From Halobellus captivus (GTDB lineage Archaea; Halobacteriota; Halobacteria; Halobacteriales; Haloferacaceae): a stretch of DNA of 64,000 bases. The stretch lies in the NCBI RefSeq assembly GCF_003697845.1, contig NZ_RDQE01000001.1, positions 186,001 through 250,000 of the forward strand, in the 5' to 3' direction. Shown piece by piece: positions 1-64,000 of this stretch (positions are counted from its first letter, which is position 1; each line of letters opens with the position of its first letter). The notes below the pieces were generated by a model. It had not been told where the DNA came from and did not search any database. It worked only from the letters and a program-made list of their open reading frames with translations. Both the position numbers and the translations under genes were made by a program.

Positions 1-20
1 ACGACGAACTGATCTACTGA
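1..20 (+). CDS. 3' tail of an upstream gene (partial)
   Basis: The first bases read in one frame as Asp-Glu-Leu-Ile-Tyr followed by TGA at 18-20, 54 bases before the next start codon. This fits the end of a gene that begins outside the window on the same strand as the phosphatase gene. Too little is present to name a product, and the short frame could be chance. Confidence 0.3.
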
Positions 21-74
21 GCCGACGACGAACCGGGCTACCGAGGCGGCGACACGCGGAACCGAGAGGACGTC

Positions 75-539
75 ATGACATCCACCGACACCCCGGACGA
101 CGACACGGAACCGATCGGCGGCGACGCCGAACCCACGACGCTCACGTTCATGTGCGTGCGGAACGCCGGGCGCAGCCAGATGGCCACGGCGTTCGCGGAG
201 CGCGAGCGCGCCGAGCGCGGTCTCGAGGACGTAGTCGAGATCGTCACCGGCGGGACGGCTCCCGCCGACGAGGTCCACGACGTGGTCGTCGAGGCGCTCG
301 CGGAGGTCGGACTCGACGTGAACGGACGGACCCCCCGACACGTGTCGGAGACGACGCTCGCGGCGTCGGACTTCGTCGCGACGATGGGGTGTTCGACGCT
401 GGAGCTGCCCGGCGTCGACACCGACGATTGGGACCTCGACGACCCCGGCGAGCGCCCGATCGAGGAGGTCCGAGAGATCCGCGACGAGATCGAACGCCGG
501 GTGGTCGCCCTCTTCGACGAGCGGTTCGGCGAGCGATAG
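75..539 (+). CDS. low-molecular-weight protein phosphatase / ArsC-like protein
   Basis: 154 aa. Residues 27-34 (CVRNAGRS) form the C-x5-R-S phosphate-binding loop shared by low-molecular-weight tyrosine phosphatases and thioredoxin-type arsenate reductases, with Cys27 as nucleophile and Arg33 as phosphate ligand. A Trp-Asp-Leu-Asp-Asp-Pro segment near residue 122 probably supplies the general-acid Asp-Pro pair. The Asn in the loop and the Met-Gly-Cys near residue 107 lean towards the ArsC side, but no arsenic-resistance gene is visible here, so substrate is open. The acidic first 20 residues are typical of haloarchaeal proteins. The ATG is chosen because the phosphate loop then lies close to the N-terminus. 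Confidence 0.8.
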   Translation: MTSTDTPDDDTEPIGGDAEPTTLTFMCVRNAGRSQMATAFAERERAERGLEDVVEIVTGGTAPADEVHDVVVEALAEVGLDVNGRTPRHVSETTLAASDFVATMGCSTLELPGVDTDDWDLDDPGERPIEEVREIRDEIERRVVALFDERFGER

Positions 540-599
540 GCGGCCGGCCTCCTCGAAACGACCCGCCCTTTTCGACTCGCTCGTCCCCGAGCGGCCCGC

Positions 600-1025
600 T
601 CAGTCTCCGTCGCGCACGACTCGCGTCCCCGCGACGTGGTCGCCGACCCGCCGGTCGCCGTCGGTGAGGACGACGACCGCGGCTCCGACCAGGTAGAAGA
701 CCGCGCCGTCGACGACCCGCAGGAGCGTCCGGACCGCCGCCGCACGCGGTCCACACGGCGAGCCGTCGGACCCGAGGACGACGAGCCCGAACAGTCGCTT
801 GCCGGGCGTTCGCGCGAGCGTCCCCTCGAAGACGACGTGGTAGCCGAGGTACGCGATCGGGAAGGCCCACCGTCCCGAAAGCGGGGCGACGCCGGCGAGA
901 AGCGAGAGCGCGACCCCGGCGAGCCCGAGGAGGAGACCGACGACCAGCGCGTCGACGACGACCGCGCCCCCGCGCCGGAGGAGCGGTCCCACGTCGGCGC
1001 CGGCGTCGAGTCGGGGGCGATCCAT
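600..1025 (-). CDS. RDD family membrane protein
   Basis: 141 aa, with hydrophobic stretches at about residues 17-45, 50-65 and 108-120. The Arg near residue 18 with the Asp of VVVDALVV in the first helix gives the RDD pattern, and the C-terminal GDRRVGDHVAGTRVV is the usual RDD ending. RDD proteins are small integral membrane proteins, some linked to Na+/H+ exchange or solute transport, but most have no known role. On the minus strand a TTTTATCC box lies about 27 bases before the ATG. It is the last gene of a minus-strand run that starts with gatB. Family is clear; function is not. Confidence 0.85.
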   Translation of the reverse strand: MDRPRLDAGADVGPLLRRGGAVVVDALVVGLLLGLAGVALSLLAGVAPLSGRWAFPIAYLGYHVVFEGTLARTPGKRLFGLVVLGSDGSPCGPRAAAVRTLLRVVDGAVFYLVGAAVVVLTDGDRRVGDHVAGTRVVRDGD

Positions 1026-1112
1026 ACGGATCGGCCGCTCGGTCCGAGGATAAAACGATCGGGAACCGGACGACCGTCGACGTCGCCCGGCTCGCGGCCG
1101 TCGGCGTGAGAG

Positions 1113-1580
1113 TCAGTCCTTCCCGCCGGTCGAGGCTCCGACCTCCCGTCGACCGGAGATCCGGGTCCCTCCGTCGTCGTCTCCAGTCGACTCGATCACG
1201 AACCCGAGGTCCACGTAGAACGCCTCCAACTCCGCGTCGAACGCCGCGGTGACGCGGTCGGTCTCCGGGTCGGACTCGGCGGCCCGAACCGCGCCGGCGA
1301 CGAGCGCGGACCCGATCCCCCTGCCGCGTCGCGCCCGCCTGACCGCGACCGCGTCGACGTGGCGACGTCCCGGTTCCGGACGGGTCGTCACCAGTGCCCC
1401 GACGACCGAACCGGTGCGCTCGAAACGGGCGACGAGGACGTCCCCGGCGTCGATCCGGTCGATAAGGCCGTCCGCGTCGGTCTCGAGCATCGCGGCGTCG
1501 AGCACGCGGAGGACGTCGAGCCGGTCGTCGGGGGTCGCGGTCTCGACGCCGACGCCGTCCGGCGGGGAGCGGTCGCTCAC
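1113..1580 (-). CDS. GNAT family N-acetyltransferase
   Basis: 155 aa with a GTG start that overlaps the TGA of the SAMP2 gene by four bases (GTGA), implying translational coupling. The acetyl-CoA-binding motif A is RRARRGRGIGSALV (R-x-x-G-x-G/A type), preceded by the strand VDAVAVRR, and the C-terminal part contains FYVDLGFVI, the usual GNAT motif B. The acceptor substrate cannot be read from the sequence. Coupling to the ubiquitin-like modifier gene is interesting because acetylation could touch the same target proteins, but that is only inference. Confidence 0.85.
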   Translation of the reverse strand: MSDRSPPDGVGVETATPDDRLDVLRVLDAAMLETDADGLIDRIDAGDVLVARFERTGSVVGALVTTRPEPGRRHVDAVAVRRARRGRGIGSALVAGAVRAAESDPETDRVTAAFDAELEAFYVDLGFVIESTGDDDGGTRISGRREVGASTGGKD

Positions 1581-1804
1581 GCGTCCCGGTCCGACCCCTC
1601 GCCAGCCCCGCCCTGGATCAGCCGGAGCAGCCGTACCCGGTCGGCGTCGACGGGGCGGTCGCCGGGGACGGGGGAGCCGTCGACGAGGACCGACGCCTCC
1701 TGGGGGTGGAAGCCGGCGGCGCGTATCAGGTCGGCGTAGGTCGCGTCCTCGTCGACGGCGTGTACCTCCTCGTCGCCGCCGACGACGTCGACGGTCACGT
1801 CCAT
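1577..1804 (-). CDS. samp2: ubiquitin-like small archaeal modifier protein SAMP2-type, with C-terminal extension
   Basis: 75 aa beta-grasp protein. It starts MDVTVDVVGG, has the core VLVDGSPVPGDRPV and ends LRLIQGG-AGEGSDRDA. The pattern up to the diglycine matches Haloferax SAMP2, a ubiquitin/MoaD-like protein attached to lysines of target proteins and used as sulfur carrier for tRNA thiolation after adenylation by the E1-like UbaA. From memory, Haloferax SAMP2 ends at the diglycine; here nine residues follow it, so maturation should need a protease such as a JAMM/MPN+ enzyme. Located between gatB and an acetyltransferase gene and overlapping the latter. NcsA, its thiolation partner, is encoded at 16850-17899. 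Confidence 0.85.
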   Translation of the reverse strand: MDVTVDVVGGDEEVHAVDEDATYADLIRAAGFHPQEASVLVDGSPVPGDRPVDADRVRLLRLIQGGAGEGSDRDA

Positions 1805-1840
1805 GCGTCGACCTCCGAACCCCCTCGCGTCCCCATTCGT

Positions 1841-3328
1841 TTACCCGTCCAGCCGCTCGCGGAGGAGCCCGTTGACCTGGCCGGGGTCGGCGCTCCCGCC
1901 GGTCGCCTGCATCACCTGTCCGACGAGGAAGTTGATCGCGCCGTCGTCGCCGTCGTGGTAGTCCGCGACCGCCTCCGGGTTGTCGTCGATGGCGGCGTCG
2001 ACCGCGGTCTCGACCTCGCCGGCCTCGGCCTTGCCGAGCCCCTCGCGGTCGATCACGGCGTCGGGGTCGTCGCCCTCGTCGAGCATCTCGCGGAGGACGA
2101 CCTCCTCGGCGTTCTTGACCGTCAGCTCCTCGGCGTCCACCAGCTCGATCAGCCGTTTGAACTCGTCGAGCCGGTCGGTCACGTCGGTGATCTCCAGCTC
2201 GCGGTAGTTGAGCTCGCCGAGCAGGTTGTCGGCGACCCACGTCGCCGCCAGCTCGGGGTCGTACTCGCCGGCGACGTCCTCGAAGAAGTCGGCGACCTCC
2301 TTCGTCGAGGTCAGCTTCGAGGCGGCCTCCCCGTCGAGGCCGTACTCCTCGCGGAAGCGCTCGCGGCGGGCGTCGGGCAGCTCGGGGATCGGGATCCGTT
2401 CCTTCCAGTCGGCCACCTCCAGGGCGGGGAGGTCCGCCTCCCGGAAGTAGCGGTAGTCCTTCTCGGCCTCCTTCGAGCGCATCGAAACGGTGACGCCGCG
2501 CGCCTCGTCCCAGTGGCGGGTCTCCTGTTCGATCTCGCGGCCGCGCCGGAGCACGTTGCGCTGGCGGGTGATCTCGTAGGCGAGCGCCTTCTCCGCGCCC
2601 CTGTGACTCGAGATGTTCTTCACCTCGGCGCGGTTGGCGTCGGCGAGCACCGACTCGGGGACGGAGCCGTCCTCGGCGACCTCGTCGGCGTCGACGAGCG
2701 AGACGTTGGCGTCGACGCGGAGGCTGCCGTCCCGCGTCGCGTCGAAGACGCCGAGGTACTCGAGCACCTCCTCGAGTTTCGCCAGGAACGCGCGGGTCTC
2801 CGCCGGCGACCGGAAGTCGGGCTCGGTGACGACCTCCATCAGCGGCGTCCCCGCGCGGTTGTAGTTCACGAGCGTGTGGGTCGCCGACTCGATCGAGCCG
2901 CCCGCGTGCTGGATGCTGCCCGGGTCCTCCTCGAGATGCGCGCGCGTGATCCCGATGGTGCGGCGCTCGCCGTCGACGGACACCTCGAGCTCGCCGTCCG
3001 CACAGATCGGCGCGTCGTACTGGGTGAGCTGGAAGTTCTTCGGCAGGTCGGGGTAGTAGTAGTTCTTCCGGTGGAACGTGGTCGTCTCGGGAATGTCGGC
3101 GTCGAGCGCCTTCCCGATCTTCACCGCGCTCTCGACGGCGGCCTCGTTGAGGACCGGCAGCGCGCCGGGCAGCCCGAGACAGGTCGGACAGGTGCGCGTG
3201 TTCGGCTCCTCGTCCTCGGCCGGCTCCGTCGAACAGCCACAGAAGACCTTGGTGTCGGTCTCGAGCTGGACGTGGACCTCCAGCCCGATCACGACCGCCC
3301 GCTCCTCGCTCGCGGTCCGTGTGCTCAT
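1841..3328 (-). CDS. gatB: Asp-tRNA(Asn)/Glu-tRNA(Gln) amidotransferase subunit B
   Basis: 495 aa, normal for GatB. The N-terminus carries the family motif GLEVHVQL near residue 15, and CGCSTE plus a later TCPTCLG supply the zinc-binding cysteines. A GatB/YqeY tail domain ends in NGLLRERLDG. GatB binds mischarged tRNA and activates the acyl group, while GatA supplies ammonia; in archaea, where GatDE handles Gln-tRNA, GatCAB mainly makes Asn-tRNA. gatA and gatC are not in the window. The ATG at 3328 is preferred because the protein then begins just before the conserved core and an AT-rich ATTTAGG box lies about 25 bases upstream. SAMP2 follows 36 bases downstream. Confidence 0.95.
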   Translation of the reverse strand: MSTRTASEERAVVIGLEVHVQLETDTKVFCGCSTEPAEDEEPNTRTCPTCLGLPGALPVLNEAAVESAVKIGKALDADIPETTTFHRKNYYYPDLPKNFQLTQYDAPICADGELEVSVDGERRTIGITRAHLEEDPGSIQHAGGSIESATHTLVNYNRAGTPLMEVVTEPDFRSPAETRAFLAKLEEVLEYLGVFDATRDGSLRVDANVSLVDADEVAEDGSVPESVLADANRAEVKNISSHRGAEKALAYEITRQRNVLRRGREIEQETRHWDEARGVTVSMRSKEAEKDYRYFREADLPALEVADWKERIPIPELPDARRERFREEYGLDGEAASKLTSTKEVADFFEDVAGEYDPELAATWVADNLLGELNYRELEITDVTDRLDEFKRLIELVDAEELTVKNAEEVVLREMLDEGDDPDAVIDREGLGKAEAGEVETAVDAAIDDNPEAVADYHDGDDGAINFLVGQVMQATGGSADPGQVNGLLRERLDG

Positions 3329-3476
3329 TAGCGGGTCGTTGCGGGCGGGCCACCTAAATCGTGTCGGCACGGGCGGACGCGAGGGTACGGCGGCGACGGG
3401 ACGGCGCGTGCGGTCGACGGCTACGGACGACCGCGGTTCCACAAACCCTTATGCTCGCGCGGGCGACTCCCGACGT

Positions 3477-4172
3477 ATGAGCGACCTCCCGGACGACTTC
3501 GACTGTACCGTGACCAACTGGGAGTACATCTACGGCCTCTGTCGGAACGTCTCGAACGAGGTGAAACGCGCCGACTTCGAGCCCGACGTCGTCGTCGCGC
3601 TCGCTCGAGGCGGCTGGTTCGCGGGTCGCTGTATCTGTGACTTCCTCGGTCTCGACGACCTGACGAGCCTCAAGATGGAACACTACGTCGGCGCGGCCGA
3701 CAAGGCGGACGAGCCGCAGATCCGCTACCCGATGCCGGAGGGAAGCGTCGAGGACAAGGACGTGTTGATCATCGACGACATCGCCGACACCGGCGGCTCG
3801 ATCCGCCGCGCCGAGGAGTACGTCGAGGAGCGCGACGCCGCCACGGTCCGCACCGCGACGCTCCAGCTGCTCGACACCTCCGAGTTCGACCCCGACTTCG
3901 TCGGCGAGCGGCTCGAGACGTGGACGTGGGTGGTCTACCCGTGGAACTTCATCGAGGACATGATCGACATCATCGCGGGCGCGATGGACCGCGTCGACGC
4001 GACGACGTTCGACCGCGAGGCGGTCCGACACCACCTCGAGGCGGACCACGGTGTCGGTCGAATCGAGATGGAGGTCGCCCAGCCCGGGCGACTCGACGAG
4101 GTGCTCGCCGAGATGGAGCGTCGCGAGATGATCGAGACGGTCGGCGAGGGGACCTGGACGCTCGCGGAGTGA
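3477..4172 (+). CDS. purine phosphoribosyltransferase (Gpt/Hpt-like)
   Basis: 231 aa. The PRPP-binding loop is VLIIDDIADTGGS near residue 100, the signature of type I phosphoribosyltransferases; VVVALARGGWFAGR near residue 40 is the PPi loop region. It probably makes nucleotides from purine bases and PRPP in salvage; guanine, hypoxanthine and xanthine cannot be separated by eye. The last 60 residues resemble a small winged-helix-like extension (GRLDEVLAEMERREMIETVG), common in haloarchaeal members. A TTATGC box sits about 25 bases before the ATG, so the message is close to leaderless. The next gene follows with a 3-base gap. Confidence 0.85.
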   Translation: MSDLPDDFDCTVTNWEYIYGLCRNVSNEVKRADFEPDVVVALARGGWFAGRCICDFLGLDDLTSLKMEHYVGAADKADEPQIRYPMPEGSVEDKDVLIIDDIADTGGSIRRAEEYVEERDAATVRTATLQLLDTSEFDPDFVGERLETWTWVVYPWNFIEDMIDIIAGAMDRVDATTFDREAVRHHLEADHGVGRIEMEVAQPGRLDEVLAEMERREMIETVGEGTWTLAE

Positions 4173-4175
4173 GTG

Positions 4176-4877
4176 ATGGACGCGGAGGACGCGGAGGACG
4201 CGGGAGATCCGGACGCCGCAGACGACACTGACGCCGCCATCGACGCGATCCTCGAGGCGTACGCGCTCAAGGACGAGGGCCGAACCGGGTGGCAGCTCCG
4301 CGGCGTCGACGCCCCGGAGTCGGTCGCCGCGCACACGTGGGGCGTCGCGTATCTCGTACTGGCGCTCGGCGACCGGTTCCGCGAGGACCTGCCCGGCGTC
4401 GACCTCGACCGCGCGCTCCGGCTCGCGGTCGTCCACGACGTCGCCGAGGCGGAGACGGGCGACGTGGCGACGCGAGCCGACTCGACGGCCGATCGAGCCG
4501 ACCACGCGAGCAAGGAGGCGACCGAACGCGCCGCGATGGTCGACCTCGCGGGGCCGCTCCCCGACGACGTCCGGAACGCGTGGGAGGCGTACGAGGCGCG
4601 CGAGACGCCCGAGGCCGTCCTCGTCAAGGAGTGCGACCTGCTCGATACCTGCCTCCAGGCGGTCCTCTACGAGCGCGACGACCGGTACGACCCTACGGAC
4701 GGAAGGCCGGACGCGTTCGTGGAGTACGACGCGCTCGAGGAGTTCTTCGCAACGACGGAGTCCCGTCTCCGGACGGGGACGGGTCGGGCGATCTTCGAGC
4801 GGCTTCGGGAGCGATATCGGACGGTTCGAGCCCGGTCCGCCACGTCGGAGGGAGCCGACTCCGACGGATCGGAATAG
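4176..4877 (+). CDS. HD domain nucleotidase/hydrolase
   Basis: 233 aa. Conserved metal ligands appear as AAHTWG (first His), then VVHDVAEAETGD (His-Asp) and a later KECDLLDTCLQ (last Asp), the arrangement of the YfbR / HDDC2-like HD family that removes phosphate from 5'-deoxynucleotides. Three bases separate it from the upstream phosphoribosyltransferase, suggesting one nucleotide-metabolism unit. A GTG at 4173 in the same frame is an alternative start. The N-terminal 25 residues are acidic repeats (EDAEDAGD) with no predicted fold. Confidence 0.8.
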   Translation: MDAEDAEDAGDPDAADDTDAAIDAILEAYALKDEGRTGWQLRGVDAPESVAAHTWGVAYLVLALGDRFREDLPGVDLDRALRLAVVHDVAEAETGDVATRADSTADRADHASKEATERAAMVDLAGPLPDDVRNAWEAYEARETPEAVLVKECDLLDTCLQAVLYERDDRYDPTDGRPDAFVEYDALEEFFATTESRLRTGTGRAIFERLRERYRTVRARSATSEGADSDGSE

Positions 4878-4928
4878 CAAGTCAGTTAACTCCCGATCCA
4901 GTAGATTCCGTGAGACGGAGCCTCACGC

Positions 4929-6389
4929 ATGTCCGACCACACAGACCTCATCGTTATCGGCGGGGGGATAAGCGGGGCATCGCTGCTGTACACGGTCTCG
5001 AAGTTCACCGACGTCGACGACGTCACGCTGATCGAGAAGGAACCCGAGATCGCGGCGGTGAACTCCCACCACACGAACAACTCCCAGACGCTTCACTTCG
5101 GCGACATCGAGACGAACTACACGCTCGAGAAGGCCGAGGAGGTCAAGGAGGGAGCGGAGCTGCTCGCGGGGTACCTCGAGAACGTCGACCCCGACCGCGA
5201 GATGCACAGCAAGCGCAGCAAGATGGTGCTCGCGGTCGGCGAGGAGGAGGTCGCGGAACTGGAGGCCCGCTACCACGACGAGGGGTTCGGCGAGCTCTTC
5301 CCCAAACTCGAACCGATCGGCCGCGAGGAGATCGCCGAGATAGAGCCGAAGGTCGTCGAGGGCCGGGATCCAGACACGGAGTTGCTCGCGCTCCAGACGC
5401 CCGACGGCTACGTCCTCGATTACGGCATGATCGCGGAGTCGTTCGTCGAGGCGGCCCGCGCCGAGGACGGCGTCTCGGTCCACCTCGGCACGACGGTGAC
5501 GAACGTCGACGAGGGCGGGGAGGGGTTCACCGTCGAGACCGACGACGGCGACTTCGCGGCCGACGCGGTCGCCGTCGCCGCCGGCTCACACAGCCTCCAG
5601 TTCGCCCAGGAGATGGGCTACGGCGAGGACATGTCGCTTCTGCCCGTCGCGGGGAGCTTCTTCCTCGCCGACGACCTGTTGAACGGGAAGGTGTACACGC
5701 TTCAGATGAAGAAGCTGCCCTTCGCCGCGGTCCACGGCGACGCCGACGTCCACGACGCGAGCGTCACTCGGTTCGGCCCGACCGCGAAGCTCGTTCCCGC
5801 GCTCGAGCGCGGCGAGCTCTCGACGGTCGGCGACTTCGCCGACGTGTTCGGCTTCACCCCGTCGTCGTTCCTGAGCTACGCGAACGTCCTCGCGGACCGG
5901 ATCCTGTTCCCGTACGTGGTCCGGAACCTGGTGTACGACCTCCCGGTCGTCGGGAAGCGCACCTTCCTCCCCCACGTGCAGAAGGTCGTCCCGAGCGTCG
6001 ACGTCGAGGACATCGACCGCGCGAAGGGGTACGGCGGGGTCCGCCCGCAGATCGTCGACACCGAGTCGAAGGAGCTCGACATGGGCGAGGCGAAGATCCG
6101 CGGCGACGGGATCCTGTTCAACGTCACGCCGTCGCCCGGCGCGTCGACAGCGCTGAAGAACGCCATGGTCGACACGCGGACCGTCCTCGAGTTCCTCGGT
6201 GCCGAGTACTCCTTCGACGAGGAGGCGTTCCGCGCCGAGACGATCGACAACTTCCCCCGCCTCGATGGCGGCGAGAACCACGAGAGCGGCGAGAACCACG
6301 AGAGCGGCGAGAACCACGAGAGCGGCGACGACGGAGACGAGACGACCGTCTCCGAGAACGGCTCGACCGCCATCGAGGCGAGCGACTGA
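4929..6389 (+). CDS. mqo: malate:quinone oxidoreductase-like FAD enzyme
   Basis: 486 aa. The FAD-binding Rossmann motif is at the very N-terminus (LIVIGGGISGASLLY), then VTLIEKEPEIAAVNSHHTNN, typical of haloarchaeal Mqo-type proteins. Mqo oxidises malate to oxaloacetate at the membrane and passes electrons to quinone. The body has the usual Mqo segments, including FFLADDLLNGKVYTLQMKKL and NVTPSPGASTALKNA. The C-terminal tail is odd: three exact 18-base repeats at 6270-6323 encode ENHESG three times just before an acidic end. This looks like recent repeat growth in a disordered tail and should not affect catalysis. Monocistronic by spacing. Confidence 0.85.
   Translation: MSDHTDLIVIGGGISGASLLYTVSKFTDVDDVTLIEKEPEIAAVNSHHTNNSQTLHFGDIETNYTLEKAEEVKEGAELLAGYLENVDPDREMHSKRSKMVLAVGEEEVAELEARYHDEGFGELFPKLEPIGREEIAEIEPKVVEGRDPDTELLALQTPDGYVLDYGMIAESFVEAARAEDGVSVHLGTTVTNVDEGGEGFTVETDDGDFAADAVAVAAGSHSLQFAQEMGYGEDMSLLPVAGSFFLADDLLNGKVYTLQMKKLPFAAVHGDADVHDASVTRFGPTAKLVPALERGELSTVGDFADVFGFTPSSFLSYANVLADRILFPYVVRNLVYDLPVVGKRTFLPHVQKVVPSVDVEDIDRAKGYGGVRPQIVDTESKELDMGEAKIRGDGILFNVTPSPGASTALKNAMVDTRTVLEFLGAEYSFDEEAFRAETIDNFPRLDGGENHESGENHESGENHESGDDGDETTVSENGSTAIEASD
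6270..6323 (+). repeat. three perfect 18-bp tandem repeats inside mqo
   Basis: Unit GGCGAGAACCACGAGAGC is present three times without a mismatch at 6270-6287, 6288-6305 and 6306-6323. It stays in frame and encodes Gly-Glu-Asn-His-Glu-Ser. Perfect identity implies recent slippage and possible length variation between strains. Confidence 0.95.
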
Positions 6390-6483
6390 TCGATCCGACC
6401 GGCCGAACGATCCCGAACCGGTTCCCGGCGATCCCCCCGTCGAGCGACACTCGTAAGACGCCGACGCGCGGATCCGCTTCCGT

Positions 6484-6627
6484 ATGACCGACGAGAACGG
6501 CGACGGCTCGGGCGGCGTCGAGGGCACGCGTCTCGCCCGCCGTTGGCAGGCCCTCGACCGCGGCTGGCAGGCGCTCCTCTTGGGCCTCGCGGTCGTCGCG
6601 GTCCACCTCGTGATCCAGCCCTTCTGA
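6484..6627 (+). CDS. small single-span membrane protein
   Basis: 47 aa. A charged N-terminal half is followed by one transmembrane helix at about residues 29-46 (WQALLLGLAVVAVHLVIQPF). The stop codon shares its last base with the ATG of the YeiH-type transporter (TGATG), so the two are almost certainly translated together. It may be an accessory peptide of that transporter; I recognise no family. Confidence 0.65.
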   Translation: MTDENGDGSGGVEGTRLARRWQALDRGWQALLLGLAVVAVHLVIQPF

Positions 6628-7622
6628 TGACGGTTCTCGACGACCTCGGCCCGTACGTTCCGGGGATGTTGCTGCTCGGCGGCGGCGCGCTGCTCGCGAC
6701 GCTGCTCGGTGCGATGGTCCCGGGACTCCAGCCGCTCGTCGTCGCGGTCGCCCTGGGCGTCGCCGTGGCGAACACCGCGGGAACGCCCGCGGTCGCCGAG
6801 CCGGGAGTGTCCCTTCACAAGCTCGCGTTGGAGACCGGGATCGTCCTCCTCGGCGCCGCGATCGCGATCGAGGAGCTGATGGCGGCCGGTCCGACGGTCA
6901 TCGGACTGGTGGTCGTCGTCGTCGCCGGCGGTCTCCTGCTCTCGGAGGCGATCGCTCGCGGCGTCTTCCGGATCGGAGGAACGACGCCGTCCCTTCTGGC
7001 GGCGGGCGCGAGCGTCTGCGGCGTCTCCGCCGTCGTGGCCGTCGGTCGGGTGCTGGAGGCGCGCGGCGCGGCGCTCACGTTCGCGGCCGCGACGGTCCTG
7101 CTCTTCGACGCGGTCACGCTCGTGGCGTTCCCGCTGGCGGGCGAGTGGCTCGGGCTCACCGGTCGGCAGTTCGGCGTGTGGGCCGGCCTCAGCATGTTCT
7201 CGACCGGGCCGGTCGCGGCCGCGGGGTTCGCCCACTCGGTCGAGGCGGGCCAGTGGGCGACGGTGACGAAGCTCGCTCGCAACTCGCTCCTGGGGGGCGT
7301 CGCGGTCGCCTACTCGGTCGCGTACGCGGCGCGTTCCGCGACGGACCCGGAGGCCCGCGAGCTGTGGGCGGAGTTCCCGAAGTTCCTGCTGGGCTTCCTG
7401 CTCGTCGCCGCGATCGCCAACGCCGGGGTGCTCTCGCCCGCCGCTATCGAGTCCATCACCGCGACCTCCGACGGGCTCTTTCTCGTCGCGTTCGTGGGGC
7501 TCGGGCTCTCGATCCGGGTTCGCGATCTCCGGGCTGTCGGCCTCGCGCCGGTCGGCGCGGTGTTCGTCCACCTGCTCGTCGTGAGCGCGCTGACGCTGGC
7601 GGCGGTCCGGACGCTGCTTTGA
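6627..7622 (+). CDS. YeiH/UPF0324 family putative sulfate exporter
   Basis: 331 aa, about ten hydrophobic helices. The family features are the central GASVCGVSAVVAVG segment and FSTGPVAAAGFAHS, with the C-terminal FLVAFVGLGLSIR. Members are annotated as putative sulfate or sulfonate exporters, but few are tested. The ATG overlaps the stop of the 47-residue membrane peptide. An ATG further upstream in the same frame would overlap that gene and add a hydrophilic stretch with no family match, so it is rejected. Confidence 0.85.
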   Translation: MTVLDDLGPYVPGMLLLGGGALLATLLGAMVPGLQPLVVAVALGVAVANTAGTPAVAEPGVSLHKLALETGIVLLGAAIAIEELMAAGPTVIGLVVVVVAGGLLLSEAIARGVFRIGGTTPSLLAAGASVCGVSAVVAVGRVLEARGAALTFAAATVLLFDAVTLVAFPLAGEWLGLTGRQFGVWAGLSMFSTGPVAAAGFAHSVEAGQWATVTKLARNSLLGGVAVAYSVAYAARSATDPEARELWAEFPKFLLGFLLVAAIANAGVLSPAAIESITATSDGLFLVAFVGLGLSIRVRDLRAVGLAPVGAVFVHLLVVSALTLAAVRTLL

Positions 7623-7790
7623 GGGCCACATCGCTCGACGTCTCGATCCATCGTGAAGGGGCGAGCACGCGTAGGTCCCGTTTAATACCTCAGCGCACCT
7701 ATAGGTATACCGTCGACCGACGTGGATCCCTCGAACCGTCAGTTCTGGAGGCGACTACGTGGTTCGGTTGCGACGAAGGAGTTGAGACAC

Positions 7791-8252
7791 ATGACGACAT
7801 TCGAGTACGAGATCGAGATCGCAGCGCCCGTCGAACGCGTGTTCGCGTTCGACAGTACCCCCGAGAACTGGCCACGAACGATGGCCAGCCTGCGCGACTT
7901 CGAGGTCGTGGAGGAAACCGACGACGGTGCCAAAACGCGTGCCACGTACAAGCTACTCGGCGTTTCGATGGAGATCGACATGGAAATGACGATCGTCGAA
8001 CCGAACGGGGAACTCCTCGTGACGATCGAGAGCGACGAAATGCGGGGGGAAACCCGGAACCGCTACGTGGCGGTCGGCGACGGAACCCGGATCGTCCATC
8101 GGGCGACCTACGAGATGGGCGAATCCCTCCTCGACCGGCTGTTGGGCCCCGTCGCGAGGCGTTACAACGACCGGCAGCTTCGAAACCACCTGGAGAACAC
8201 GAAGGACCTCATCGAGGCCGAAATCGAGGCGGAGTCCGCGGCCCCGGCCTGA
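7791..8252 (+). CDS. SRPBCC family (START-like) protein
   Basis: 153 aa. The start TFEYEIEIAAPVERVFAFDSTPENWP is the classic SRPBCC/polyketide-cyclase-like opening, followed by a strand-rich body and a long C-terminal helix (YNDRQLRNHLENTKDLIEAE). Such proteins bind hydrophobic ligands or act as CoxG/Aha1-like helpers; the ligand here is unknown. A TTTAATACC box near 7681 is more than 100 bases upstream, and an in-frame GTG at 7722 would add 23 poorly matching residues. The ATG at 7791 is preferred because the domain begins there. Confidence 0.75.
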   Translation: MTTFEYEIEIAAPVERVFAFDSTPENWPRTMASLRDFEVVEETDDGAKTRATYKLLGVSMEIDMEMTIVEPNGELLVTIESDEMRGETRNRYVAVGDGTRIVHRATYEMGESLLDRLLGPVARRYNDRQLRNHLENTKDLIEAEIEAESAAPA

Positions 8253-8314
8253 CGCGGCTTCGATCCGTGTTTCCGTTCGCCGCGACCCCGGCGACGTCCC
8301 CGACCGCTCCAATC

Positions 8315-8322
8315 TTTATAAG
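8315..8322 (+). promoter_or_regulatory. TATA box of the MTA phosphorylase gene
   Basis: TTTATAAG lies 25-32 bases before the ATG at 8347, the normal spacing for a haloarchaeal promoter giving a leaderless or nearly leaderless mRNA. Confidence 0.75.
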
Positions 8323-8346
8323 TAGCGGGCAGGCACACGCTCCCGT

Positions 8347-9225
8347 ATGAGCACCATCGGCTTCATCGGCGGCAGCGGGATCTACGAGGCGCTTCCACTG
8401 AACGACGTGCGCGAGGTCGAGTACGACACCCCGTACGGCGAGCCGAGCGACGCAGTCACGATCGGCGAGTTCGCCGACACGGGCCGGGAGGTCGCGTTCC
8501 TCCCCAGACACGGCTCGAACCACGGCGCGTCCCCCACCGACCTCCCGTACCGCGCGAACATGTACGCACTCAAGAAGGCGGGCGTCACCCACGTCTTCGC
8601 GTCGAACGCCGTCGGGAGCCTCAAGGAGGAGCTGAAGCCGGGCACGCTCGTCGTCCCCGACCAGATCTACGACCGGACGAAGAACCGTGACCTCTCGTTT
8701 TACGGCGAGGGCGTGGTCGTCCACCAACCCTTCGCGGACCCCTACAGTCCGGAGCTCGTCGACCACCTCGCCGACGCGGCCGAGTCGGCCGTGGGCGGTG
8801 ACGGCGACGACGACACGAACGTCGTGAAGGGCGGCACCTACGTCTGTATCGAGGGGCCGCAGTACTCCACGCGCGCGGAGTCGGAGTTCTACAAGTCACA
8901 GGGATGGGACCTCGTCGGCATGACGGCGATCCCCGAGGCGAAACTGGCCCGCGAGGCGGAGATCGCGTACGCGACGATCGCGGGCGTCACCGACTACGAC
9001 GTCTGGAAGGCGGACAGCGAGGTGACCCTCGAGGAGGTCCTCGAGAACGCCGAGCGGAACCAGAAAGCGATCGAGACCGCCGTCGAGGAGGCGGTCCGCA
9101 CGCTCCCGGCGGACCACGAGTGCGACGCACACGCCGCGCTCGAGGGAACCGTCAACACGCCGACCGAGGCGATCCCGGCGGACACCCGCGAGCGGGTCGA
9201 ACCGCTGCTCGGCGAGTATCTGTAG
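8347..9225 (+). CDS. mtnP: S-methyl-5'-thioadenosine phosphorylase
   Basis: 292 aa. The N-terminal IGFIGGSGIYEALPL and FLPRHGSNHGASPTDLPYRAN are hallmarks of the MtnP/PNP-II family, with the phosphate- and base-binding loops; CIEGPQYSTRAESEFYK and GMTAIPEAKLAREAEIAYA complete the active site. The enzyme cleaves methylthioadenosine with phosphate to adenine and methylthioribose-1-phosphate in methionine salvage. A tail of about 20 residues (PTEAIPADTRERVEPLL) extends past the core. It has its own promoter and converges on scpA. Confidence 0.93.
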   Translation: MSTIGFIGGSGIYEALPLNDVREVEYDTPYGEPSDAVTIGEFADTGREVAFLPRHGSNHGASPTDLPYRANMYALKKAGVTHVFASNAVGSLKEELKPGTLVVPDQIYDRTKNRDLSFYGEGVVVHQPFADPYSPELVDHLADAAESAVGGDGDDDTNVVKGGTYVCIEGPQYSTRAESEFYKSQGWDLVGMTAIPEAKLAREAEIAYATIAGVTDYDVWKADSEVTLEEVLENAERNQKAIETAVEEAVRTLPADHECDAHAALEGTVNTPTEAIPADTRERVEPLLGEYL

Positions 9226-9260
9226 ACGGACCGCGGTGCGTTTCTCGTCTCGCTCTCCCC

Positions 9261-10256
9261 TCAGTCCGCGACCGCCTCGGACTCCCCCATCGTCGCGGCG
9301 GGATCGCGGATCCACAGGTCGCCGAACAGGTCGTCCTGGCGGAGCCGCACCGATCCGCGGTGGGCCATGAACAGCAGCGCGAGGAACGTCATGAACGGGC
9401 GGCCGCCCGCCGACTCCACCTCGGCGAAGAGCACCTCCGAACGTCCGTTCTCGAACTGCGGGCGCAACGCGGCCTCGACTTCGGTTATCACCTCCTCGAT
9501 GTCCTCGTCGTGGGTGCGGTCCGTCGCCTCGCCCGCGGTCGGCTCCCCGTCGCGGCGGAACTCGTCGCCGGCGTGGTAGTCCAGCGTCTGCGTCCCGCGG
9601 CCGTAGCCGCTCGGCGACTCCGAGGTGTCGTACTCGCGGGACCGTTTCCACCACGAGTCGCGTTCCGCCTCGCGGAGCTCGCGGACGAGTTCGTCGAGGG
9701 TCTCCGGCGAGCCTCGGGTGTTCTTGCGGTCGAGCCGCCGGTCCATCTCCGCCTCCAACCGATCGATCGGGTCGAACTCGGGGTCCGCGGGGTCGTCGGC
9801 GCCGCCCTCCATCGCCAGCTCCCACGGCTCCGGCCCCGGCTCGTCGTCCTCGTCGTCGTCCGCCAACATTCCGTCGCTCTTCATCCGGAGGAGGACGCTC
9901 GCGTAGAACAGCGCGCGACCCGTCGTCCGGAGGTCGGTCTCGTCGAGCTTCTCGAGGAAGGCGTCGGTCACCTGTACGATGTCGATGTCCCACGGCTCGA
10001 TCTCGCCCTCCTCCGCGAGCTGGACGAGGAGCTCGACGGGCTCGACCTCGTCGTCGGCGGCGTCGGAAGGGGGATCGCCGGCATCGGCGTCCGTTGCGGC
10101 GGAATCGATGTCGGCGGCGGCGGAGCCGCTGGCGGCGGGATCGGTCGTATCGGCGTCACCGCCGAACGCCGGGGTCGCGCCGTCGCGCTCGCTCGTCAGG
10201 TCCAGATCGGGCACGCCGCCGCCTCCCCCCGCGTCCGCGGAGCCGTCGTCAGTCAT
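9261..10256 (-). CDS. scpA: segregation and condensation protein A
   Basis: 331 aa kleisin. An acidic, low-complexity first 70 residues is followed by the ScpA core (EPVELLVQLAEEGEIEPWDIDIVQVTD), which binds the Smc neck, and a C-terminal winged helix (RPFMTFLALLFMAHRG...). ScpA bridges Smc heads in condensin. It overlaps the smc stop by eight bases and is third in an operon with a coiled-coil gene and smc. No scpB lies nearby. A central Asp/Pro-rich segment is a haloarchaeal linker. Confidence 0.9.
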   Translation of the reverse strand: MTDDGSADAGGGGGVPDLDLTSERDGATPAFGGDADTTDPAASGSAAADIDSAATDADAGDPPSDAADDEVEPVELLVQLAEEGEIEPWDIDIVQVTDAFLEKLDETDLRTTGRALFYASVLLRMKSDGMLADDDEDDEPGPEPWELAMEGGADDPADPEFDPIDRLEAEMDRRLDRKNTRGSPETLDELVRELREAERDSWWKRSREYDTSESPSGYGRGTQTLDYHAGDEFRRDGEPTAGEATDRTHDEDIEEVITEVEAALRPQFENGRSEVLFAEVESAGGRPFMTFLALLFMAHRGSVRLRQDDLFGDLWIRDPAATMGESEAVAD

Positions 10257-13200
10257 CCGCGGTCACCTCCGCGTCCTCGTCGCCGTCGTCGCCGCCGAAC
10301 CGCATCCCGGTCACGGCCGAGAGGTTGTCGCCCTGCATCGTGACGCCGATGGCGCGGTCCGACCGCTCCAACAGCGCCGAGCGGTGGCCGACCACGACGA
10401 ACTGCGCCTCCGCGGCCAGCTCCTCTATCATCTCGCCGACGCGCTCGGCGTTGACCGCGTCGAGGAAGGCGTCGATCTCGTCGAGCGCGTAGAAGGGCGC
10501 GGGGTTGTGCCGCTGGACCGCGAAGATGAACGAGAGGGCGGTCAGCGACTTCTCGCCGCCGCTCATCGCCTCGAGCCGCTGTACCGGCTTATCCGCGGGC
10601 TGTGCCTTCATCGTCAGCCCCTCCTCGAAGGGGTCCTCGGGGTTCTCCAAGAGGAGCTCGCCGCTCCCCGCCGACAGCCGCGAGAAGATGTCTCGGAAGT
10701 GGTCGTTTATCGACTCGAACGTCTCCATGAACGTCGCCTTCTTCTCGGCCTCGTACCCCTCGATCCGCTCCGTGATCGCGTCGCGCTCCTCGGCGAGCAC
10801 GTCCCGACGCTCCTCGAGCGTCTCGAGTTCGGCTTCCACCTCCTCGTACTCGTCTATCGCGAGCATGTTCACCGGCTCCAACGCCTCCATCTCGGCCTCC
10901 AGCTCCTCGATCCGCGACTCGACCTCGTCGATGTCTGGGACCTCCTCGGGGTCGTACTCGCCGACCTGCGACTCCAGTTCGTCTATCTCCCACTCCAGGC
11001 GGTCCCGGCGGTCGGACAGGTCCTCGAGGTCGGACTCCGCGTCGGCGACGAGCGACCGCTGTTCGTCGCGTTTCCGGGTCGCCTCCCGGATCTCCTCGCG
11101 GAGCGCCTCGCGGTCCTCCTTCAGGTCCGCGATCTCCGCTTCGAGGTCCGCGATCGACTCGCGTTTCTCCTCGAGCGTCTCCTCCCTCTCCGCGATGGCC
11201 TCCTCGTGGTCGGCGATCGCCTCCTCGGCCTCGCTCTTTCTGTTCTGTGCCTCCTCGACGGTGTCGTGGAGGTCGTCGACTGCGTCCTCGGCGTACCCCT
11301 TCTCGAGTTCCAGTTCGTTCTGCCGGGCGTCGAGGTCGTCCATGCGGTCCTCCAACTCGTCGATCTCCTCGCGTATCTCGTCCGCTCGCTCCGAGAGCTC
11401 CGGGATCCTCGAATCGGCGAGCTCGGCCTCGATCTCCTCGACATCGGCCTCCAACCGCTCGATATCCGCATTCAGCGCGTCGAGCGTCTCGTCGATCCCG
11501 CTCATCTCCTCGTCGACCGACTCGCGCTCCTCGCGGAGCTCGTCGAGTTCGTCCTCCAGGCCCTCGATCCGAGCCTCCGTCTCGTCGAGTTCCTCCTCGG
11601 CGCGATCGATGTCACCCTCGAGCGACCGGACGCGGTCGGCGGCGTCCGCCTTCCGTTCGCGGGCGTCCTCGATGTCGGCGTCCAACCCGTCGATCTCGGA
11701 CTCGAGCTCCCGTCGTTCGTCCTCCAGACCGCCGATCTCCGTGGCGAGCCGTTCGAGCTTGCCGCCGCCGGACTTCGTGAACGCGTATCGAGAGCCGCCG
11801 CCGGAGCCGCCGGTCATCGCGCCCGACTTCTCGACGAGGTCACCCTCGAGGGTGACCATCCGGTAATCGCCCATCAGCTCGCGGGCGGTGGACATGTCCT
11901 CGACGACGAGCGTCGACCCGAGCACGTACGAGAAGACCGGCTCGTAGCGCGAGTCGTACTCGACGAGGTTCCGCGCGAAGTCGACGACGCCCGGCATGGA
12001 GGGCTTCCGCGGGAGTCCGCGGTCGTCCATCTTCGTGATCGGAAGGAAGGTTGCCCGGCCGGCGTTCCGTCGTTTCAGGTAGTCGATACACGTCGACCCG
12101 ACGCCGTCGTCGTCGACGACGACGTTCGCCAGCCGGCCGCCGGCGGCCGTCTCACACGCCTCGGCGTACTCCGCCTCGACGGAGCCGAGCTCGCCGACCG
12201 CGCCGTGAACGCCGTCGATGCCGCCGCTCTTCACCTCGGTCACCGCCCGGGGCCAGGAGGTGTCGCCGCGCTCGCTCGCGGCCGCCTCCAGCTTCGCGTA
12301 CTCGTTCTGTTTCTCGCGGAGGTCGTCCTCGATCGCCTCCAACTCCTCCTTCCGCTCCGCCTTCTCGGCGAACAGGTCGGCGACGACGTCCTCGATCTTC
12401 GACTCGTTCCGCTCGGCCTTGTCGAGCTCGCCGTGGAGTTCGGAGATCCGCGCGTTCAGCTCGGGGACCTCCTCGCGGGCCGCCTCGAGGTCAGCACGGG
12501 CCTCCTCGACCGCGTTCGAGCGCCGGCGAGCCTCGTCGAGCAGCCGGTCCTTCTCGCGCTGGTGGCGGTGTTTCTCCTCGCGGAGGGACTCGAGCCGTTC
12601 CTTCCGCTCCGCGAGTTCCGTCTTCAGCTCGTCGAACTCGGTGTCCGCGCCCTCGATCTCGGCTTCCACGTCCGCCAGTTCGGAGCGCTTCGTCGCGACC
12701 TCCGACTTGAGCGACGCCTTCCGGACCTTCGTCTCGCGGATCTCCGACTCGAGGTCGTCTATCGTCTCCTGTTTGCGGTCGATCTGGACGAACGCGTTCC
12801 GGCGCTCGGTCTCGGCGTCCTCGGCGCGCTCCGTCGCCGTCTCGATCCTCCCCTCCAGCCGGGAGATCTCGCCTTTGATCTCCTCGATCTCGGAGCGGAT
12901 CGCGATCTGTTCGTCCTCGCCTTTGGTCTCGATCTCGTGGTTGAGGTCGGCGAGGTCCTCCTCGAGGCGGGTGAGCGTCCCCTGTCTGGTGTCGAGTTCG
13001 ACGCGGAGCTCCTCGAGTTCCGTCTCGGCGTCGTCGATCTCGCGTTCGACCTCGGCGAACGAGTCGCGTTTGTCCTCCAGCTCCGAGGCCTTCCGGTAGC
13101 CGCGGTACTGCTCGACCTCCTCGCGGAGCGACCGGTACTCGAGGGCGGCCTCGCGCTCGTCGGAGAGCTGATCGAGCCGGTCACGTTTCTCCTCGATCCG

Positions 13201-13839
13201 GAGGTCCGCCTCGCCGATCCGGTCTTTCACCGTATCGAGCTCCTCGAAGGCGGCCTCCTTCTTCTCGTCGAACTCCGCGACGCCCGCGATCTCGTCGACG
13301 ATCCCCCGACGCTGGTAGGGGGTCATGTTGATGATCTCGGTCACGTCGCCCTGCATGACGACGTTGTAGCCCTCGGGCGTGACGCCCGCGGCCGCGAGCA
13401 GGTCACGGACGTCCGAGAGGTTCACGGAGCGGCCGTTGAGGTAGTAGTACGAGTAGTAGTTGTCCTCGGTCTCCTTCACCCGCCGTTTGATCGTGATCTC
13501 GGAGACGTCGCCGACGTTCTCGGAGCCGGCCGCCGAGACGACCTGCGAGCGGTCGAGCGTCCCGTCCTCGTTGGACAACACGACCGTGACGGACGCCTCC
13601 TTCGGGCCGCCGGACGCCTCCCCGTCGTCGTGGCCGGGATTGTAGATGAGGTCCGTGAGCTTCTTGGCTCTGATCCCGCGAGTTCGGGCGAGTCCGAGCG
13701 CGAACAGGACCCCGTCGATGATGTTCGACTTTCCGGAGCCGTTCGGTCCGGTGACGACCGTGAAGTCCTCGTAGAAGGGGATCCTCGTCGTCCGTCCGAA
13801 GCTCTTGAACCCGTCCAGGACTACTTCAGTGATGTGCAT
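10249..13839 (-). CDS. smc: chromosome segregation ATPase Smc
   Basis: 1196 aa. Walker A is at the N-terminus (VVTGPNGSGKSNIIDGVLFALG), followed by two long Glu/Arg-rich coiled coils that flank a hinge near residues 510-680 (with GIDGVHGAVGELG and NVVVDDDGVGSTCIDYLKRR and the GAMTGGSGGGSR segment). The C-terminal head has the ABC signature (MSGGEKSLTALSFIF) and Walker B (FYALDEIDAFLD). It forms the ring that compacts and separates chromosomes. The stop overlaps scpA, and the start is 21 bases after the upstream coiled-coil gene. Confidence 0.97.
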   Translation of the reverse strand: MHITEVVLDGFKSFGRTTRIPFYEDFTVVTGPNGSGKSNIIDGVLFALGLARTRGIRAKKLTDLIYNPGHDDGEASGGPKEASVTVVLSNEDGTLDRSQVVSAAGSENVGDVSEITIKRRVKETEDNYYSYYYLNGRSVNLSDVRDLLAAAGVTPEGYNVVMQGDVTEIINMTPYQRRGIVDEIAGVAEFDEKKEAAFEELDTVKDRIGEADLRIEEKRDRLDQLSDEREAALEYRSLREEVEQYRGYRKASELEDKRDSFAEVEREIDDAETELEELRVELDTRQGTLTRLEEDLADLNHEIETKGEDEQIAIRSEIEEIKGEISRLEGRIETATERAEDAETERRNAFVQIDRKQETIDDLESEIRETKVRKASLKSEVATKRSELADVEAEIEGADTEFDELKTELAERKERLESLREEKHRHQREKDRLLDEARRRSNAVEEARADLEAAREEVPELNARISELHGELDKAERNESKIEDVVADLFAEKAERKEELEAIEDDLREKQNEYAKLEAAASERGDTSWPRAVTEVKSGGIDGVHGAVGELGSVEAEYAEACETAAGGRLANVVVDDDGVGSTCIDYLKRRNAGRATFLPITKMDDRGLPRKPSMPGVVDFARNLVEYDSRYEPVFSYVLGSTLVVEDMSTARELMGDYRMVTLEGDLVEKSGAMTGGSGGGSRYAFTKSGGGKLERLATEIGGLEDERRELESEIDGLDADIEDARERKADAADRVRSLEGDIDRAEEELDETEARIEGLEDELDELREERESVDEEMSGIDETLDALNADIERLEADVEEIEAELADSRIPELSERADEIREEIDELEDRMDDLDARQNELELEKGYAEDAVDDLHDTVEEAQNRKSEAEEAIADHEEAIAEREETLEEKRESIADLEAEIADLKEDREALREEIREATRKRDEQRSLVADAESDLEDLSDRRDRLEWEIDELESQVGEYDPEEVPDIDEVESRIEELEAEMEALEPVNMLAIDEYEEVEAELETLEERRDVLAEERDAITERIEGYEAEKKATFMETFESINDHFRDIFSRLSAGSGELLLENPEDPFEEGLTMKAQPADKPVQRLEAMSGGEKSLTALSFIFAVQRHNPAPFYALDEIDAFLDAVNAERVGEMIEELAAEAQFVVVGHRSALLERSDRAIGVTMQGDNLSAVTGMRFGGDDGDEDAEVTADD

Positions 13840-13860
13840 GCGGGGTGGTGCGAGGGCCGA

Positions 13861-14310
13861 TTACGCGACGATGATGTCGCTGTCGTCGGACTCTTCGCTC
13901 TCGGCCTCGCTTCCGTCCGCGTCGCCGGCAGCGGCCTCCGCGTCGGCCGCCGTCGTCTCGGGGTCGACCTCTCCGTCGGCCGCGGCGAGCGAGTCCGTCG
14001 TCGCGCTCTCGGTCCCGTCGGCTTCCGGACCCTCCGCGTTCGACGGTCCGCCGGTTCGCTCGACGACCTCGACGTGGTCGTCGGAGTGCGTTCGCCGTTC
14101 GCCCTCGGGCGTGTCGGACGCGTCGGACGACGGCTCCTCGGGAGCGGGGGCGTCCGCGGCGGTCTCCGCCTCCGCGTCGATCGCCACCTCCTGGGCATCC
14201 TCGACCTGTCGGACGCGCTCTTTCATCTCGACGAGCTCCTCGGTGAGCCCGTTGACCGCCGCCTGTAGCTCCGCGACCTGCCGTTCGAGGTCCTCGACGC
14301 GGTTGCTCAT
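13861..14310 (-). CDS. short coiled-coil protein preceding smc (DUF7518-like)
   Basis: 149 aa. The first 45 residues form a clear coiled coil (RVEDLERQVAELQAAVNGL with heptads), followed by a very acidic, Ala/Ser/Glu-rich disordered tail ending DDSDIIVA. It is the first gene of the smc-scpA operon. Haloarchaeal smc loci often carry such a protein; I know no experimental role, but the position suggests help in condensin function. A longer in-frame start would read back through the promoter, so the ATG at 14310 is used. Confidence 0.75.
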   Translation of the reverse strand: MSNRVEDLERQVAELQAAVNGLTEELVEMKERVRQVEDAQEVAIDAEAETAADAPAPEEPSSDASDTPEGERRTHSDDHVEVVERTGGPSNAEGPEADGTESATTDSLAAADGEVDPETTAADAEAAAGDADGSEAESEESDDSDIIVA

Positions 14311-14333
14311 GTAGACACGTATGCCCGCGCGAG

Positions 14334-14344
14334 GCGTATAAACC
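14334..14344 (-). promoter_or_regulatory. TATA box of the smc operon
   Basis: GGTTTATACGC on the minus strand lies about 25-32 bases before the ATG at 14310, consistent with a leaderless transcript for the coiled-coil gene, smc and scpA. Confidence 0.7.
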
Positions 14345-14584
14345 TGTGTCAGACACACGTGTGACCACACCTCATGGTTGTCGGAAGGGGAGATCGAGCC
14401 CACCTCGAGACGGACCGTCGGGTCTCGAGGCGGATGGTTCGGGTGGAGTGGTTCCAGTCGGGTCGGATCGCTTGGGAGCCCACGGACGTTTCGACGAAAC
14501 CACGAGGATCGCTGGACGACGCGCGTCCGTCACCCGTCGGACGCGGAGGAAGATACTTGTACTCGCCATGGTTATCGGTAGCCG

Positions 14585-15175
14585 ATGAGCAAGATCACCT
14601 TCCGAGCCGACGACGACCTCGTCGAGCGGCTGGAAGCGTGTGAGGCCTCCAAAAGCGAGGTGATGCGCGAGGCGCTCCGCGCACACCTCGACGGTACGGC
14701 CGGCGGGTCGGAGACCGACGGCTCCGAGGGCGGCGTGGACGCCGCCCTCTCGGACCGGATCGACGAGCTGATCGCCGACCGGCTCGACGCCGCGTTGGAC
14801 GAGCGGCTCGGGAGTGCGGGGCGTCGCCCGGAAGACGCGTATACGCCGTCTACGCCGGGCGAGATCAACGTAAACGTCACTCTCGACGCTCCTGGGGCCG
14901 ACGACGGCGACGCCCGTGTGACACGGGAGACGGAACCCGAGATCGAGCCCGAGACGCGTAAGACACGCGCCGATCCCGGGATGCAAACGGGCGAAAACGC
15001 CTGTGGCGGATGTGGCGAAAACGTCCCGGAAGACCACGTATACTGCCCGAACTGTGGTGAGAAACAGTCCCACCGTGCCTTCTGTGAGTGCGGCGACGAG
15101 GTCCGAACCGACTGGGCGTTCTGTCCCGGCTGTGGACGACGAACTCCCGCTGCGGACGTGCTCAAGGACAGATAG
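14585..15175 (+). CDS. cdrL: ribbon-helix-helix plus double zinc ribbon regulator (CdrL-like)
   Basis: 196 aa. Residues 1-36 form a ribbon-helix-helix DNA-binding domain (ITFRADDDLVERLEACEASK). A linker follows, then two C-terminal zinc ribbons (CGGCGEN...YCPNCGEK and CECGDEV...FCPGCGRR). It sits directly upstream of the short RHH gene and ftsZ2, the arrangement of the haloarchaeal cdrL-cdrS-ftsZ2 division locus, where CdrL and CdrS control ftsZ2 expression. One GTAAGAC site lies inside its own coding region at 14958-14964. A weak GATACTTG box near 14552 precedes the start. The symbol rests on domain layout and location. Confidence 0.8.
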   Translation: MSKITFRADDDLVERLEACEASKSEVMREALRAHLDGTAGGSETDGSEGGVDAALSDRIDELIADRLDAALDERLGSAGRRPEDAYTPSTPGEINVNVTLDAPGADDGDARVTRETEPEIEPETRKTRADPGMQTGENACGGCGENVPEDHVYCPNCGEKQSHRAFCECGDEVRTDWAFCPGCGRRTPAADVLKDR

Positions 15176-15223
15176 CTGGCGAAAACGCTCGTTTCAGGCG
15201 AGTATACGCGGTTTCTCGAGAAC

Positions 15224-15379
15224 GTCTTACGCTCGCCGTTAATTTTATAAGGGTAGCCTCGGTGACTACAACCGCGTAAGACGACCGTCTTACAGACGGC
15301 GTCCGACGAGGGGATGTCCCCGCAGTCGGGCGGTTTCGGCCTGTAAGACGCACGACGTGTGTCGTGGACGTCGTCTTAC
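15224..15379. promoter_or_regulatory. array of GTAAGAC/GTCTTAC sites before cdrS-ftsZ2
   Basis: Five copies of the 7-mer GTAAGAC or its complement occur in 156 bases: 15224-15230 (GTCTTAC), 15276-15282 (GTAAGAC), 15287-15293 (GTCTTAC), 15343-15349 (GTAAGAC) and 15373-15379 (GTCTTAC). Copies two and three form a perfect inverted repeat with a GACC spacer. Copies four and five enclose a second inverted repeat, CACGAC-GTGT-GTCGTG. A sixth copy is in cdrL at 14958-14964. This is the pattern expected for cooperative RHH dimers; CdrL and/or CdrS are the obvious candidates (inference). Confidence 0.75.
15243..15251 (+). promoter_or_regulatory. TATA box for cdrS-ftsZ2
   Basis: TTTTATAAG fits a haloarchaeal TATA box. 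It is about 145 bases before the cdrS ATG, so the mRNA would have an unusually long leader for this group. One GTCTTAC site lies just upstream and four lie downstream in the predicted leader. Confidence 0.55.
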
Positions 15380-15394
15380 CGGGGGAATACAACA

Positions 15395-15574
15395 ATGGAG
15401 CGTGTGACACTACGGATCCCGAAACAGCAGATAGATGAGGTCGAACAGATGGTCGAGACGGGTGAGTTCCCGAACCGGAGCGAGGCGATCCGCTCGGCCG
15501 TCCGCGACATGTTGAGCGAACAGGACGGCGAGCGCGACGAGCGCGGCCGCAACCGCAGCTGGGCCAAGGTGTAG
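15395..15574 (+). CDS. cdrS: short ribbon-helix-helix regulator CdrS
   Basis: 59 aa. It begins [20 protein letters not shown], a complete RHH domain with the DNA-contacting strand (VTLRIPK), then [16 protein letters not shown] and a basic-acidic tail ending RSWAKV. CdrS of Halobacterium and Haloferax is co-transcribed with ftsZ2 and needed for normal division. Here the stop is four bases before the ftsZ2 ATG. The GTAAGAC array upstream is its likely target or that of CdrL. Confidence 0.9.
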
Positions 15575-15578
15575 ATCG

Positions 15579-16787
15579 ATGCAGGATCTCGTTCAGGACG
15601 CCCTCGACAACGCGGAAGCGGAGAAGCGCGAGATGGACGCCAGCATGGACGACGACGAGTTCGGGGACCCCCGTATCGTCATCGTCGGTGCCGGCGGCGC
15701 CGGAAACAACACCGTCAACCGTCTGTACAACATCGGCGTCGACGGCGCCGACACCGTCGCGATCAACACGGACAAACAGCACCTCAAGATGATCGAGGCC
15801 GACACCAAGATCCTCGTGGGCAAGTCGCTCACACAGGGGCTGGGTGCCGGCGGTGACCCCAAGATGGGCGAGCGCGCGACCGAGATGGCCCAGGGGACGA
15901 TCAAGGAGGTGCTCGGCGACGCCGACCTCGTCTTCGTCACCGCCGGCATGGGCGGCGGGACCGGCACCGGCGCCGCGCCGGTCGTCTCGAAGATCGCCAA
16001 AGACCAGGGGGCGATCGTCGTCGGGATGGTCTCGACCCCGTTCAACGTCGAGCGCGCCCGCACGGTGAAAGCCGAGGAAGGGTTGGAGTCGCTCCGTAAC
16101 GAGGCCGACTCGATCATCGTCCTCGACAACAACCGGCTGCTCGACTACGTCCCGAACCTGCCGATCGGCAAGGCGTTCTCCGTGATGGACCAGATCATCG
16201 CGGAGACCGTCAAAGGGATCTCCGAGACGATCACCCAGCCGAGCCTGATCAACCTGGACTACGCCGACATGTCCACCATCATGAACCAGGGCGGCGTCGC
16301 GGTGATGCTCGTCGGCGAGACCCAGGACAAGAACAAGACCCAGGAGGTGGTCAACGACGCGATGAACCATCCGCTCCTCGACGTCGACTACCGCGGTGCC
16401 TCCGGCGGGCTCGTCCACATCACGGGCGGCCCGGACCTCACGCTGAAGGAGGCCGAGGGGATCGCGAACAACATCACCGAGCGGCTGGAGGCGAGCGCCA
16501 ACGTGATCTGGGGCGCCCGCATCCAGGACGAGTACAAGGGGAAGGTCCGCGTCATGGCGATCATGACTGGCGTCCAGAGCGCGCAGGTGCTCGGCCCGTC
16601 GACCCAGAAGCAGGCGGACAAGTCCCGCGCCGCGGTCGACGCCGACGACCTCGGCGACTCCCGATCGCGGGCGGCAGAGACGAGCAACGCGGTTCAGGGA
16701 TCCGGCGGCTCCGATCGCGCCGCCTGGGAGTCGGACGGCGGCACCGAGCCCGTCGAGAAGAACAACGGGCTCGACGTCATCCGCTGA
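15579..16787 (+). CDS. ftsZ2: cell division tubulin homologue FtsZ2
   Basis: 402 aa. GTP-binding features are [16 protein letters not shown], the tubulin signature [11 protein letters not shown] and the T7 synergy loop [11 protein letters not shown]. The Tyr-Ala-Asp-Met version of the last and the linkage to cdrS point to FtsZ2 rather than FtsZ1. FtsZ2 forms the constricting mid-cell ring of haloarchaea together with FtsZ1 and SepF. The C-terminal tail from about residue 355 is disordered and ends in NNGLDVIR, probably a conserved partner-binding peptide. A run of five T residues near 16824 lies between it and the convergent ncsA gene and may end transcription. Confidence 0.95.
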
Positions 16788-16849
16788 GGCGGTACGCGTC
16801 GGAACCGTTCGCTACACGCCGCGTTTTTCGCGTCGGGTCGATCCCGGAG

Positions 16850-17899
16850 TCACGACGCCGCCTCGATCGCATCGAGCAGTCGGCACTTCCGGCAGACCTC
16901 GCGGCTGGTCTTCGACCCGCAGCGCGTGCACTCGCGAAGCGATCGGGAGCCGTCGTCGCGGCTGCCGTCGCCGCCGCCGTCGTCGTCCCGGTCGCCGTCG
17001 CCGTCGGAGTCGGACCGATCGGATCCGTCCCCGTCCTCCCGATACCGCTCCGCGGTGAGCGCCGACAGCTCCTCGTAGCCGGCCATGATCGAGTGGCGCG
17101 TACCGGGGTGGTTCTCCTCGAGGTCGTGGATGAGCGACTGGATCTCGCCGCGGTACGCCTCGGCGGCGTGGGGACACTCGGCCATGTGAACCGGGAGGTC
17201 GCGGACGTGACAGTAGAGGGAGATCTCCTTCTCGGGCACGTCGCGAAGCGGCTTGGCGCGCGGGACGAACTCGTCGGTCTCGCCGCGCTCGTCGAACGGT
17301 CCGAGCGAGGCGTCGAAGTGTTTCGCGACCTGCCGGACGTCGCCCTCGAGGAAGTTCATCAGGGCGGTTTGGGCCTCGTCGTCGAGGTTGTGACCGGTGA
17401 GCAGCTTGTCGGCGTCGAACTCCCCGGCGTACCGCTCGAGAACGTCCCGGCGGAACACCCCGCAGTACGCACAGGGGGCCATGTCCTCCGGGTCCGTCTC
17501 CACCACGTCATCCATGCGGACGCCGAACTCGTCGTCGTAGGAGACGACCTCGTGTCGGATCGAACGGTCCGCGGTGAGATCGAGGCAGGCGTCGAGGCTC
17601 TCGTCGCGGTAGCCCTCGATCCCCTCGTGGATCGTGAGCGCAAGCATCTCGACGCGCGGGTCGCGTCCGAACACGTCGTCGAGGACGTGGGTGAGCACCA
17701 CGCTGTCCTTCCCGCCCGAGAGCCCGATCACCCAGCGGTCGGGGTCGTCGGGAGTCGCATCCGGGTCGAGCAACCCGTCCTCCCGAACGCGGCGTTTCAC
17801 ACGCTTCTCGACCGAGCGACAGAGGTGCTCGCCACAGAGGTGGGCCCCCGAGTAGGCGGCGTGGTGGATCGCGTCGGCCCCGCACTTGTCACACTCCAT
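16850..17899 (-). CDS. ncsA: tRNA 2-thiolation adenylase NcsA (TIGR00269/Ncs6-like)
   Basis: 349 aa. An N-terminal zinc finger (CDKCGADAIHHAAYSGAHLC) is followed by the PP-loop ATPase motif (VIGLSGGKDSVVL), the catalytic cysteine region APCAYCGVFRRD with a second cysteine in LPVHMAECPH, and a C-terminal zinc ribbon (CTRCGSKTSREVCRKC). A linker of Gly/Asp/Ser (residues 300-325) precedes the ribbon. The enzyme adenylates wobble U34 of certain tRNAs and inserts sulfur carried by a ubiquitin-like protein; in Haloferax NcsA works with SAMP2, also encoded here at 1577-1804. Confidence 0.88.
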   Translation of the reverse strand: MECDKCGADAIHHAAYSGAHLCGEHLCRSVEKRVKRRVREDGLLDPDATPDDPDRWVIGLSGGKDSVVLTHVLDDVFGRDPRVEMLALTIHEGIEGYRDESLDACLDLTADRSIRHEVVSYDDEFGVRMDDVVETDPEDMAPCAYCGVFRRDVLERYAGEFDADKLLTGHNLDDEAQTALMNFLEGDVRQVAKHFDASLGPFDERGETDEFVPRAKPLRDVPEKEISLYCHVRDLPVHMAECPHAAEAYRGEIQSLIHDLEENHPGTRHSIMAGYEELSALTAERYREDGDGSDRSDSDGDGDRDDDGGGDGSRDDGSRSLRECTRCGSKTSREVCRKCRLLDAIEAAS

Positions 17900-17930
17900 C
17901 GGTGTCCGGTTGCGGACGAGCGGGGATACC

Positions 17931-17974
17931 GGTTTCGGGGCGCGGCGATGCGGGTTTCGGGGCGCGGCGATGCG
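17931..17974 (+). repeat. two perfect 22-bp tandem repeats upstream of ncsA
   Basis: A 22-base unit beginning GGTTTCGGGGCGCGG is repeated without mismatch at 17931-17952 and 17953-17974. It lies 30-75 bases before the ncsA start on the opposite strand, so it could affect promoter spacing. Confidence 0.85.
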
Positions 17975-18070
17975 GAACGACGCGGCCCTCCCGTCGAGAC
18001 GGGGTCGTTCGGCAACGCCACGTGCGTTGTCTCGCGTTTCGGTACCGGTTTGCCCCCGGGGACGACTGGA

Positions 18071-18595
18071 GTGGACGTGACGGACTCCCCGACCGGGATC
18101 GACCGCGACCCGGACTCGAACCCGATCGACCCGGACCCGCCGGCGGAGAGCCTCCGGACGCGGCTGTGGCGACACGCGTTCAACCTGCTTCCCGCCTATC
18201 GCGGGACCGGGGGGCGGATCGATCACATCGGCGCGGAGTGGCGATACGTCCGCGTGCGGGTCCCGTTCAACTGGCGGACGAGAAACGGCCTCGGCGTGGC
18301 CTTCGGCGGGAGCCTCTACGGCGCGCTCGACCCGGTGTACATGACCATGCTCCGGCGGGTCCTCGGCGACGGCTTCACGGTCTGGGACAAGTCGGCCGCG
18401 ATCGAGTTCATCGAACCCGGTCGTGAGACGCTGTACGCGGAGTTCGAGCTCGAGGCCGCGGAGACCGCGACGATCCGCGAGGAGCTCGCGCCGGGCGAGT
18501 CGACCGACCGCGAGTACGACGTCTCGCTCGTCGACGAGTCGGGCACCGCCCACGCGACCTGTCGGAAGACGCTGTACGTGCGGCGCGACGGGTGA
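18071..18595 (+). CDS. hotdog-fold thioesterase-like protein (DUF4442-like)
   Basis: 174 aa with a GTG start. After an acidic N-terminal 25 residues comes RLWRHAFNLLPAYRGTGGRI, then VRVRVPFNWRTRNGLGVAFGGSLYGALDPVYM and WDKSAAIEFIEPG, the pattern of DUF4442/YiiD-type hotdog proteins, which are related to acyl-CoA thioesterases. Substrate unknown. There is no good ATG near the domain; a GTG at 18077 is an equal candidate, and an ATG near 17948 would place the start inside the 22-bp repeats. The start is therefore uncertain. Confidence 0.7.
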   Translation: MDVTDSPTGIDRDPDSNPIDPDPPAESLRTRLWRHAFNLLPAYRGTGGRIDHIGAEWRYVRVRVPFNWRTRNGLGVAFGGSLYGALDPVYMTMLRRVLGDGFTVWDKSAAIEFIEPGRETLYAEFELEAAETATIREELAPGESTDREYDVSLVDESGTAHATCRKTLYVRRDG

Positions 18596-18674
18596 GCGCG
18601 GACGGCGGGCGGCTCGGACTCGGACCGGCGTCGACGGGGCGGGGACGAGAGACGGATCCGAACCCCGGACCCGT

Positions 18675-19631
18675 TCAGGCCGTCGCGCCCGCGACGAGGC
18701 TCTCGCGGACGGTCTCGAGGAACCGGTTCGGGTGTTCGACGTGTGGAAGCAGGGCGGCCCGATCGAAGACGACCAGCCGCGCCCCCGACGCGTCCGCGAG
18801 CTCCCGACCGTCCGAGAGCGGGCTCACGTCGGCCTCGCGTCCCCACACGATGGTCGGCGGCACCTCGAGGTCGGCGAGCGCGGCCGCCAGGTCGAGGTCG
18901 CCGTTGAGGTAGCCCGAGACGAACGACGCCGGCGCGAAGCGCGCGTTCTCGACGTGACTGGTCCGCCACTCGTAGTCGACCCACTCCTCCGTGGGGTTTT
19001 CGGGGTCGTAGTAGCCGTGGTCGGCGTTGAAGTACCGGATCGAGGGTTTCGAGGCGATCAGGTTGAACAGCGCCGAGCCGACGAGCGGCGACCGCAGCAG
19101 TTCCCGGAGCCAGGGTTTCGGCGGACTCGGCCCGGCGACGGTCGTGGGGCAGACCGCGACGAAGCCGCTTATCTCGACGTCGTCGCCGGCCGCTCCGTCG
19201 CCGGCGACCGCCCCGGCGGCGTACGCCGCCGACAGCGACGAGGCGACCACCGCGGGCTCGTCGAACTCGGCGAGGAAGTCGTGAACGAAGTCCTCGTACA
19301 GCGCGGCGGAGTACCGCAGCGGCGGGCGATCGGAGCGGCCGTACCCCGGGAGGTCGGGCGCGATGACGTGGTAGTCGGCGGTGAGGTCGCCGAAGACCTC
19401 GCGCCACTCGCCGGCGGAGCCCGCGGCGTTGATCCCGTGGAGGAGCACGAGGTCGCGGTCCCCCGGATCACCGCCCTCGGTGTACGCCACGTCCATCCCG
19501 CGCCAGCGGAAGGTCCAGTCGTCGCCGACGAGCGGCGACTCGAGATCGCCCTCGTAGCGGAGCCCGGCGTTCGTCGCCGCGATCGTGCCGATCCCGAGGA
19601 GGGCCGTTCCGGCGAGGTTCCTGAGTTTCAT
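18675..19631 (-). CDS. alpha/beta hydrolase
   Basis: 318 aa. A hydrophobic N-terminus (LRNLAGTALLGIGTIAATNA) may be a signal anchor. The oxyanion region is VLLHGINAAG, the nucleophile elbow is VVASSLSAAYA (Ser-x-Ser-x-Ser rather than Gly-x-Ser-x-Gly), and the acid and base are likely in WGREADVSPL and LLPHVEHPNRF. APDLPGYGRSDRPPLRYS is the usual second-strand signature of this family. Substrate unknown. It is the last gene on the minus strand after meaB but 30 bases away, so co-transcription is likely. Confidence 0.82.
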   Translation of the reverse strand: MKLRNLAGTALLGIGTIAATNAGLRYEGDLESPLVGDDWTFRWRGMDVAYTEGGDPGDRDLVLLHGINAAGSAGEWREVFGDLTADYHVIAPDLPGYGRSDRPPLRYSAALYEDFVHDFLAEFDEPAVVASSLSAAYAAGAVAGDGAAGDDVEISGFVAVCPTTVAGPSPPKPWLRELLRSPLVGSALFNLIASKPSIRYFNADHGYYDPENPTEEWVDYEWRTSHVENARFAPASFVSGYLNGDLDLAAALADLEVPPTIVWGREADVSPLSDGRELADASGARLVVFDRAALLPHVEHPNRFLETVRESLVAGATA

Positions 19632-19661
19632 GCCATCCCGTTGGTTCGCTGGCGACTTATA

Positions 19662-20834
19662 TCACGTGTCTCCCGGCTCGAGGTCCTCGAGACACGCCGC
19701 GATCGGGTCGACGATCTCGGCCGCGAGGCCGTACGGGTCCGCCTCCTTGTGCTCGACCCGAGCCGCGAGCGCCTCGATCCCGCCGCGACGCTCGATCGCC
19801 TCGCTCGCGAGCGCGCCGACGTCCGCCCGCACCAGCGTCCGGATCTCCTCGGCGTATCGACGCCGCCGCGTCTCGCTCAGTTCGCCGGACTCGCGGAGGA
19901 ACTCCCCGTGCGCGTCGAACGCCCCGATCAGCTCGTCGATACCGTCGCCCGTCTCGGCGACGGTCGCCAGCACTGCCGGGGTCCACGCGTCGACGGCGTC
20001 ATCGACGGACGCGTCCCTCTCGTCGTCCTCCTCGCCCTCGCTTCCGTCGTCGTTCGGGTCGTTCGGCACCCCGACTCCGTGGTGGCCCGCGTCGAGCCCG
20101 GCGGTCGGGCCCTCGCGGCGATGGACCATCTCCTCCAACTCGGCGAGGGTCCGCTCGGCCCCGTCCATGTCGGCTTTGTTGACCACGAACACGTCGCCGA
20201 TCTCGAGGATGCCCGCCTTCAGCGTCTGGACGTCGTCGCCGGACTCGGGCTGGACGAGCACCGCGACCGTGTCGGCGGTGCGGACGACGTCGACCTCGCT
20301 CTGGCCGGCACCGACGGTCTCGATCATCACCACGTCCTTCCCGAACGCGTCGAGCGCCGTCACCGCGTCCGCGGTCGCCGTCGAGAGTCCGCCGAGCTGT
20401 CCGCGCGCGCTCATCGAGCGGAAGAACACGTCCATGTCGCCGACGTTCGAGGCCATCCGGATCCGGTCGCCGAGCACCGCGCCGCCGGTGTACGGCGAGG
20501 AGGGATCGACGGCGACGACGCCGACCGTGTCGCCGCGCTCGCGGTAGGCCGCCGCGAGCTTGTCGACGAGCGTTGACTTTCCGGCGCCGGGCGCGCCCGT
20601 CACGCCGATCACGGCCGCGTCGCCGGCGTGGTCGTACAGCGTCGAGACGATCCCGCGGTACCCCGGCGTGCGCTCCTCTATCTTGGTGATGACCCGCGCG
20701 AGCGCACGGTGGCTCCCCGCGAGCAACTCCTCGAGGAGTTCGGCGTCGCGGTCGCGGAGTTCGACCGCTCGGTCGTGGGAAGCGGCCCGCCCCCGAGTCG
20801 AGTTCGCCCCCCAGTTCGCGTCCCGCCCGTTCAT
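19662..20834 (-). CDS. meaB: methylmalonyl-CoA mutase-associated GTPase MeaB
   Basis: 390 aa. A long N-terminal helix (ELLEELLAGSHRALARVITK) precedes Walker A (GVTGAPGAGKSTLVDKL), the switch segment VMIETVGAGQSEVDV and the base-recognition motif VVNKADM. This is the MeaB/ArgK pattern. MeaB guards and reloads the cobalamin-dependent methylmalonyl-CoA mutase. An acidic insertion near residue 270 (DPNDDGSEGEEDDERD) is unusual in length. Its ATG directly follows the TAA of the B12-binding subunit (TAAATG), so the two are coupled. Confidence 0.93.
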   Translation of the reverse strand: MNGRDANWGANSTRGRAASHDRAVELRDRDAELLEELLAGSHRALARVITKIEERTPGYRGIVSTLYDHAGDAAVIGVTGAPGAGKSTLVDKLAAAYRERGDTVGVVAVDPSSPYTGGAVLGDRIRMASNVGDMDVFFRSMSARGQLGGLSTATADAVTALDAFGKDVVMIETVGAGQSEVDVVRTADTVAVLVQPESGDDVQTLKAGILEIGDVFVVNKADMDGAERTLAELEEMVHRREGPTAGLDAGHHGVGVPNDPNDDGSEGEEDDERDASVDDAVDAWTPAVLATVAETGDGIDELIGAFDAHGEFLRESGELSETRRRRYAEEIRTLVRADVGALASEAIERRGGIEALAARVEHKEADPYGLAAEIVDPIAACLEDLEPGDT

Positions 20835-21254
20835 TTACTCGCGCTCCGGGACGTTGTTCCGGACGAACTCGATCGTCTCCTTCATCGGCGTTCCCGGGCC
20901 GAACACCTCCGCGACGCCGAGTTCCTTCAGCTCCTTCACGTCGTCGTCGGGAACGATCCCGCCGACGAGGATCAGGGTGTCCTCGAACGCGCCGTACTCC
21001 TCCAGCCCCTCGATCACCTTCGGAACGAGGGTGTTGTGCGCCCCCGAGAGGATCGAGATGCCGAGGACGTCGACGTCCTCCTGGACCGCCGCCTGAACGA
21101 TGTCCTCGGGCGCGCGGTGGAGGCCGGAGTAGACCACCTCGAAACCGGCGTCGCGGAACGCCCGCGCGATCACGTGTGCGCCCCGGTCGTGGCCGTCGAG
21201 CCCGACCTTCGCGACCAGACACCGGACGGTCCGTTCTGTCCCTTCGACGCTCAT
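20835..21254 (-). CDS. methylmalonyl-CoA mutase cobalamin-binding subunit
   Basis: 139 aa. The B12-binding motif is GLDGHDRGA (Asp-x-His-x-x-Gly) near residue 20, followed by VVYSGLHRAPEDIV and LGISILSGAHNTLVPKV, the usual body of the small or C-terminal mutase domain. It holds cobalamin in the base-off form for the catalytic subunit, which is not in this window. Together with meaB it forms a compact propionate or methylaspartate-cycle unit. The ATG at 21254 is preferred over one a few codons upstream because it begins at the conserved VRCLVAKVGLDG lead. Confidence 0.9.
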   Translation of the reverse strand: MSVEGTERTVRCLVAKVGLDGHDRGAHVIARAFRDAGFEVVYSGLHRAPEDIVQAAVQEDVDVLGISILSGAHNTLVPKVIEGLEEYGAFEDTLILVGGIVPDDDVKELKELGVAEVFGPGTPMKETIEFVRNNVPERE

Positions 21255-21382
21255 ACCCGGACCTGGCACGCGTGACCGTTTGACTCTAACGGCGGTGCCG
21301 GAGCGACCGCGTTCCGACCGGTCCGGCTCGACAACCCGACCGAATCGTCAACTCATTTCCCCGGGGAGCGTGTAGTGCGGCC

Positions 21383-22399
21383 ATGGGACACGAGTGTGAC
21401 GACTGCGGCGAGACGTTCGAGACGCTCTCGCGCCTCCGTCTCCACGACTGTGGCAACGACCACTCCGACGGATCTCTCGACGCGTCCGAAGTGTCCGGCG
21501 TCTCCGACACGGCCGGCGTGAATGACTCGACGTCCCCGTCTTCCGGCGGCGGATCCGGTCGATCCGTCGCCGAACTCGACGACTCGCTCGACCGGGTCGC
21601 CGACGGCGACGTCGACGCGATCCATCACGCGATCGCGGCCTTCGAGTCGACGCTCTCGGCCGCGCTCGACGAGGGCGGGAGCGGAGACGCGTATCGCGAG
21701 GTGTTCTGGTCGTACTACGAGCCCGTCGCCGACGCGCTCGACGCGGCGACACGGTCGGAGGGACGGGACGTCCTCGACGACGTGATGGACGCGTACGACC
21801 CGGCCGCGGACGACGAGCTCCCGCTCGTGACGCCCGCGCTCGCCAACGTGGTCGGCCGGTACGTGATCCGCACGCGACTGGCCGACGGCGTCGAGGCCGT
21901 ACCGATCACCTCGCTCGAGTATCTCGATGCCGTCGCGGTCGACGCCGCGGACGGCGACGACATCGCGCTCGAGGAGACCCACGCGTACGGGTGGGGGATC
22001 GGGCATCCGGACCACTCGATCGTCGACCGTCTCCGCGCCCGGGCGACGTCGGGCGATCTCTCGGTCAGTCCGACGCTCGAACACGCCTTCTACGCCGACC
22101 AGTACGCCGCGGTCGACGCCCTCGAACGGCTGGTGGGAGACGAGTCGATCGACGGAACGTTCCCCCGAGTCAATCGCGACGATATGCCGTATCGACGGTA
22201 CCTGCTCGACTGCGTGTACGATCTGAAAACCGACGGATCACTCCCGCGGACGCCGAGATACTACGACTGGGCCGACGAGTTCGACTACTCGTTCGAACTG
22301 GACGAGGGGGTCGAACGGCGCGTTCGCGACCTGGTCGAGGAGACGGGGTTCGACGCGGAACTTCCGGACGACTGGACGCTCCGTGACCTCGGGATCTAA
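21383..22399 (+). CDS. uncharacterised haloarchaeal protein with N-terminal zinc finger
   Basis: 338 aa. Residues 5-23 form a C2H2-like finger with Cys5, Cys8, His21 and Cys23 (CDDCGETFETLSRLRLHDC). The rest is a helical, acidic domain of about 270 residues with no motif I recognise; it includes a repeat-like helix pair near residues 95-150 and the aromatic-rich end YYDWADEFDYSFELDEG. A single finger at the N-terminus suggests nucleic-acid or protein binding. The gene stands alone, facing away from the mutase genes. Confidence 0.65.
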   Translation: MGHECDDCGETFETLSRLRLHDCGNDHSDGSLDASEVSGVSDTAGVNDSTSPSSGGGSGRSVAELDDSLDRVADGDVDAIHHAIAAFESTLSAALDEGGSGDAYREVFWSYYEPVADALDAATRSEGRDVLDDVMDAYDPAADDELPLVTPALANVVGRYVIRTRLADGVEAVPITSLEYLDAVAVDAADGDDIALEETHAYGWGIGHPDHSIVDRLRARATSGDLSVSPTLEHAFYADQYAAVDALERLVGDESIDGTFPRVNRDDMPYRRYLLDCVYDLKTDGSLPRTPRYYDWADEFDYSFELDEGVERRVRDLVEETGFDAELPDDWTLRDLGI

Positions 22400-22531
22400 G
22401 GGTCCGACGCGACGACCTCCGGCCGGTCCCACATCCGACGTGCCTTTCCGGTTCGACCGCGTCACGTCCGGTATGTGCACGATCTCGCCGTCGACCCGCG
22501 ATCGGAACCCCTCGAACTCGGTGAGTCGCCC

Positions 22532-23305
22532 ATGAGCGGGAAGGACGACTACTACAACCGCTCGAAACAGCAGGGGTACCGGAGCCGCGCCTCCTACAAG
22601 CTGAAACAGCTCGACGAGGACGCGGACCTCCTCGCACCCGGCGACACCGTCGTCGACCTCGGGGCCGCGCCGGGCGGCTGGCTCCAGGTGGCCGCCGAGG
22701 AGGTGGGCGAATCGGGGACCGTGATCGGCGTCGACCTCCAGCGCATCGACGACCTCGACGAACACGACGTCGAGACGATCCGCGGCGACATGACCGAGGA
22801 GCGCACCCGCCACTACCTGCGGGAGGCGGTCGGCGAGGGCGGCGCGGACGTCGTCGTGAGCGACATGGCCCCCAACATGACCGGCGAGTACTCGCTGGAC
22901 CACGCGCGGTCGGTCCACCTCGCCCGGCAGGCGTTCGACGTCGCCGAGGAGCTGCTCGCGCCCGGCGGCGACTTCGTCGTGAAGGTGTTTCAGGGCGAGG
23001 ACCTCGACGGGTTCCGCGACGAGGTCGCCGACGCGTTCGAGTACGTGAAGACGACCTCGCCGCCGGCCTCGCGGGACGCCTCCTCGGAGGTGTACCTCGT
23101 CGCGAAGGGTCGAATGACCGCCACCGTCGCGGTCGGCGACCGGCTGGAGGTCACTATCGAGGGGCGCGGCGACGAGGGCGACGGCATCGCGTACGTCGAC
23201 GGCTACACGCTTTTCGTCCCCGACGCGGAGCCCGGCGAGACCGTCGCGATCGAGGTCAGGGACGTCAAACCTCGGTTCGGATTCGCGGAGCGGATCGAAG
23301 GGTAA
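22532..23305 (+). CDS. rlmE: 23S rRNA 2'-O-methyltransferase RlmE (FtsJ) with TRAM domain
   Basis: 257 aa. The start KDDYYNRSKQQGYRSRASYKL and SAM motif VVDLGAAPGGWLQVAAEEVG identify FtsJ/RlmE; the KDKE catalytic set is visible as Lys in the lead, Asp in VVVSDMAPNMTG, Lys in FVVKVFQGED and Glu in ASSEVYLVAKG. A TRAM RNA-binding domain follows (VGDRLEVTIEGRGDEG). The enzyme methylates U2552 of 23S rRNA in bacteria; haloarchaeal members carry the TRAM addition. Seven bases separate it from the convergent folA stop. Confidence 0.92.
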   Translation: MSGKDDYYNRSKQQGYRSRASYKLKQLDEDADLLAPGDTVVDLGAAPGGWLQVAAEEVGESGTVIGVDLQRIDDLDEHDVETIRGDMTEERTRHYLREAVGEGGADVVVSDMAPNMTGEYSLDHARSVHLARQAFDVAEELLAPGGDFVVKVFQGEDLDGFRDEVADAFEYVKTTSPPASRDASSEVYLVAKGRMTATVAVGDRLEVTIEGRGDEGDGIAYVDGYTLFVPDAEPGETVAIEVRDVKPRFGFAERIEG

Positions 23306-23311
23306 CGCGAT

Positions 23312-23812
23312 TCACTCTCCCGCCGACCGCCGCCGCCACTCCCGGAGAGTGAACGCCTCGTAGTCGACCTCGTCGACCACCTCCCACTCCGTTTCGTCCC
23401 ACGCCGGGTACCGCGTGTCGCCCTCGTAGACGCCGACGACGTGGCTCAAAACCATCCCGTCGACGTGCGGCTGGAACAGCTCGTAGATCGACCCCCCGCC
23501 GAGGACGTAGACAGTCTCGACGCCCTCCTCCGTCACCGCCTCGCGCGCCCGATCGAGCGCCGCCTCGACGTCGCCGGCGGCGACCGCGGTCGGCACGTCG
23601 ACGGTCTCCACGCTCCGGCTCACGACGATCTGTCGGCTCCCCGGGAGGTCATCGCGCATCGAGTCGAAGGTACGCCGGCCGAGGATCACCGGCGAGCCCG
23701 CGACGCGCTCGCGGTACTGCCGCACGTCCGCCTCGATGTGTGGCCAGGGGACTTCGCCGTCCCTGCCGATCACGCCGTTCTCCGCGAGCGCCGCGACGCT
23801 GACGAGTCGCAT
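23312..23812 (-). CDS. folA: dihydrofolate reductase
   Basis: 166 aa. The N-terminus [20 protein letters not shown] and [12 protein letters not shown] are diagnostic, with [13 protein letters not shown] for NADPH binding and the acid in the first helix (Glu in [11 protein letters not shown]). It reduces dihydrofolate to tetrahydrofolate. A GTGATATAAAG box lies shortly before the start. Normal length; nothing unusual. Confidence 0.93.
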
Positions 23813-23908
23813 ACCGATCGCTCGGGCTCGGTGATATAAAGTGACGCGACGGCCCGGCCGTCGCCGCTTCGGGACGCGGCTGCCGCCTGCTCCGGGACGC
23901 GACCGAAC

Positions 23909-24925
23909 CTACTCAGCGAGGCCGAGCAGGTCGAACGGGTAGCCGTTGTCGTTGTCGTCGGCCTCCTCGTAGACGACGCGGGCGGCCGCGACGTCCTGGA
24001 TCGCGAGGCCGGTCGAGTCGAAGACGGTGACGCCGGACACGCCCTCCTCGCCGGTGCCCCTGGCTCCCGCCCGCCCCGCCCGGTTCCCGACGACGATCTC
24101 GCCGATCTCGCCGTAGATGTCGTCGTCGTCGAGGACGCCGGCGGCGTACGGGACGTTGATCTCCCCGGAGTGGGTACACTGCGCGTGGTCGTCGATGACG
24201 ATCGTCGCGTCGAGCAGGAGGTCGTCGGCCAGTTCGTGTTTGCCCTCTGCGTCGGCGCCCATCGCGTTGACGTGGGTGTGTTCGCCCACGTCGTCGGGGC
24301 CGACGATCGGGTCCTCGACGGGCGTCACCGTCGAGAGCACGTCGCAGTGGCCGGCTTCCGAGATCGAGCCCGCGCGCACGTCGAAGCGGTCCTCGAAGGC
24401 GTCGATGAAGTCCGCCACGCGCTCCTCGTCGAGGTCGCTCACGACGACCTCCTCGATGTCGCGCACCGCGGCGATCGCCTCGAGCTGGGTGTACGCCTGG
24501 ACGCCCGCGCCGACGATCCCCATCGAGGTCGCGTCCGGAATCGCGAGATGGTCGGTGGCGACCGCGGCGGCCGCGCCCGTCCGCTTCATCGTGAGCTCGG
24601 TCCCGTCCATGATCGCGAGCGGGAAAGCGGTCTCGGGGTCCGAGTAGATCATCGTTCCCATCACGGTCGGGAGGTCGTGGTCTGCGGGGTTGTCCGTGTG
24701 GACGTTCACCCACTTGATCCCGGCCGCGTCCCAGTCGCCGGCGTCCATGTACGCGGGCATCGACCGGAAGTCGCCGTTGTACTGGGGGAGGTCGAGGTAC
24801 GACTTCGGCGGCATCTGGGCGTCGCCGCGCTCGTAGGCGGCGAACGCCCCCTCGACTGCTTCGATGACGCGATCCATCCGCGCGTTCTCGTCGACGTCCT
24901 CGTCGTTGAGGAGCAGCGTCTGCAT
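23909..24925 (-). CDS. ornithine cyclodeaminase / alanine dehydrogenase family protein
   Basis: 338 aa. The substrate loop is YLDLPQYNGDFRSMPAYM, the conserved Lys is in AGIKWVNVHTDN, and the NAD-binding turn is MGIVGAGVQAYTQLEAI. ELTMKRTGAAAAVATDHLA is a further family hallmark. Members are NAD(P)-dependent enzymes such as ornithine cyclodeaminase, archaeal alanine dehydrogenase or related dehydrogenases; sequence alone does not settle which. A TTATCC-like element precedes the start by about 25 bases. Monocistronic by spacing. Confidence 0.85.
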   Translation of the reverse strand: MQTLLLNDEDVDENARMDRVIEAVEGAFAAYERGDAQMPPKSYLDLPQYNGDFRSMPAYMDAGDWDAAGIKWVNVHTDNPADHDLPTVMGTMIYSDPETAFPLAIMDGTELTMKRTGAAAAVATDHLAIPDATSMGIVGAGVQAYTQLEAIAAVRDIEEVVVSDLDEERVADFIDAFEDRFDVRAGSISEAGHCDVLSTVTPVEDPIVGPDDVGEHTHVNAMGADAEGKHELADDLLLDATIVIDDHAQCTHSGEINVPYAAGVLDDDDIYGEIGEIVVGNRAGRAGARGTGEEGVSGVTVFDSTGLAIQDVAAARVVYEEADDNDNGYPFDLLGLAE

Positions 24926-24997
24926 ATCGCAACTCTTGCCGGAGGGGTACTTATCCCTGCTGAAGCGTTCCGGTTTCGGCGGCGCGACCCGACCCGC

Positions 24998-26434
24998 CTA
25001 CGCCTCGATACCGGTCGGGTCGAGTCCGACGCCGGTGACTTCGAAGCGCGCGCCGCCGTCGGGTCCCTCCGTCACGTCGATCTCCCACCCGTGGGCGGCG
25101 ACGATCTGCGAGACGATCGCGAGCCCGAAGCCGCTCCCGTGGTCGGACGTGGTGTGTCCCCGCTCGAAGACCGCCTCGCGGTCCGTCGGCGGGATCCCCG
25201 GTCCGTCGTCCTCGACGTAGAACCCGCTCTCGTCCTCCAATACGCCCGCGGTAATGGTCACGGATTCGCCGGCGTGGTCGACGGAGTTCCGCAACAGGTT
25301 CTCCAGCGCCTCGACCGTCCGACCGGGGTCACACCGGACCGTCATCGAGTCGTCGATCTCGAGGGTGGCCTCCGACAACAGGAGGTTCTCGCTGCTCGAT
25401 CGGACCAGCGATTCGAACTCGACCGGCGCGCGGTCGTCGATCGTCGCGCCCCGCTTCGCGAGCGTGAGCAACTCGTCGATGAGGTCGTCCATCCGAGCGA
25501 GCGCCCGCGCACTGGTTTCGAGGTATCGACTGTCGTGTTCCTCCCTGGCGAGGTCCAGGTTCCCGTCGGCGACGTTCAGGGGGTTTCGGAGGTCGTGTGC
25601 GACCGTCGAGGCGAACCGCTCCAGCCGTTCGTTCTTCTCGACCAGGCTCTTCTCGTAGTACTTCCGGTCGGTGATGTCCCGGCTGAACCCGCTGATGAAG
25701 TCGACCTCTCCCCGATCGTCGGTGACCGGGATACACCGCGATTCGACCCACGCTTCGAACTCCTCGGACCTGTTCACGCGGTACTCGATCCGGACGGTCT
25801 CGCCGTCGGAGACCCGAGCCATCGCCTCCGTGACGCGGTCGACGTCCTCGGGATGAACTCGATCGAGGAACGACCGGGGGTCGGAACGGATCTCCTCGGT
25901 CGGCCGACCGAAGACGGTCTCGTACGCGGAGTTGATGAAGTGGAGCTCCTGCCAGTCCGCCGAGAATATCCACAGCACGTCGTCGGTCGCCGAGGCGAGC
26001 GACCGGAGCTTCCGGTCCGTCCGCTCCATCCGTCGTTGGGCGCGTTCGTGTTCGACGGCCGAGAGGACCTTCCGGGCCAGAAGCGGGGAGGGGTCGCCGA
26101 TGGCCCGGTGGATGACGTAGTCGGTGACGCCGGCGCTGATGCTCTCGCTCGCGACCTCCTCGTCGCCCGTCTCGGTAAAGAGGATGAACGGGACGTCGTC
26201 GCCGTTCTCGCGGATCGAACGGAGGTAGTCGAGTCCCGTCCGCCCCGGCATGTGGTGGTCGCTCAGAACGCAATCGACCCGGTGATCGGTTCGGACCGCT
26301 TCGGCTTCGTCCACCGATTCGGCGGTTCGAACGCCGATCCGGTCGTCCTCGCGCTCGAGACGTCGAGCGACCAACTCGAGGAGTTCGGCGTCGTCGTTGA
26401 CGTAGAGAACGGACACGTCCGTCGCTCCAGCCAT
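24998..26434 (-). CDS. hybrid sensor kinase: receiver-PAS-histidine kinase
   Basis: 478 aa. An N-terminal receiver domain (residues 7-125) has the phosphoacceptor Asp59 in VLSDHHMPG and acidic Asp14-Asp15. A PAS domain (about 145-265) is followed by a HisKA dimerisation helix with phosphorylatable His in FASTVAHDLRNPL and a HATPase_c domain with N box ENLLRNSVDHA, G1 box VEDDGPGIP and G2 box GSGFGLAI. No membrane span is present, so it senses an internal or redox signal. Receiver-first layout is common in haloarchaea. Promoter and palindrome lie directly upstream. No partner output gene is adjacent. Confidence 0.9.
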   Translation of the reverse strand: MAGATDVSVLYVNDDAELLELVARRLEREDDRIGVRTAESVDEAEAVRTDHRVDCVLSDHHMPGRTGLDYLRSIRENGDDVPFILFTETGDEEVASESISAGVTDYVIHRAIGDPSPLLARKVLSAVEHERAQRRMERTDRKLRSLASATDDVLWIFSADWQELHFINSAYETVFGRPTEEIRSDPRSFLDRVHPEDVDRVTEAMARVSDGETVRIEYRVNRSEEFEAWVESRCIPVTDDRGEVDFISGFSRDITDRKYYEKSLVEKNERLERFASTVAHDLRNPLNVADGNLDLAREEHDSRYLETSARALARMDDLIDELLTLAKRGATIDDRAPVEFESLVRSSSENLLLSEATLEIDDSMTVRCDPGRTVEALENLLRNSVDHAGESVTITAGVLEDESGFYVEDDGPGIPPTDREAVFERGHTTSDHGSGFGLAIVSQIVAAHGWEIDVTEGPDGGARFEVTGVGLDPTGIEA

Positions 26435-26455
26435 TACGGGGAAGTGACAGCACCG

Positions 26456-26466
26456 GAATAAATACG
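26456..26466 (-). promoter_or_regulatory. TATA box of the sensor kinase gene
   Basis: CGTATTTATTC on the minus strand is centred about 27 bases before the ATG at 26434, the expected spacing for a leaderless haloarchaeal transcript. Confidence 0.7.
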
Positions 26467-26477
26467 CTTCGCATCTA

Positions 26478-26495
26478 GTTATCAATCTTGATAAC
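26478..26495. promoter_or_regulatory. perfect palindrome upstream of the sensor kinase promoter
   Basis: GTTATCAATCTTGATAAC is an 8-base perfect inverted repeat with a 2-base spacer. It starts 11 bases upstream of the TATA box of the kinase gene, where an activator or BRE-overlapping regulator would bind. The AT-rich core stands out in this high-GC context. Confidence 0.6.
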
Positions 26496-26587
26496 CAACG
26501 GTCGCGAGCGTCGTCCCAAAGTCCTCGACCGGACACGAACGGCTCACTGTTCGCATCGCTCGCCTAGAAAACCGGAGAACGGGTGGA

Positions 26588-26640
26588 TCCGATCGGTCGA
26601 TCGGCCGACTGATCGATCAGCCGACCGGTCGATCGGTGAT
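26588..26640 (-). other. imperfect GATC/CGGTCGAT-rich palindrome after the thermosome gene
   Basis: A stretch of about 50 bases made of CGATCGG, CGGCCGAC, TGATCGATCA, GCCGACCGG and CGATCGG units folds back on itself around TGATCGATCA, with several mismatches. It lies downstream of the thermosome stop and before the kinase promoter, so it could be an mRNA 3' hairpin or a transcript boundary. There is no T tract to prove termination. Confidence 0.4.
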
Positions 26641-26692
26641 CGTCGACGTCGCGAACGGAGTGGCGGCTGTGTGGGCGATTACTCGCCTGACT

Positions 26693-28354
26693 TCACATCG
26701 CGCCGCCCATGCCGCCCATGCCTCCCATGCCTCCCATGCCGCCGGCGCCGCCCTCGTCGCCGTCGCCGGAGGTGGAGAGGTCGCCGGCCGCGATGATGTC
26801 GTCGATCTTTAACACGAGGTTCGCGGCCTCGGCCGCGGAGGCGACCGCCTGCTCCTTGGCGTGGGCGGTCTCGACGACGCCCGCCTCGAAGGTGTCCTCG
26901 ACCTCGCCGGTGAAGACGTTGAGCCCGGCGTGTTCGTCGCCCGACTCGTGGGCCGCACGGAGGTCGACCAGCAGGTCGATGGAGTCGAGTCCGGCGTTCT
27001 CGGCGAGAACGCGGGGGATCAGCTCGAGCGAGTCGGCGAACGCCTCGACGGCGAGCTGCTCACGCCCGGAGACGGAGTCGGCGTAGTCGCGGAGCCGACT
27101 CGCGAGCTCGACCTCGATCGCGCCGCCGCCGGGGAGCGTCCGCCCGTCCGAGACGGTGGTCGCGACCACGTCGATCGCGTCGTTGATCCCGCGCTCGAGC
27201 TCGTCGACGACGTGCTCGGTCGAGCCGTAAAGCAGCAGCGTCGCGCCGTGGGGGTTCTCCCCCTCGACGTAGAACAGCTCCTCCTCGGCGTCGCGGGTGA
27301 CCGAGCCGACCGCGACGTCGTCGGCCGACAGCGAGTCGATGTCGGTGACGATCGTCGTATCGAGGACGTTCTTGAGGAACTTCATGTCGGACTTCTTGGT
27401 CCGACGGATCGCGAGAATACCCTCCTTCGCGAGGTAGTGCTGGGCGAGGTCGTCGATCCCCTTCTGACAGAAGACGACGTCCGCGCCGCTCTCGACGATC
27501 GCGTCGACCTTCTCGCGGAGCTGCTTCTCCTCCTGGTCGAGGAACTTCTGGAGCTGGTCGGGCGAGTCGACGTTGACCGAGGTGTCGACGTCGGCCTCCT
27601 CGACCTCGATGGCCTCGTTGAGCAGGAGGACGTTCGCCTCCTCGAAGTCGGTGGGCATGTCGTCGTGGACCGGGTCCTTGTCGACGACCGCGCCGGAGAG
27701 CAGCCGGGACTCGCCGGCCGAGCGACCGGTCCGCGTCTCGATGTTCAGGTTCTGGAGGTCGACGACGTGCGAGCCGTCCTCGGCCTCGACGGTGACGTCC
27801 TGGATCGCGCGGACGACGAGGTCCGCGAGGACGTCCTTCTCGAGCTCCGCGCCCTTGCCCGTCATCGACGTCTCGGCGACGTTCTTCAGCGTCTCCGTGT
27901 CGTCGGGGTCGACGGCCGTGGCGATGTCGTCGACCTGCTCGCGGGCGTGCTCGCTCGCAAGGTTGAATCCCTTGATCACCGCGGTGGGGTGGATGTCCTG
28001 CTCGAGGAGCTCCTCGGCGTTCTTCAGGAGCTCGCCCGCGATGGCGACCGCGCTCGTCGTGCCGTCGCCGGCCTCATCCTCCTGTGTCTCGGCGACCTCG
28101 ACGATCATCTCGGCCGTCGGGTTGTCGATGTCCATCGTCTGCAGGATGGTGACGCCGTCGTTCGTGATGGTGACGTCGCCCATCGAGTCGACGAGCATCT
28201 TGTCCATCCCCTTCGGCCCGAGCGTCGAGCGTACCGCCTCCGCGACGCCGCGCGCCGCGGAGATGTTGTACTCCTGTGCGTCCTTGTCCTTGACGCGTTG
28301 GGCGTCGTCGCCCATGATGATCATCGGCTGACCCTGCTGCATTCGCTGGCTCAT
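26693..28354 (-). CDS. thermosome (group II chaperonin) subunit
   Basis: 553 aa. It has the CCT/thermosome marks: [20 protein letters not shown], the nucleotide site [21 protein letters not shown] and the catalytic Asp in the late segment [16 protein letters not shown]. The C-terminus ends in a GGM repeat ([13 protein letters not shown]), which points into the central chamber. Thermosome particles fold proteins in the haloarchaeal cytoplasm; cells usually carry two or three subunits, so the exact paralogue (alpha, beta or gamma) is not assigned. A strong TATA box precedes the gene, and a tnpB element is inserted some 200 bases upstream. Confidence 0.96.
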
Positions 28355-28377
28355 ACAGTGCTTGATTGTTTGTGATT

Positions 28378-28386
28378 CTATATAAA
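28378..28386 (-). promoter_or_regulatory. TATA box of the thermosome gene
   Basis: TTTATATAG on the minus strand lies 24-32 bases before the ATG at 28354. It is a near-ideal haloarchaeal core promoter, consistent with a strongly expressed chaperonin. Confidence 0.8.
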
Positions 28387-28554
28387 CGTATCGCAAACGC
28401 GTCCCTCGGATGGATCGATCGAGACGGAACGCCGATCGACAAAACTCCCCGACTGAGAGCCCACGGATCGAGAATAATGTTGACTATTCTCATGGATTTT
28501 GACGTGTGAGATCGATGATGAGGACGGCCTTTATACAGAACCGAGGAGAATACT

Positions 28555-28570
28555 TGCGGCTTTAGCCGCA
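28555..28570 (+). repeat. left hairpin of, or relic beside, the tnpB element
   Basis: TGCGGC-TTTA-GCCGCA is a perfect 6-base stem with a 4-base loop, 119 bases before tnpB. It may be the left-end subterminal hairpin of this element or the remnant right end of an older related element, because it differs in stem sequence from the right-end hairpin. Confidence 0.55.
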
Positions 28571-28688
28571 GGATGAATCCGACAATACACGCCACAGTCC
28601 ACCATCTATCGCTGAGTCGGATATTCCACCTCTCTGGAACCGTGCCTTTACAAGAAATACGAATATAAGCTATTATACAGCGTTTCAG

Positions 28689-30002
28689 ATGTTAGAAGTC
28701 CACAGAACCCACCGGGCGACAATCCGCAACCACTCACAGGTGGCGGAGTCACTCGACCGGCATGGGTGGTCGGCCAGCAAACTCTGGAACGTCGCGAACT
28801 ACTACGCCCGCAACGTGTGGGATGACACGGGTGAGATACCCGACCACGGCAGACTCAAAGACGAGTTGAAGACACACACCAACTACAAGGGACTCCACTC
28901 ACAGTCCAGTCAGCGCGTTCTGGAGGAGCTCGCTGAAGCCTTCACCTCGTGGTACGAGTCTACTGACGATCGGGACAACCCGCCCGGCTACCGCAAAGAA
29001 AACTACTACGACGACCACGGCAACCGCGTCCACGAAGAACACCCTCGCAGTACGGTAACGTGGAAGCAAAACGGCATCAAACACGACACCACAAACAACC
29101 GCGTCAGGCTCTCGAAAGGTGCCAATCACAAGGAACACCCGAAAGCGTGGGAGTACATCCTTGTCGAGTACGAGACACGCCCCGGCGTCACCATCGAAAA
29201 TCTCCAGCAGGTTCGTGCCGTCTACGACCGACAGAAGAGTCGGTGGGAACTCCACCTCGTCTGTGTAGATGAGGTCGAGACTCCTGACGCACCCGGCAGC
29301 GAGACAGCTGGTGTCGATCTCGGTATCTGCAACTTCGCCGCGGTGGCCTATAGTACCGAGGAAGCCGATCTGTACCCCGGCAACCGCTTGAAACAGGACG
29401 GCTACTACTTCCCCAAAGAGATCGCGAAGTGCGATGATTCGAGTGGCGATCGGGCCACTCAGCTTCACCACACATGGTCAGAGCGGCGCACGCACTTCTT
29501 CCATAGTCTCGCGAAACATATCGTTGAGCGGTGTGTCGAGAAGAGCGTCGGTCAGATTAATGTCGGAGATCTCGAAGGTGTCCGCGACGACAAGAACGGC
29601 GACGCAAAGAACTGGGGCCGTCATGGGAATCTCGACTTGCACGGGTGGGCGTTCAACCGGTTTACGTCGATCCTCAAGTACAAAGCAAAAGTAGAGGGGA
29701 TCGAAGTCGTGGAAGTGTCTGAGCGTGACACGAGTAAGACGTGTTGCGTGTGTGGAAGAGAAGACGAGAGTCAGCGCGTTGAGCGCGGGTTGTACGTGTG
29801 TGATGCGTGCGACGCAGCATTCAACGCGGACGTAAATGGGGCGGAGAATATCCGTCTCGACATGAACGAAAGTAACTCCGAGTCTTCGGCCAGTTTGGGT
29901 GGGGATAGGAGTACCGGCTGGTTGGCACAGCCCGGAGTCTACCTGTATGACTTGTCCAGCGGATTCCAACCGCAGGCACAAGTGGTAGACTGTAAACCCT
30001 AA
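28689..30002 (+). CDS. tnpB: TnpB RNA-guided nuclease (OrfB of IS200/IS605)
   Basis: 437 aa. The split RuvC nuclease has all three acidic residues: Asp210 (AGVDLGICN), Glu296 (VGDLEG) and Asp381 (ADVNGAENI). The zinc finger is CCVCG (352-356) with CDAC (371-374). The N-terminal helix-turn-helix/wedge region (TIRNHSQVAESLDRHGW) is complete, so the protein looks active. TnpB proteins cut DNA at sites matching the guide end of an RNA from the element's right end and help keep the element at its site. Codon use is less GC-rich than neighbours, consistent with mobile origin. Confidence 0.92.
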   Translation: MLEVHRTHRATIRNHSQVAESLDRHGWSASKLWNVANYYARNVWDDTGEIPDHGRLKDELKTHTNYKGLHSQSSQRVLEELAEAFTSWYESTDDRDNPPGYRKENYYDDHGNRVHEEHPRSTVTWKQNGIKHDTTNNRVRLSKGANHKEHPKAWEYILVEYETRPGVTIENLQQVRAVYDRQKSRWELHLVCVDEVETPDAPGSETAGVDLGICNFAAVAYSTEEADLYPGNRLKQDGYYFPKEIAKCDDSSGDRATQLHHTWSERRTHFFHSLAKHIVERCVEKSVGQINVGDLEGVRDDKNGDAKNWGRHGNLDLHGWAFNRFTSILKYKAKVEGIEVVEVSERDTSKTCCVCGREDESQRVERGLYVCDACDAAFNADVNGAENIRLDMNESNSESSASLGGDRSTGWLAQPGVYLYDLSSGFQPQAQVVDCKP

Positions 30003-30066
30003 TATCCCAACCCAGCGGCGCGGTGCCGTGGAATTCCCGCGTCTTCAGGCGCGGGAGGAGGTCAAA
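29900..30066 (+). ncRNA. probable reRNA/omega RNA region at the tnpB right end
   Basis: In this family the guide RNA comes from the 3' part of tnpB and the right end; the bases just outside the element are the guide. Here the end of tnpB, a short spacer and the hairpin at 30036-30055 form the expected scaffold, with the guide starting near 30067. The 5' limit is a guess. No transcript data were used. Confidence 0.5.
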
Positions 30067-30129
30067 TTCGAATATCATCCGTGAGATCGATGCCCATCCG
30101 TTATTAGGGGGCACCGAAAACGTCGACGT

Positions 30130-32658
30130 ATGGATGGGTTCGAGGGTCCGGTGGAGGACTCACACGGAACGTGGTCGGTCGGCGACCGTGTCGGGAGGAC
30201 GCCCCGGTGGACGACGTATCGCGGAACCGACGAGGAGGGCGATCCCATCGCGATCAGGACGCCGACGGGAACCGTCCCGGAGGACCGACACGACCGGTTC
30301 GACGCGCTCGCCCGCCAGTGGGGGACCGTCGACGAGCGGCGGACCGTCCGGGGACTGCTCGACTGGGGAACGGATCCGGAACCGTGGGTCGCGGTCGAGT
30401 ACGTCCCCGACGAACTCGAGGCCTGGGCGACCGGTGCCACGCTCGAGACCGCGCGGGCGTGTGACCCGCGGACTCGGGCGGAGCTGCTCTTCGACGTCTG
30501 TGAGGTCCTCCGGACCTACTCGCGGTACGGGTCCACGCCGTGTCACCTCGCGCTTCACCCCGACTGCCTCTCGTTCCGCGTCGACGGCGAGGGACCGGTC
30601 GCGGTCGTCGACGACTGGGGGCTGAGCCGGCTCGTCGAGGACCCGACGCCGACGCCGTACACCGCGCCCGAACAGCTCGAGGGCGACCACGCGTCGAAGC
30701 GGACCGACGTCTACCGGATCGGCGCGCTCGCCGCCGCGGTTCTCGGGAACGGGTCGCCGTTCCCCGACGTCGACGCCGACGACCCGGGGGCGCTGGCCGC
30801 CGCGATCCGCGAGGGGATCGACGTCGACGCCCTCGCCGACGACCTCCCGGAGGGGGCGATCCGGCCCACTCGTCGTGCGACCGCGACCGACCCGGCGGAT
30901 CGGTACGCGACGACGTATCCGCTGGGCCGTGACCTCCTCGACGCCGTTCCGCCCGTCGACACGGCGGACCGTCGGGCGGACGCGCTCGCCGCGACCGTCG
31001 TTCCGACGCCCGAGTCGTCGGCTGCGGAGTCCGGATCGGGCGAGTCGGAGCCGGGATCCGCCGGATCGGAGCGTGGATCCGCCGAAACCGGGACGGCGAC
31101 GAAGGACGAGGAGGACGCGAGTACCACGGACGCGAGTACCGCGGCCGCCGCCACGACCGACGCGAGCGATCCGGGCGGGAAGTCGGCCGGCGGAGACGCC
31201 GACGGCTCCGACGGGGGCGGCTCCAGACGATCGTTCCTCAAGTACGGGGTCGGCGCGTTCACGCTCGCCGGCGTCGGGCTCGGCGGCCTCGTCGCGATGG
31301 ATCGGAACGATCCCACGGCGGAGCCCCTACAGGGCGGGACGACCTCGACCGACGGATCCGGCGACGGTACGGGGACCGAGACCCAGTCCGAGGGCGGGGA
31401 GACGGACTCGGAGGAGGACGCCGCCACCGAGATCACGGGGGGGACCGTCACCGTGGACGTCGGGGCCTTTCAGGCGTTGGAGGGACTTCCCGGAGCGATC
31501 GCCGACTCGGACGTCTCGGACGAGATCGACGTCGAGACCCGATCGAGCGAAGGGGGTCCGGAACGGCTCGAGGAGTTCCTCTCCCGCGTCGACGCCGGCG
31601 ACCCGACCCCGGACGTGATGCTCGTTAGCAACTCGGAGCTCGGGCTCCTCGCGTCGGCTGACGCCACGGAACCCCTCTCGGCACACGCCGACGACCACCC
31701 GATCGGGGAGGTGCTGGGCGAGGCGTTCCCCGCGCTCGAGGCGATGGGTCGTCATCCGGGGGACGGCGAGGTACACGCGTTGCCGTACGCGTTCATGCCC
31801 GACGCCATCCTCTATCGGAAACCGGCGTTCGAGGAGGCCGGATACCAGGGACTCGACGACTGGATGACGTCACCGCCGACATGGACGGAGTGGTCGCGGG
31901 CGGTCGCGAATGCTCGTCGGGACCGTGGATTCGTCTGGAGCGGCCAACCCAACATCCTCGCGATGACGTTCACCGGTGTTCTGGCGGGCTTCGGGGGGGC
32001 CTACTACGGGACCGAGGACAGGGCTCCGGGCGACGACGCGCCGGTGACGGTCGACGAATCGCCCGGGATCCGCGCGGCGAACGTCCTCCATGACCTGGCC
32101 ATCGGCGGCGATCGAACGGACGGAGCGATCGAACGGATCTCGCCCCGAGAGGTGTTCGAGTACTACTACGCCGAACCCCGAGAGCAGTTCCTCGACGGAC
32201 ACGCGATCGCAGCCAAACTCCCGCTTGCGATGGCGATGGAGGGTATACGGCAGGAGGACGACGCGATCGGTATGATGCCGTTGCCCGCCGGATCTGCGCG
32301 GTCGAGAACGACGGTCTACGGGCAGTACGCTGTCGTCAACCCCAACACGGAACTGCTCGGCGAGGCGCTCGCGGTCGTGCGGGGACTCCGCTCCCCGACC
32401 GTCGCTTCACTCGTCTTCGAGAACGGGTGGTTCCCGACGATGAACGGGGACCCGTTCTCCGTGGACGCCGTCGCGTCATCTCCCTACGAACCGCACGCCC
32501 CCGCGATACGGTTCATGGCCGAGAACGCGGTCCTCGAACCCGCGACGGAGACTTGGTACCACGAGCGATCCGGTGTCGGTGAGGCGATCTACCGGGCGAT
32601 CACTGACGATCCGGACGCGGGACTCCGAGAGGCGGCGTCGATACTCGACGGGAACTGA
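30130..32658 (+). CDS. pseudokinase - Tat/TM anchor - extracellular solute-binding protein fusion
   Basis: 842 aa in three parts. Residues 13-272 form a Ser/Thr protein-kinase fold with the APE motif (Ala179-Pro-Glu181) and a DFG-like Asp162-Trp-Gly164, but the VAIK lysine is Arg43 and the HRD aspartate is Ala141 (CHLALHPDCL), so it is probably a pseudokinase. Residues 280-364 are a low-complexity acidic linker. SRRSFLK at 365-371 with a hydrophobic helix to 390 is an exact Tat motif placed mid-protein. Residues 438-842 match ABC family-1 solute-binding proteins (VDVGAFQALEG..., YAFMPDAILYRKP). Predicted topology: kinase domain inside, binding domain outside. A TTATTAG box lies about 30 bases before the ATG. 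No permease genes are adjacent. Confidence 0.8.
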   Translation: MDGFEGPVEDSHGTWSVGDRVGRTPRWTTYRGTDEEGDPIAIRTPTGTVPEDRHDRFDALARQWGTVDERRTVRGLLDWGTDPEPWVAVEYVPDELEAWATGATLETARACDPRTRAELLFDVCEVLRTYSRYGSTPCHLALHPDCLSFRVDGEGPVAVVDDWGLSRLVEDPTPTPYTAPEQLEGDHASKRTDVYRIGALAAAVLGNGSPFPDVDADDPGALAAAIREGIDVDALADDLPEGAIRPTRRATATDPADRYATTYPLGRDLLDAVPPVDTADRRADALAATVVPTPESSAAESGSGESEPGSAGSERGSAETGTATKDEEDASTTDASTAAAATTDASDPGGKSAGGDADGSDGGGSRRSFLKYGVGAFTLAGVGLGGLVAMDRNDPTAEPLQGGTTSTDGSGDGTGTETQSEGGETDSEEDAATEITGGTVTVDVGAFQALEGLPGAIADSDVSDEIDVETRSSEGGPERLEEFLSRVDAGDPTPDVMLVSNSELGLLASADATEPLSAHADDHPIGEVLGEAFPALEAMGRHPGDGEVHALPYAFMPDAILYRKPAFEEAGYQGLDDWMTSPPTWTEWSRAVANARRDRGFVWSGQPNILAMTFTGVLAGFGGAYYGTEDRAPGDDAPVTVDESPGIRAANVLHDLAIGGDRTDGAIERISPREVFEYYYAEPREQFLDGHAIAAKLPLAMAMEGIRQEDDAIGMMPLPAGSARSRTTVYGQYAVVNPNTELLGEALAVVRGLRSPTVASLVFENGWFPTMNGDPFSVDAVASSPYEPHAPAIRFMAENAVLEPATETWYHERSGVGEAIYRAITDDPDAGLREAASILDGN

Positions 32659-32705
32659 AAAACGAGGACCGTCCGATCGGATCGGCGGGGCGGCTACTCG
32701 GCCGT

Positions 32706-32864
32706 CTATTCGTCCAGATCGACGAGGTACTCCGTGTCCGTCACGTCCGACGTCGGCTCCGGCGGTTCGTCGTCGGCCTCGAGCTCCCGTCGGGCGAGGT
32801 GGTCCTCGAGCTGCTGACGCTTTCCTCTCCCCTTCCGTTCGCGACCCGATTTCGTGTCTGGCAT
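32706..32864 (-). CDS. small conserved haloarchaeal protein
   Basis: 52 aa, starting MPDTKSGRERKGRGKRQQL and ending TEYLVDLDE. A basic first third turns into an acidic C-terminal half, with no cysteines or membrane span. A TTAATATG box lies about 27 bases before the ATG, which supports expression. The charge layout suggests RNA or ribosome contact, but that is speculation; no family function is known to me. Confidence 0.7.
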   Translation of the reverse strand: MPDTKSGRERKGRGKRQQLEDHLARRELEADDEPPEPTSDVTDTEYLVDLDE

Positions 32865-32957
32865 CGTCACCCGTGTCAATACTTCCCATGCATATTAAGG
32901 TTGTGTCGGGGTTTCGAAACGCCACGCGCGTCGCTCGGCGTTCGAGACGTCCAGAAA

Positions 32958-33096
32958 CGCCAGGGGAGAGATTTGAACCGGAACCGGACGTGCTCGCTCA
33001 CTGCTCTCGGCTTCGCCGCTCGCTTGCCGAGGCGCTCGCGCTGCTCGCACCTCGCGTCGCTCGCTGTGCGCGACCGGTAGGGTTCAAATCCTCCGG
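32958..33096. repeat. tRNA 3'-end relics around a low-complexity block
   Basis: At 32958-32979 a 22-base stretch beginning CGCCAGGGGAGAGATTTG copies the 3' end (T arm and acceptor strand) of the adjacent tRNA-Ser with 20 of 22 bases the same, in the same orientation. At 33079-33096 GGTTCAAATCCTCCGGCG is a T-arm-like piece in the opposite orientation. Between them is a run of GCTCGC/TCGCTG-type simple sequence. Such partial tRNA ends are typical attachment-site scars of integrated elements. Confidence 0.65.
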
Positions 33097-33159
33097 CGCT
33101 TTGCTGTCGCAGAACTCACTCGTCGCTGCGCTCCTCGTTCTTGTTGCGACGGCGAAAGA

Positions 33160-33241
33160 CGCCAGGAGAGGGATTTGAACCCCCGATCCCGGAAGGGAAC
33201 ACGCTTTCCAGGCGTGCGCCTTACCACTCGGCCATCCTGGC
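33160..33241 (-). tRNA. tRNA-Ser (anticodon GGA)
   Basis: The minus strand reads GCCAGGA for the 5' acceptor and TCCTGGC plus G discriminator at the 3' end, all seven pairs matching. The D arm is GCC-GAGTGGTAA-GGC, the anticodon arm CACGC-CTGGAAA-GCGTG with anticodon GGA, and there is a long variable arm typical of serine tRNAs. The T arm contains GGTTCAAAT. No intron; CCA is not encoded. It reads UCC and UCU codons. Confidence 0.95.
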
Positions 33242-33268
33242 TCGTTCGAAACTAAATCGGTGGGACTG

Positions 33269-33583
33269 TTAAGTCCTTCTTTTCGCCCCCCGTCGAGCGA
33301 TCCGGTGTTCCGTGAGGTACGCCAGCGCGCCGGCGGCGGCGGCGACGACCGCGGCCAGTCCGAACAGCCACGCGTACCCGAAGGGGAACGACCCGCCGGT
33401 GAGGAGGTATCCCTGTGCGGCGACGAGGAACGCGAACCCGCCGATCGCCCCCCACAACCCCGCGGAGCGCAGCCGGTTCCGCCGCGTGGCGGGGACGCCG
33501 GTGGCGGCCGTCCCGGAAGCGGCGGAGCCGGTCCCGGAAGCGGGAACCGCGTCGCCCTCGCGGTCCTCGTCGCCCTCCCTCAT
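33269..33583 (-). CDS. small two-helix membrane protein
   Basis: 104 aa. An acidic/Ala-rich N-terminal 35 residues is followed by two transmembrane helices (about 42-62 and 68-92: LWGAIGGFAFLVAAQGYLL and WLFGLAAVVAAAAGALAYL) and a short basic tail (RRGAKRRT). No family function recognised. The ATG is one base after the RidA stop, so it shares that transcript. Confidence 0.75.
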   Translation of the reverse strand: MREGDEDREGDAVPASGTGSAASGTAATGVPATRRNRLRSAGLWGAIGGFAFLVAAQGYLLTGGSFPFGYAWLFGLAAVVAAAAGALAYLTEHRIARRGAKRRT

Positions 33584-33584
33584 C

Positions 33585-33965
33585 TCACTCCACGCTCGCG
33601 ACCGCCTCGATCTCCACGCCGATACCCTTCGGGAGCGCGCCGGCCTGAACCGCCGACCGCGCCGGAGGTGACTCCTCGAAGTAGCCGGCGTACACCTCGT
33701 TCATCTCCTCGAAGTCGTCGATGTCGGCGAGGAAGACGGTCGTCTTGAGCACGTCCTCCGGTTCCGCGCCGGCCTCCGCGAGGACCGCGAGCAGGTTGTC
33801 GAGCGCCCGTTCCGTCTGTTCCGCGATCGGGGCGTCGTCGAGGAGTTCCCCCTCCGGCGTCAACGGGATCTGGCCGGCGGTGAACACGAGGTCGCCGTTC
33901 GTCGTCGCCTGGCTGTACGCGCCGACCGCCTCCGGGGCCGCGTTCGTGTGGATGACGTCCGTCAT
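33585..33965 (-). CDS. RidA family enamine/imine deaminase
   Basis: 126 aa. The lead PEAVGAYSQATTNGDLVFTAGQIPL, the VLKTTVFLADIDDF strand and PARSAVQAGALPKGIGVEIEAVA are the full RidA/YjgF pattern, with the catalytic Arg in the ARSAV segment. RidA proteins release ammonia from reactive enamines formed by PLP enzymes. Longer in-frame starts run into the opposite-strand promoter, so the ATG at 33965 is kept. Translationally linked to the following two-helix membrane protein. Confidence 0.92.
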   Translation of the reverse strand: MTDVIHTNAAPEAVGAYSQATTNGDLVFTAGQIPLTPEGELLDDAPIAEQTERALDNLLAVLAEAGAEPEDVLKTTVFLADIDDFEEMNEVYAGYFEESPPARSAVQAGALPKGIGVEIEAVASVE

Positions 33966-34059
33966 GCGTCGGCCCCTTCGACGCGGACCACTAAGTGTCT
34001 CGGGGACGCGGCCGATCCGACCGTCGGACATATTAGCGCCGAGTGCTAACGTTACACAC

Positions 34060-34446
34060 ATGTCGGTGGCACTGCTCGCCGCGCTGCTGGCGGGGATGCT
34101 CCTGATCAACCTGGCGGTCGCGTGGAGGCTCGCCCGTCGGAACCGCGGTCCCGATGACGTGACCGGCACGGCGAGGACGTCGGCGGACGGCGATCACACC
34201 GGGTTCGACGCGTTACTCGCAAAGCGACGGGGTCCGGACGCGTCGAGCGACGCCGACGCCCTGACGGACGAGAACGGCCGGTCCGACGACCCGCCGCCGC
34301 TCGAAGCCGACGGAGAGACGGTCGTCTGCGGGCACTGCGGCGCACGAAACCGGTCGGGATACCGCTACTGCCGCTGGTGCGTGCGGTCCGCTCTCGTCGA
34401 ACGGGGGCGCGGCGACGCCGCCAGGGCGACGCGTCGACCGCTCTGA
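34060..34446 (+). CDS. membrane-anchored zinc-ribbon protein (DUF7577-like)
   Basis: 128 aa. One N-terminal transmembrane helix (VALLAALLAGMLLINLAVAW) is followed by a charged linker and a C-terminal zinc ribbon with CGHCGARN and CRWC. The ribbon probably lies in the cytoplasm. A CATATTAGCG box lies about 25 bases before the ATG. Function unknown; short membrane-tethered ribbons like this are frequent in haloarchaea. Confidence 0.7.
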   Translation: MSVALLAALLAGMLLINLAVAWRLARRNRGPDDVTGTARTSADGDHTGFDALLAKRRGPDASSDADALTDENGRSDDPPPLEADGETVVCGHCGARNRSGYRYCRWCVRSALVERGRGDAARATRRPL

Positions 34447-34485
34447 GGCGGTCGGCCGAGCGTCACCGAGGTGGCGAGGTGATCG

Positions 34486-34797
34486 TCACCGGTCTCCCTT
34501 CGCCTCCCGGCCGAGGTGCTCCTCGACCGCCTCGACCTTCCGGTCGGCCGTGGTGTCGACGGTCCGCTTGTCGTCGATCTTCAGGAACGTGGAGATCCGG
34601 TCGCCGTCGACCGCGCGGTGGGCGGCCCCGACGGCGTCGAGCAGCGTGTCGACGTCGTCGGCCTCGATCACGGTCCCCATCGGGTTCGTCTCGTAGCTCA
34701 CGTCGAAGTCGTCGAGGGCGGCCACCGCCTCCGCGACCTCCTCGGCCATGCTTCCCTCGATCACCGGTGCAACGCTCAACAGGGCGACGACGGTCAT
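34486..34797 (-). CDS. MTH1187/YkoF-type thiamine-binding protein (UPF0045)
   Basis: 103 aa. The pattern VVALLSVAPVIEGSMAEEVAEAV, VSYETNPMGTVIEADDVDTLLDA and the late ISTFLKIDDKR matches the UPF0045/MTH1187 family, small ferredoxin-like proteins that bind thiamine or related pyrimidines. No thiamine gene is adjacent. A TTTATCC box is about 25 bases before the start. Confidence 0.85.
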   Translation of the reverse strand: MTVVALLSVAPVIEGSMAEEVAEAVAALDDFDVSYETNPMGTVIEADDVDTLLDAVGAAHRAVDGDRISTFLKIDDKRTVDTTADRKVEAVEEHLGREAKGDR

Positions 34798-34925
34798 GTT
34801 CGGGGATACGCGAGTCTACGGGATAAATGCCGTACCCGGCCGGCGCTGCGGTCGGGCTCCCATCGGACCCGTCCCGGTGCGGCGGCCGACGCCTCCGCCC
34901 GTTCGTCTCCACCCGTTCGTCTCTC

Positions 34926-35864
34926 CTATCCGTCGAGCGCGTCCCGCAGGAACGAGAGCTGGTGGCCGACGGCCGGCTCGAAGTCCGTCCCGAACGGGGA
35001 GAAGTGGTCGGCGGGCATGGAGACGACGGTCCCGCGTCGGAGGTCCGCGGCCGCGTCGACGACCGCCTCGGCCGAAACGATCGGGTCGTCGGTGCCGGCC
35101 AGAAGCAGGGTCGGCGCGCGGACCTCCGCGAGCCGCTCGATCGGCCGGTAGTTGACGAGCCGCAGGAGCGACCGAGCGGGGGTCTCGTTCCGCCAGGACG
35201 ACTCCCGGTCGACGAGGTCCAGATAGCCCCGCTTCGTTCCCGGCTCGGTGATCGCGGCGAGCTCCGCTTTCTCGCCGACGATCGGGACCGTTCGGCCGCG
35301 ACCGAACCGGTGGCCGAGCAGATCGCTGACGCCCGCGAGGCCCGCACGGGCGACGTACCGACCGCCGCGATCGGTGACGATCGACCGCGCGTCGAGGACG
35401 GGCGTCACCGCGACGACGGCGTCGACGTCCCGACGGTCGGCGGCCAGCGTCAGGACGTGTCCCGCCGACAGCGACGCGCCCCAGAGGATCCGGCCACGTC
35501 CGACGGCGTCGACGCGGGAGAGACGATCGATCGCGCCCGCGCAGTCGTCGCGCTGGGGACCCGGGTGGACCAGTTGGGAGTCGCCCTCGGACTCGCCGAA
35601 GCCGCGATGATCGAAAGAGAACGCGGCGTAGCCGGCGTCGGCGAACCGTTCCGCGATCGCGGGATAGCCGAAGCTCCGTTCGGCCCCGAGGCCGGGGGCC
35701 ATGACGACGACCGGCGGATCGTCGTCGTCACCGCCCGGGAGGTAGAGCGTCCCTCGACAGGTCTCCCCGTCGACGTCGAACGCGAGGTCACGGGTCGAGA
35801 AGCGCTCGCGCGGCGGGCGGACGAGCCGTCGCTGGGCGCGGTTCACCGGGTTGCGTCGAGTCAC
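34926..35864 (-). CDS. alpha/beta hydrolase (YcjY/dienelactone hydrolase-like)
   Basis: 312 aa with a GTG start that overlaps the upstream stop (GTGA). Landmarks are VVVMAPGLGAERSFGY (oxyanion), FSFDHRGFGESEG, the nucleophile elbow LWGASLSAGHVL (Gly-Ala-Ser-Leu-Ser), the acid in LLLAGTDDPIVS and the base in MPADHFSPFG. Such soluble hydrolases act on esters or peptides; the substrate is unknown. Cotranscribed with the preceding DUF5813-like gene. Confidence 0.85.
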   Translation of the reverse strand: MTRRNPVNRAQRRLVRPPRERFSTRDLAFDVDGETCRGTLYLPGGDDDDPPVVVMAPGLGAERSFGYPAIAERFADAGYAAFSFDHRGFGESEGDSQLVHPGPQRDDCAGAIDRLSRVDAVGRGRILWGASLSAGHVLTLAADRRDVDAVVAVTPVLDARSIVTDRGGRYVARAGLAGVSDLLGHRFGRGRTVPIVGEKAELAAITEPGTKRGYLDLVDRESSWRNETPARSLLRLVNYRPIERLAEVRAPTLLLAGTDDPIVSAEAVVDAAADLRRGTVVSMPADHFSPFGTDFEPAVGHQLSFLRDALDG

Positions 35865-36280
35865 GGCGCCCGATCCTCCGGGGTCTCCTCGCCGTCGGAT
35901 TCGTCGCCGTCGTCGACACTCGATTCGTCGCCGTCGACGTGCGTGAGCGTCTCCAGAACGCGCGTCGAGAACTCGGTCTCGGTCAGTTCGTCCGCGAGGA
36001 GCCCCTCGAACCACGCGGGCTCGGCGGCCCACGTCCCGAGCGGGTCGCCCGGCGCTCGTATCACGGTCGCCTCGACGCGCACCGGCTCCCACGCGTCCGA
36101 TTCCGCGCGGTCGATGAGGGCGTTGAGCGCCCGTCCGATCTCGCGGCGGTGGACTTCTCGACCGGGGAACGCGGTCATGTACGTCACCTCGAGCGGGTCG
36201 CCGGCGTCGATGGACTCGACGCTTACGCCGTAGCTCCGGAGCGTCGGTTCGACCCCGCTCGTCGGTTCGTCGTCGCTCAT
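35861..36280 (-). CDS. uncharacterised haloarchaeal protein (DUF5813-like)
   Basis: 139 aa. The core LEVTYMTAFPGREVHRREIGRALNALIDRAE and VEATVIRAPGDPLGTWAAEPAWFEGLL is strongly conserved in haloarchaea in my memory as DUF5813; role unknown. The C-terminus is acidic. A TTTATCC box precedes the ATG at the usual distance. The stop overlaps the next gene by four bases. Confidence 0.75.
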   Translation of the reverse strand: MSDDEPTSGVEPTLRSYGVSVESIDAGDPLEVTYMTAFPGREVHRREIGRALNALIDRAESDAWEPVRVEATVIRAPGDPLGTWAAEPAWFEGLLADELTETEFSTRVLETLTHVDGDESSVDDGDESDGEETPEDRAP

Positions 36281-36582
36281 ACCGGACGGTCGGCGGGACG
36301 GGATAAATCGGTACCGGCGCGTCGCTTCGGGATCGGTATCCCGGGAGTCCGAGCGGAAAGCCGCTGACGGGGGCCGTCGGCTACGACGACCGATATCGAG
36401 TCTGTCAGAGGCACACGATTGTCCCGTGCGGCCGGAAACGGGTACTCCGTCCCGAGTCATAAACGCTCGGTGAACGATCTTTCAGTTATCTGGCTTACAG
36501 ACGCGCATCCCCCTTCGAGATACCCGACGACCGTCGGTTCGACCCCGCCAGAATTTATACTCCTTCCGACGGAGCATGCGGT
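36281..36582. other. intergenic region between divergent promoters
   Basis: About 300 bases hold the TATA box of the DUF5813-like gene at its left and AATTTATAC (36552-36560) of the DUF4013-like gene at its right. I see no gene, tRNA or strong repeat between them. Confidence 0.6.
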
Positions 36583-37743
36583 ATGCTCCGGGCCGCGCTG
36601 GCGACGCCGCTTCGCTCCGAGGACGCGGCCGGTACGCTGATCATCGGGACGGTCCTGACGCTCCTCTCGTGGATCGTCACGCCGTTCTGGCTGATCGGAA
36701 CGCTCTCCGTGCCCCTCCTCGTCGTGGCCGCGCCGCTCGCGCTCGCGCCGGCGCTCGTCGCCCGCGGCTACCTCCTGCGGGTGATCGCCGTCGGGATCGA
36801 CGCGGGCGACGGCTCCGCGTACGTGACGGACGCCTCACCGGAAGCGCCGCCCTTCGTTCGCTGGGGGCGGCTCTACCGCGACGGCCTCGCGTCCGCGCTG
36901 CTCACTGCGGCGTACCTCCTCCCGCTCGTCGTCGGACTGGCCGCAGTCGGAGCCGCCGGCGCGTTCGTCGAGCTCGGCCGGGTGGATCCGGCGCCGCTCG
37001 CGGAATCGATCGCGGGGACCGATCCGGAGGGCCTTCCGGGCGTCGACGCGGCCGTGCCGCCCGCCACGCCCGCATACGGGATCGTCGGCGCGTTCCTCGC
37101 CGTCGTCTCGCTCGCGTACCTCGTCGCGTTCGCGTACGTCAGGCCGGCGGCGCTCGCCGCCCTCGCCGCGGGAGGCCGGCTCCGCGACGGGCTCCGTCCG
37201 GCAACGGTCGGCCGCACCGCGCTCTCGGGCGAGTACGCGGTCGCGTGGTCGCTGGCCATGATCGCGTTGCTCACGGGATACGTCCTCGCGGGGCCGTTCG
37301 TCCCGCTCCTCGTCGGGGTCGCCGGCGTCTTCGTGGTCCGCGTCGTCGTTCACACGCTGTACGGTCTCGGCGCGAGCCACGCGGTCGAGCACGCCGAGTC
37401 GGTCGTTACGGCCGATGACGGGAGCGTCTCCGACGCCGAGTCGGAACCTCCGCGCGAGCCGAAAGAGCCCGCCGTCGACCCGTCTCCGGGATCGAACGCC
37501 GTCCGACCGGAGGCCGATCCGGCGGTCCAGACCGGTCGATCCGTGCCCGGCGGAACCGTGGATCCGGTTCCGGAGGAGGTCGGAACCGTCGATCTCGACT
37601 CCCTGGTCGAGGGGTCCGGCGGGGATTCCGACGACGGCGGCGATCGCGCCGACGACCGCGACGACCGCGACGAACTCAGTGACGACGACGGCGACGATCG
37701 TCCGGGGGCGGGCACGGCCGACGAGTTCGACTGGGGACCGTGA
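36583..37743 (+). CDS. DUF4013 family membrane protein
   Basis: 386 aa. Four to six transmembrane helices fill residues 15-270 (for example LTLLSWIVTPFWLIGTLSVPLL and VAWSLAMIALLTGYVLAGPFV), matching the DUF4013 layout with the central ARGYLLRVIAVGIDAG. From about 280 the protein is a disordered acidic tail rich in Asp and Gly ending DEFDWGP. Function unknown. The promoter AATTTATAC is 23-31 bases before the ATG. Confidence 0.8.
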   Translation: MLRAALATPLRSEDAAGTLIIGTVLTLLSWIVTPFWLIGTLSVPLLVVAAPLALAPALVARGYLLRVIAVGIDAGDGSAYVTDASPEAPPFVRWGRLYRDGLASALLTAAYLLPLVVGLAAVGAAGAFVELGRVDPAPLAESIAGTDPEGLPGVDAAVPPATPAYGIVGAFLAVVSLAYLVAFAYVRPAALAALAAGGRLRDGLRPATVGRTALSGEYAVAWSLAMIALLTGYVLAGPFVPLLVGVAGVFVVRVVVHTLYGLGASHAVEHAESVVTADDGSVSDAESEPPREPKEPAVDPSPGSNAVRPEADPAVQTGRSVPGGTVDPVPEEVGTVDLDSLVEGSGGDSDDGGDRADDRDDRDELSDDDGDDRPGAGTADEFDWGP

Positions 37744-37846
37744 GCGGCCGGCGTCGTGGAGCCGTGGGCGACCAGCGTCGTCGCTCCCGCCCGCGACCGT
37801 CGAGGCGGAAGCCAAGAGTTGATACCGTCCCGATCGAACGCCCGAT

Positions 37847-38914
37847 ATGCGAATCTCCGAGCGGGGCTACGGCGAGGAGGGCCGCGAGCGGCTCACGCTC
37901 GTCCCCGAGAACGTCGACGACCTCTGGCACTTGGCACACGTCCTCGAGCCCGGCGACCGCGTCGAGGGCGACACCACCCGCCGGATCCAGCGGAACGACG
38001 ACCGGATGCGGGACACGGGCGGACAGCGCGAGCACATCTTCGTCACTCTGGAGGTCGACGAGGTCGAGTTCGCGCGCTTCGCCAACCGGCTCCGCGTCTC
38101 GGGCGTCATCGTCGCGTGCTCCCGGGAGGACCAGCTCAACGCCCACCACACGATCAACGTCGAGGAGCACGACGAGATCACGGTCGAGAAGCACTTCAAG
38201 CCCGACCAGACCGAGCGTTTGGAGGAGGCGACGGAGGCCGCGGAGAACCCCGACGTCGCCATCGCGACCGTCGAGGAGGGGGCCGCGTACGTCCACACCG
38301 TCCAGCAGTACGGCACCGAGGAGTACGCCTCCTTCACCAAGCCGACCGGCAAGGGGGAGTACTCCCGGCCGCGCGAGGAGCTGTTCGCCGAGCTCGGCGA
38401 GGCGCTCGCCCACCTCGACGCCGACGCGGTGATCCTCGCGGGGCCGGGGTTCACGAAGGGGGACGCCCGCGACTACATCGCCGAGGAGTACCGCGACCTC
38501 GACGACCGGATCACCACGGTCGACACCTCCGCTGCGGGCGACCGCGGCGTCCACGAGGTGCTCAAACGCGGCGCGGTCGACGAGGTGCAGAAGGAGACGC
38601 GGATCTCCAAGGAGGCGAGCCTCATCGACGACCTCACCGAGAACATCGCGCAGGGCGCGAAGGCGACGTACGGGCCCGAGGACGTCGCCGAGGCGGCCGA
38701 GTACGGCGCGGTCGAGACGCTGCTCGTCGTCGACGAGCGTCTCCGTACGGAGCGACAGGGCGACGGCGACTGGGCGATCGACGTCAACGAAGTGATCGAG
38801 TCGGTCGAGCGGCAGGGCGGCGACGTGGTCGTCTTCTCGGCCGACTTCGCCCCCGGCGAACAGCTCTCGAACCTCGGCGGGATCGCCGCGATCCTCCGCT
38901 ACCGACTCCAGTGA
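37847..38914 (+). CDS. pelA: mRNA surveillance protein pelota
   Basis: 355 aa. The N-terminal Sm-like domain has [24 protein letters not shown], the central domain [11 protein letters not shown].. and the C-terminal domain [22 protein letters not shown], all typical of Dom34/pelota. It binds empty A sites of stalled ribosomes and, with the archaeal aEF1A or ABCE1, splits them. No catalytic endonuclease residues are expected. Full length. It has 100 bases of untranslated lead after the previous gene. Confidence 0.95.
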
Positions 38915-38930
38915 CCGACGGTGACCGACC

Positions 38931-38987
38931 ATGACTGACGAACCACGCGGGTACGACGAGAAGCACTACTCGCGGACGAAGGATTAG
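38931..38987 (+). CDS. possible 18-residue micro-ORF after pelota
   Basis: An ATG 16 bases after the pelota stop opens a frame of 18 residues (MTDEPRGYDEKHYSRTKD) ending TAG. Its charge and GC-rich third positions match real haloarchaeal coding sequence, and it would ride on the pelota message. It could be a genuine small peptide or the remnant start of a deleted gene. Confidence 0.3.
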   Translation: MTDEPRGYDEKHYSRTKD

Positions 38988-39030
38988 CGTTGAGTTGGGC
39001 CTGTTCACGACTGTTACCCGCACGCGACGG

Positions 39031-39885
39031 TCACTCGCTCTCCGAGGGTTCCGGCGGTTCGCTCCACTCCTCGCCGTCGTCCCGGGGATCGTACCCGATC
39101 GTTTCGCGGGCGTACTGCAGGTCGTCGAGCCAGCGCCGATCGTTGGCGCTCACCCCGTAGAAGTGGTCCCACTCGACGGTGTCGTCCTGGAGACAGCACT
39201 CGACGAGGTGGGCCAGGTCGCGTCGGGACTGCCAGAGACCCTTCATGCGTGCGACCTGTTCCTCGTAGGCGTCACTGCCGCGTTCCCAGCGCCCCGCGTC
39301 CACGCCGCGTTCGGCGTCGCCGTACGGGTGGTCGTATCGAGGGGCACGAACGGCACCGATCCGGAGCCCGTAAAACCGGATCCCGTGTGCCTCCGCGGCG
39401 AGCCGCCCGAGGTCCTCACCGTAGCTCTTCGAGAGCCCGTAGCGGGAGTCCGGCCGATGCGGTTCGTCGTGCCCGGCGACGATCCCTTCGTCGTGGTAGA
39501 CCGCCGGGCTGTTCCGTACCTCGACCATGCCGACGGCGTGGTTCGAGGACGCGAAGAGGACCGACTCGACGCCCGCGTCGATCGCGGCCTCGTAGACGTT
39601 GTTGATTCCCTCGAGATTGGACCGGAGATCGGCCGACCAACCCACACCCCTGGAGTCGGCGCCGAACTCGTCACCCTCCCGGATCAACGCGAGGTGAACG
39701 ACCGCGTCCTGTCCCTCGAAACTCGGCCGGATGGCCTCGTAATCGCGAACGTCCGCGACGACCGACTCTCCAGGGCCGTCGACCTCGGTGACGTCGAGGA
39801 GCGTGAAGTCGTATCCGTCGTCCGAGAGATGGTCCGTGATCGCCGTCCCGACCCGCCCACCCGCACCGGTAACCAGTACGTCCAT
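39031..39885 (-). CDS. NAD(P)-dependent sugar dehydrogenase, Azf/uronate dehydrogenase-like
   Basis: 284 aa extended short-chain dehydrogenase. The Rossmann motif is VLVTGAGGRVGTAI; FASSNHAVGMV and the catalytic YGLSKSYGEDLGR (Tyr-x-x-x-Lys) follow. The C-terminal LAHLVECCLQDD and YGVSANDRRWLDDL resemble Azf, the NAD-dependent glucose-6-phosphate dehydrogenase of haloarchaea, and uronate dehydrogenases. Several Azf paralogues occur per genome, so the sugar is uncertain. Divergent from the polysaccharide deacetylase gene. Confidence 0.8.
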   Translation of the reverse strand: MDVLVTGAGGRVGTAITDHLSDDGYDFTLLDVTEVDGPGESVVADVRDYEAIRPSFEGQDAVVHLALIREGDEFGADSRGVGWSADLRSNLEGINNVYEAAIDAGVESVLFASSNHAVGMVEVRNSPAVYHDEGIVAGHDEPHRPDSRYGLSKSYGEDLGRLAAEAHGIRFYGLRIGAVRAPRYDHPYGDAERGVDAGRWERGSDAYEEQVARMKGLWQSRRDLAHLVECCLQDDTVEWDHFYGVSANDRRWLDDLQYARETIGYDPRDDGEEWSEPPEPSESE

Positions 39886-39976
39886 GACGCCGCTTTTCGC
39901 GTACCTGCGGTTTAGCGTTACCCCATCCCCGAACCCCCAACGTTATGTGACGTCTCGGCGATCATACGGTCCATCG

Positions 39977-40804
39977 ATGGGAGACGTGACGGTCTGTCTC
40001 GGGTTCGATTTCGACGCGGTGTCGGTGTGGATCCACGGATACGGCGCGGAGAACAGTCCGACCAAACTGTCCAGGGGCGAGTACGGCGCGACCGTCGCGG
40101 TCCCCCGCATCCTCGATCTGCTCGACGAGCTCGACGTCGAGGCGACGTTCTTCACGCCCGGTCACACCATCGACAGTTTCCCGGAGCGAGCGGGCGACGT
40201 CCACGACCGAGGTCATGACGTGCAACACCACGGGTGGAGCCACAGACACCCCGGGAGCTTCGAATCCAAGGAAGCCGAGAGAGCCGACGTCGAGCGCGGC
40301 ATCGAGAGCATTCGCGATTTGACGGGCGAGAAGCCGTCCGGCTATCGCTCGCCCGCCTGGGACTTCTCGACGAACACCCTGGAGGTCCTCCGGGAGCTCG
40401 ACTTCGAGTGGGACTCCAGTCAGATGGGCCACGACTTCCGCCCGTACTACGTCCGCGAGGGCGGGTCCGCCGACCCCGACGAGCCGTATGACCGGGGAGA
40501 ACCGACGGAGGTCGTCGAGGTTCCCGTCTCCTGGAAGCGCGACGACTGGCCGCCGTTCCAGTACGTCTCGGGAGCGGATTCCCAAGGGGGAGCGCCCGAC
40601 GAGAAGCAGGTGTTCGACATGTGGAGAGAACAGTTCGATTGGATGTACGACCACGTCGAGAACGGCGTCTTTCCGCTGACGTTCCACCCGCAAGTGGTCG
40701 GTCAGGCCCCGCGCCTTCGCTATCTCGAATCGCTCATCCGATGGATGCGGGAGAAACCGGGCGTCGAGTTCGCGACCATCGATTCGGTCGCGCAACGGTT
40801 CTGA
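39977..40804 (+). CDS. polysaccharide deacetylase family protein
   Basis: 275 aa NodB-type fold. The metal triad and base appear in CLGFDFDAVSVW (Asp), HHGWSHRHPG (His/His) and the late PLTFHPQVVGQAPR; GYRSPAWDFSTNT is the conserved barrel segment. Members remove acetyl or formyl groups from sugars or act on ureide/imide substrates such as allantoin (PuuE-type); the DFDAVSVWIHG opening resembles the PuuE-like group. No signal peptide, so it is cytoplasmic. Confidence 0.85.
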   Translation: MGDVTVCLGFDFDAVSVWIHGYGAENSPTKLSRGEYGATVAVPRILDLLDELDVEATFFTPGHTIDSFPERAGDVHDRGHDVQHHGWSHRHPGSFESKEAERADVERGIESIRDLTGEKPSGYRSPAWDFSTNTLEVLRELDFEWDSSQMGHDFRPYYVREGGSADPDEPYDRGEPTEVVEVPVSWKRDDWPPFQYVSGADSQGGAPDEKQVFDMWREQFDWMYDHVENGVFPLTFHPQVVGQAPRLRYLESLIRWMREKPGVEFATIDSVAQRF

Positions 40805-40899
40805 TCGGGCGCGCGTTTCACCGGGACCGAGCGCCGATGGTCGCCGACTACGGAGAGGAGCCACACTCAAGTCGTTCCCGGATCCACGACCAGACGGAC

Positions 40900-41691
40900 A
40901 TGGCAGACTCGTTGCGCGCGTTCTTCGGGGAGATCGAGGCCCCGGATCGGTCCCTCGTCGTGCTCAATCGATCGTCGCCGGACCCGGTCCGGAACCTGCT
41001 CGATTCGCTGCTCGAGGGACAGCCCGTGTCGATACGCGACGAGGAGGTTCCGGACGGCGACGACGACGTGGTGGCGTTAGTCGAGGACGGCGAGGTGCTC
41101 GCGCAGTCGACGCTCGACGACCTGCTGGAGTCGGTGCTTCTCATCAACTCGGACCTGTACAAGACGGGCGCGATCGACCTCGGTGAGGTCGAGCTTCCCG
41201 ACGTGCTTCGCGGGCTCGACGAGGTGCCCTTCAGACTCCGAGGGTACCCCCAGTCCAACAAGGAGAAGCTGCTTCTGATCGTCATCTCGCGGGTGATAGA
41301 GCGGATCGCGAACGAGACGGGCGGCGGGACGCTCCGGTCGTCGTTCCAGCGGCTCTCGAGGCTCAGGGACGAGCGGGGGACCTACGAGGTGTACGAGTCG
41401 GTCGCGCGAAGCGGCGTCGACGTCCACGTCTACGGCGTGGACGACGCCGACCCGGCGGGAGAGCTGCCGGTGACGGTCCACACGGGATCCTCGTATCCCT
41501 ACCGTCGGTCGTGGTTCGTCGTCTTCACGCCGCCGGGCCGGAGGGACGACGGAAACGGACGACCCTCCGGGACCGGAGACCACGCCGCGCTGGTCGCGCT
41601 CAAGGACGAGCCCAACGTCTGGGACGGGTTCTGGACGTTTCGACCCGAACTCGTGGCCCGGATCGACCGCTACATCGCCGAACACGTCTGA
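40900..41691 (+). CDS. DICT sensory domain-like protein
   Basis: 263 aa. The opening ADSLRAFFGEIEAPDRSLVVLNRSSPDPVRNLL, the VSIRDEEVPDG... strand and the C-terminal VHTGSSYPYRRSWFVVFTP with WDGFWTFRPELVARIDRYI fit the haloarchaeal DICT domain family, thought to sense light or small ligands and often coupled to regulators. Standalone here, with no attached DNA-binding or kinase domain. The ATG is about 20 bases after a possible in-frame stretch with no better start. Confidence 0.75.
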   Translation: MADSLRAFFGEIEAPDRSLVVLNRSSPDPVRNLLDSLLEGQPVSIRDEEVPDGDDDVVALVEDGEVLAQSTLDDLLESVLLINSDLYKTGAIDLGEVELPDVLRGLDEVPFRLRGYPQSNKEKLLLIVISRVIERIANETGGGTLRSSFQRLSRLRDERGTYEVYESVARSGVDVHVYGVDDADPAGELPVTVHTGSSYPYRRSWFVVFTPPGRRDDGNGRPSGTGDHAALVALKDEPNVWDGFWTFRPELVARIDRYIAEHV

Positions 41692-41763
41692 GGGGGAGGG
41701 TCCGCGCCGCGAAACCCTCGACCCGTTGAATCGAACGGCCGATCGTCGGGTGTCCCTCCGTAA

Positions 41764-41774
41764 CATATTATACC
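41764..41774 (+). promoter_or_regulatory. TATA box of the peptide ABC transporter operon
   Basis: CATATTATACC is centred about 27 bases before the ATG at 41796, giving a leaderless start for the five-gene operon. Confidence 0.7.
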
Positions 41775-41795
41775 GGCGGGAGAACTTTTCACGGC

Positions 41796-43775
41796 ATGGC
41801 AAATCGACACGAAGCCGCCGACGAGAGTCGGCGTCTCGACCGGCGGAACCTCCTCGCGACGATCGGGGCCGCGGGGACCGCCGGGTTCGCCGGGTGCGGT
41901 GGCCAGGGGGCCACCGAGCCCTCGGGGTCCGCCGACTCGGACGACGGCGGGCCGTTTCCCCTCTCGGTCCGTCTCGAGACCGGCGGGACGGACGAGCGCA
42001 TCCGGATGGTCGAGGTCATCGCCGAGTCGCTCCAGCAGACCGGGTACTTCGAGACGGAGGTCGAGACCTACGAGTGGAACGCGTACCTCGACCGGGTCAT
42101 CAACCCGGCGTATCAGGACGACGGCTACCTCCCGGCGATCGGGCTCTCCGGGACGTTCAACCCCCACAGCTTCTGTAACCCGATCCACAACTCGGCGAAC
42201 GTCGGCGCGTGTTGTAACCTGACCGGGATCGCCGACCCCGAACTCGACGAACTGCTCGACTCCGCCCGATACGGGATCGAGGTCGCCGAGGACTCGCGGC
42301 TCCGCGCGGAGACGTACGACGAGATCTGGCGGACGCTCGCCGAGGAGCGGTACACCTCCTTCGTCCACTTCGGCGTGGAGACCGCCGTGAGCAACGCGGA
42401 CGTCCACGGGTTCGCGATGTGGCCCTTCCCGGAGGGCGTGTTCAGTTACGGCCTGTTCTCCCCGCAGGACGAGCAGGTCGCCTGGATCGACGGGGAACGC
42501 CCCGCGGGCGACACTGACCTCTCGGACCTCACGACGGGCGGAACGTTGACGGCCGCGGTCTCGACGAACCCCGACTCCTTCGATCCGCCCCACAGCAGCG
42601 ACACGACGTCGACGATCGTCCAGAACCTCCTCTTCGAGGCGCTCGTCGCCAACGACGCCGAGGGAAACGTCTACCCGTGGCTCGCGGAGCGCTACGAGCT
42701 TCGCGACGTTCGAGACGTCGACCGGACGGTCTACGAGGAGTACATGCGTTCCGCGGGAACCACGGCGGAGGGCGCCGTCGACGTCGACGAGCAGGTGATC
42801 GTCCGCCATCCCGAGGACGACCCCGCGGCCGGCGACGAGGTCCGCGTGCTGCTGCCCGAGGACGCCCGCGAGGCGGCCGCGGACGGAACGTACGGGATGT
42901 GGTTCCGCTACGAGCTACGCGAGGGCGTCGAGTTCCACGACGGGAACGAGCTGACCGCCGAGGACGTCGTCGCGAGCTACGAGTACTACGAGAACTCGGC
43001 GACCGCCCCGCAGACGTTCGACTCCGTGCTCGCCGCCGTCGCGGTCGACGAGTACGTCGTCGACGTGTACGCGCAGGTTCCCGACGCGGAGGCGGAGCGC
43101 GAACTGCCGGGGGTCTCCGTCCTTAGCGCGGACCAGATCGCCGAGGTCGAGAAGGGGAGCATCGACCCGCGCGAGGGGGTCACGCCGGTCGGGACCGGGC
43201 CGTACGAGTTCGGCGAGTTCGTCGACGAGGAGTACCTCGAGGTCTCGAAGTTCGACGGCTACTGGGTCGAGACGCGGGGCGTCGACGCGGCGTTCGAGTG
43301 GTTCGACGGGCCCGACTCGTTCCCGGACGGCCCCGTGATCGACGCGATCGAGGTGGAAGTCGTCCCCGACGACGCGACTCGGACGGGCGCGCTCCGGAGC
43401 GGCGAGATCGACCTCACCTACGACGTCTCGAGCGCGACGCTCGAGGACTTCGACGACGACGACGGCTACCTCGTCCACGCGGTCGAGGCCGGCGGCTACG
43501 ACTACCTCCAGTACCCGCTGAACGTCGAGCCGTGGGACGACCCGCGACTCCGGGAGGCGGTCAACCACCTGATCCCCCGCCGGCGGATCGTCGACAACGT
43601 GTTGAACGGCTGGGCGGAGCCCGCCTGGACGCCCATCCCGCGGATCGCTCGCGGGGCGGGAACGACCGACTACGGGGCGCTCGAGGACGCAGTTAGGCCG
43701 CTGAACGAGTACGACGTCGAGCGCGCGGAGGCGTTGCTCGACGAGATGGCCGCCGAGTACGACGAGTCGTCGTGA
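41796..43775 (+). CDS. dipeptide/oligopeptide ABC binding lipoprotein, apparently circularly permuted
   Basis: 659 aa. Residues 1-34 form a Tat signal (DRRNLLATIG) with lipobox AGFAGC and Cys34. Residues 53-232 match the C-terminal lobe of SBP_bac_5 proteins (LSVRLETGG..., YEWNAYLDRVINPAY, CCNLTG..DPELDELLDSAR, ending FSPQDEQVAWID). Residues 248-655 then give the normal N-terminal and middle lobes (GGTLTAAVSTNPDSFDPP, VYPWLAERYEL, GVEFHDGNELTAEDV, GTGPYEFGEF) and finish EYDVERAEALLDE, the helix that ordinarily leads into the C-lobe. Order is thus C-N instead of N-C. First gene of the transporter operon; it should capture peptides outside the membrane. Confidence 0.85.
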   Translation: MANRHEAADESRRLDRRNLLATIGAAGTAGFAGCGGQGATEPSGSADSDDGGPFPLSVRLETGGTDERIRMVEVIAESLQQTGYFETEVETYEWNAYLDRVINPAYQDDGYLPAIGLSGTFNPHSFCNPIHNSANVGACCNLTGIADPELDELLDSARYGIEVAEDSRLRAETYDEIWRTLAEERYTSFVHFGVETAVSNADVHGFAMWPFPEGVFSYGLFSPQDEQVAWIDGERPAGDTDLSDLTTGGTLTAAVSTNPDSFDPPHSSDTTSTIVQNLLFEALVANDAEGNVYPWLAERYELRDVRDVDRTVYEEYMRSAGTTAEGAVDVDEQVIVRHPEDDPAAGDEVRVLLPEDAREAAADGTYGMWFRYELREGVEFHDGNELTAEDVVASYEYYENSATAPQTFDSVLAAVAVDEYVVDVYAQVPDAEAERELPGVSVLSADQIAEVEKGSIDPREGVTPVGTGPYEFGEFVDEEYLEVSKFDGYWVETRGVDAAFEWFDGPDSFPDGPVIDAIEVEVVPDDATRTGALRSGEIDLTYDVSSATLEDFDDDDGYLVHAVEAGGYDYLQYPLNVEPWDDPRLREAVNHLIPRRRIVDNVLNGWAEPAWTPIPRIARGAGTTDYGALEDAVRPLNEYDVERAEALLDEMAAEYDESS

Positions 43776-43791
43776 GCACGGAGTCCCCCTG

Positions 43792-44748
43792 ATGAGTCTC
43801 AGACGGTTCGTGGTACGGCGCGCGCTCTCCGTGGTTCCGGTCCTGTTCGGCGTGTCGGTGATCACCTTCGGGCTGTTCCACCTGACGCCGGGCGATCCCG
43901 TCTCACAGCTGGTGGCGTTGAACCCGGACGTGAGCGCCGCCGAGGAGGCGCGGCTCCGCGAGCGCTGGGGGCTCTCGGGACCGGTGTGGAGGCAGTACCT
44001 CGCGTGGCTCTCGAACGTGCTCGTCGGCGACTTCGGTCGGGAGCTCCGGACGGGGCGGGCGGTCTCGGGCATCCTCTGGCGGCGGCTTCCCGAGACGATC
44101 GTCTTAGGAGTCTTCGGATGGGCCTTCGCGATCGCGATCGCGATCCCGGCGGGGATCTACGCGGCGGTGAACAAGGGGCGGCTCGGCGACGTCGCAGCGC
44201 GGGTGCTGGCGCTGTCGGGGGTCTCGATCCCGAACTTCTGGCTCGGCCTGCTGCTGATATTGGTCTTGTCGCTGTACCTCGGGCTGTTCCCGGTGTTACC
44301 TCCGTCACGGCTGCCGTTGTATCACCCGGAGACGCTCCGATACCTCCTTCTGCCGGGTGTGACGATCGGGACCGCGGCGGCCGCGAGCGTCACCCGAGTG
44401 ATGCGGACGTCGATGGCCGAGGAGCTGAACGAGGAGTACGTCACCGCCGCGCGAGCGAGGGGACTGCCCGAGCGCACCGTCGTGTTCAAACACGTCCTGC
44501 GGAACTCGCTCGTCTCCGTGGTCACGCTCGCGGCCACGCTGACCGCCGGGATCGTCGCCGGCTCCGTCGTCGTCGAGAGCGTGTTCAACTGGCCCGGGCT
44601 CGGGTCCGAGTTCGTCCGGGCGATCGATCGGCGGGAGGTCAACGTCGTGATGGCGATCACGCTCGTGACCGCCGTCGCCGTCGTCCTCGCGAACCTCCTC
44701 GCGGACGTCCTGTACGCGGTACTCGATCCGAGGATCAGGTATGACTGA
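43792..44748 (+). CDS. dppB: peptide ABC transporter permease DppB-like
   Basis: 318 aa, six helices. The start RRFVVRRALSVVPVLFGVSVITF and PGDPV are standard for DppB; the inner-membrane EAA loop is EYVTAARARGLPERTVVFKHVLRN. It sits 17 bases after the binding-protein gene and overlaps the next permease by eight bases. It forms half of the membrane channel with the DppC-like protein. Confidence 0.92.
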   Translation: MSLRRFVVRRALSVVPVLFGVSVITFGLFHLTPGDPVSQLVALNPDVSAAEEARLRERWGLSGPVWRQYLAWLSNVLVGDFGRELRTGRAVSGILWRRLPETIVLGVFGWAFAIAIAIPAGIYAAVNKGRLGDVAARVLALSGVSIPNFWLGLLLILVLSLYLGLFPVLPPSRLPLYHPETLRYLLLPGVTIGTAAAASVTRVMRTSMAEELNEEYVTAARARGLPERTVVFKHVLRNSLVSVVTLAATLTAGIVAGSVVVESVFNWPGLGSEFVRAIDRREVNVVMAITLVTAVAVVLANLLADVLYAVLDPRIRYD

Positions 44749-45940
44749 CGGCGACGACCCGGGGACGGACGTGACCGACGACGACGATCCGGGGACGGAC
44801 TCGGCGGGGAGCCGAGCGCGCAGCCGAACCGACGAGCGGGGTCGGATCCGGATCACCGGGTTCGACGCGGACCGCGTCCGCGACCGCGACCCGCTCTCGG
44901 AGCGGGGCGACGAGGCGGCCGGCGGGACGAACGGCGGGACGGCGGCCGAGATGGACGGCCGGTGGCGACGCGGCCTCCGTCGATTCGGGCGGAACCGCTC
45001 GGCGATGACCGCGCTCGCGATCGTCGTCTCGATGGCGACCGTCTCGCTTCTCGCGCGCCCCGTGGAGGTCCTCGGCGTGGTCGTCCAGCCGTTCGCGCTC
45101 GCGCCCTACGACCCGACGACGATCCTCTACCTCTCCGTCGATCCGAGCGTGAGCCCGTACGACCCCCCCTCGTGGCGGTTCCCGATGGGCGTCGACGGCT
45201 CGGGACGCGACCTGTTCTCCCGGGTCCTCGTCGGGGGACGATACAGCATCTCGATCGGCTTCGTGGTCGTCGGGCTGACCGCGTCGTTCGGGCTGGCGTA
45301 CGGAGCGATATCGGGCTATTACGGCGGCGTCGTCGACGAGGTCATGATGCGGATCGTCGACGTCGTCTTCGCGTTCCCCGGGCTCGTGTTGGCGCTCGTC
45401 GTCGTCGCCACCCTCGGCGGCGGATACTGGCAGCTGGTGGTCGCGTTCAGTCTCTTCGGCTGGGCCGGGTACGCCCGGCTCGTCCGCGGGGAGGTGTTGT
45501 CGATCGCGGAGCGCGAGTACGTGGTGGCGGCGAAGGCGATCGGCGCGCGCGACCGCGCCGTGATCCGGCGACACGTCGCGCCGAACGCGCTGTCGCCGCT
45601 CGTCGTGTTGGCGTCGCTCAACGTCGGCAGCGTCGTGATCGGCGTCGCCGCCCTCGGCTTTCTCGGGCTCGGAATGGACCCGAGCACCGCCGAGTGGGGA
45701 ACGATGCTCGACGCGACGCGCGAGACGCTGATCCAGGGACCGGGCGGACGGATCCCGTGGTGGGCCACGGTGTATCCCGGCGGGGCCATCTTCGTCTTCG
45801 TGCTGGCGATGAACGTGATCGGCGACGGGATCAACGACGCGCTGGACGCGCGTACGACCGGCGTGGGCCGTGACGGCCGTGGAGGCCGCAAGGAACGAGA
45901 CGGCGGAGACCGAGGGGACCGGGGAGGTGACGAGTCGTGA
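44741..45940 (+). CDS. dppC: peptide ABC transporter permease DppC-like
   Basis: 399 aa. A long acidic N-terminal extension of about 80 residues precedes the first helix (MTALAIVVSMATVSLL). The conserved MGVDGSGRDLFSRVLVGGRYS and EAA loop EYVVAAKAIGARDRAVIRRHVAPN are clear. The C-terminus ends in a charged, Gly-rich tail. Partner of DppB in the channel; the last base set GTGA is shared with the first ATPase gene. Confidence 0.92.
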   Translation: MTDGDDPGTDVTDDDDPGTDSAGSRARSRTDERGRIRITGFDADRVRDRDPLSERGDEAAGGTNGGTAAEMDGRWRRGLRRFGRNRSAMTALAIVVSMATVSLLARPVEVLGVVVQPFALAPYDPTTILYLSVDPSVSPYDPPSWRFPMGVDGSGRDLFSRVLVGGRYSISIGFVVVGLTASFGLAYGAISGYYGGVVDEVMMRIVDVVFAFPGLVLALVVVATLGGGYWQLVVAFSLFGWAGYARLVRGEVLSIAEREYVVAAKAIGARDRAVIRRHVAPNALSPLVVLASLNVGSVVIGVAALGFLGLGMDPSTAEWGTMLDATRETLIQGPGGRIPWWATVYPGGAIFVFVLAMNVIGDGINDALDARTTGVGRDGRGGRKERDGGDRGDRGGDES

Positions 45941-47028
45941 CGGCCGTACTCGAGGTCGAGGACCTGACGGTTCGGTTCTACACCGAGGAGGGAGTCGTGA
46001 CCGCCGTCGACGGGCTCTCCTATCGGATCGAGGCCGGCGAGACGTTCGGCGTCGTCGGGGAGAGCGGCGCGGGAAAGAGCGTGGCCGCGCTGTCGGTGCT
46101 CGGGCTGATCGACTCTCCCGGACGGATCGAAGGCGGCGAGGTCCGGTTCGAGGGCGAGGACCTCCTCTCGATGGACGAGTCCGAACTCCGGTCGGTCCGG
46201 GGGGACGAGGTCGGGACGGTGTTTCAGGACGCCCGCGCCGCGTTGAACCCCGTCTACACCGTCGGCGAGCAGATCGCCGAGACGATCGAACACCACCTGG
46301 GGTATCCCCCGTCCGCGGCCCGCGACCGGGCGATCCGCCTGCTCGACCGCGTCGGGATCGCCGACGCCGAGACGCGATACTCGGACTACCCGCACGAGTT
46401 CTCCGGCGGGATGTGCCAGCGGGCGGCCATCGCGATGGCGCTGTCGTGTGACCCGGAGCTGATCGTCGCCGACGAGCCGACGACCGCCCTCGACGTCACC
46501 GTCGAGGCGCGGATCCTCGACCTGCTCGCCGAACTGGCCGACGAGTTCGACGTCGCGGTCCAGCTGGTCACCCACGACCTCGGAGTGATCGCCGGGACGT
46601 GCGACCGGGCGATGGTGATGTACGCGGGCGAGGCCGTCGAGACGGCGCCGATCGAGGAGCTGTACTACGACCCCAAACACCCGTACACGGCGGGGCTGAT
46701 GAGCGCGATCCCGCGCGTCGGTGACGACGACGACCGGCTTCCGACGATCCCGGGGACGATGCCGGATCCGATCGATCCGCCTCCCGGCTGTCGGTTCCAC
46801 CCTCGATGCCCCTTCGCCGAGGAGGCGTGTACCCGGACCGATCCCGCGCTCGTCGACCCGGAGACCGGCGAGGCGGCGACGCTCGACGACGACCGGGCGG
46901 CCGCCTGCCTCGAGTACACGGAGGGGCTCTCCGGCGGGCTGGACTACTCGGTCGAGGTCGCGGGAGGGACCGGCGAGCACGTCGAGAAAACGATCGACGA
47001 GCGCGACGAGGGTGGACCCGATGAGTGA
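45937..47028 (+). CDS. dppD: peptide ABC transporter ATPase DppD-like
   Basis: 363 aa, GTG start. Walker A is [20 protein letters not shown], the signature [15 protein letters not shown] and Walker [21 protein letters not shown]. The oligopeptide transporter tail with cysteines ([15 protein letters not shown]...AAACLEY) is present and may bind an iron-sulfur cluster, as shown for some Dpp ATPases. It overlaps both neighbours. Confidence 0.93.
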
Positions 47029-48463
47029 CTCCGTCGAGCCGGTCCTCCGCGTCGAGGGGCTGAAGACGCACTACGACTCGACCGACGGGTTCCTCGACCG
47101 GCTGCTCGGGCGGTCGCGGCGGGTTCGGGCGGTCGACGGCGTGGACTTCGAGCTTCGGGAGGGCGAGACGCTCGGCGTCGTCGGCGAGTCCGGCTGCGGA
47201 AAGACGACGCTCGCCCGAAGCGTCCTCCGGCTGATCGAGCCGACGGCGGGCTCGGTGTACCACCGTGGCGAGGACCTGACGACGCTCTCGAGCGCCGAGC
47301 TTCGCGACCGCCGGACGGACCTCCAGTACGTCTTTCAGGACCCCCTCTCGAGTCTGAACCCCCGCCTCACCGCCGGCGACGTCGTCGCCGAGCCGCTCGA
47401 CGTCCACGGGCTCGCGACGGGGTCGGAACGCGACGAGCGGGTCCGCGAGCTGTTGGAGACGGTCGGGTTGAACCCGAACCACGCCGGGCGCTATCCCCAC
47501 GAGTTCTCCGGCGGACAGCGTCAGCGGCTCGGGATCGCCCGCGCGCTCGCGGTCGATCCGGAGGTGATCGTCTGTGACGAGCCGGTGAGCGCGCTCGACG
47601 CCAGCGTCCAGGCACAGATCCTCAACCTGCTCGCGGACCTCCAGGAGGATTTCGGCCTCTCGTACGTGTTCATCGCCCACGACCTCCGCGTGGTCGAGCA
47701 CGTCTCGGACCGCGTCGCCGTGATGTATCTCGGCGAGTTCGTCGAGCGGGGACCGACCGACGCCGTGTTCGAGCCGCCGCATCACCCGTACACCGAGGCG
47801 CTGCTCTCGGCGATCCCCGAACCCGATCCGCTGTGGGACGGCGACGGGATCCGGCTCACGGGGACGGTTCCGTCCCCGATCGATCCGCCCGACGGCTGCC
47901 GGTTCCACACCCGGTGTCCGCGGCTCGTCCCCGGCGCTGATTCCGACCTCCCGGCGAACGTCTGGCGGTCCGTGGCGGCTCTGGCGCGCCGGGCGGCGAA
48001 CGCCGACGACGTGACGTCGTTGACGGCGACGAGAGGAGCGGATGACCGGACGATCCGGGCCGGCGACTCGACCCCACGAACCGATCCGGCGACTCGACCC
48101 CGTGACCCGACCCCGCGACCCGACGCCGTGATCGGACGTGACCCGACCGAGGCGTCACGGGAGACGTTCGGCGGGCTGGTTCGCGAGGAGTTCGACCTTC
48201 CCGAGACGCTTCCGGACGCCGGCGCTGAGGAGACGCTCGGCGAGGCGATCGACGCGCTGTACGACGACCGTATCGGGACGGCCGCGGCGCTGCTCGAGTC
48301 GGCGTTCACCTCGCCGTGCGAGCGACACCACCCGCCGGAGTACGGGGTCGGTTCGGACCACGGGATCGCCTGTCTCCGGTACGACGACGGGTTCGACGAG
48401 GAAGCCGGGACGTTCGAGGACGGATCGGAACCGGCCGGGTCGTCGGATTCGACGGCCGGATGA
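47021..48463 (+). CDS. dppF: peptide ABC transporter ATPase DppF-like
   Basis: 480 aa. Walker [21 protein letters not shown], signature [15 protein letters not shown] and Walker [21 protein letters not shown] are complete. The C-terminal cysteine region is split: [15 protein letters not shown] is followed by about 135 residues of low-complexity Thr/Pro/Arg/Asp and a helical part before [12 protein letters not shown]...IACLRY. Such an insertion is common in haloarchaeal DppF. The stop lies inside a 20-bp tandem repeat. Confidence 0.92.
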
Positions 48464-48523
48464 TCGGTTCGACGGCCGGATGATCGGTTCGACGGCCGGA
48501 TGATCGATTCGACGGCCGGATCG
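48448..48523 (+). repeat. 20-bp tandem repeats at the 3' end of the transporter operon
   Basis: Unit TTCGACGGCCGGATGATCGG occurs at 48448-48467, 48468-48487, 48488-48507 (one mismatch) and partly at 48508-48523. The first copy contains the dppF stop codon, so the array forms the 3' untranslated region and reaches within about 30 bases of the next gene. The 20-base period is not a multiple of three. Confidence 0.92.
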
Positions 48524-48553
48524 GTTTAGTCCCGTCGCGTTCGATCCCGTCCG

Positions 48554-49131
48554 ATGCGACGGATATACGAGTCGGGCGCGCTCCGCCGCGACGACGACCC
48601 GCACGCACCGTCGGAGCGGAACGACGGAGGGAAGGTCCAGGCGCTGCGTTCGATCCCCGCCGCGGCGCTCAGCGACCGGCTCGTCCCGCGTACGCTACGC
48701 CACCGACTGGTCTCCGTCGACGTGGAGACGCCACGTCGGGAGTACGCGCGCGGCGAGTCGGTCCCGTTCGTCGTGGTCTTCCGCAACCGCGCCCCGTTTC
48801 CGGTGTCGATCCCGACCGCGTCACCCCTCCTGTGGACGTGGACCGTCGACGGCGACGAGGAGGCCACGGCCGCGTCCGTTCGCCTCCGCGATCCGCCCGA
48901 CGAACCGGGGCGGTTCGCGTTCGACCGCGGCGAGCGCAAGCGCTTCCGCAGGCGATGGGACGGGCTGTTCCGGGTGAGCGACTCGGAGTGGGTACCGGCC
49001 GATCCCGGCGAACACACCATCGGGGCGGCGGTGAACGTCGCGAACGGTGAATCGGAGGGTCTGCGTGCGGAGACGACGGTCCGGATCGTGGAATCGGATC
49101 GCGAACGCGTCGTGGGACGCTCGAGGGGTGA
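48554..49131 (+). pseudogene. beta-sandwich-type haloarchaeal protein with lost stop (probable frameshift)
   Basis: The frame from ATG 48554 encodes a plausible domain of about 185 residues: RRIYESGALRRDD, VSVDVETPRREYARGESVPF, FRNRAPFPVSIPTASPLLW, WDGLFRVSDSEW and an ending strand GEHTIGAAVNV...TTVRIV. It then has no stop and runs in frame to 50416, covering the whole dehydrogenase gene on the same strand in another frame, with composition that no longer looks coding. A TGA at 49129-49131 in a neighbouring frame is where a family-length protein would stop, suggesting a one-base indel between about 49090 and 49128. Function unknown; immunoglobulin-like fold is a guess. Confidence 0.55.
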
Positions 49132-49346
49132 AAACGATCGAGACGCCGACCACGGAGCCGCCGTCGCCCGCGAAGTCGCCGCCACCTGCGGAGCCGCTGT
49201 CACCCGATCGTCGCGGCCAACGTTTACGTGTGTCACCGCCTCACTTGATCTATGTACCCACCACGCCGTCCGCTCGGACGGACGGATCGGTCTCGAAGTC
49301 GATCGGTCGATCCAACCGAACCGGACCGCCGGGGACGGGACGGGCG

Positions 49347-50354
49347 ATGACCGCGCGACGACTCCGGTTCACCGGACCGCGGACGGTCGAGATCGAGTCG
49401 GTCCCGGATCCGACTCCCGCGCCCGACGAGGTCCGCGTGCGGACGACGGTCTCGGCGATCAGTTCCGGCACGGAGCGGCTCGTCTACCGCGGCGAAGCGC
49501 CGACGGACCTCCCGGCGGACCCGGCGCTGGAGTCGCTCGACGGCGACCTCTCGTTCCCGCTTTCCTACGGCTACGCCGCCGTGGGCGAGGTCGACGCGGT
49601 CGGCGACGAGGTCGACCCCGACTGGCTCGGACGGCGGACCTTCGCGTTCGAGCCGCACGCGAGCGCGTTCACGACCCCGCCGGAACGGCTCCAGCCCGTC
49701 CCCGAGGGGATCACCGACGCACAGGCCGCGCTGTTCCCGACCGTGGAGACCGCGGTCAACTTCCTCATGGACGGGAACCCCCGGATCGGCGAGCGCGTCG
49801 GCGCGTTCGGTCAGGGAATGGTCGGGCTCGCGACGACGGCGCTGCTCGCCGACTCGTCGCTCTCCGAGCTCGTGACCGTCGACGCGTGTGCCGCACGCCG
49901 GGAGCGCTCCGAGCGTCTCGGGGCGGACCGGAGCCTCCCGCCGGGGGCGGACGCGGTCGACCGGCTCCGCGAGGGCGACCCGCCGGGACGGGACCTCACC
50001 TACGAGTTGAGCGGCGCGCCGGCCGCCCTCGACGACGCGATCGCGGCCACCGGGTACGACGGGCGGGTCGTCGTCGGGTCGTGGTACGGGACGAAACCCG
50101 CCGAACTCGACCTCGGGGGAACCTTCCACCGGGGCCGGATCACCGTCGAGAGCAGCCAGGTGTCGACGATCGAGCCGGCGCTTCGGGGTCGGTGGTCGCT
50201 CGAGCGCCGCCGGGAGGTCGCCTGGGAGCGGCTCGCCCGGATCGATCTCGATCCGATACTCACCCACCGGATCCCGCTCGCGGAGGCCGGGGACGCCTAC
50301 GAGCTGCTCGAGGAGCGACCCGACGAGGCGGTGGGAGTCCTATTGACGTACTGA
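49347..50354 (+). CDS. zinc-type medium-chain dehydrogenase-like protein
   Basis: 335 aa MDR fold. TARRLRFTGPRTVEIESVPDP is the usual N-terminus, then SSGTERLVYRGEAP, LSYGYAAVGEVDAVG, and the cofactor region GAFGQGMVGLATTALLA (Gly-x-Gly-x-x-Gly). The second-metal and structural-zinc cysteines of true alcohol dehydrogenases are absent, so it may be a zinc-free, sugar-type or reductase-like member (similar to BchC or threonine dehydrogenase-like proteins). It converges on the PTPS-family gene. Confidence 0.82.
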   Translation: MTARRLRFTGPRTVEIESVPDPTPAPDEVRVRTTVSAISSGTERLVYRGEAPTDLPADPALESLDGDLSFPLSYGYAAVGEVDAVGDEVDPDWLGRRTFAFEPHASAFTTPPERLQPVPEGITDAQAALFPTVETAVNFLMDGNPRIGERVGAFGQGMVGLATTALLADSSLSELVTVDACAARRERSERLGADRSLPPGADAVDRLREGDPPGRDLTYELSGAPAALDDAIAATGYDGRVVVGSWYGTKPAELDLGGTFHRGRITVESSQVSTIEPALRGRWSLERRREVAWERLARIDLDPILTHRIPLAEAGDAYELLEERPDEAVGVLLTY

Positions 50355-50391
50355 TAGAACGCGGATCGACGGAAACGCGGACGGAGAACGC

Positions 50392-50781
50392 TCACCCCTC
50401 GACGGTCGTCTCGTAGCTCGCCGAGGCGGTCTCGTCCTCCCACATCCTGACGGTCGCCGACTCGATGCCGTCCGTGTCGATCCCGTCCTCGTCGAGCAAT
50501 CGGTCGCAGAACACGCGAGCGAACCGCTCGACGCTGGGGTTGTACCCCTCGAACCGGGGGCGGTCGTTGAGCGTCGCGTCGGCGTACTCGTCGACGAGTT
50601 CGTCGATCCGGCCGGCGAGGTCGTCGATGTCGACGAGGTAGTCGTGTTCGTTCAACTCGGGTCCGGCCACCTCGACTTCGACCTCGAAGCGGTGCGAGTG
50701 GAGCTCGTTCTCCGGGCCGGCGTCGGGGACGGTCAGGAAGTGCTGGGCGATGAACCGCCGCGAGACGCGAACCGTGTACAC
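50392..50781 (-). CDS. 6-pyruvoyl-tetrahydropterin synthase / QueD family protein
   Basis: 129 aa, GTG start. The zinc-binding histidines are in RRFIAQHFL and ENELHSHRFEVEVEVAG, and EGYNPSVERFARVFCDRLLDE gives the conserved helix and active-site Glu. The canonical Cys before His-Gly-His is replaced (NELHSHRF), so it may not be a standard QueD. Relatives make archaeosine/queuosine precursors or folate/pterin intermediates. No ATG fits; the GTG begins exactly at the first strand. Confidence 0.82.
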   Translation of the reverse strand: MYTVRVSRRFIAQHFLTVPDAGPENELHSHRFEVEVEVAGPELNEHDYLVDIDDLAGRIDELVDEYADATLNDRPRFEGYNPSVERFARVFCDRLLDEDGIDTDGIESATVRMWEDETASASYETTVEG

Positions 50782-50898
50782 GGGATCACCACGGGTCGAG
50801 CGATCAAAAGCGTATCCCCGCGGCGGACGGCGGACGACTCCGAGCGTCTCCCGCGCTCGACGCGGGGTTTTTATCGGATCCCGGGGACGGGAAGGGTA

Positions 50899-52005
50899 AT
50901 GGATCCCGTCGTGATCGTCGGCGGCGGCATCGTCGGCACGAACCTCGCGTATCGGCTGCGCGATCGCTCCCGACCCGTCGTGCTCTACGAGCGCGACGCG
51001 CTGGGCTCCGGGACCACCGGCGACTCCGTCGCGATCTTCGTCGGACACCAGTCGACTCCGGACCGACGAAGCCACGCGCTCCGCGAGCGCGCGTGGGAAC
51101 ACTACGAGCCGCTGATCGAGGACGGAACCCTCTCGTTCCAGCGGATCGGGACGCTGGACGTCGCGCGAACCGACGCCGAGCTGGCCGACCGCCGTGAGGT
51201 CACGGAGACCCTCTCGGAGTTCGGCGTCGAGGCGTCGATGCTCGAGCCGGAAGCGCTCGCCGACCACGGGATCGATCCCGACGCGGTCGCCGGGGCGATG
51301 TGGACGCCGAACGACGGCTACCTCGATCCCGCGGAGATCGTCCGGTACTACGCCCACGAGGCGGCCGACGCCGGCGTCGACGTCGAGACTGGAACCGCGG
51401 TGACGGACGTCCATGTCGAGGACGGGTCGGTCGTCGGCGTCGAGACCACGGACGGGACGCGGCCCGCCGCCGCCGTGGTGAACGCGGCGGGGCCGTGGGC
51501 GCCGACCGTGAACGACATGGCGGGCGTCCCGCTTCCGTTCCGGCACAACCGCGGGCCGGTCGTCGTGCTCGGGAGGGACGAGCCCTTCTCGCTCCCGTTC
51601 GTCCAGTTCGGCGACGGGCTCTACGTCCGTGGCGAGGGGCGGAGCCAGGCGTTCGCCGGGAACTTCGGAGCGAGCTACGATGAGGCCGGGGAGTTTGATC
51701 CGGCCGACGCCCGGTCGGTCGATCACGAGTTCTACCTCGAGGTCGGCGAACGGATCGAGGAGGCGATCCCGCGGCTCGGAGGGGCCGAGGTCGTCGCCGA
51801 CTGGGTCGGCGTCCGGACGCTCACGCCCGACGGCGTCCCGGCCGTCGGCGAGACCGCGGTCGACGGCTTCCACGTCGCCGCCGGCATGAACGGCCTCGGG
51901 GTCACGATCGCGCCGGCGATCGGCGAGTTCCTCGCGAGGCGGATCGCCGGCGAGGCGGTCGACCCGGAGACGGCGTCGTACCTGGACCCGAGCCGGTTCG
52001 TCTGA
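50899..52005 (+). CDS. FAD-dependent oxidoreductase (DadA/glycine-sarcosine oxidase-like)
   Basis: 368 aa. The FAD motif VVIVGGGIVGTNLAYRL is at residue 4, with the ERDALGSGTTGDSVAI second segment; VVNAAGPWAPTVNDMAG and TPDGVPAVGETAVDGFHVAAGMNGLGV complete the DAO fold. Such enzymes oxidise amines or amino acids such as glycine, sarcosine or D-amino acids; the substrate is not determined. A TTTTTATC box lies about 27 bases before the ATG. Upstream gene is divergent. Confidence 0.87.
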   Translation: MDPVVIVGGGIVGTNLAYRLRDRSRPVVLYERDALGSGTTGDSVAIFVGHQSTPDRRSHALRERAWEHYEPLIEDGTLSFQRIGTLDVARTDAELADRREVTETLSEFGVEASMLEPEALADHGIDPDAVAGAMWTPNDGYLDPAEIVRYYAHEAADAGVDVETGTAVTDVHVEDGSVVGVETTDGTRPAAAVVNAAGPWAPTVNDMAGVPLPFRHNRGPVVVLGRDEPFSLPFVQFGDGLYVRGEGRSQAFAGNFGASYDEAGEFDPADARSVDHEFYLEVGERIEEAIPRLGGAEVVADWVGVRTLTPDGVPAVGETAVDGFHVAAGMNGLGVTIAPAIGEFLARRIAGEAVDPETASYLDPSRFV

Positions 52006-52103
52006 TCGGCCGTCGAGCGCCCTCCGCGGCGGCGAGAGCCCTCCGCACGGACGTGCCATCCGCCGTCGAAAGTGGTTTTCCCGACGGTCCCCTCGTGGGA
52101 TCG

Positions 52104-52859
52104 ATGGCTCCGACGGACCGCGTCGCTTGTCGGTTCCCGATCGCCGGCGGCTGGCTCCCGCTCGTCGCGCTGTGGGCGGTCCCGACCGGACTCGGCGCCG
52201 CGGGACTGCTCGCCGTCGGCCTCCCGACGGTCGGGCTCGGGGGCGTCGCGCTCGGCGGAGCGGTCGCGCTCGCGGCGATCCGGGTCGCGGCCGGTCGAGC
52301 TCGGGAGTCCGACGGCGGAGAGCCGGTGACGGCGGCGACCGCGGTGACGATCCTTCGTGCGTCGGCGCTCGCGCTGCTCGGCGCGTACCTCGTCGTCGAC
52401 CCGACCGCGACCGCGGGCGGGAACGGCTGGCTCGCCGGGGGGCTGTTCGCGGTCGCCGCCGGCGGCGACGCGATCGACGGGGCGGTGGCGCGCGCGACCG
52501 ACGCCGTGACCGAACTCGGCGCGGAGCTCGACGTCGAGGTCGACGGGGCGACCGTCCTCGTCGGCGCGGCGGTCGCCGTCGTCGCCGGCGCGGCCCCGGT
52601 CGCGTTCCTCGCGGTGGGACTCGCCCGGCCGGTCTTCGCCTACGGGCTCCGCCGTCGTCGACGACGGGGACTCCCGACCCACGAGCTGCGGCCGAGCCGG
52701 CTCCGTCGACCGATCGGCGCGGCGACGATGCTCGCGACGTGGCTGGCGCTGTCGCCGGTTCCGGGGGCGGGAGCCTCGCGGCTGTTCACGGCCGCCGTCA
52801 CGGTTCCGGTCGTCGCCTCCTTCGTGCGAGACTGGCTCGTCGCGAGCGGTCGGCTCTGA
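52104..52859 (+). CDS. CDP-alcohol phosphatidyltransferase family protein
   Basis: 251 aa with five to six transmembrane helices. The catalytic pattern Asp-x2-Asp-Gly-x2-Ala-Arg-x8-Gly-x3-Asp-x3-Asp is present as GDAIDGAVARATDAVTELGAELDVEVD. The enzyme joins an alcohol to a CDP-activated lipid to make a phospholipid head group; which lipid is unknown. The ATG at 52104 is used rather than an in-frame GTG at 52053. Confidence 0.85.
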   Translation: MAPTDRVACRFPIAGGWLPLVALWAVPTGLGAAGLLAVGLPTVGLGGVALGGAVALAAIRVAAGRARESDGGEPVTAATAVTILRASALALLGAYLVVDPTATAGGNGWLAGGLFAVAAGGDAIDGAVARATDAVTELGAELDVEVDGATVLVGAAVAVVAGAAPVAFLAVGLARPVFAYGLRRRRRRGLPTHELRPSRLRRPIGAATMLATWLALSPVPGAGASRLFTAAVTVPVVASFVRDWLVASGRL

Positions 52860-52880
52860 CGTGGATTGCCCCCTCCCCGC

Positions 52881-53300
52881 TTACGACTCCCGACGGTACA
52901 GGACCACGAGCACCGCGATCAACGCGATCTGGGCGACCTTGTCGGCCGCCGACAGCGGGTTCATCGCCGGCGGTGTGGGGAGCCCGGGGCTGTTGAGGAC
53001 GTACCAGAGGACGATCTGGCCGGCCGTAAAGGGGATCCCGAGGAGATAGGTCGTCGGGAGGAACTGCCCGGTGACGACGAGCCAGATCCCGAGGAGGAAG
53101 CCGCCGCTCGCGACGAGGAACGCGACGCCCATCGCGAGCGAAACCGGAAGTCCGGCCTCGAGGAAGTCGGAGAGGAACCCGACCCCCAACACGAGGTGGA
53201 CGAGCGCGCTCACGACCGCGGCGGCGACGCCGACCCAGTGCGTAGCGGTGAGCGACCCGATTCGACCCGCGGTGGCGGTTGCGGACGTGTCGTCTACCAT
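52881..53300 (-). CDS. small four-helix membrane protein (DUF7475-like)
   Basis: 139 aa. Four hydrophobic stretches (ATHWVGVAAAVVSALVHLVLG, VSLAMGVAFLVASGGFLLGIW, TYLLGIPFTAGQIVLWYVL and VAQIALIAVLVVLYRRES) make an all-membrane protein. The start at 53300 avoids a long upstream in-frame extension. Function unknown; common in haloarchaea. It converges on the phosphatidyltransferase gene. Confidence 0.75.
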   Translation of the reverse strand: MVDDTSATATAGRIGSLTATHWVGVAAAVVSALVHLVLGVGFLSDFLEAGLPVSLAMGVAFLVASGGFLLGIWLVVTGQFLPTTYLLGIPFTAGQIVLWYVLNSPGLPTPPAMNPLSAADKVAQIALIAVLVVLYRRES

Positions 53301-53635
53301 ACCTCGAGTACGGGCCCCTCCCACATCGTTGTTTGGTATGAGTACGCATGACTCGAACTTCGAGCGATATCGGGGACGGCGACGCACGTCGTCGTCCGAG
53401 AAACCGGGGGAATCGGCACTTCACCCCGAACCGATCGGGGCGATGCGCCCGAAGGGATCGACCGACCGGACCGACTTATACCCGCGTCAGACGTGTGCTC
53501 CACGTCCGACGGGCGTCCCACGCCGTGGCGGGATCGCGTGCCGCCGGAGACGACGCGGACACGCGAACGGAGATTCGAGGGCCCTCCCGGACGCGGGCCG
53601 GAAGGCCGATATGGGCGGCGACGGAGGGAGTGAAC
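53301..53635. other. intergenic stretch before the small acidic gene
   Basis: About 335 bases between a divergent membrane-protein gene and the 47-residue gene. ACTTATACCC near 53473-53482 is a plausible TATA box for the plus-strand pair, giving a leader of roughly 130 bases. An open frame covers the leader but its composition is Arg-rich and unlike coding DNA here. No RNA gene seen. Confidence 0.5.
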
Positions 53636-53779
53636 ATGACCTTCGGCGACCTGTTCGATCGGGCCGACGGATCCGGCGTCGACGAGGAGGACATCTCGCG
53701 CGCGCTCGCGGCGCGACGTGCGGAACGGGACGACGGGACGGGACGGAGCGACGGGACGGAGCGGGACGGCGACGAATGA
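53636..53779 (+). CDS. small acidic protein preceding a PIN-like gene
   Basis: 47 aa (MTFGDLFDRADGSGVDEEDISRALAARRAER and an acidic end). Its ATG is close to an in-frame GTG at 53630. The stop TGA overlaps the next ATG (ATGA), so the two genes form a coupled pair. The pair layout, a short partner then a PIN-like protein, resembles a toxin-antitoxin pair, but the small protein has no recognisable antitoxin motif, so this is only a possibility. Confidence 0.6.
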   Translation: MTFGDLFDRADGSGVDEEDISRALAARRAERDDGTGRSDGTERDGDE

Positions 53780-54270
53780 GCGTGCCGGACGACGATCGAC
53801 CGGAGCCCAGCCCCGCGCGGGTCGTCGCCGACGCGGACGTGTTGGCGGCGGACCTCCTCGTCGGCGGGGCCGCCCGCGACGCGCTCGATCACCTCCGGGG
53901 ACACTCCTGGACGACGCTCGTCGCCAGCGACGCCCTCCTCGACGACGTGGAGGCGGTGGTGGCGACGCTTGCCGACCCGGAACTCGCGCGCGACTGGCGG
54001 GCACGGCTGGCCGCGTGGCGCGAGCCCGTGACCCATCCCGCCGGCGACCATCCGGCGCTGGCGTCGGCGTATCACGGCGGCGCGATGCAGGTGGTCAGCC
54101 TCGATTCGGCGCTGACGAGCCCGGGAGCGGCCGCGGGGCTCCGCGACCGGTTCCCCGTGAGCGTGCGCGAGCCGCGGGCGTTCGCGACCGTGTTCTCGCC
54201 TGATCGGCTCTACCCCGAGGTCGTCGGCGGCGAGTACCCCGGACCGGACCGGGACACGCGGGAGTGGTGA
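53776..54270 (+). CDS. PIN-like domain protein (DUF7384-like)
   Basis: 164 aa. RVVADADVLAADLLVGGAARDAL supplies the first acidic PIN residue (Asp) and VVSLDSALTSP a later one; the rest is helical (DALLDDVEAVVATLADPELARDWRARLAAW). PIN proteins are RNases or inactive relatives; two visible acids rather than the full four make activity uncertain. Coupled to the upstream 47-residue gene. Converges on the RdgB-type gene with a gap of 28 bases. Confidence 0.7.
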   Translation: MSVPDDDRPEPSPARVVADADVLAADLLVGGAARDALDHLRGHSWTTLVASDALLDDVEAVVATLADPELARDWRARLAAWREPVTHPAGDHPALASAYHGGAMQVVSLDSALTSPGAAAGLRDRFPVSVREPRAFATVFSPDRLYPEVVGGEYPGPDRDTREW

Positions 54271-54298
54271 GTCCCGATCGGCGGCCCGCATACCGCCC

Positions 54299-54952
54299 CT
54301 ATCGGTCCGCGTACCACTCCGCGAACTTCTCCAACGCCCGCCCGCGGTGGGAGACCGCGTTCTTCCGGTCGGTGTCCATCTCCGCGAACGTCTCGCCGTC
54401 GTGTTCGAAGATCGGGTCGTAGCCGAACCCGCCGTCGCCGCGCGGGGCGACGATCCGGCCGGGGACGTAGCCCTCGAAGAGCTTGACCGGGAGGGGATCG
54501 GCGCGTTCGGGGTCGCCGTCGACTCCGTCCGCGTTCGCGTCTCCCGGTCCCGCGGCCGCGGCGGCGACTCGGTCGCCCCGGTCGACCGGGTCGGGACTGG
54601 CGGCGAACCCCTCGCCGTCGCAGTACGCGAGGGTACACCGGAACGCGGCCCGACGATCCTCGAGCGAGCGGGCGACCTCCCAGACCCGGTCGATCCCGAG
54701 CGTGTCCTCGACGTACGAGGAGTAGGGTCCGGGAAAGCCGTCGATCCCCTCGACGAACAGTCCCGCGTCGTCGACGAGGACGGGTTCGCCCGCCTCCCGA
54801 TACGCCTCGCGGGCACCGCGTGCCGCGATCGGCGCGAGCTCCGCGGCCTGTATCTCCGTGTAGTCGAAGTTCAACTGGCTGACCGAGCCGTCCGCCAGGT
54901 AGCGCTCCGCCTCGCGGACCTTGCCCGGGTTCGTCGTCACGTATCGCAGCAT
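54299..54952 (-). CDS. non-canonical purine NTP pyrophosphatase (RdgB/HAM1)
   Basis: 217 aa. It starts LRYVTTNPGKVREAERYL with the family Thr-Asn-x-x-Lys, then LVDDAGLFVEGIDGFPGPYSSYV (Asp pair) and GGFGYDPIFEHDGETFAEM with SHRGRALEKF at the end. It hydrolyses ITP and XTP to keep the nucleotide pool clean. An insertion of about 30 residues (PDPVDRGDRVAAAAAGPGD) before the last domain is unusual but in frame. Confidence 0.93.
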   Translation of the reverse strand: MLRYVTTNPGKVREAERYLADGSVSQLNFDYTEIQAAELAPIAARGAREAYREAGEPVLVDDAGLFVEGIDGFPGPYSSYVEDTLGIDRVWEVARSLEDRRAAFRCTLAYCDGEGFAASPDPVDRGDRVAAAAAGPGDANADGVDGDPERADPLPVKLFEGYVPGRIVAPRGDGGFGYDPIFEHDGETFAEMDTDRKNAVSHRGRALEKFAEWYADR

Positions 54953-55045
54953 TCGGCGACGACTGCGCGAGCGCGACGGGAATACCCGTCGATGCGGCCT
55001 CCACGCGGCGACACGCTTTTGCGCCGGCGACCGGAAACGGCCGCC

Positions 55046-55474
55046 ATGGCTGCCCTCCCACGCTTCGAGAAGAAACGGCTCATGGGCCTCATCACGGTCC
55101 TCTCGTTCGGACTGACGTCGTTGTTCGCGGTGCTCGAACTCGGCGTTCTCATCCCGGCGACGTTCGTGTTCGGCTTCCTGGTCCTGCTCCCGGTCGTCGC
55201 GATACTCGGCGAGGACTTCCCGCTCGTCGAGCCCGCGGACGCGGCGGGGACGACGGCCGCGAGGAGCGGATCGACCCACGAGGACCCGGTCGCCGCCCTT
55301 CGGAACCGGTACGCGACCGGCGAGATCGACGAGGCGGAGTTCGAACGGCGGCTGGATCGACTCCTCGAGACCGAGGGACTCGAGGAGACGGTCGACCGGG
55401 GCGGATCCCGGGAGCGGGAAGGCGGGACTTCGGACCTCGAGGCGGAGTTGGAGTCGGACTCCACGTCGCCCTGA
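55046..55474 (+). CDS. membrane protein with SHOCT domain
   Basis: 142 aa. Two transmembrane helices (LITVLSFGLTSLFAVLELGVL and TFVFGFLVLLPVVAILG) are followed by a SHOCT-type motif (PVAALRNRYATGEIDEAEFERRLDRLL) and an acidic tail. SHOCT segments are short helical hairpins found with many membrane proteins in haloarchaea; role in oligomerisation is guessed. Divergent from the RdgB gene. Confidence 0.82.
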   Translation: MAALPRFEKKRLMGLITVLSFGLTSLFAVLELGVLIPATFVFGFLVLLPVVAILGEDFPLVEPADAAGTTAARSGSTHEDPVAALRNRYATGEIDEAEFERRLDRLLETEGLEETVDRGGSREREGGTSDLEAELESDSTSP

Positions 55475-55548
55475 GGAGACCGGAGGATCGTCTCCGGTGG
55501 CGTTCACGGAGATCCACGGAGAACGCCTCGCGCTTGCGCGGGGAGGAC

Positions 55549-55701
55549 TCAATCGGACAGTCGTACGTCCGGGGCGGCCTCGAACCGCTCGAGACACTGA
55601 TCGCAGAGATACAGATCCATCTCACGCTGCTCCGCTTCCCGCTCGAAAACGAGACTGAATCGGTCCGAAGAAGGCTTGCCGCAATGCGTACAGCGTGTCA
55701 C
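55549..55701 (-). CDS. small zinc-finger protein (DUF7576-like)
   Basis: 50 aa with a GTG start. Cys pairs CTHC (residues 4-7) and CDQC (33-36) form a zinc ribbon around FSLVFEREAEQREMDLYL. The minus-strand box CGTATTTATTTT at 55721-55732 is 20-31 bases before the GTG, which fixes the start as leaderless. It reads through well-formed codons to TGA. Likely a nucleic-acid or protein-binding ribbon; function unknown. Confidence 0.72.
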   Translation of the reverse strand: MTRCTHCGKPSSDRFSLVFEREAEQREMDLYLCDQCLERFEAAPDVRLSD

Positions 55702-56017
55702 ACGGACTTCAGGACTTTTCAAAATAAATACGTTACTTAACCAATGCGATCACGGGACAGTACGGGCGTACGATGCTTCCCCGATCGGTTCAGCACGGTC
55801 GAGATCCACTCTTCAGGCCGTTTTCGTCGAAACAGCGGATCATGTAGCGCCTCGATTCGGCTAACGACGTCGTCGGAGACGAGATACGACGGGACCGCGA
55901 ACCGATCGCGTTCCGAACCGTTCGATAGCGGACACGGACCGGTTCTCGTGAACGAGCGGGAACGCCGCGATCCGATCGACAAGACTCTTGAGTCACACCC
56001 GCCAGGAACGGACGGAC
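55702..56017. other. AT-richer intergenic region
   Basis: About 315 bases with the promoter of the small zinc-finger gene at its left. A minus-strand frame from 55982 to 55737 (81 residues, TTG start) includes YLVSDDVVSRIEALHDPLFRRKRPEEWI-type sequence, but it is basic and lacks coding composition. I do not call it a gene. Confidence 0.5.
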
Positions 56018-57334
56018 ATGTTGGTAACCGGGACCGTCATCGCCGACGCCGGGACCGTCATCGACGACGGGGCGGTCGTCGTCGAGGGCGACACGATCGC
56101 CGCGGTGGGCGACGCGGAAACCCTCCGTGAGACGTACCCCGACCACGAGCGACGGGCGTTCGACCTCGTCGCGCCCGGGCTGGTCGGCGGCCACGTCCAC
56201 TCCGTCCAGTCGCTCGGGCGGGGGATCGCCGACGACGACGCCCTCCTCGACTGGCTCTTCGAGGCCGTGTTGCCGATGGAGGCGGCGATGGACGCCGAGG
56301 CGACGCGGGCGGCCGCCGAACTCGGCTACCTCGAGTGTCTCGAGTCCGGAACGACGACCGTCGTCGACCACCTCTCCGTGAACCACGCGGCCGAGGCGTT
56401 CGAGGCGGCGATCGAGACGGGGATCCGCGGGCGACTCGGCAAGGTGTTGATGGACAAGGAGTCGCCGGCGGGACTGCTGGAGGACACCGACGAGGCCCTC
56501 GCGGAGAGCGAGGCGCTGATCGAGGCGTACCACGGCGCGGCCGGCGGCCGGGTGCGGTACGCGGTCACCCCGCGGTTCGCAGTCACCTGCAGCGAGGCGT
56601 GTCTCCGAGGCTGTCGCGACCTCGCCGACCGCCACGACGGCGTGACGATCCACACCCACGCCAGCGAGAACGAGGACGAGATCGAGACGGTCGAGGCCGC
56701 GACCGGGAGGCGAAACGTCCACTGGCTCGACGAGGTCGGCCTCACCGGGCCGGACGTGACGCTCGCGCACTGCGTCCACACCGACGAGAGCGAGCGCGAG
56801 GTCCTCGCCGAGACGGACACGGTGGTCACTCACTGCCCCTCCTCGAACATGAAACTCGCCTCGGGGATCGCGCCGATACACGACTACCTCGACCGCGGGA
56901 TCACCGTCGCGCTCGGCAACGACGGGCCGCCGTGTAACAACACGCTCGATCCCTTCACGGAGATGCGGCAGGCGAGCCTCCTCGGGAAGGTGGACGCCCG
57001 CGACCCGACCCGCCTGCCGGCCGGGACGGTCCTGGGGATGGCGACGGAGAACGGCGCGCGCGCCGCGGGCTTCGACCGGATCGGACGGCTCGCGCCGGGA
57101 TACGCAGCCGACCTGATCGGGATCACGACCGAGCGGACGCGGGCGACTCCGGTCCACGACCCGGTCTCGCATCTCGTGTACGCCGCCCACGGCGACGACG
57201 TGGTCTTCACGATGGTCGATGGCGAGGTCCGATACGACGGCGGCGAACACGTCGGGGTCGACGCCGCGGCGGTCCGCGCTCGCGCGACCCGGCACGCCGA
57301 GCGGGTCGTCGCCGAGGCGGGGATCGGGGGCTGA
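56018..57334 (+). CDS. amidohydrolase: SAH/MTA/5'-deoxyadenosine deaminase-like
   Basis: 438 aa. Metal ligands are visible as GGHVHSVQSLGRG (His-x-His), HTHASENEDEI, LAHCVHTD and GNDGPPCNN (Asp); DYLDRGITVALGNDGPPCNN is typical of the MtaD/TrzN family. It probably deaminates adenosine-type nucleosides such as S-adenosylhomocysteine, methylthioadenosine or 5'-deoxyadenosine. A short upstream in-frame extension to a possible GTG at 55988 is less likely. Confidence 0.87.
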   Translation: MLVTGTVIADAGTVIDDGAVVVEGDTIAAVGDAETLRETYPDHERRAFDLVAPGLVGGHVHSVQSLGRGIADDDALLDWLFEAVLPMEAAMDAEATRAAAELGYLECLESGTTTVVDHLSVNHAAEAFEAAIETGIRGRLGKVLMDKESPAGLLEDTDEALAESEALIEAYHGAAGGRVRYAVTPRFAVTCSEACLRGCRDLADRHDGVTIHTHASENEDEIETVEAATGRRNVHWLDEVGLTGPDVTLAHCVHTDESEREVLAETDTVVTHCPSSNMKLASGIAPIHDYLDRGITVALGNDGPPCNNTLDPFTEMRQASLLGKVDARDPTRLPAGTVLGMATENGARAAGFDRIGRLAPGYAADLIGITTERTRATPVHDPVSHLVYAAHGDDVVFTMVDGEVRYDGGEHVGVDAAAVRARATRHAERVVAEAGIGG

Positions 57335-57454
57335 CTCGAGGAGCCGGGTCCTGCCGCGTCCCCGCGGAGATCCGGCCGACCTTCCCGGAAGCGACGGAGT
57401 AAAACGGCGGATCCCACGAACGTCCAGTATGGTTCGGAAACGGAGGGCCGTTTC

Positions 57455-58444
57455 GTGAGTATCGGAACCGACGGGGTCCGGCGAGCGAGCCGGATCGCGA
57501 GCAAGTACTTCGTCGTCTGGGTGCTCGTCGCCTCGGCGCTGGCGCTGTACTCGCCCGGGACGTTCACCCCGATCGCGCCGTACATCACGCCGCTTCTCGG
57601 GATCATCATGCTCGGGATGGGGCTCACGCTCGAGCCGGTCGACTTCAAGCGACTCGTCGAGCGCCCTCGCGACGTGGCGATCGGCGCGGTCGCCCAGTGG
57701 CTCGTGATGCCGCTGGCGGCGTGGGCGCTGGTGGTCGCGTTCGACCTGCCGGACGCGCTTGCGGTCGGGCTGATCCTCGTCGGGGCAGCCCCCGGAGGGA
57801 CCGCCTCGAACGTGATGACGTACCTCGGGAAGGGGGACGTGGCGCTCTCGGTGGCGATCACGACGGTCACGACGCTGGCCGCGCCGGTCGTCATGCCGGC
57901 GTGGGTCGTGTTCATTCTCGGGGAGAGCCTCCAGGTGACGTTCACGGAGATGTTCGTCACCATCGTCCAGATCGTGGTGATCCCGGTGGTGCTCGGGTTC
58001 GCTATCCGGTACGTCCTCGACCGGAAAGCGCCGCGCGCCGCCGAGGTCGGCCTCGACGTGTTCCCGGCGGTGAGCGTCGCGGCCATCGTCGCCATCGTCG
58101 CCGCCGTCGTCGGCCTCAACGTCGAGAACATCCTGACCGCGGCGGCGCTGGCGTTCGCGGCCGTCGTGATCCACAACGGCGTCGGGCTCGGCGCGGGCTA
58201 CGGCGTCGGGCAGGCGACCGGGATGTCCGAGGACCGGGCCCGCGCCTGCGCGTTCGAGGTCGGCCTCCAGAACAGCGGGCTCGCGGTCGCGCTCGCGACG
58301 TCCTTTTTCAGCCCGGAGGCGGCGCTGATCCCGGCGCTGTTCTCGGTCTGGCACAACGTCTCGGGACCGGCGCTGGCGAGCTACTTCTCGGCGAACCCGC
58401 CCGCCGACGCCGCCGCGGGGGCGGAGCCGTCGACGGCCGACTGA
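57455..58444 (+). CDS. bile acid:sodium symporter family (BASS) transporter
   Basis: 329 aa, GTG start, nine to ten helices. ITPLLGIIMLGMGLTLEPVDFKR and LVGAAPGGTASNVMTYLGKGDVALS are the core sodium/substrate-binding segments; FEVGLQNSGLAVALATSFF is the second crossover helix. BASS proteins take up organic anions with sodium; the substrate could be a keto acid or other carboxylate. Nothing clearly links it to its neighbours. Confidence 0.87.
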   Translation: MSIGTDGVRRASRIASKYFVVWVLVASALALYSPGTFTPIAPYITPLLGIIMLGMGLTLEPVDFKRLVERPRDVAIGAVAQWLVMPLAAWALVVAFDLPDALAVGLILVGAAPGGTASNVMTYLGKGDVALSVAITTVTTLAAPVVMPAWVVFILGESLQVTFTEMFVTIVQIVVIPVVLGFAIRYVLDRKAPRAAEVGLDVFPAVSVAAIVAIVAAVVGLNVENILTAAALAFAAVVIHNGVGLGAGYGVGQATGMSEDRARACAFEVGLQNSGLAVALATSFFSPEAALIPALFSVWHNVSGPALASYFSANPPADAAAGAEPSTAD

Positions 58445-58478
58445 GCGGATCGAAGACGGCGTCGGACGCGATCGGCCG

Positions 58479-58880
58479 CTAAGGAGACGACCTGAGCGAG
58501 GACGGCGACTCGGGTACCGATCGCGCCCACCGGACGGCGGTCGCGGGGTCGTTGAACGCCTCGACGGTGATGTCCTCGATGGCGATCGTCCGCTGGATGT
58601 ACTGCCGTTTCGACCGCTCCCCGACGACGGCGAAGCGGTCGACGCCGTGGGCCACCGCGATCTGTGTGGACTCGCGGAGCGTCAGTCGACCCGCGTCCGA
58701 ACACGGCCGACTCGTCCGCACGGCGATCACGACGGCGTCGACGTCGCGGTCGGCGATGAGAGTCCGCCACCGGTCGAGCAGCGCCTCGCCGGCGGCGGGG
58801 CTGATGCCCGTCCCGTGGGGGAACTCCACGACGAGAACTCCGTCATCGACCCGCGTCGACCATCGCTCGCCCGATTCCAT
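58479..58880 (-). CDS. STAS/SpoIIAA-like haloarchaeal protein
   Basis: 133 aa. The pattern of alternating strands and helices (WSTRVDDGVLVVEFPHGTG, LLDRWRTLIADRDVDAVVIAV, LRESTQIAVAHGVDRFAVVGER, DITVEAFNDPATAVRWA) resembles SpoIIAA/STAS-like sensory folds common in haloarchaea. There is no catalytic motif. GTTTATGC about 30 bases before the ATG is a probable promoter. Function unknown. Confidence 0.65.
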   Translation of the reverse strand: MESGERWSTRVDDGVLVVEFPHGTGISPAAGEALLDRWRTLIADRDVDAVVIAVRTSRPCSDAGRLTLRESTQIAVAHGVDRFAVVGERSKRQYIQRTIAIEDITVEAFNDPATAVRWARSVPESPSSLRSSP

Positions 58881-59056
58881 GCGATCGGATCGCGGACCGT
58901 GGAGCATAAACGCTCGCACCCGAATATCAGATCGGGTAATTATGGAGGGCGCGTTGCGGATCCGGGGATGATCATCCTATGGACGGAGAATCCGCGGAGA
59001 TCCGTGTGATCTCCCGTTATCACGTTCCGGGATCGGACGGGATCCGGTGCTCGAAC

Positions 59057-59866
59057 TCACTCGTCGCCAGCGCGGTCGCGAACCACCTCCACCACGCGTT
59101 CGGCGAGGGCCTCGAAGTCGGCCGCGTCGGGGACGGCGTCGACGTCGAATCCGAGATCCCTCGCGGTTTCGGCGGTCGGCGGGCCTATCGCGCCCACGAC
59201 GGCGTCGTTCGCTCCGGCGAGCGCCGCCTCCCGGACCCCCCGATCGTCGGCGGCCGCGAGGAAGTGCTCGACGGTGAGCGAGGAGGTGAACGCGAGCGCG
59301 TCGAGGTCTCCGGCGGCGGCCAGTTCGGCCGACTCGCCCGCCTCGGGCGGCCGCGTCAGTCGGTAGAGGACCGTCTCGGTCACGTCCGCGCCGGCGTCGT
59401 GGAGTCCCTCGAGCAGCACGTCGCTCCCGTGGTCCGAGCGCGCGATCTCGACGCGCTCGTCGGCGATCCGATCACGGAGGGCCGCTACGAGCCCCGCGGA
59501 GGTGTACTCCTCGGGGACGAGATCGACCTCCCACCCCGCCCCGCGAGCCGCGGCGGCCGTCGACGGGCCGATGGCGACGAGCGCCGCGTCGCCGGGGGTC
59601 CACCCCGCCGCCGCGGCGAGCTCGACGCCCGTCTTGCTCGTGAGCACGACGAACGCGGCGTCGTCTCCCGGAACCGCGTCCGTCGGCTCGACCGCGAGCA
59701 TCGGGTCCGGTACGGGGGTCGCTCCCAGCGACGCGAGCAGGTCGACCGCCTCGTCGATCCGCTCGTCGTCCGGGCGGAAGACCGCGACGCGCGGGCTGGC
59801 GTCGACTCCGTCGTCGGGCGAAGCCCGACTGCCAGAGGCGTGTCGCGCCTCGCTGTCGTCGCTCAC
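59057..59866 (-). CDS. hemD: uroporphyrinogen-III synthase
   Basis: 269 aa, GTG start overlapping the cobA stop (GTGA). The two-lobed HemD fold shows PRVAVFRPDDERIDEAVDLLASLG, AFVVLTSKTGVELAA, VEIARSDHGSDVLLEGL and DALAFTSSLTVEHFL, VVGAIGPPTAETARDLG. It closes hydroxymethylbilane to uroporphyrinogen III. Residues 4-18 (SEARHASGSRASPDD) are encoded by a 50-bp double-hairpin repeat also present inside hemC, so the mature protein starts near DASPRVAVF and this N-terminal addition is new. Last gene of the hemC-cobA-hemD operon. Confidence 0.9.
   Translation of the reverse strand: MSDDSEARHASGSRASPDDGVDASPRVAVFRPDDERIDEAVDLLASLGATPVPDPMLAVEPTDAVPGDDAAFVVLTSKTGVELAAAAGWTPGDAALVAIGPSTAAAARGAGWEVDLVPEEYTSAGLVAALRDRIADERVEIARSDHGSDVLLEGLHDAGADVTETVLYRLTRPPEAGESAELAAAGDLDALAFTSSLTVEHFLAAADDRGVREAALAGANDAVVGAIGPPTAETARDLGFDVDAVPDAADFEALAERVVEVVRDRAGDE
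59811..59860 (-). repeat. 50-bp double-hairpin repeat at the start of hemD
   Basis: On the minus strand the sequence holds GAGGCGCGACACGCCTC and GTCGGGCTTCGCCCGAC, two hairpins in a row, and codes in frame for the N-terminus of HemD. A second copy lies in hemC at 61542-61591 with 47 of 50 bases identical. Its compact two-hairpin form resembles REP-type mobile palindromes. Confidence 0.9.
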
Positions 59867-60696
59867 GCGTCGTCACCGCCCCGTTCGGGCTCCGCGGAAG
59901 CCTCCGCGTTCATCAGAAATTCGACGACACGGTCGCGGGTCGCCGCCACGTCGCCGATCACCGTGATCGCGGGGGGCTCGATCCTGACGTCGTCTCGGAC
60001 GTCGACGATCGTCTCCAGGGTCCCGGTCGCGACCCGCATGCCGGGCCACGTGGCGCGCTCGACGAGCGCGACCGGCGTGTCGGGAGGCATTCCTGCCGCG
60101 CGAAGCTCGGCGGTGTACGCCGGAAGCTTGCCGACGCCCATCAGGACGACGACGGTGCCGCCGGTCGCCGCGAGCGCGTCCCAGTCGACGGCCGACTCCG
60201 CTTTGGTCGGGTCCTCGTGGCCGGTGACGAACGAGACCGAGGAGGCGTGATCGCGGTGGGTAACGGGGATCCCGGCGACCGCGGGGCCCGCGATCGCGGA
60301 GGTGACGCCGGGAACGACCTCGAAGGGGATCCCCGCGTCCGCGAGGTGTTCCGCCTCCTCGCCGCCGCGGCCGAAGACGAACGGGTCGCCGCCCTTGAGC
60401 CGGACGACCGACCTCCCCTCGCGGGCCAGCTCGACCAGCCGCCGGTTCGTGTACTCCTGGGGAGTCCACTCGCCGCCCGCGCGCTTGCCGACGTCCTCCC
60501 GTTTCGCCTCGGGGATCCGCCCGAGGATCTCCGGGCCGGGTAGCTTGTCGTGGAGCACGACGTCCGCCTCGTCGATCAGGCGGGCCGCCCTCACCGTCAG
60601 CAGGTCCGGATCGCCCGGACCGGAGCCGACGAGGTACACGGTGCCGACGTCGTCGTTGGAGTCGTTCGCGGCCGGATCCGGCTCGTCCTCAGGCAT
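59863..60696 (-). CDS. cobA: uroporphyrinogen-III C-methyltransferase
   Basis: 277 aa. TVYLVGSGPGDPDLLTVRAARLI, the SAM loop VRLKGGDPFVFGRGGEEAEHL, VVPGVTSAIAGPAVAGIPVTHR and VVLMGVGKL are all standard SUMT features. It adds two methyl groups to uroporphyrinogen III to make precorrin-2, the branch to sirohaem, haem by the archaeal route, and cobalamin. It overlaps hemC by eight bases and hemD by four. Confidence 0.94.
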   Translation of the reverse strand: MPEDEPDPAANDSNDDVGTVYLVGSGPGDPDLLTVRAARLIDEADVVLHDKLPGPEILGRIPEAKREDVGKRAGGEWTPQEYTNRRLVELAREGRSVVRLKGGDPFVFGRGGEEAEHLADAGIPFEVVPGVTSAIAGPAVAGIPVTHRDHASSVSFVTGHEDPTKAESAVDWDALAATGGTVVVLMGVGKLPAYTAELRAAGMPPDTPVALVERATWPGMRVATGTLETIVDVRDDVRIEPPAITVIGDVAATRDRVVEFLMNAEASAEPERGGDDA

Positions 60697-61849
60697 CCGC
60701 GTCGACCTCCTCGCGGGCCTCGGCGATCAGCTCCGCCGCGCCGCGGTCGTCGAGGTCGGCCGCGAACGACGCGGCCGCCGTCGCGTGCGATCGGATCGGG
60801 AGGTCGCGCGTCCCGCTCACCTCCTCGGTGCCGTCCGTCGAGAGCACGCGGGCCCGGACGTGGACGTGCTCGCCCTGAACGAGCGCCGAGACGCCGATCG
60901 GGGCGATACAGCCGCCGTTGAGTTCGGCGAGCACCGTCCGCTCGACGGTCGTCGCGACCCGGGTTCGGGGGTGGTCGACCACCGACCGCACCGCCTCGAC
61001 GACCTCGTCGTCCGCCGCGGTCACGGCGATGGCTCCCTGCCCGGCCGCGGGGACGAACTCCTCGCGGGGGAGCCGGGTCGTCCCGACCTCGTCGAGCAGG
61101 TTCGACCGGCTGAGCCCCGCCTCCGCCAGCACGAGCGCGTCGTACTCGGTCTCAACCTTCCGCTCCATCGCCGAGCGCTCGAGGTCCGACAGCGAGTCGA
61201 ACCACTCCTCGACGCTCCGATCGAACTCCCCGGGGTCGTCCGGATCGGCGGTCTCCTCGTCGTCCTCGGCGGTCAACGCGGCGTCCTCCCCGGAAGCGAT
61301 CAGTCGGCGCTCGTGTTCCGCCTGGAGCCCGGGCGCGAGCAGCTTCTCGATCCGGGTGTCGACGTTGCCGCGGATCGGCTCGACGACGAGGTCCGGCCGC
61401 CTGGCCTTGATCTGGGCGGTCCGCCGGAGCGACCCGGTGCCGACGACGGCTCCCGAGGGGAGGTCCGCGAGCGCCTTGCTCTCGGGATGAACGAGGACGT
61501 CGCCGGAGGCGGCGCGCTCGGGAACGCCGGCGACGACGAGGTCGTCGGGCGAAGCCCGACTGCCGGAGGCGCGTCGCGCCTCGCTGTCGCCGCCCTCCGT
61601 GGGGACGTCCTTCATCGAGTGGACGGCGAGGTCGGCGTCGCCGGAGAGCACCTCCTCGTCGAGCGCGCGGACGAACGCTCCCGTCCGGCCGAGCCGGTGG
61701 ATCAGCTCGTCCGGGATCTGGTCGCCGCGAGTCTCCACGCGGCGGATCTCGACCTCCCGCCGTCGAGTCGAGAGCGCGTCGCGGACGGTCTCGGCCTGTC
61801 GAAGGGCCAGCTCCGACCCGCGAGTGGCGAGGATGAGGGTCTCGGTCAT
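60689..61849 (-). CDS. hemC: hydroxymethylbilane synthase (porphobilinogen deaminase)
   Basis: 386 aa. ILATRGSELALRQAETVRDAL, HSMKDVPTE, VGTGSLRRTAQIKARRPDLVVEPIRGNVDTR and the dipyrromethane-binding Cys in LNGGCIAPIGVSA identify HemC. It links four porphobilinogens into hydroxymethylbilane. After HSMKDVPTE an in-frame insertion (SEARRASGSRASPDD) comes from the 50-bp repeat at 61542-61591. A longer acidic insertion (TAEDDEETADPDDPGEFDRS) lies in the middle. First gene of the tetrapyrrole operon. The ATG at 61849 begins exactly at the first strand. Confidence 0.93.
   Translation of the reverse strand: MTETLILATRGSELALRQAETVRDALSTRRREVEIRRVETRGDQIPDELIHRLGRTGAFVRALDEEVLSGDADLAVHSMKDVPTEGGDSEARRASGSRASPDDLVVAGVPERAASGDVLVHPESKALADLPSGAVVGTGSLRRTAQIKARRPDLVVEPIRGNVDTRIEKLLAPGLQAEHERRLIASGEDAALTAEDDEETADPDDPGEFDRSVEEWFDSLSDLERSAMERKVETEYDALVLAEAGLSRSNLLDEVGTTRLPREEFVPAAGQGAIAVTAADDEVVEAVRSVVDHPRTRVATTVERTVLAELNGGCIAPIGVSALVQGEHVHVRARVLSTDGTEEVSGTRDLPIRSHATAAASFAADLDDRGAAELIAEAREEVDADA
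61542..61591 (-). repeat. 50-bp double-hairpin repeat inside hemC
   Basis: Near-identical partner of the copy at 59811-59860 (47 of 50 bases). The same two hairpins and the same reading frame are kept, giving SEARRASGSRASPDD in HemC and SEARHASGSRASPDD in HemD. The insertion follows HSMKDVPTE, a surface loop of the enzyme. Confidence 0.9.
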
Positions 61850-61899
61850 GTTCGAACGCAAGCCCCCCGCGTTCAAAAGCGCACCAGTTCACTTCCACC

Positions 61900-61959
61900 T
61901 TTTTCGAGGAGGGGTTCGCTCGCTCACTGCGTTCGCTTCGAGAACCCCTCCTCGAAAAA
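61900..61959. repeat. 18-bp perfect inverted repeat upstream of hemC
   Basis: TTTTTCGAGGAGGGGTTC (61900-61917) and its exact complement GAACCCCTCCTCGAAAAA (61942-61959) enclose a 24-base GCTCGC/TTCGC-rich loop. It lies about 50-110 bases before the hemC start on its upstream side. The hairpin has a T-rich edge on both strands. Confidence 0.9.
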
Positions 61960-62460
61960 CCTGGAGGGAAAAAGCCGACTCCGCCGTCTCCGACGGCTCC
62001 GTCGGTGAACCGCTCGCTCGCGCTCGCGGATGCTCACTACAGGCGAAGCCACGAACGATCCGGATTGCGGTGGCGTCGCCGGCGCTTCGCGCCGGCTTCA
62101 AGCGAGAGCTCTGCTCTCACCCTGCGCCTGCGAGTGCCCGGGAGGGCACGAGCAGCCCGCGAGGCTGGGGAGGCGTGAGGTGCGGTGTGGGGTGGGACTC
62201 AAAGGGGCAGTCGCGAGGAGCGCGCAGGCGACGTAAGCACCACAGGGAGCGAGCAACGCGAGCGACCGAGGAGCACAACGAGCGTGCGCGCTCCTCGCGA
62301 CTGGGGCTTTGGGCGTGTTCTTCGCAGTCGACTTCACCGCGCCACCAACGAGGTCTCCTCGATCACACGATCCGTACTACAAGCACGCTCGATCTACCGG
62401 ATGACCTTGGATAGTACGAGGTGAAACCAACGGGTCGTGAAGCGTTCTATGAGACTCTCC
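61960..62460. repeat. hairpin-rich noncoding block
   Basis: No gene is supported. Nested palindromes include GCCGGCGC-TTC-GCGCCGGC near 62079-62097 and a 19-bp perfect inverted repeat CAGTCGCGAGGAGCGCGCA (62208-62226) paired with 62285-62303 over a 58-base loop. A 25-base piece at 62161-62185 recurs inverted at 63364-63388. The block looks like a mosaic of multi-copy haloarchaeal intergenic repeats rather than protein-coding DNA; several open frames here are by-products of high GC. Confidence 0.7.
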
Positions 62461-62651
62461 CGATCGCCTTCGTCCGAACATGATCGATCAGTATATATCA
62501 TAATACATATTATTCCGTATCCAGTACCATGGTATCTCTTACATGGTGTTATCGTGTGTTTCAGACCATCTAAATGAATGAGATACGTTACCTCTTATCA
62601 AAACATATTTGAAATATGAAAGTTTATCCCCGCTCGACACGAAGGGACGGT
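62461..62651. other. AT-rich island upstream of a small membrane gene
   Basis: About 190 bases unusually rich in A and T for this genome (for example TATATATCATAATACATATT near 62492), containing the palindrome TACCATGGTA (62525-62534) and the pair GTATCTC/GAGATAC (62531-62537 and 62580-62586). TTTATCC at 62623-62629 is the likely promoter of the gene at 62652. Confidence 0.55.
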
Positions 62652-62921
62652 ATGGTAGCACCAACTGACCGATCATCGGCCCGCACGTCCAGACTCACCA
62701 CCACGTCACCCCCGCTCATCGACTCGCTCGCGGTACTCGCGGGATTCCTCGCGGTCGTGTTCGGTGCGCTCCTGGCCATCGAACACCCGGTCGCCGTCGC
62801 GGCCGCGTTCACCGTCGTCGGCACCGCGGTAGTCGTTCGCCACCTGTTTTCCACGTGGATGACTTCGACGCGACCGGTCCGGACCGTCCGGTTCGGTCCG
62901 CGCCGCCGCTACCGGCTGTAG
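62652..62921 (+). CDS. small two-helix membrane protein
   Basis: 89 aa (MVAPTDRSSARTSRLTTTS...). Two transmembrane helices, roughly residues 22-42 (LIDSLAVLAGFLAVVFGALL) and 46-65 (VAVAAAFTVVGTAVVVRHL), precede a basic tail RFGPRRRYRL. The TATA box TTTATCC is 23-29 bases upstream, which favours this ATG over one at 62616 inside the promoter. Function unknown. Confidence 0.65.
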   Translation: MVAPTDRSSARTSRLTTTSPPLIDSLAVLAGFLAVVFGALLAIEHPVAVAAAFTVVGTAVVVRHLFSTWMTSTRPVRTVRFGPRRRYRL

Positions 62922-63038
62922 GACCGCGTTTCACGGCCCGTAGAACGACGTTTCGACGAGAGACCGGTTCGAACGACGCGATCTTCCGGCTTTTCCGGCT
63001 TTCCCGGCCTTCCGCCCCGTAGCGGTGGTTCCGTCCGG

Positions 63039-63296
63039 TCAGCCCCAGTGCCAGAAGGAGTTCCGGTCCTCGTCGACCGGCTCGGTCCGCTCGCGGAGGT
63101 CGGCGACGTCGCCGGCGGTCGGTTCCGTGTCCTCGGGTAACGACTCCATACACTCGAAACAGAGGAAGAACTCGGAGCCGTCGGCGAGTTCCAGGGTCAT
63201 GCCCTGCGTCGACTCGAACGCGAAGTTCCAGAGGTCGCCGATCCCGCCGGCGATCCTGACGGACCGCTCACAGACATCACACGCCTCCGAGGCCAT
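63039..63296 (-). CDS. small zinc-ribbon haloarchaeal protein (DUF7561-like)
   Basis: 85 aa. CDVC near the start and CFEC (in FFLCFECMESL) give a split zinc ribbon around GGIGDLWNFAFESTQGMTLELADGSE. The end RNSFWHWG is distinctive. Longer in-frame starts run into GC-rich repeat DNA. Function unknown. Confidence 0.72.
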   Translation of the reverse strand: MASEACDVCERSVRIAGGIGDLWNFAFESTQGMTLELADGSEFFLCFECMESLPEDTEPTAGDVADLRERTEPVDEDRNSFWHWG

Positions 63297-63531
63297 GCCG
63301 GGCCTTGTCGGCCGGACGGTTAAGACGTGTCGGCCGCGGGCGGAGTCGACGGATCGGACGATCCCGCACCTCACGCCTCCCCAACCTCGGCCGGCGGCGG
63401 CCGCGGGACCGCACCGCGTCGCGGCCGCCGCCGACCTCCCTCGCGCGGGCCGGCTCGCGCCCTGGCGGGCGCTCACGGGCACGCGCCACCGCACCTAGCG
63501 ATAGGTACCACAATGGAGTTTTAGCGTCGGG
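63297..63531. repeat. GC-rich repeat-like intergenic region
   Basis: Contains an inverted copy (63364-63388) of the 25-base piece at 62161-62185, followed by degenerate GCGGCCGCC / GCGCGGGCCGG sequence to about 63490. ACCTA-GCGA-TAGGT at 63493-63506 is a short palindrome. No gene seen. Confidence 0.6.
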
Positions 63532-64000
63532 CTATCCGCCGTCGACGTCGATCACGTGTGCGTCCGCGGGGTCGAACCCCACGACGACCGTCCCGGAGAG
63601 GGGGTCCTCGGTTCGCACGAGGAGTTCCCGGTCGCCCCACGCGAGGTGGATCCGCGTCGTCTCCCCGAGGAACTCGGCGCTCTCGACGGTCGCTTCGAGT
63701 CCGTTTTCGGTCCGGCCGACCCGCAGGTGCTGCGGGCGGACACAGAAGGCGATCCGGTCGCCGATGCCCGGGTCTCCGTCCGCACCGCGGTCGTTGCCGC
63801 CGACCGCGACGCGGAGGGTCGCGCCGTCGACGTCCACCGGGACGGAAACGGGTCCCTCCTGGTCTCCGTCCTCGTCCCCGTTCTCACCGTCGCCGGGTTC
63901 CCCCGCGACGGTCCCCTCGAACACGTTGTTGTCGCCGACGAACTCCGCGACGAACCGCGAGGCCGGCCGCCGATACACGGTTCGCGGCTCCGCCACCTGT
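63532..64000 (-). CDS. ABC transporter ATPase, C-terminal part (partial)
   Basis: The gene runs off the right end of the window. The visible 156 residues begin in the middle of an ATP-binding protein (AEPRTVYRRPASRFVAEFVGDNNVFEG), the classic junction between the nucleotide-binding domain and TOBE domain, and continue with FCVRPQHLRVG and VESAEFLGETTRIHLAWGDRELLV. This is typical of PotA/FbpC/MalK-type ATPases that drive uptake of polyamines, iron, thiamine or sugars. An acidic insertion (GDGENGDEDGDQEG) interrupts the first TOBE strand. The substrate cannot be told from this part. Confidence 0.88.
   Translation of the reverse strand, partial: QVAEPRTVYRRPASRFVAEFVGDNNVFEGTVAGEPGDGENGDEDGDQEGPVSVPVDVDGATLRVAVGGNDRGADGDPGIGDRIAFCVRPQHLRVGRTENGLEATVESAEFLGETTRIHLAWGDRELLVRTEDPLSGTVVVGFDPADAHVIDVDGG

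Follow-up and report, generated by a model that had tools for sequence, protein, structure and literature searches.

A conserved heptad cluster before cdrS-ftsZ2 in Halobacteria is a probable CdrL operator and may double as stems of the leader RNA

Gene context and arrangement of the heptads

Within the window, i.e. the whole 64-kb stretch of DNA analysed here, the gene cdrL (14585..15175, + strand) lies ahead of an operon whose first gene, cdrS (15395..15574, +), encodes an RHH regulator and whose second gene, ftsZ2 (15579..16787, +), encodes the division tubulin, as identified by a Pfam tubulin match. The proposal of an earlier note on this DNA that the two genes flanking the promoter region both encode RHH proteins was borne out by Pfam, with a strong match for CdrS (RHH_1, E 4e-9) and one just under the cut-off for CdrL (RHH_1, E 9e-4). 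In the latter protein, the probable binder of the heptads described below, the RHH N-terminus is followed by a CdrL_M middle region (E 5e-10) and a double zinc ribbon (DZR, E 4e-7). Its strand residues K3, T5 and R7 were invariant in 20 genera-spanning sequences, and the AlphaFold model of the monomer was of low confidence (pLDDT 66).

Close upstream of cdrL, a large gene for an SMC-like chromosome-segregation protein was found (10249-13839, -), so segregation and division genes adjoin in this genome. In families f5 and f11 (G241:C11, G388:C130, G066:C81) a second, partial CdrL-like gene directly precedes cdrL, which suggests that the two are tandem paralogues. The Haloferacaceae archaeon XH8 (CP132292.1) has two cdrS loci, near both ends of its chromosome record; its second cdrL frame ends early, possibly reflecting an assembly overlap.

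Between cdrL and cdrS, the five exact copies of the heptad GTAAGAC/GTCTTAC that had been reported from the sequence were all recovered at their coordinates, and are named here S1 to S5. S1 (15224..15230, -) lies just upstream of a conserved BRE/TATA-like promoter element, CCGTTAATTTTATAA (15234..15250, +), so that the TATA-like sequence TTTTATAA (15243-15250) has one heptad upstream and four downstream. S2 (15276..15282, +) and S3 (15287..15293, -) form the left and right halves of a perfect inverted repeat (15276-15293) with a 4-nt gap, and a second palindromic stretch is enclosed by S4 (15343..15349, +) and S5 (15373..15379, -). The sixth heptad, at 14958-14964 (+), is also where the earlier note had placed it, within cdrL.

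The five heptads occupy 156 bp, where about 0.002 would be expected. The window holds eight matches, compared to 3.0 expected, and eight were reached in 2 of 100 shuffles. The whole genome (3.59 Mb, 37 contigs) contains 52 matches, fewer than the 73 obtained with a reversed-pattern control, so the heptad is not enriched genome-wide, which would have counted against the operator, and forms a local cluster instead. Chance, or a genome-wide word, as the source of the cluster was ruled out by the window and genome counts together with the class-wide counts given below.

Conservation and geometry across Halobacteria

Eighty loci from named genomes were fetched through CdrS, 79 of them with upstream DNA. 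In all 79, at least three exact heptads were present at matching positions within 300 nt before cdrS. The S2-S3 pair, searched as GTAAGAC-N3..6-GTCTTAC, was detected in 374 of 391 Halobacteria genomes, compared to 7 with the reversed control, and was single-copy in all but two of the 374. As for the 17 genomes without the pair, three assemblies yielded no cdrS, and the remaining 14 still have heptads, with altered letters or a gap of 2 nt. Among 312 genomes from the rest of the phylum, only 5 had the pair, fewer than the 23 matched by the reversed control. The operator is thus a feature of Halobacteria, and the worry that the heptad might not be conserved in relatives was dispelled.

The individual sites differ in their constancy. 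S2 is invariant across genera; S4 is missing or degenerate in several genera; S5 is kept in nearly all of them, although not in families f5 and f11, in which S1-S3 are present and both S4 and S5 are absent. In Haloquadratum, S3 reads GTATGAC in direct orientation. A Halobacterium-like genome (G063), whose bacteriorhodopsin is 100% identical to the Hbt. salinarum sequence, has four exact heptads plus GTGAGAC before cdrS.

Across 41 genera, the conserved elements of the promoter region are the BRE/TATA, a TGC directly before S2, and the heptads, with TTTATA beginning 32 bp before S2. In most genera S1 precedes S2 by 51-53 bp, and it is found in either orientation at one position, as would be expected if a symmetric dimer reads a box of the form GT-nnn-AC. 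Apart from one outlier at 108 bp, exact upstream heptads are confined to distances of 51-53, 61-65 and 73-76 bp from S2, that is, in steps of around 11 bp or about one helical turn, and in Halorussus the box at 62-64 bp and a variant of S1 make up an inverted pair similar to S2-S3. The centres of S2 and S3 are themselves 11 bp apart, the gap measuring 2-6 nt in some genera. Near-palindromic boxes repeated at about one helical turn, the hallmark sought in an RHH operator, are thus found at this locus. Judging from the distance to the TATA box, transcription would start 1-3 nt before S2, and the S2-S3 pair would cover about +3 to +20.

A heptad within the coding sequence of cdrL

The auxiliary heptad of cdrL (14958..14964, +) reads GTAAGAC across the codons CGT-AAG-ACA. 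It was found in 31 of 31 Halorubrum loci and is kept as NGT-AAG-AC[AG] in 22 genera. In every case of Arg-Lys-Thr the arginine is encoded by CGT, although this codon accounts for about 18% of the cdrL arginine codons, and when Ser, Cys or Gly replaces Arg the codon is AGT, TGT or GGT, leaving the heptad intact. Because conservation at the codon level persists when the amino acid changes, this copy appears to be a DNA site too, and selection acting on the DNA would best explain it. Coincidence as the origin of the cdrL copy was overturned by this conservation and by the codon analysis.

An additional box close to S1 is commoner in genera without the cdrL copy (Fisher p 0.02; 0.001 when GTAAAAC is included), although relatedness among the genera leaves this only suggestive. 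The cdrL copy was only weakly in phase with the promoter sites (R ~0.32, nominal p ~0.02 from non-independent data), and no such phasing is claimed. It is in itself unusual for codon choice to preserve a probable operator site within a coding sequence in many genera.

CdrL rather than CdrS as the probable binder

In Halobacterium salinarum, the only place where ChIP-seq reproducibly detected CdrL lies upstream of cdrS-ftsZ2 (Darnell et al. 2020, PMC7439475). No published motif for the CdrL operator was found in the literature, that paper included, and the cdrL deletion strain described in it carried second-site mutations. CdrL is restricted to Halobacteria and CdrS extends well beyond them (PMC7439475). 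The heptad operator follows the range of CdrL, occurring in Halobacteria only and where CdrL occurs, except for two Halocatena genomes discussed below, and both the S2-S3 pair and the single ChIP site indicate one target per genome.

CdrS could instead bind its own promoter, the heptads being sites of autoregulation. Both regulators have the strand residues at positions 3 (R/K), 5 (T) and 7 (R) in common, and their boxes may differ by as little as one base: from the ftsZ1 and dacZ promoters of ten genera, the CdrS site is predicted to be GTCnGAC-N4-GTCnGAC. This motif occurred 41 times in ten genomes, compared to once for the reversed control, and its presence before ftsZ1 in four genomes and before a PRC-domain gene matches two entries in the table of Liao et al. 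(2021, PMC8406309). However, none of the 20 ftsZ1/dacZ promoters contained GTAAGAC, and only 9 of 124 cdrS promoters contained GTCnGAC. Because the promoter motifs segregate in this way, the CdrL and CdrS sites seem to be alike in their 7-4-7 layout and different at base 3 (A vs C). Moreover, the cdrS-ftsZ2 promoter is not listed among the 18 CdrS ChIP sites of Haloferax volcanii (PMC8406309), so both marks by which a CdrS operator was sought, the predicted motif and a CdrS ChIP peak, speak against CdrS at cdrS-ftsZ2, and the phylogenetic range of CdrS is not matched by that of the operator. CdrS was rejected as the heptad binder on the basis of its different reconstructed motif, and autoregulation by CdrS is improbable. 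The evidence points to CdrL as the protein that would contact the heptads.

Conservation throughout the class, helical phasing, occurrence in single copy, a range matching that of CdrL, and the published CdrL ChIP-seq data for this very locus thus lend strong support to the division-control operator proposed in the earlier note. Regarding the possible sign of regulation, Liao et al. (PMC8406309) argue that activation tends to go with upstream sites, and repression with sites that coincide with the promoter or follow it; the cdrS-ftsZ2 operator has sites of both kinds. As a separate observation, three genera also have the predicted CdrS motif ahead of a hexapeptide-repeat/bactofilin-like gene (G000:C2:42680 and two others), possibly a further cytoskeletal target of CdrS.

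A conserved RNA structure in the predicted leader

A 5' UTR has been drawn for Haloferax cdrS, and in the window the BRE/TATA lies 32 bp before S2, which would place S2-S5 within the mRNA leader. The earlier suggestion that the heptads might give this leader structure was upheld, since a conserved RNA structure was detected both by covariation of the flanks and by folding energies. The leader in the window folds better than its shuffles (z -4.7). To detect covariation without an alignment, we compared the complementarity between the flanks of two sites from the same genus with that between flanks taken from different genera. With genera as the units, by which shared ancestry is not fully removed, the S3/S4 flanks had a complementarity of 3.31 within genera against 2.37 between them (of 5), and the S2/S5 flanks 2.26 against 1.91 (of 3), values reached in 0 of 5000 permutations in both cases. 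The same test revealed no covariation for the flanks of the local hairpins (S2:S3 and S4:S5) or for control flanks. On alignment A2, the structure that combines S2:S5 and S3:S4 gave a covariation of 0.131 compared to 0.066 +/- 0.008 for shuffles (0 of 500), higher than every slid version of itself. Covariation of these flanks spans 39 genera, being strongest for S3:S4 and weaker for S2:S5, so that helices with compensatory changes, as sought in a structured leader, are present.

In the resulting fold, S2 and S5 provide the 5' and 3' strands of helix P1, and S3 and S4 those of helix P2. Hairpin P3 (15294..15342, +), between S3 and S4, has a mean shuffle z of -1.44 across 41 genera (t -7.8), compared to -0.05 for a promoter control, and hairpin P4 (15350..15372, +), between S4 and S5, a mean inner-shuffle z of -1.3 across 19 genera (t -4.3). 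The structured leader ends directly before a GGGGAA conserved in alignment A2; in the window the sequence just after S5 is GGGGGAA (15381..15387, +), a possible ribosome-binding element. The S2:S5/S3:S4 structure was the minimum-energy fold in 117 of 121 leaders and was energetically favoured in 17 of 18 genera. Local hairpins were chosen by RNAalifold at the class level and are slightly more stable in the Halobacterium-like genome; as functional RNA they were rejected, given the absence of flank covariation and energies that favour S2:S5/S3:S4. Searches with Rfam covariance models returned no credible match to the leader.

These data raise the question of whether the heptads serve chiefly as stems in a structured mRNA leader, their recurrence in DNA being secondary. 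Besides the covarying flanks, such a role would account for the fixed orientation of S2-S5 and for the persistence of sites in two genomes without cdrL. In Halobacterium, mRNA and ribosome footprints of the cdrS-ftsZ2 operon are reported to diverge (PMC8303175), which would fit translational control through the leader. However, S1, the further upstream copies and the cdrL copy bear the same word outside the leader, families f5 and f11 keep S1-S3 without S4 or S5, Haloquadratum has its S3 variant in direct orientation, and freely covarying stems would not remain GTAAGAC everywhere. We thus regard a predominantly RNA-based explanation as quite unlikely. Since S4 and S5 can be missing and several copies lie outside the leader, DNA recognition is the common denominator of the sites, and since a DNA box alone needs neither a fixed orientation nor covarying flanks, S2-S5 would have an RNA role in addition.

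Genomes lacking cdrL

A profile search of 12 genomes identified CdrL clearly in 10 and not in Halocatena halophila (record name Actinarchaeum) or YIM A00013, in which no cdrL adjoins cdrS either. The sister species Halocatena pleomorpha has cdrL, and the gene appears to have been deleted in the two others. Both cdrL-less genomes keep S2, S3 and S5, and at one of the loci (L100) S4 has become GTAGGAC, still able to wobble-pair with S3. The presence of sites without cdrL fits either a recent loss of the gene or retention of the sites for the RNA. The two strains belong to the hyphae-forming haloarchaea, which would make the loss of a division regulator notable.

The same two genomes, in which most sites outlast a detectable cdrL, are what favours a different DNA-binding protein as the user of the boxes, with CdrL recruited or bound nearby. 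Set against them are the single S2-S3 pair per genome, as expected for a single-target regulator, the coincidence between the ranges of the operator and of CdrL, and the invariant RHH strand of CdrL, which is suited to reading DNA; this possibility is consequently very unlikely.

Discussion

We consider it likely that the heptad cluster is the operator of CdrL, with S2-S5 doubling as stems of the leader RNA in most lineages. Each near-palindromic GT-nnn-AC heptad would be the site of one CdrL RHH dimer. Two dimers 11 bp apart on S2-S3 would sit over the predicted transcription start, and a further dimer would occupy S1, about five turns upstream, outside the BRE/TATA and on the same face of the helix, with an auxiliary site around 320 bp upstream, within cdrL. 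CdrL occupancy would most likely limit initiation at the cdrS-ftsZ2 promoter, through repression or tuning, and S1 and the cdrL site may stabilise a cooperative or looped complex. Interference with initiation, rather than the block to elongation considered in the earlier note, is the mode favoured by the geometry of the sites. In the mRNA leader, S2 would pair with S5 and S3 with S4 to form a three-way junction, which stops directly ahead of the possible ribosome-binding element and may modulate translation. Contact of CdrL with the heptads, the start of transcription, repression, looping and translational control are all inferred.

More tentatively, and with rather less than even confidence, we propose that the heptads are written in two codes, serving as CdrL boxes in the DNA, the cdrL-internal box included, and as a three-way-junction leader in the RNA, in which two mutually exclusive folds (S2:S5/S3:S4 or the local hairpins) would gate translation. 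If so, a single set of sequences would couple the transcription of the FtsZ2 operon to its translation throughout an archaeal class.

CdrS/CdrL is among the few regulatory circuits known to bear on when archaea divide. The present analysis supplies the probable cis half of this circuit, namely an operator, its geometry and a motif for each sister regulator (base 3 being A or C), with which binding, specificity swaps and the logic of the promoter can be tested directly. In addition, the leader RNA might explain why mRNA and ribosome footprints are reported to disagree on the operon.

Concerning known systems, the locus, the regulator and the bound region are those of CdrL at cdrS-ftsZ2 in Halobacterium salinarum (PMC7439475), to which the present analysis adds the heptads, their spacing, the cdrL-internal site, conservation throughout the class and the leader RNA. 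The sites of CdrS in Haloferax volcanii (PMC8406309), a sister RHH regulator, are similar in their predicted 7-4-7 layout with centres 11 bp apart. However, the predicted CdrS box is GTCnGAC, with many targets and positions mostly upstream of the promoter, whereas the cdrS-ftsZ2 operator uses GTAAGAC, has one target and lies on both sides of the TATA box. In bacteria, dimers of RHH repressors such as omega of pSM19035, MetJ and Arc read short direct or inverted boxes cooperatively. Unlike those bacterial arrays, the boxes described here span about 420 bp, reaching from within the upstream gene to the leader; they hardly vary throughout an archaeal class, and some of them coincide with an RNA structure.
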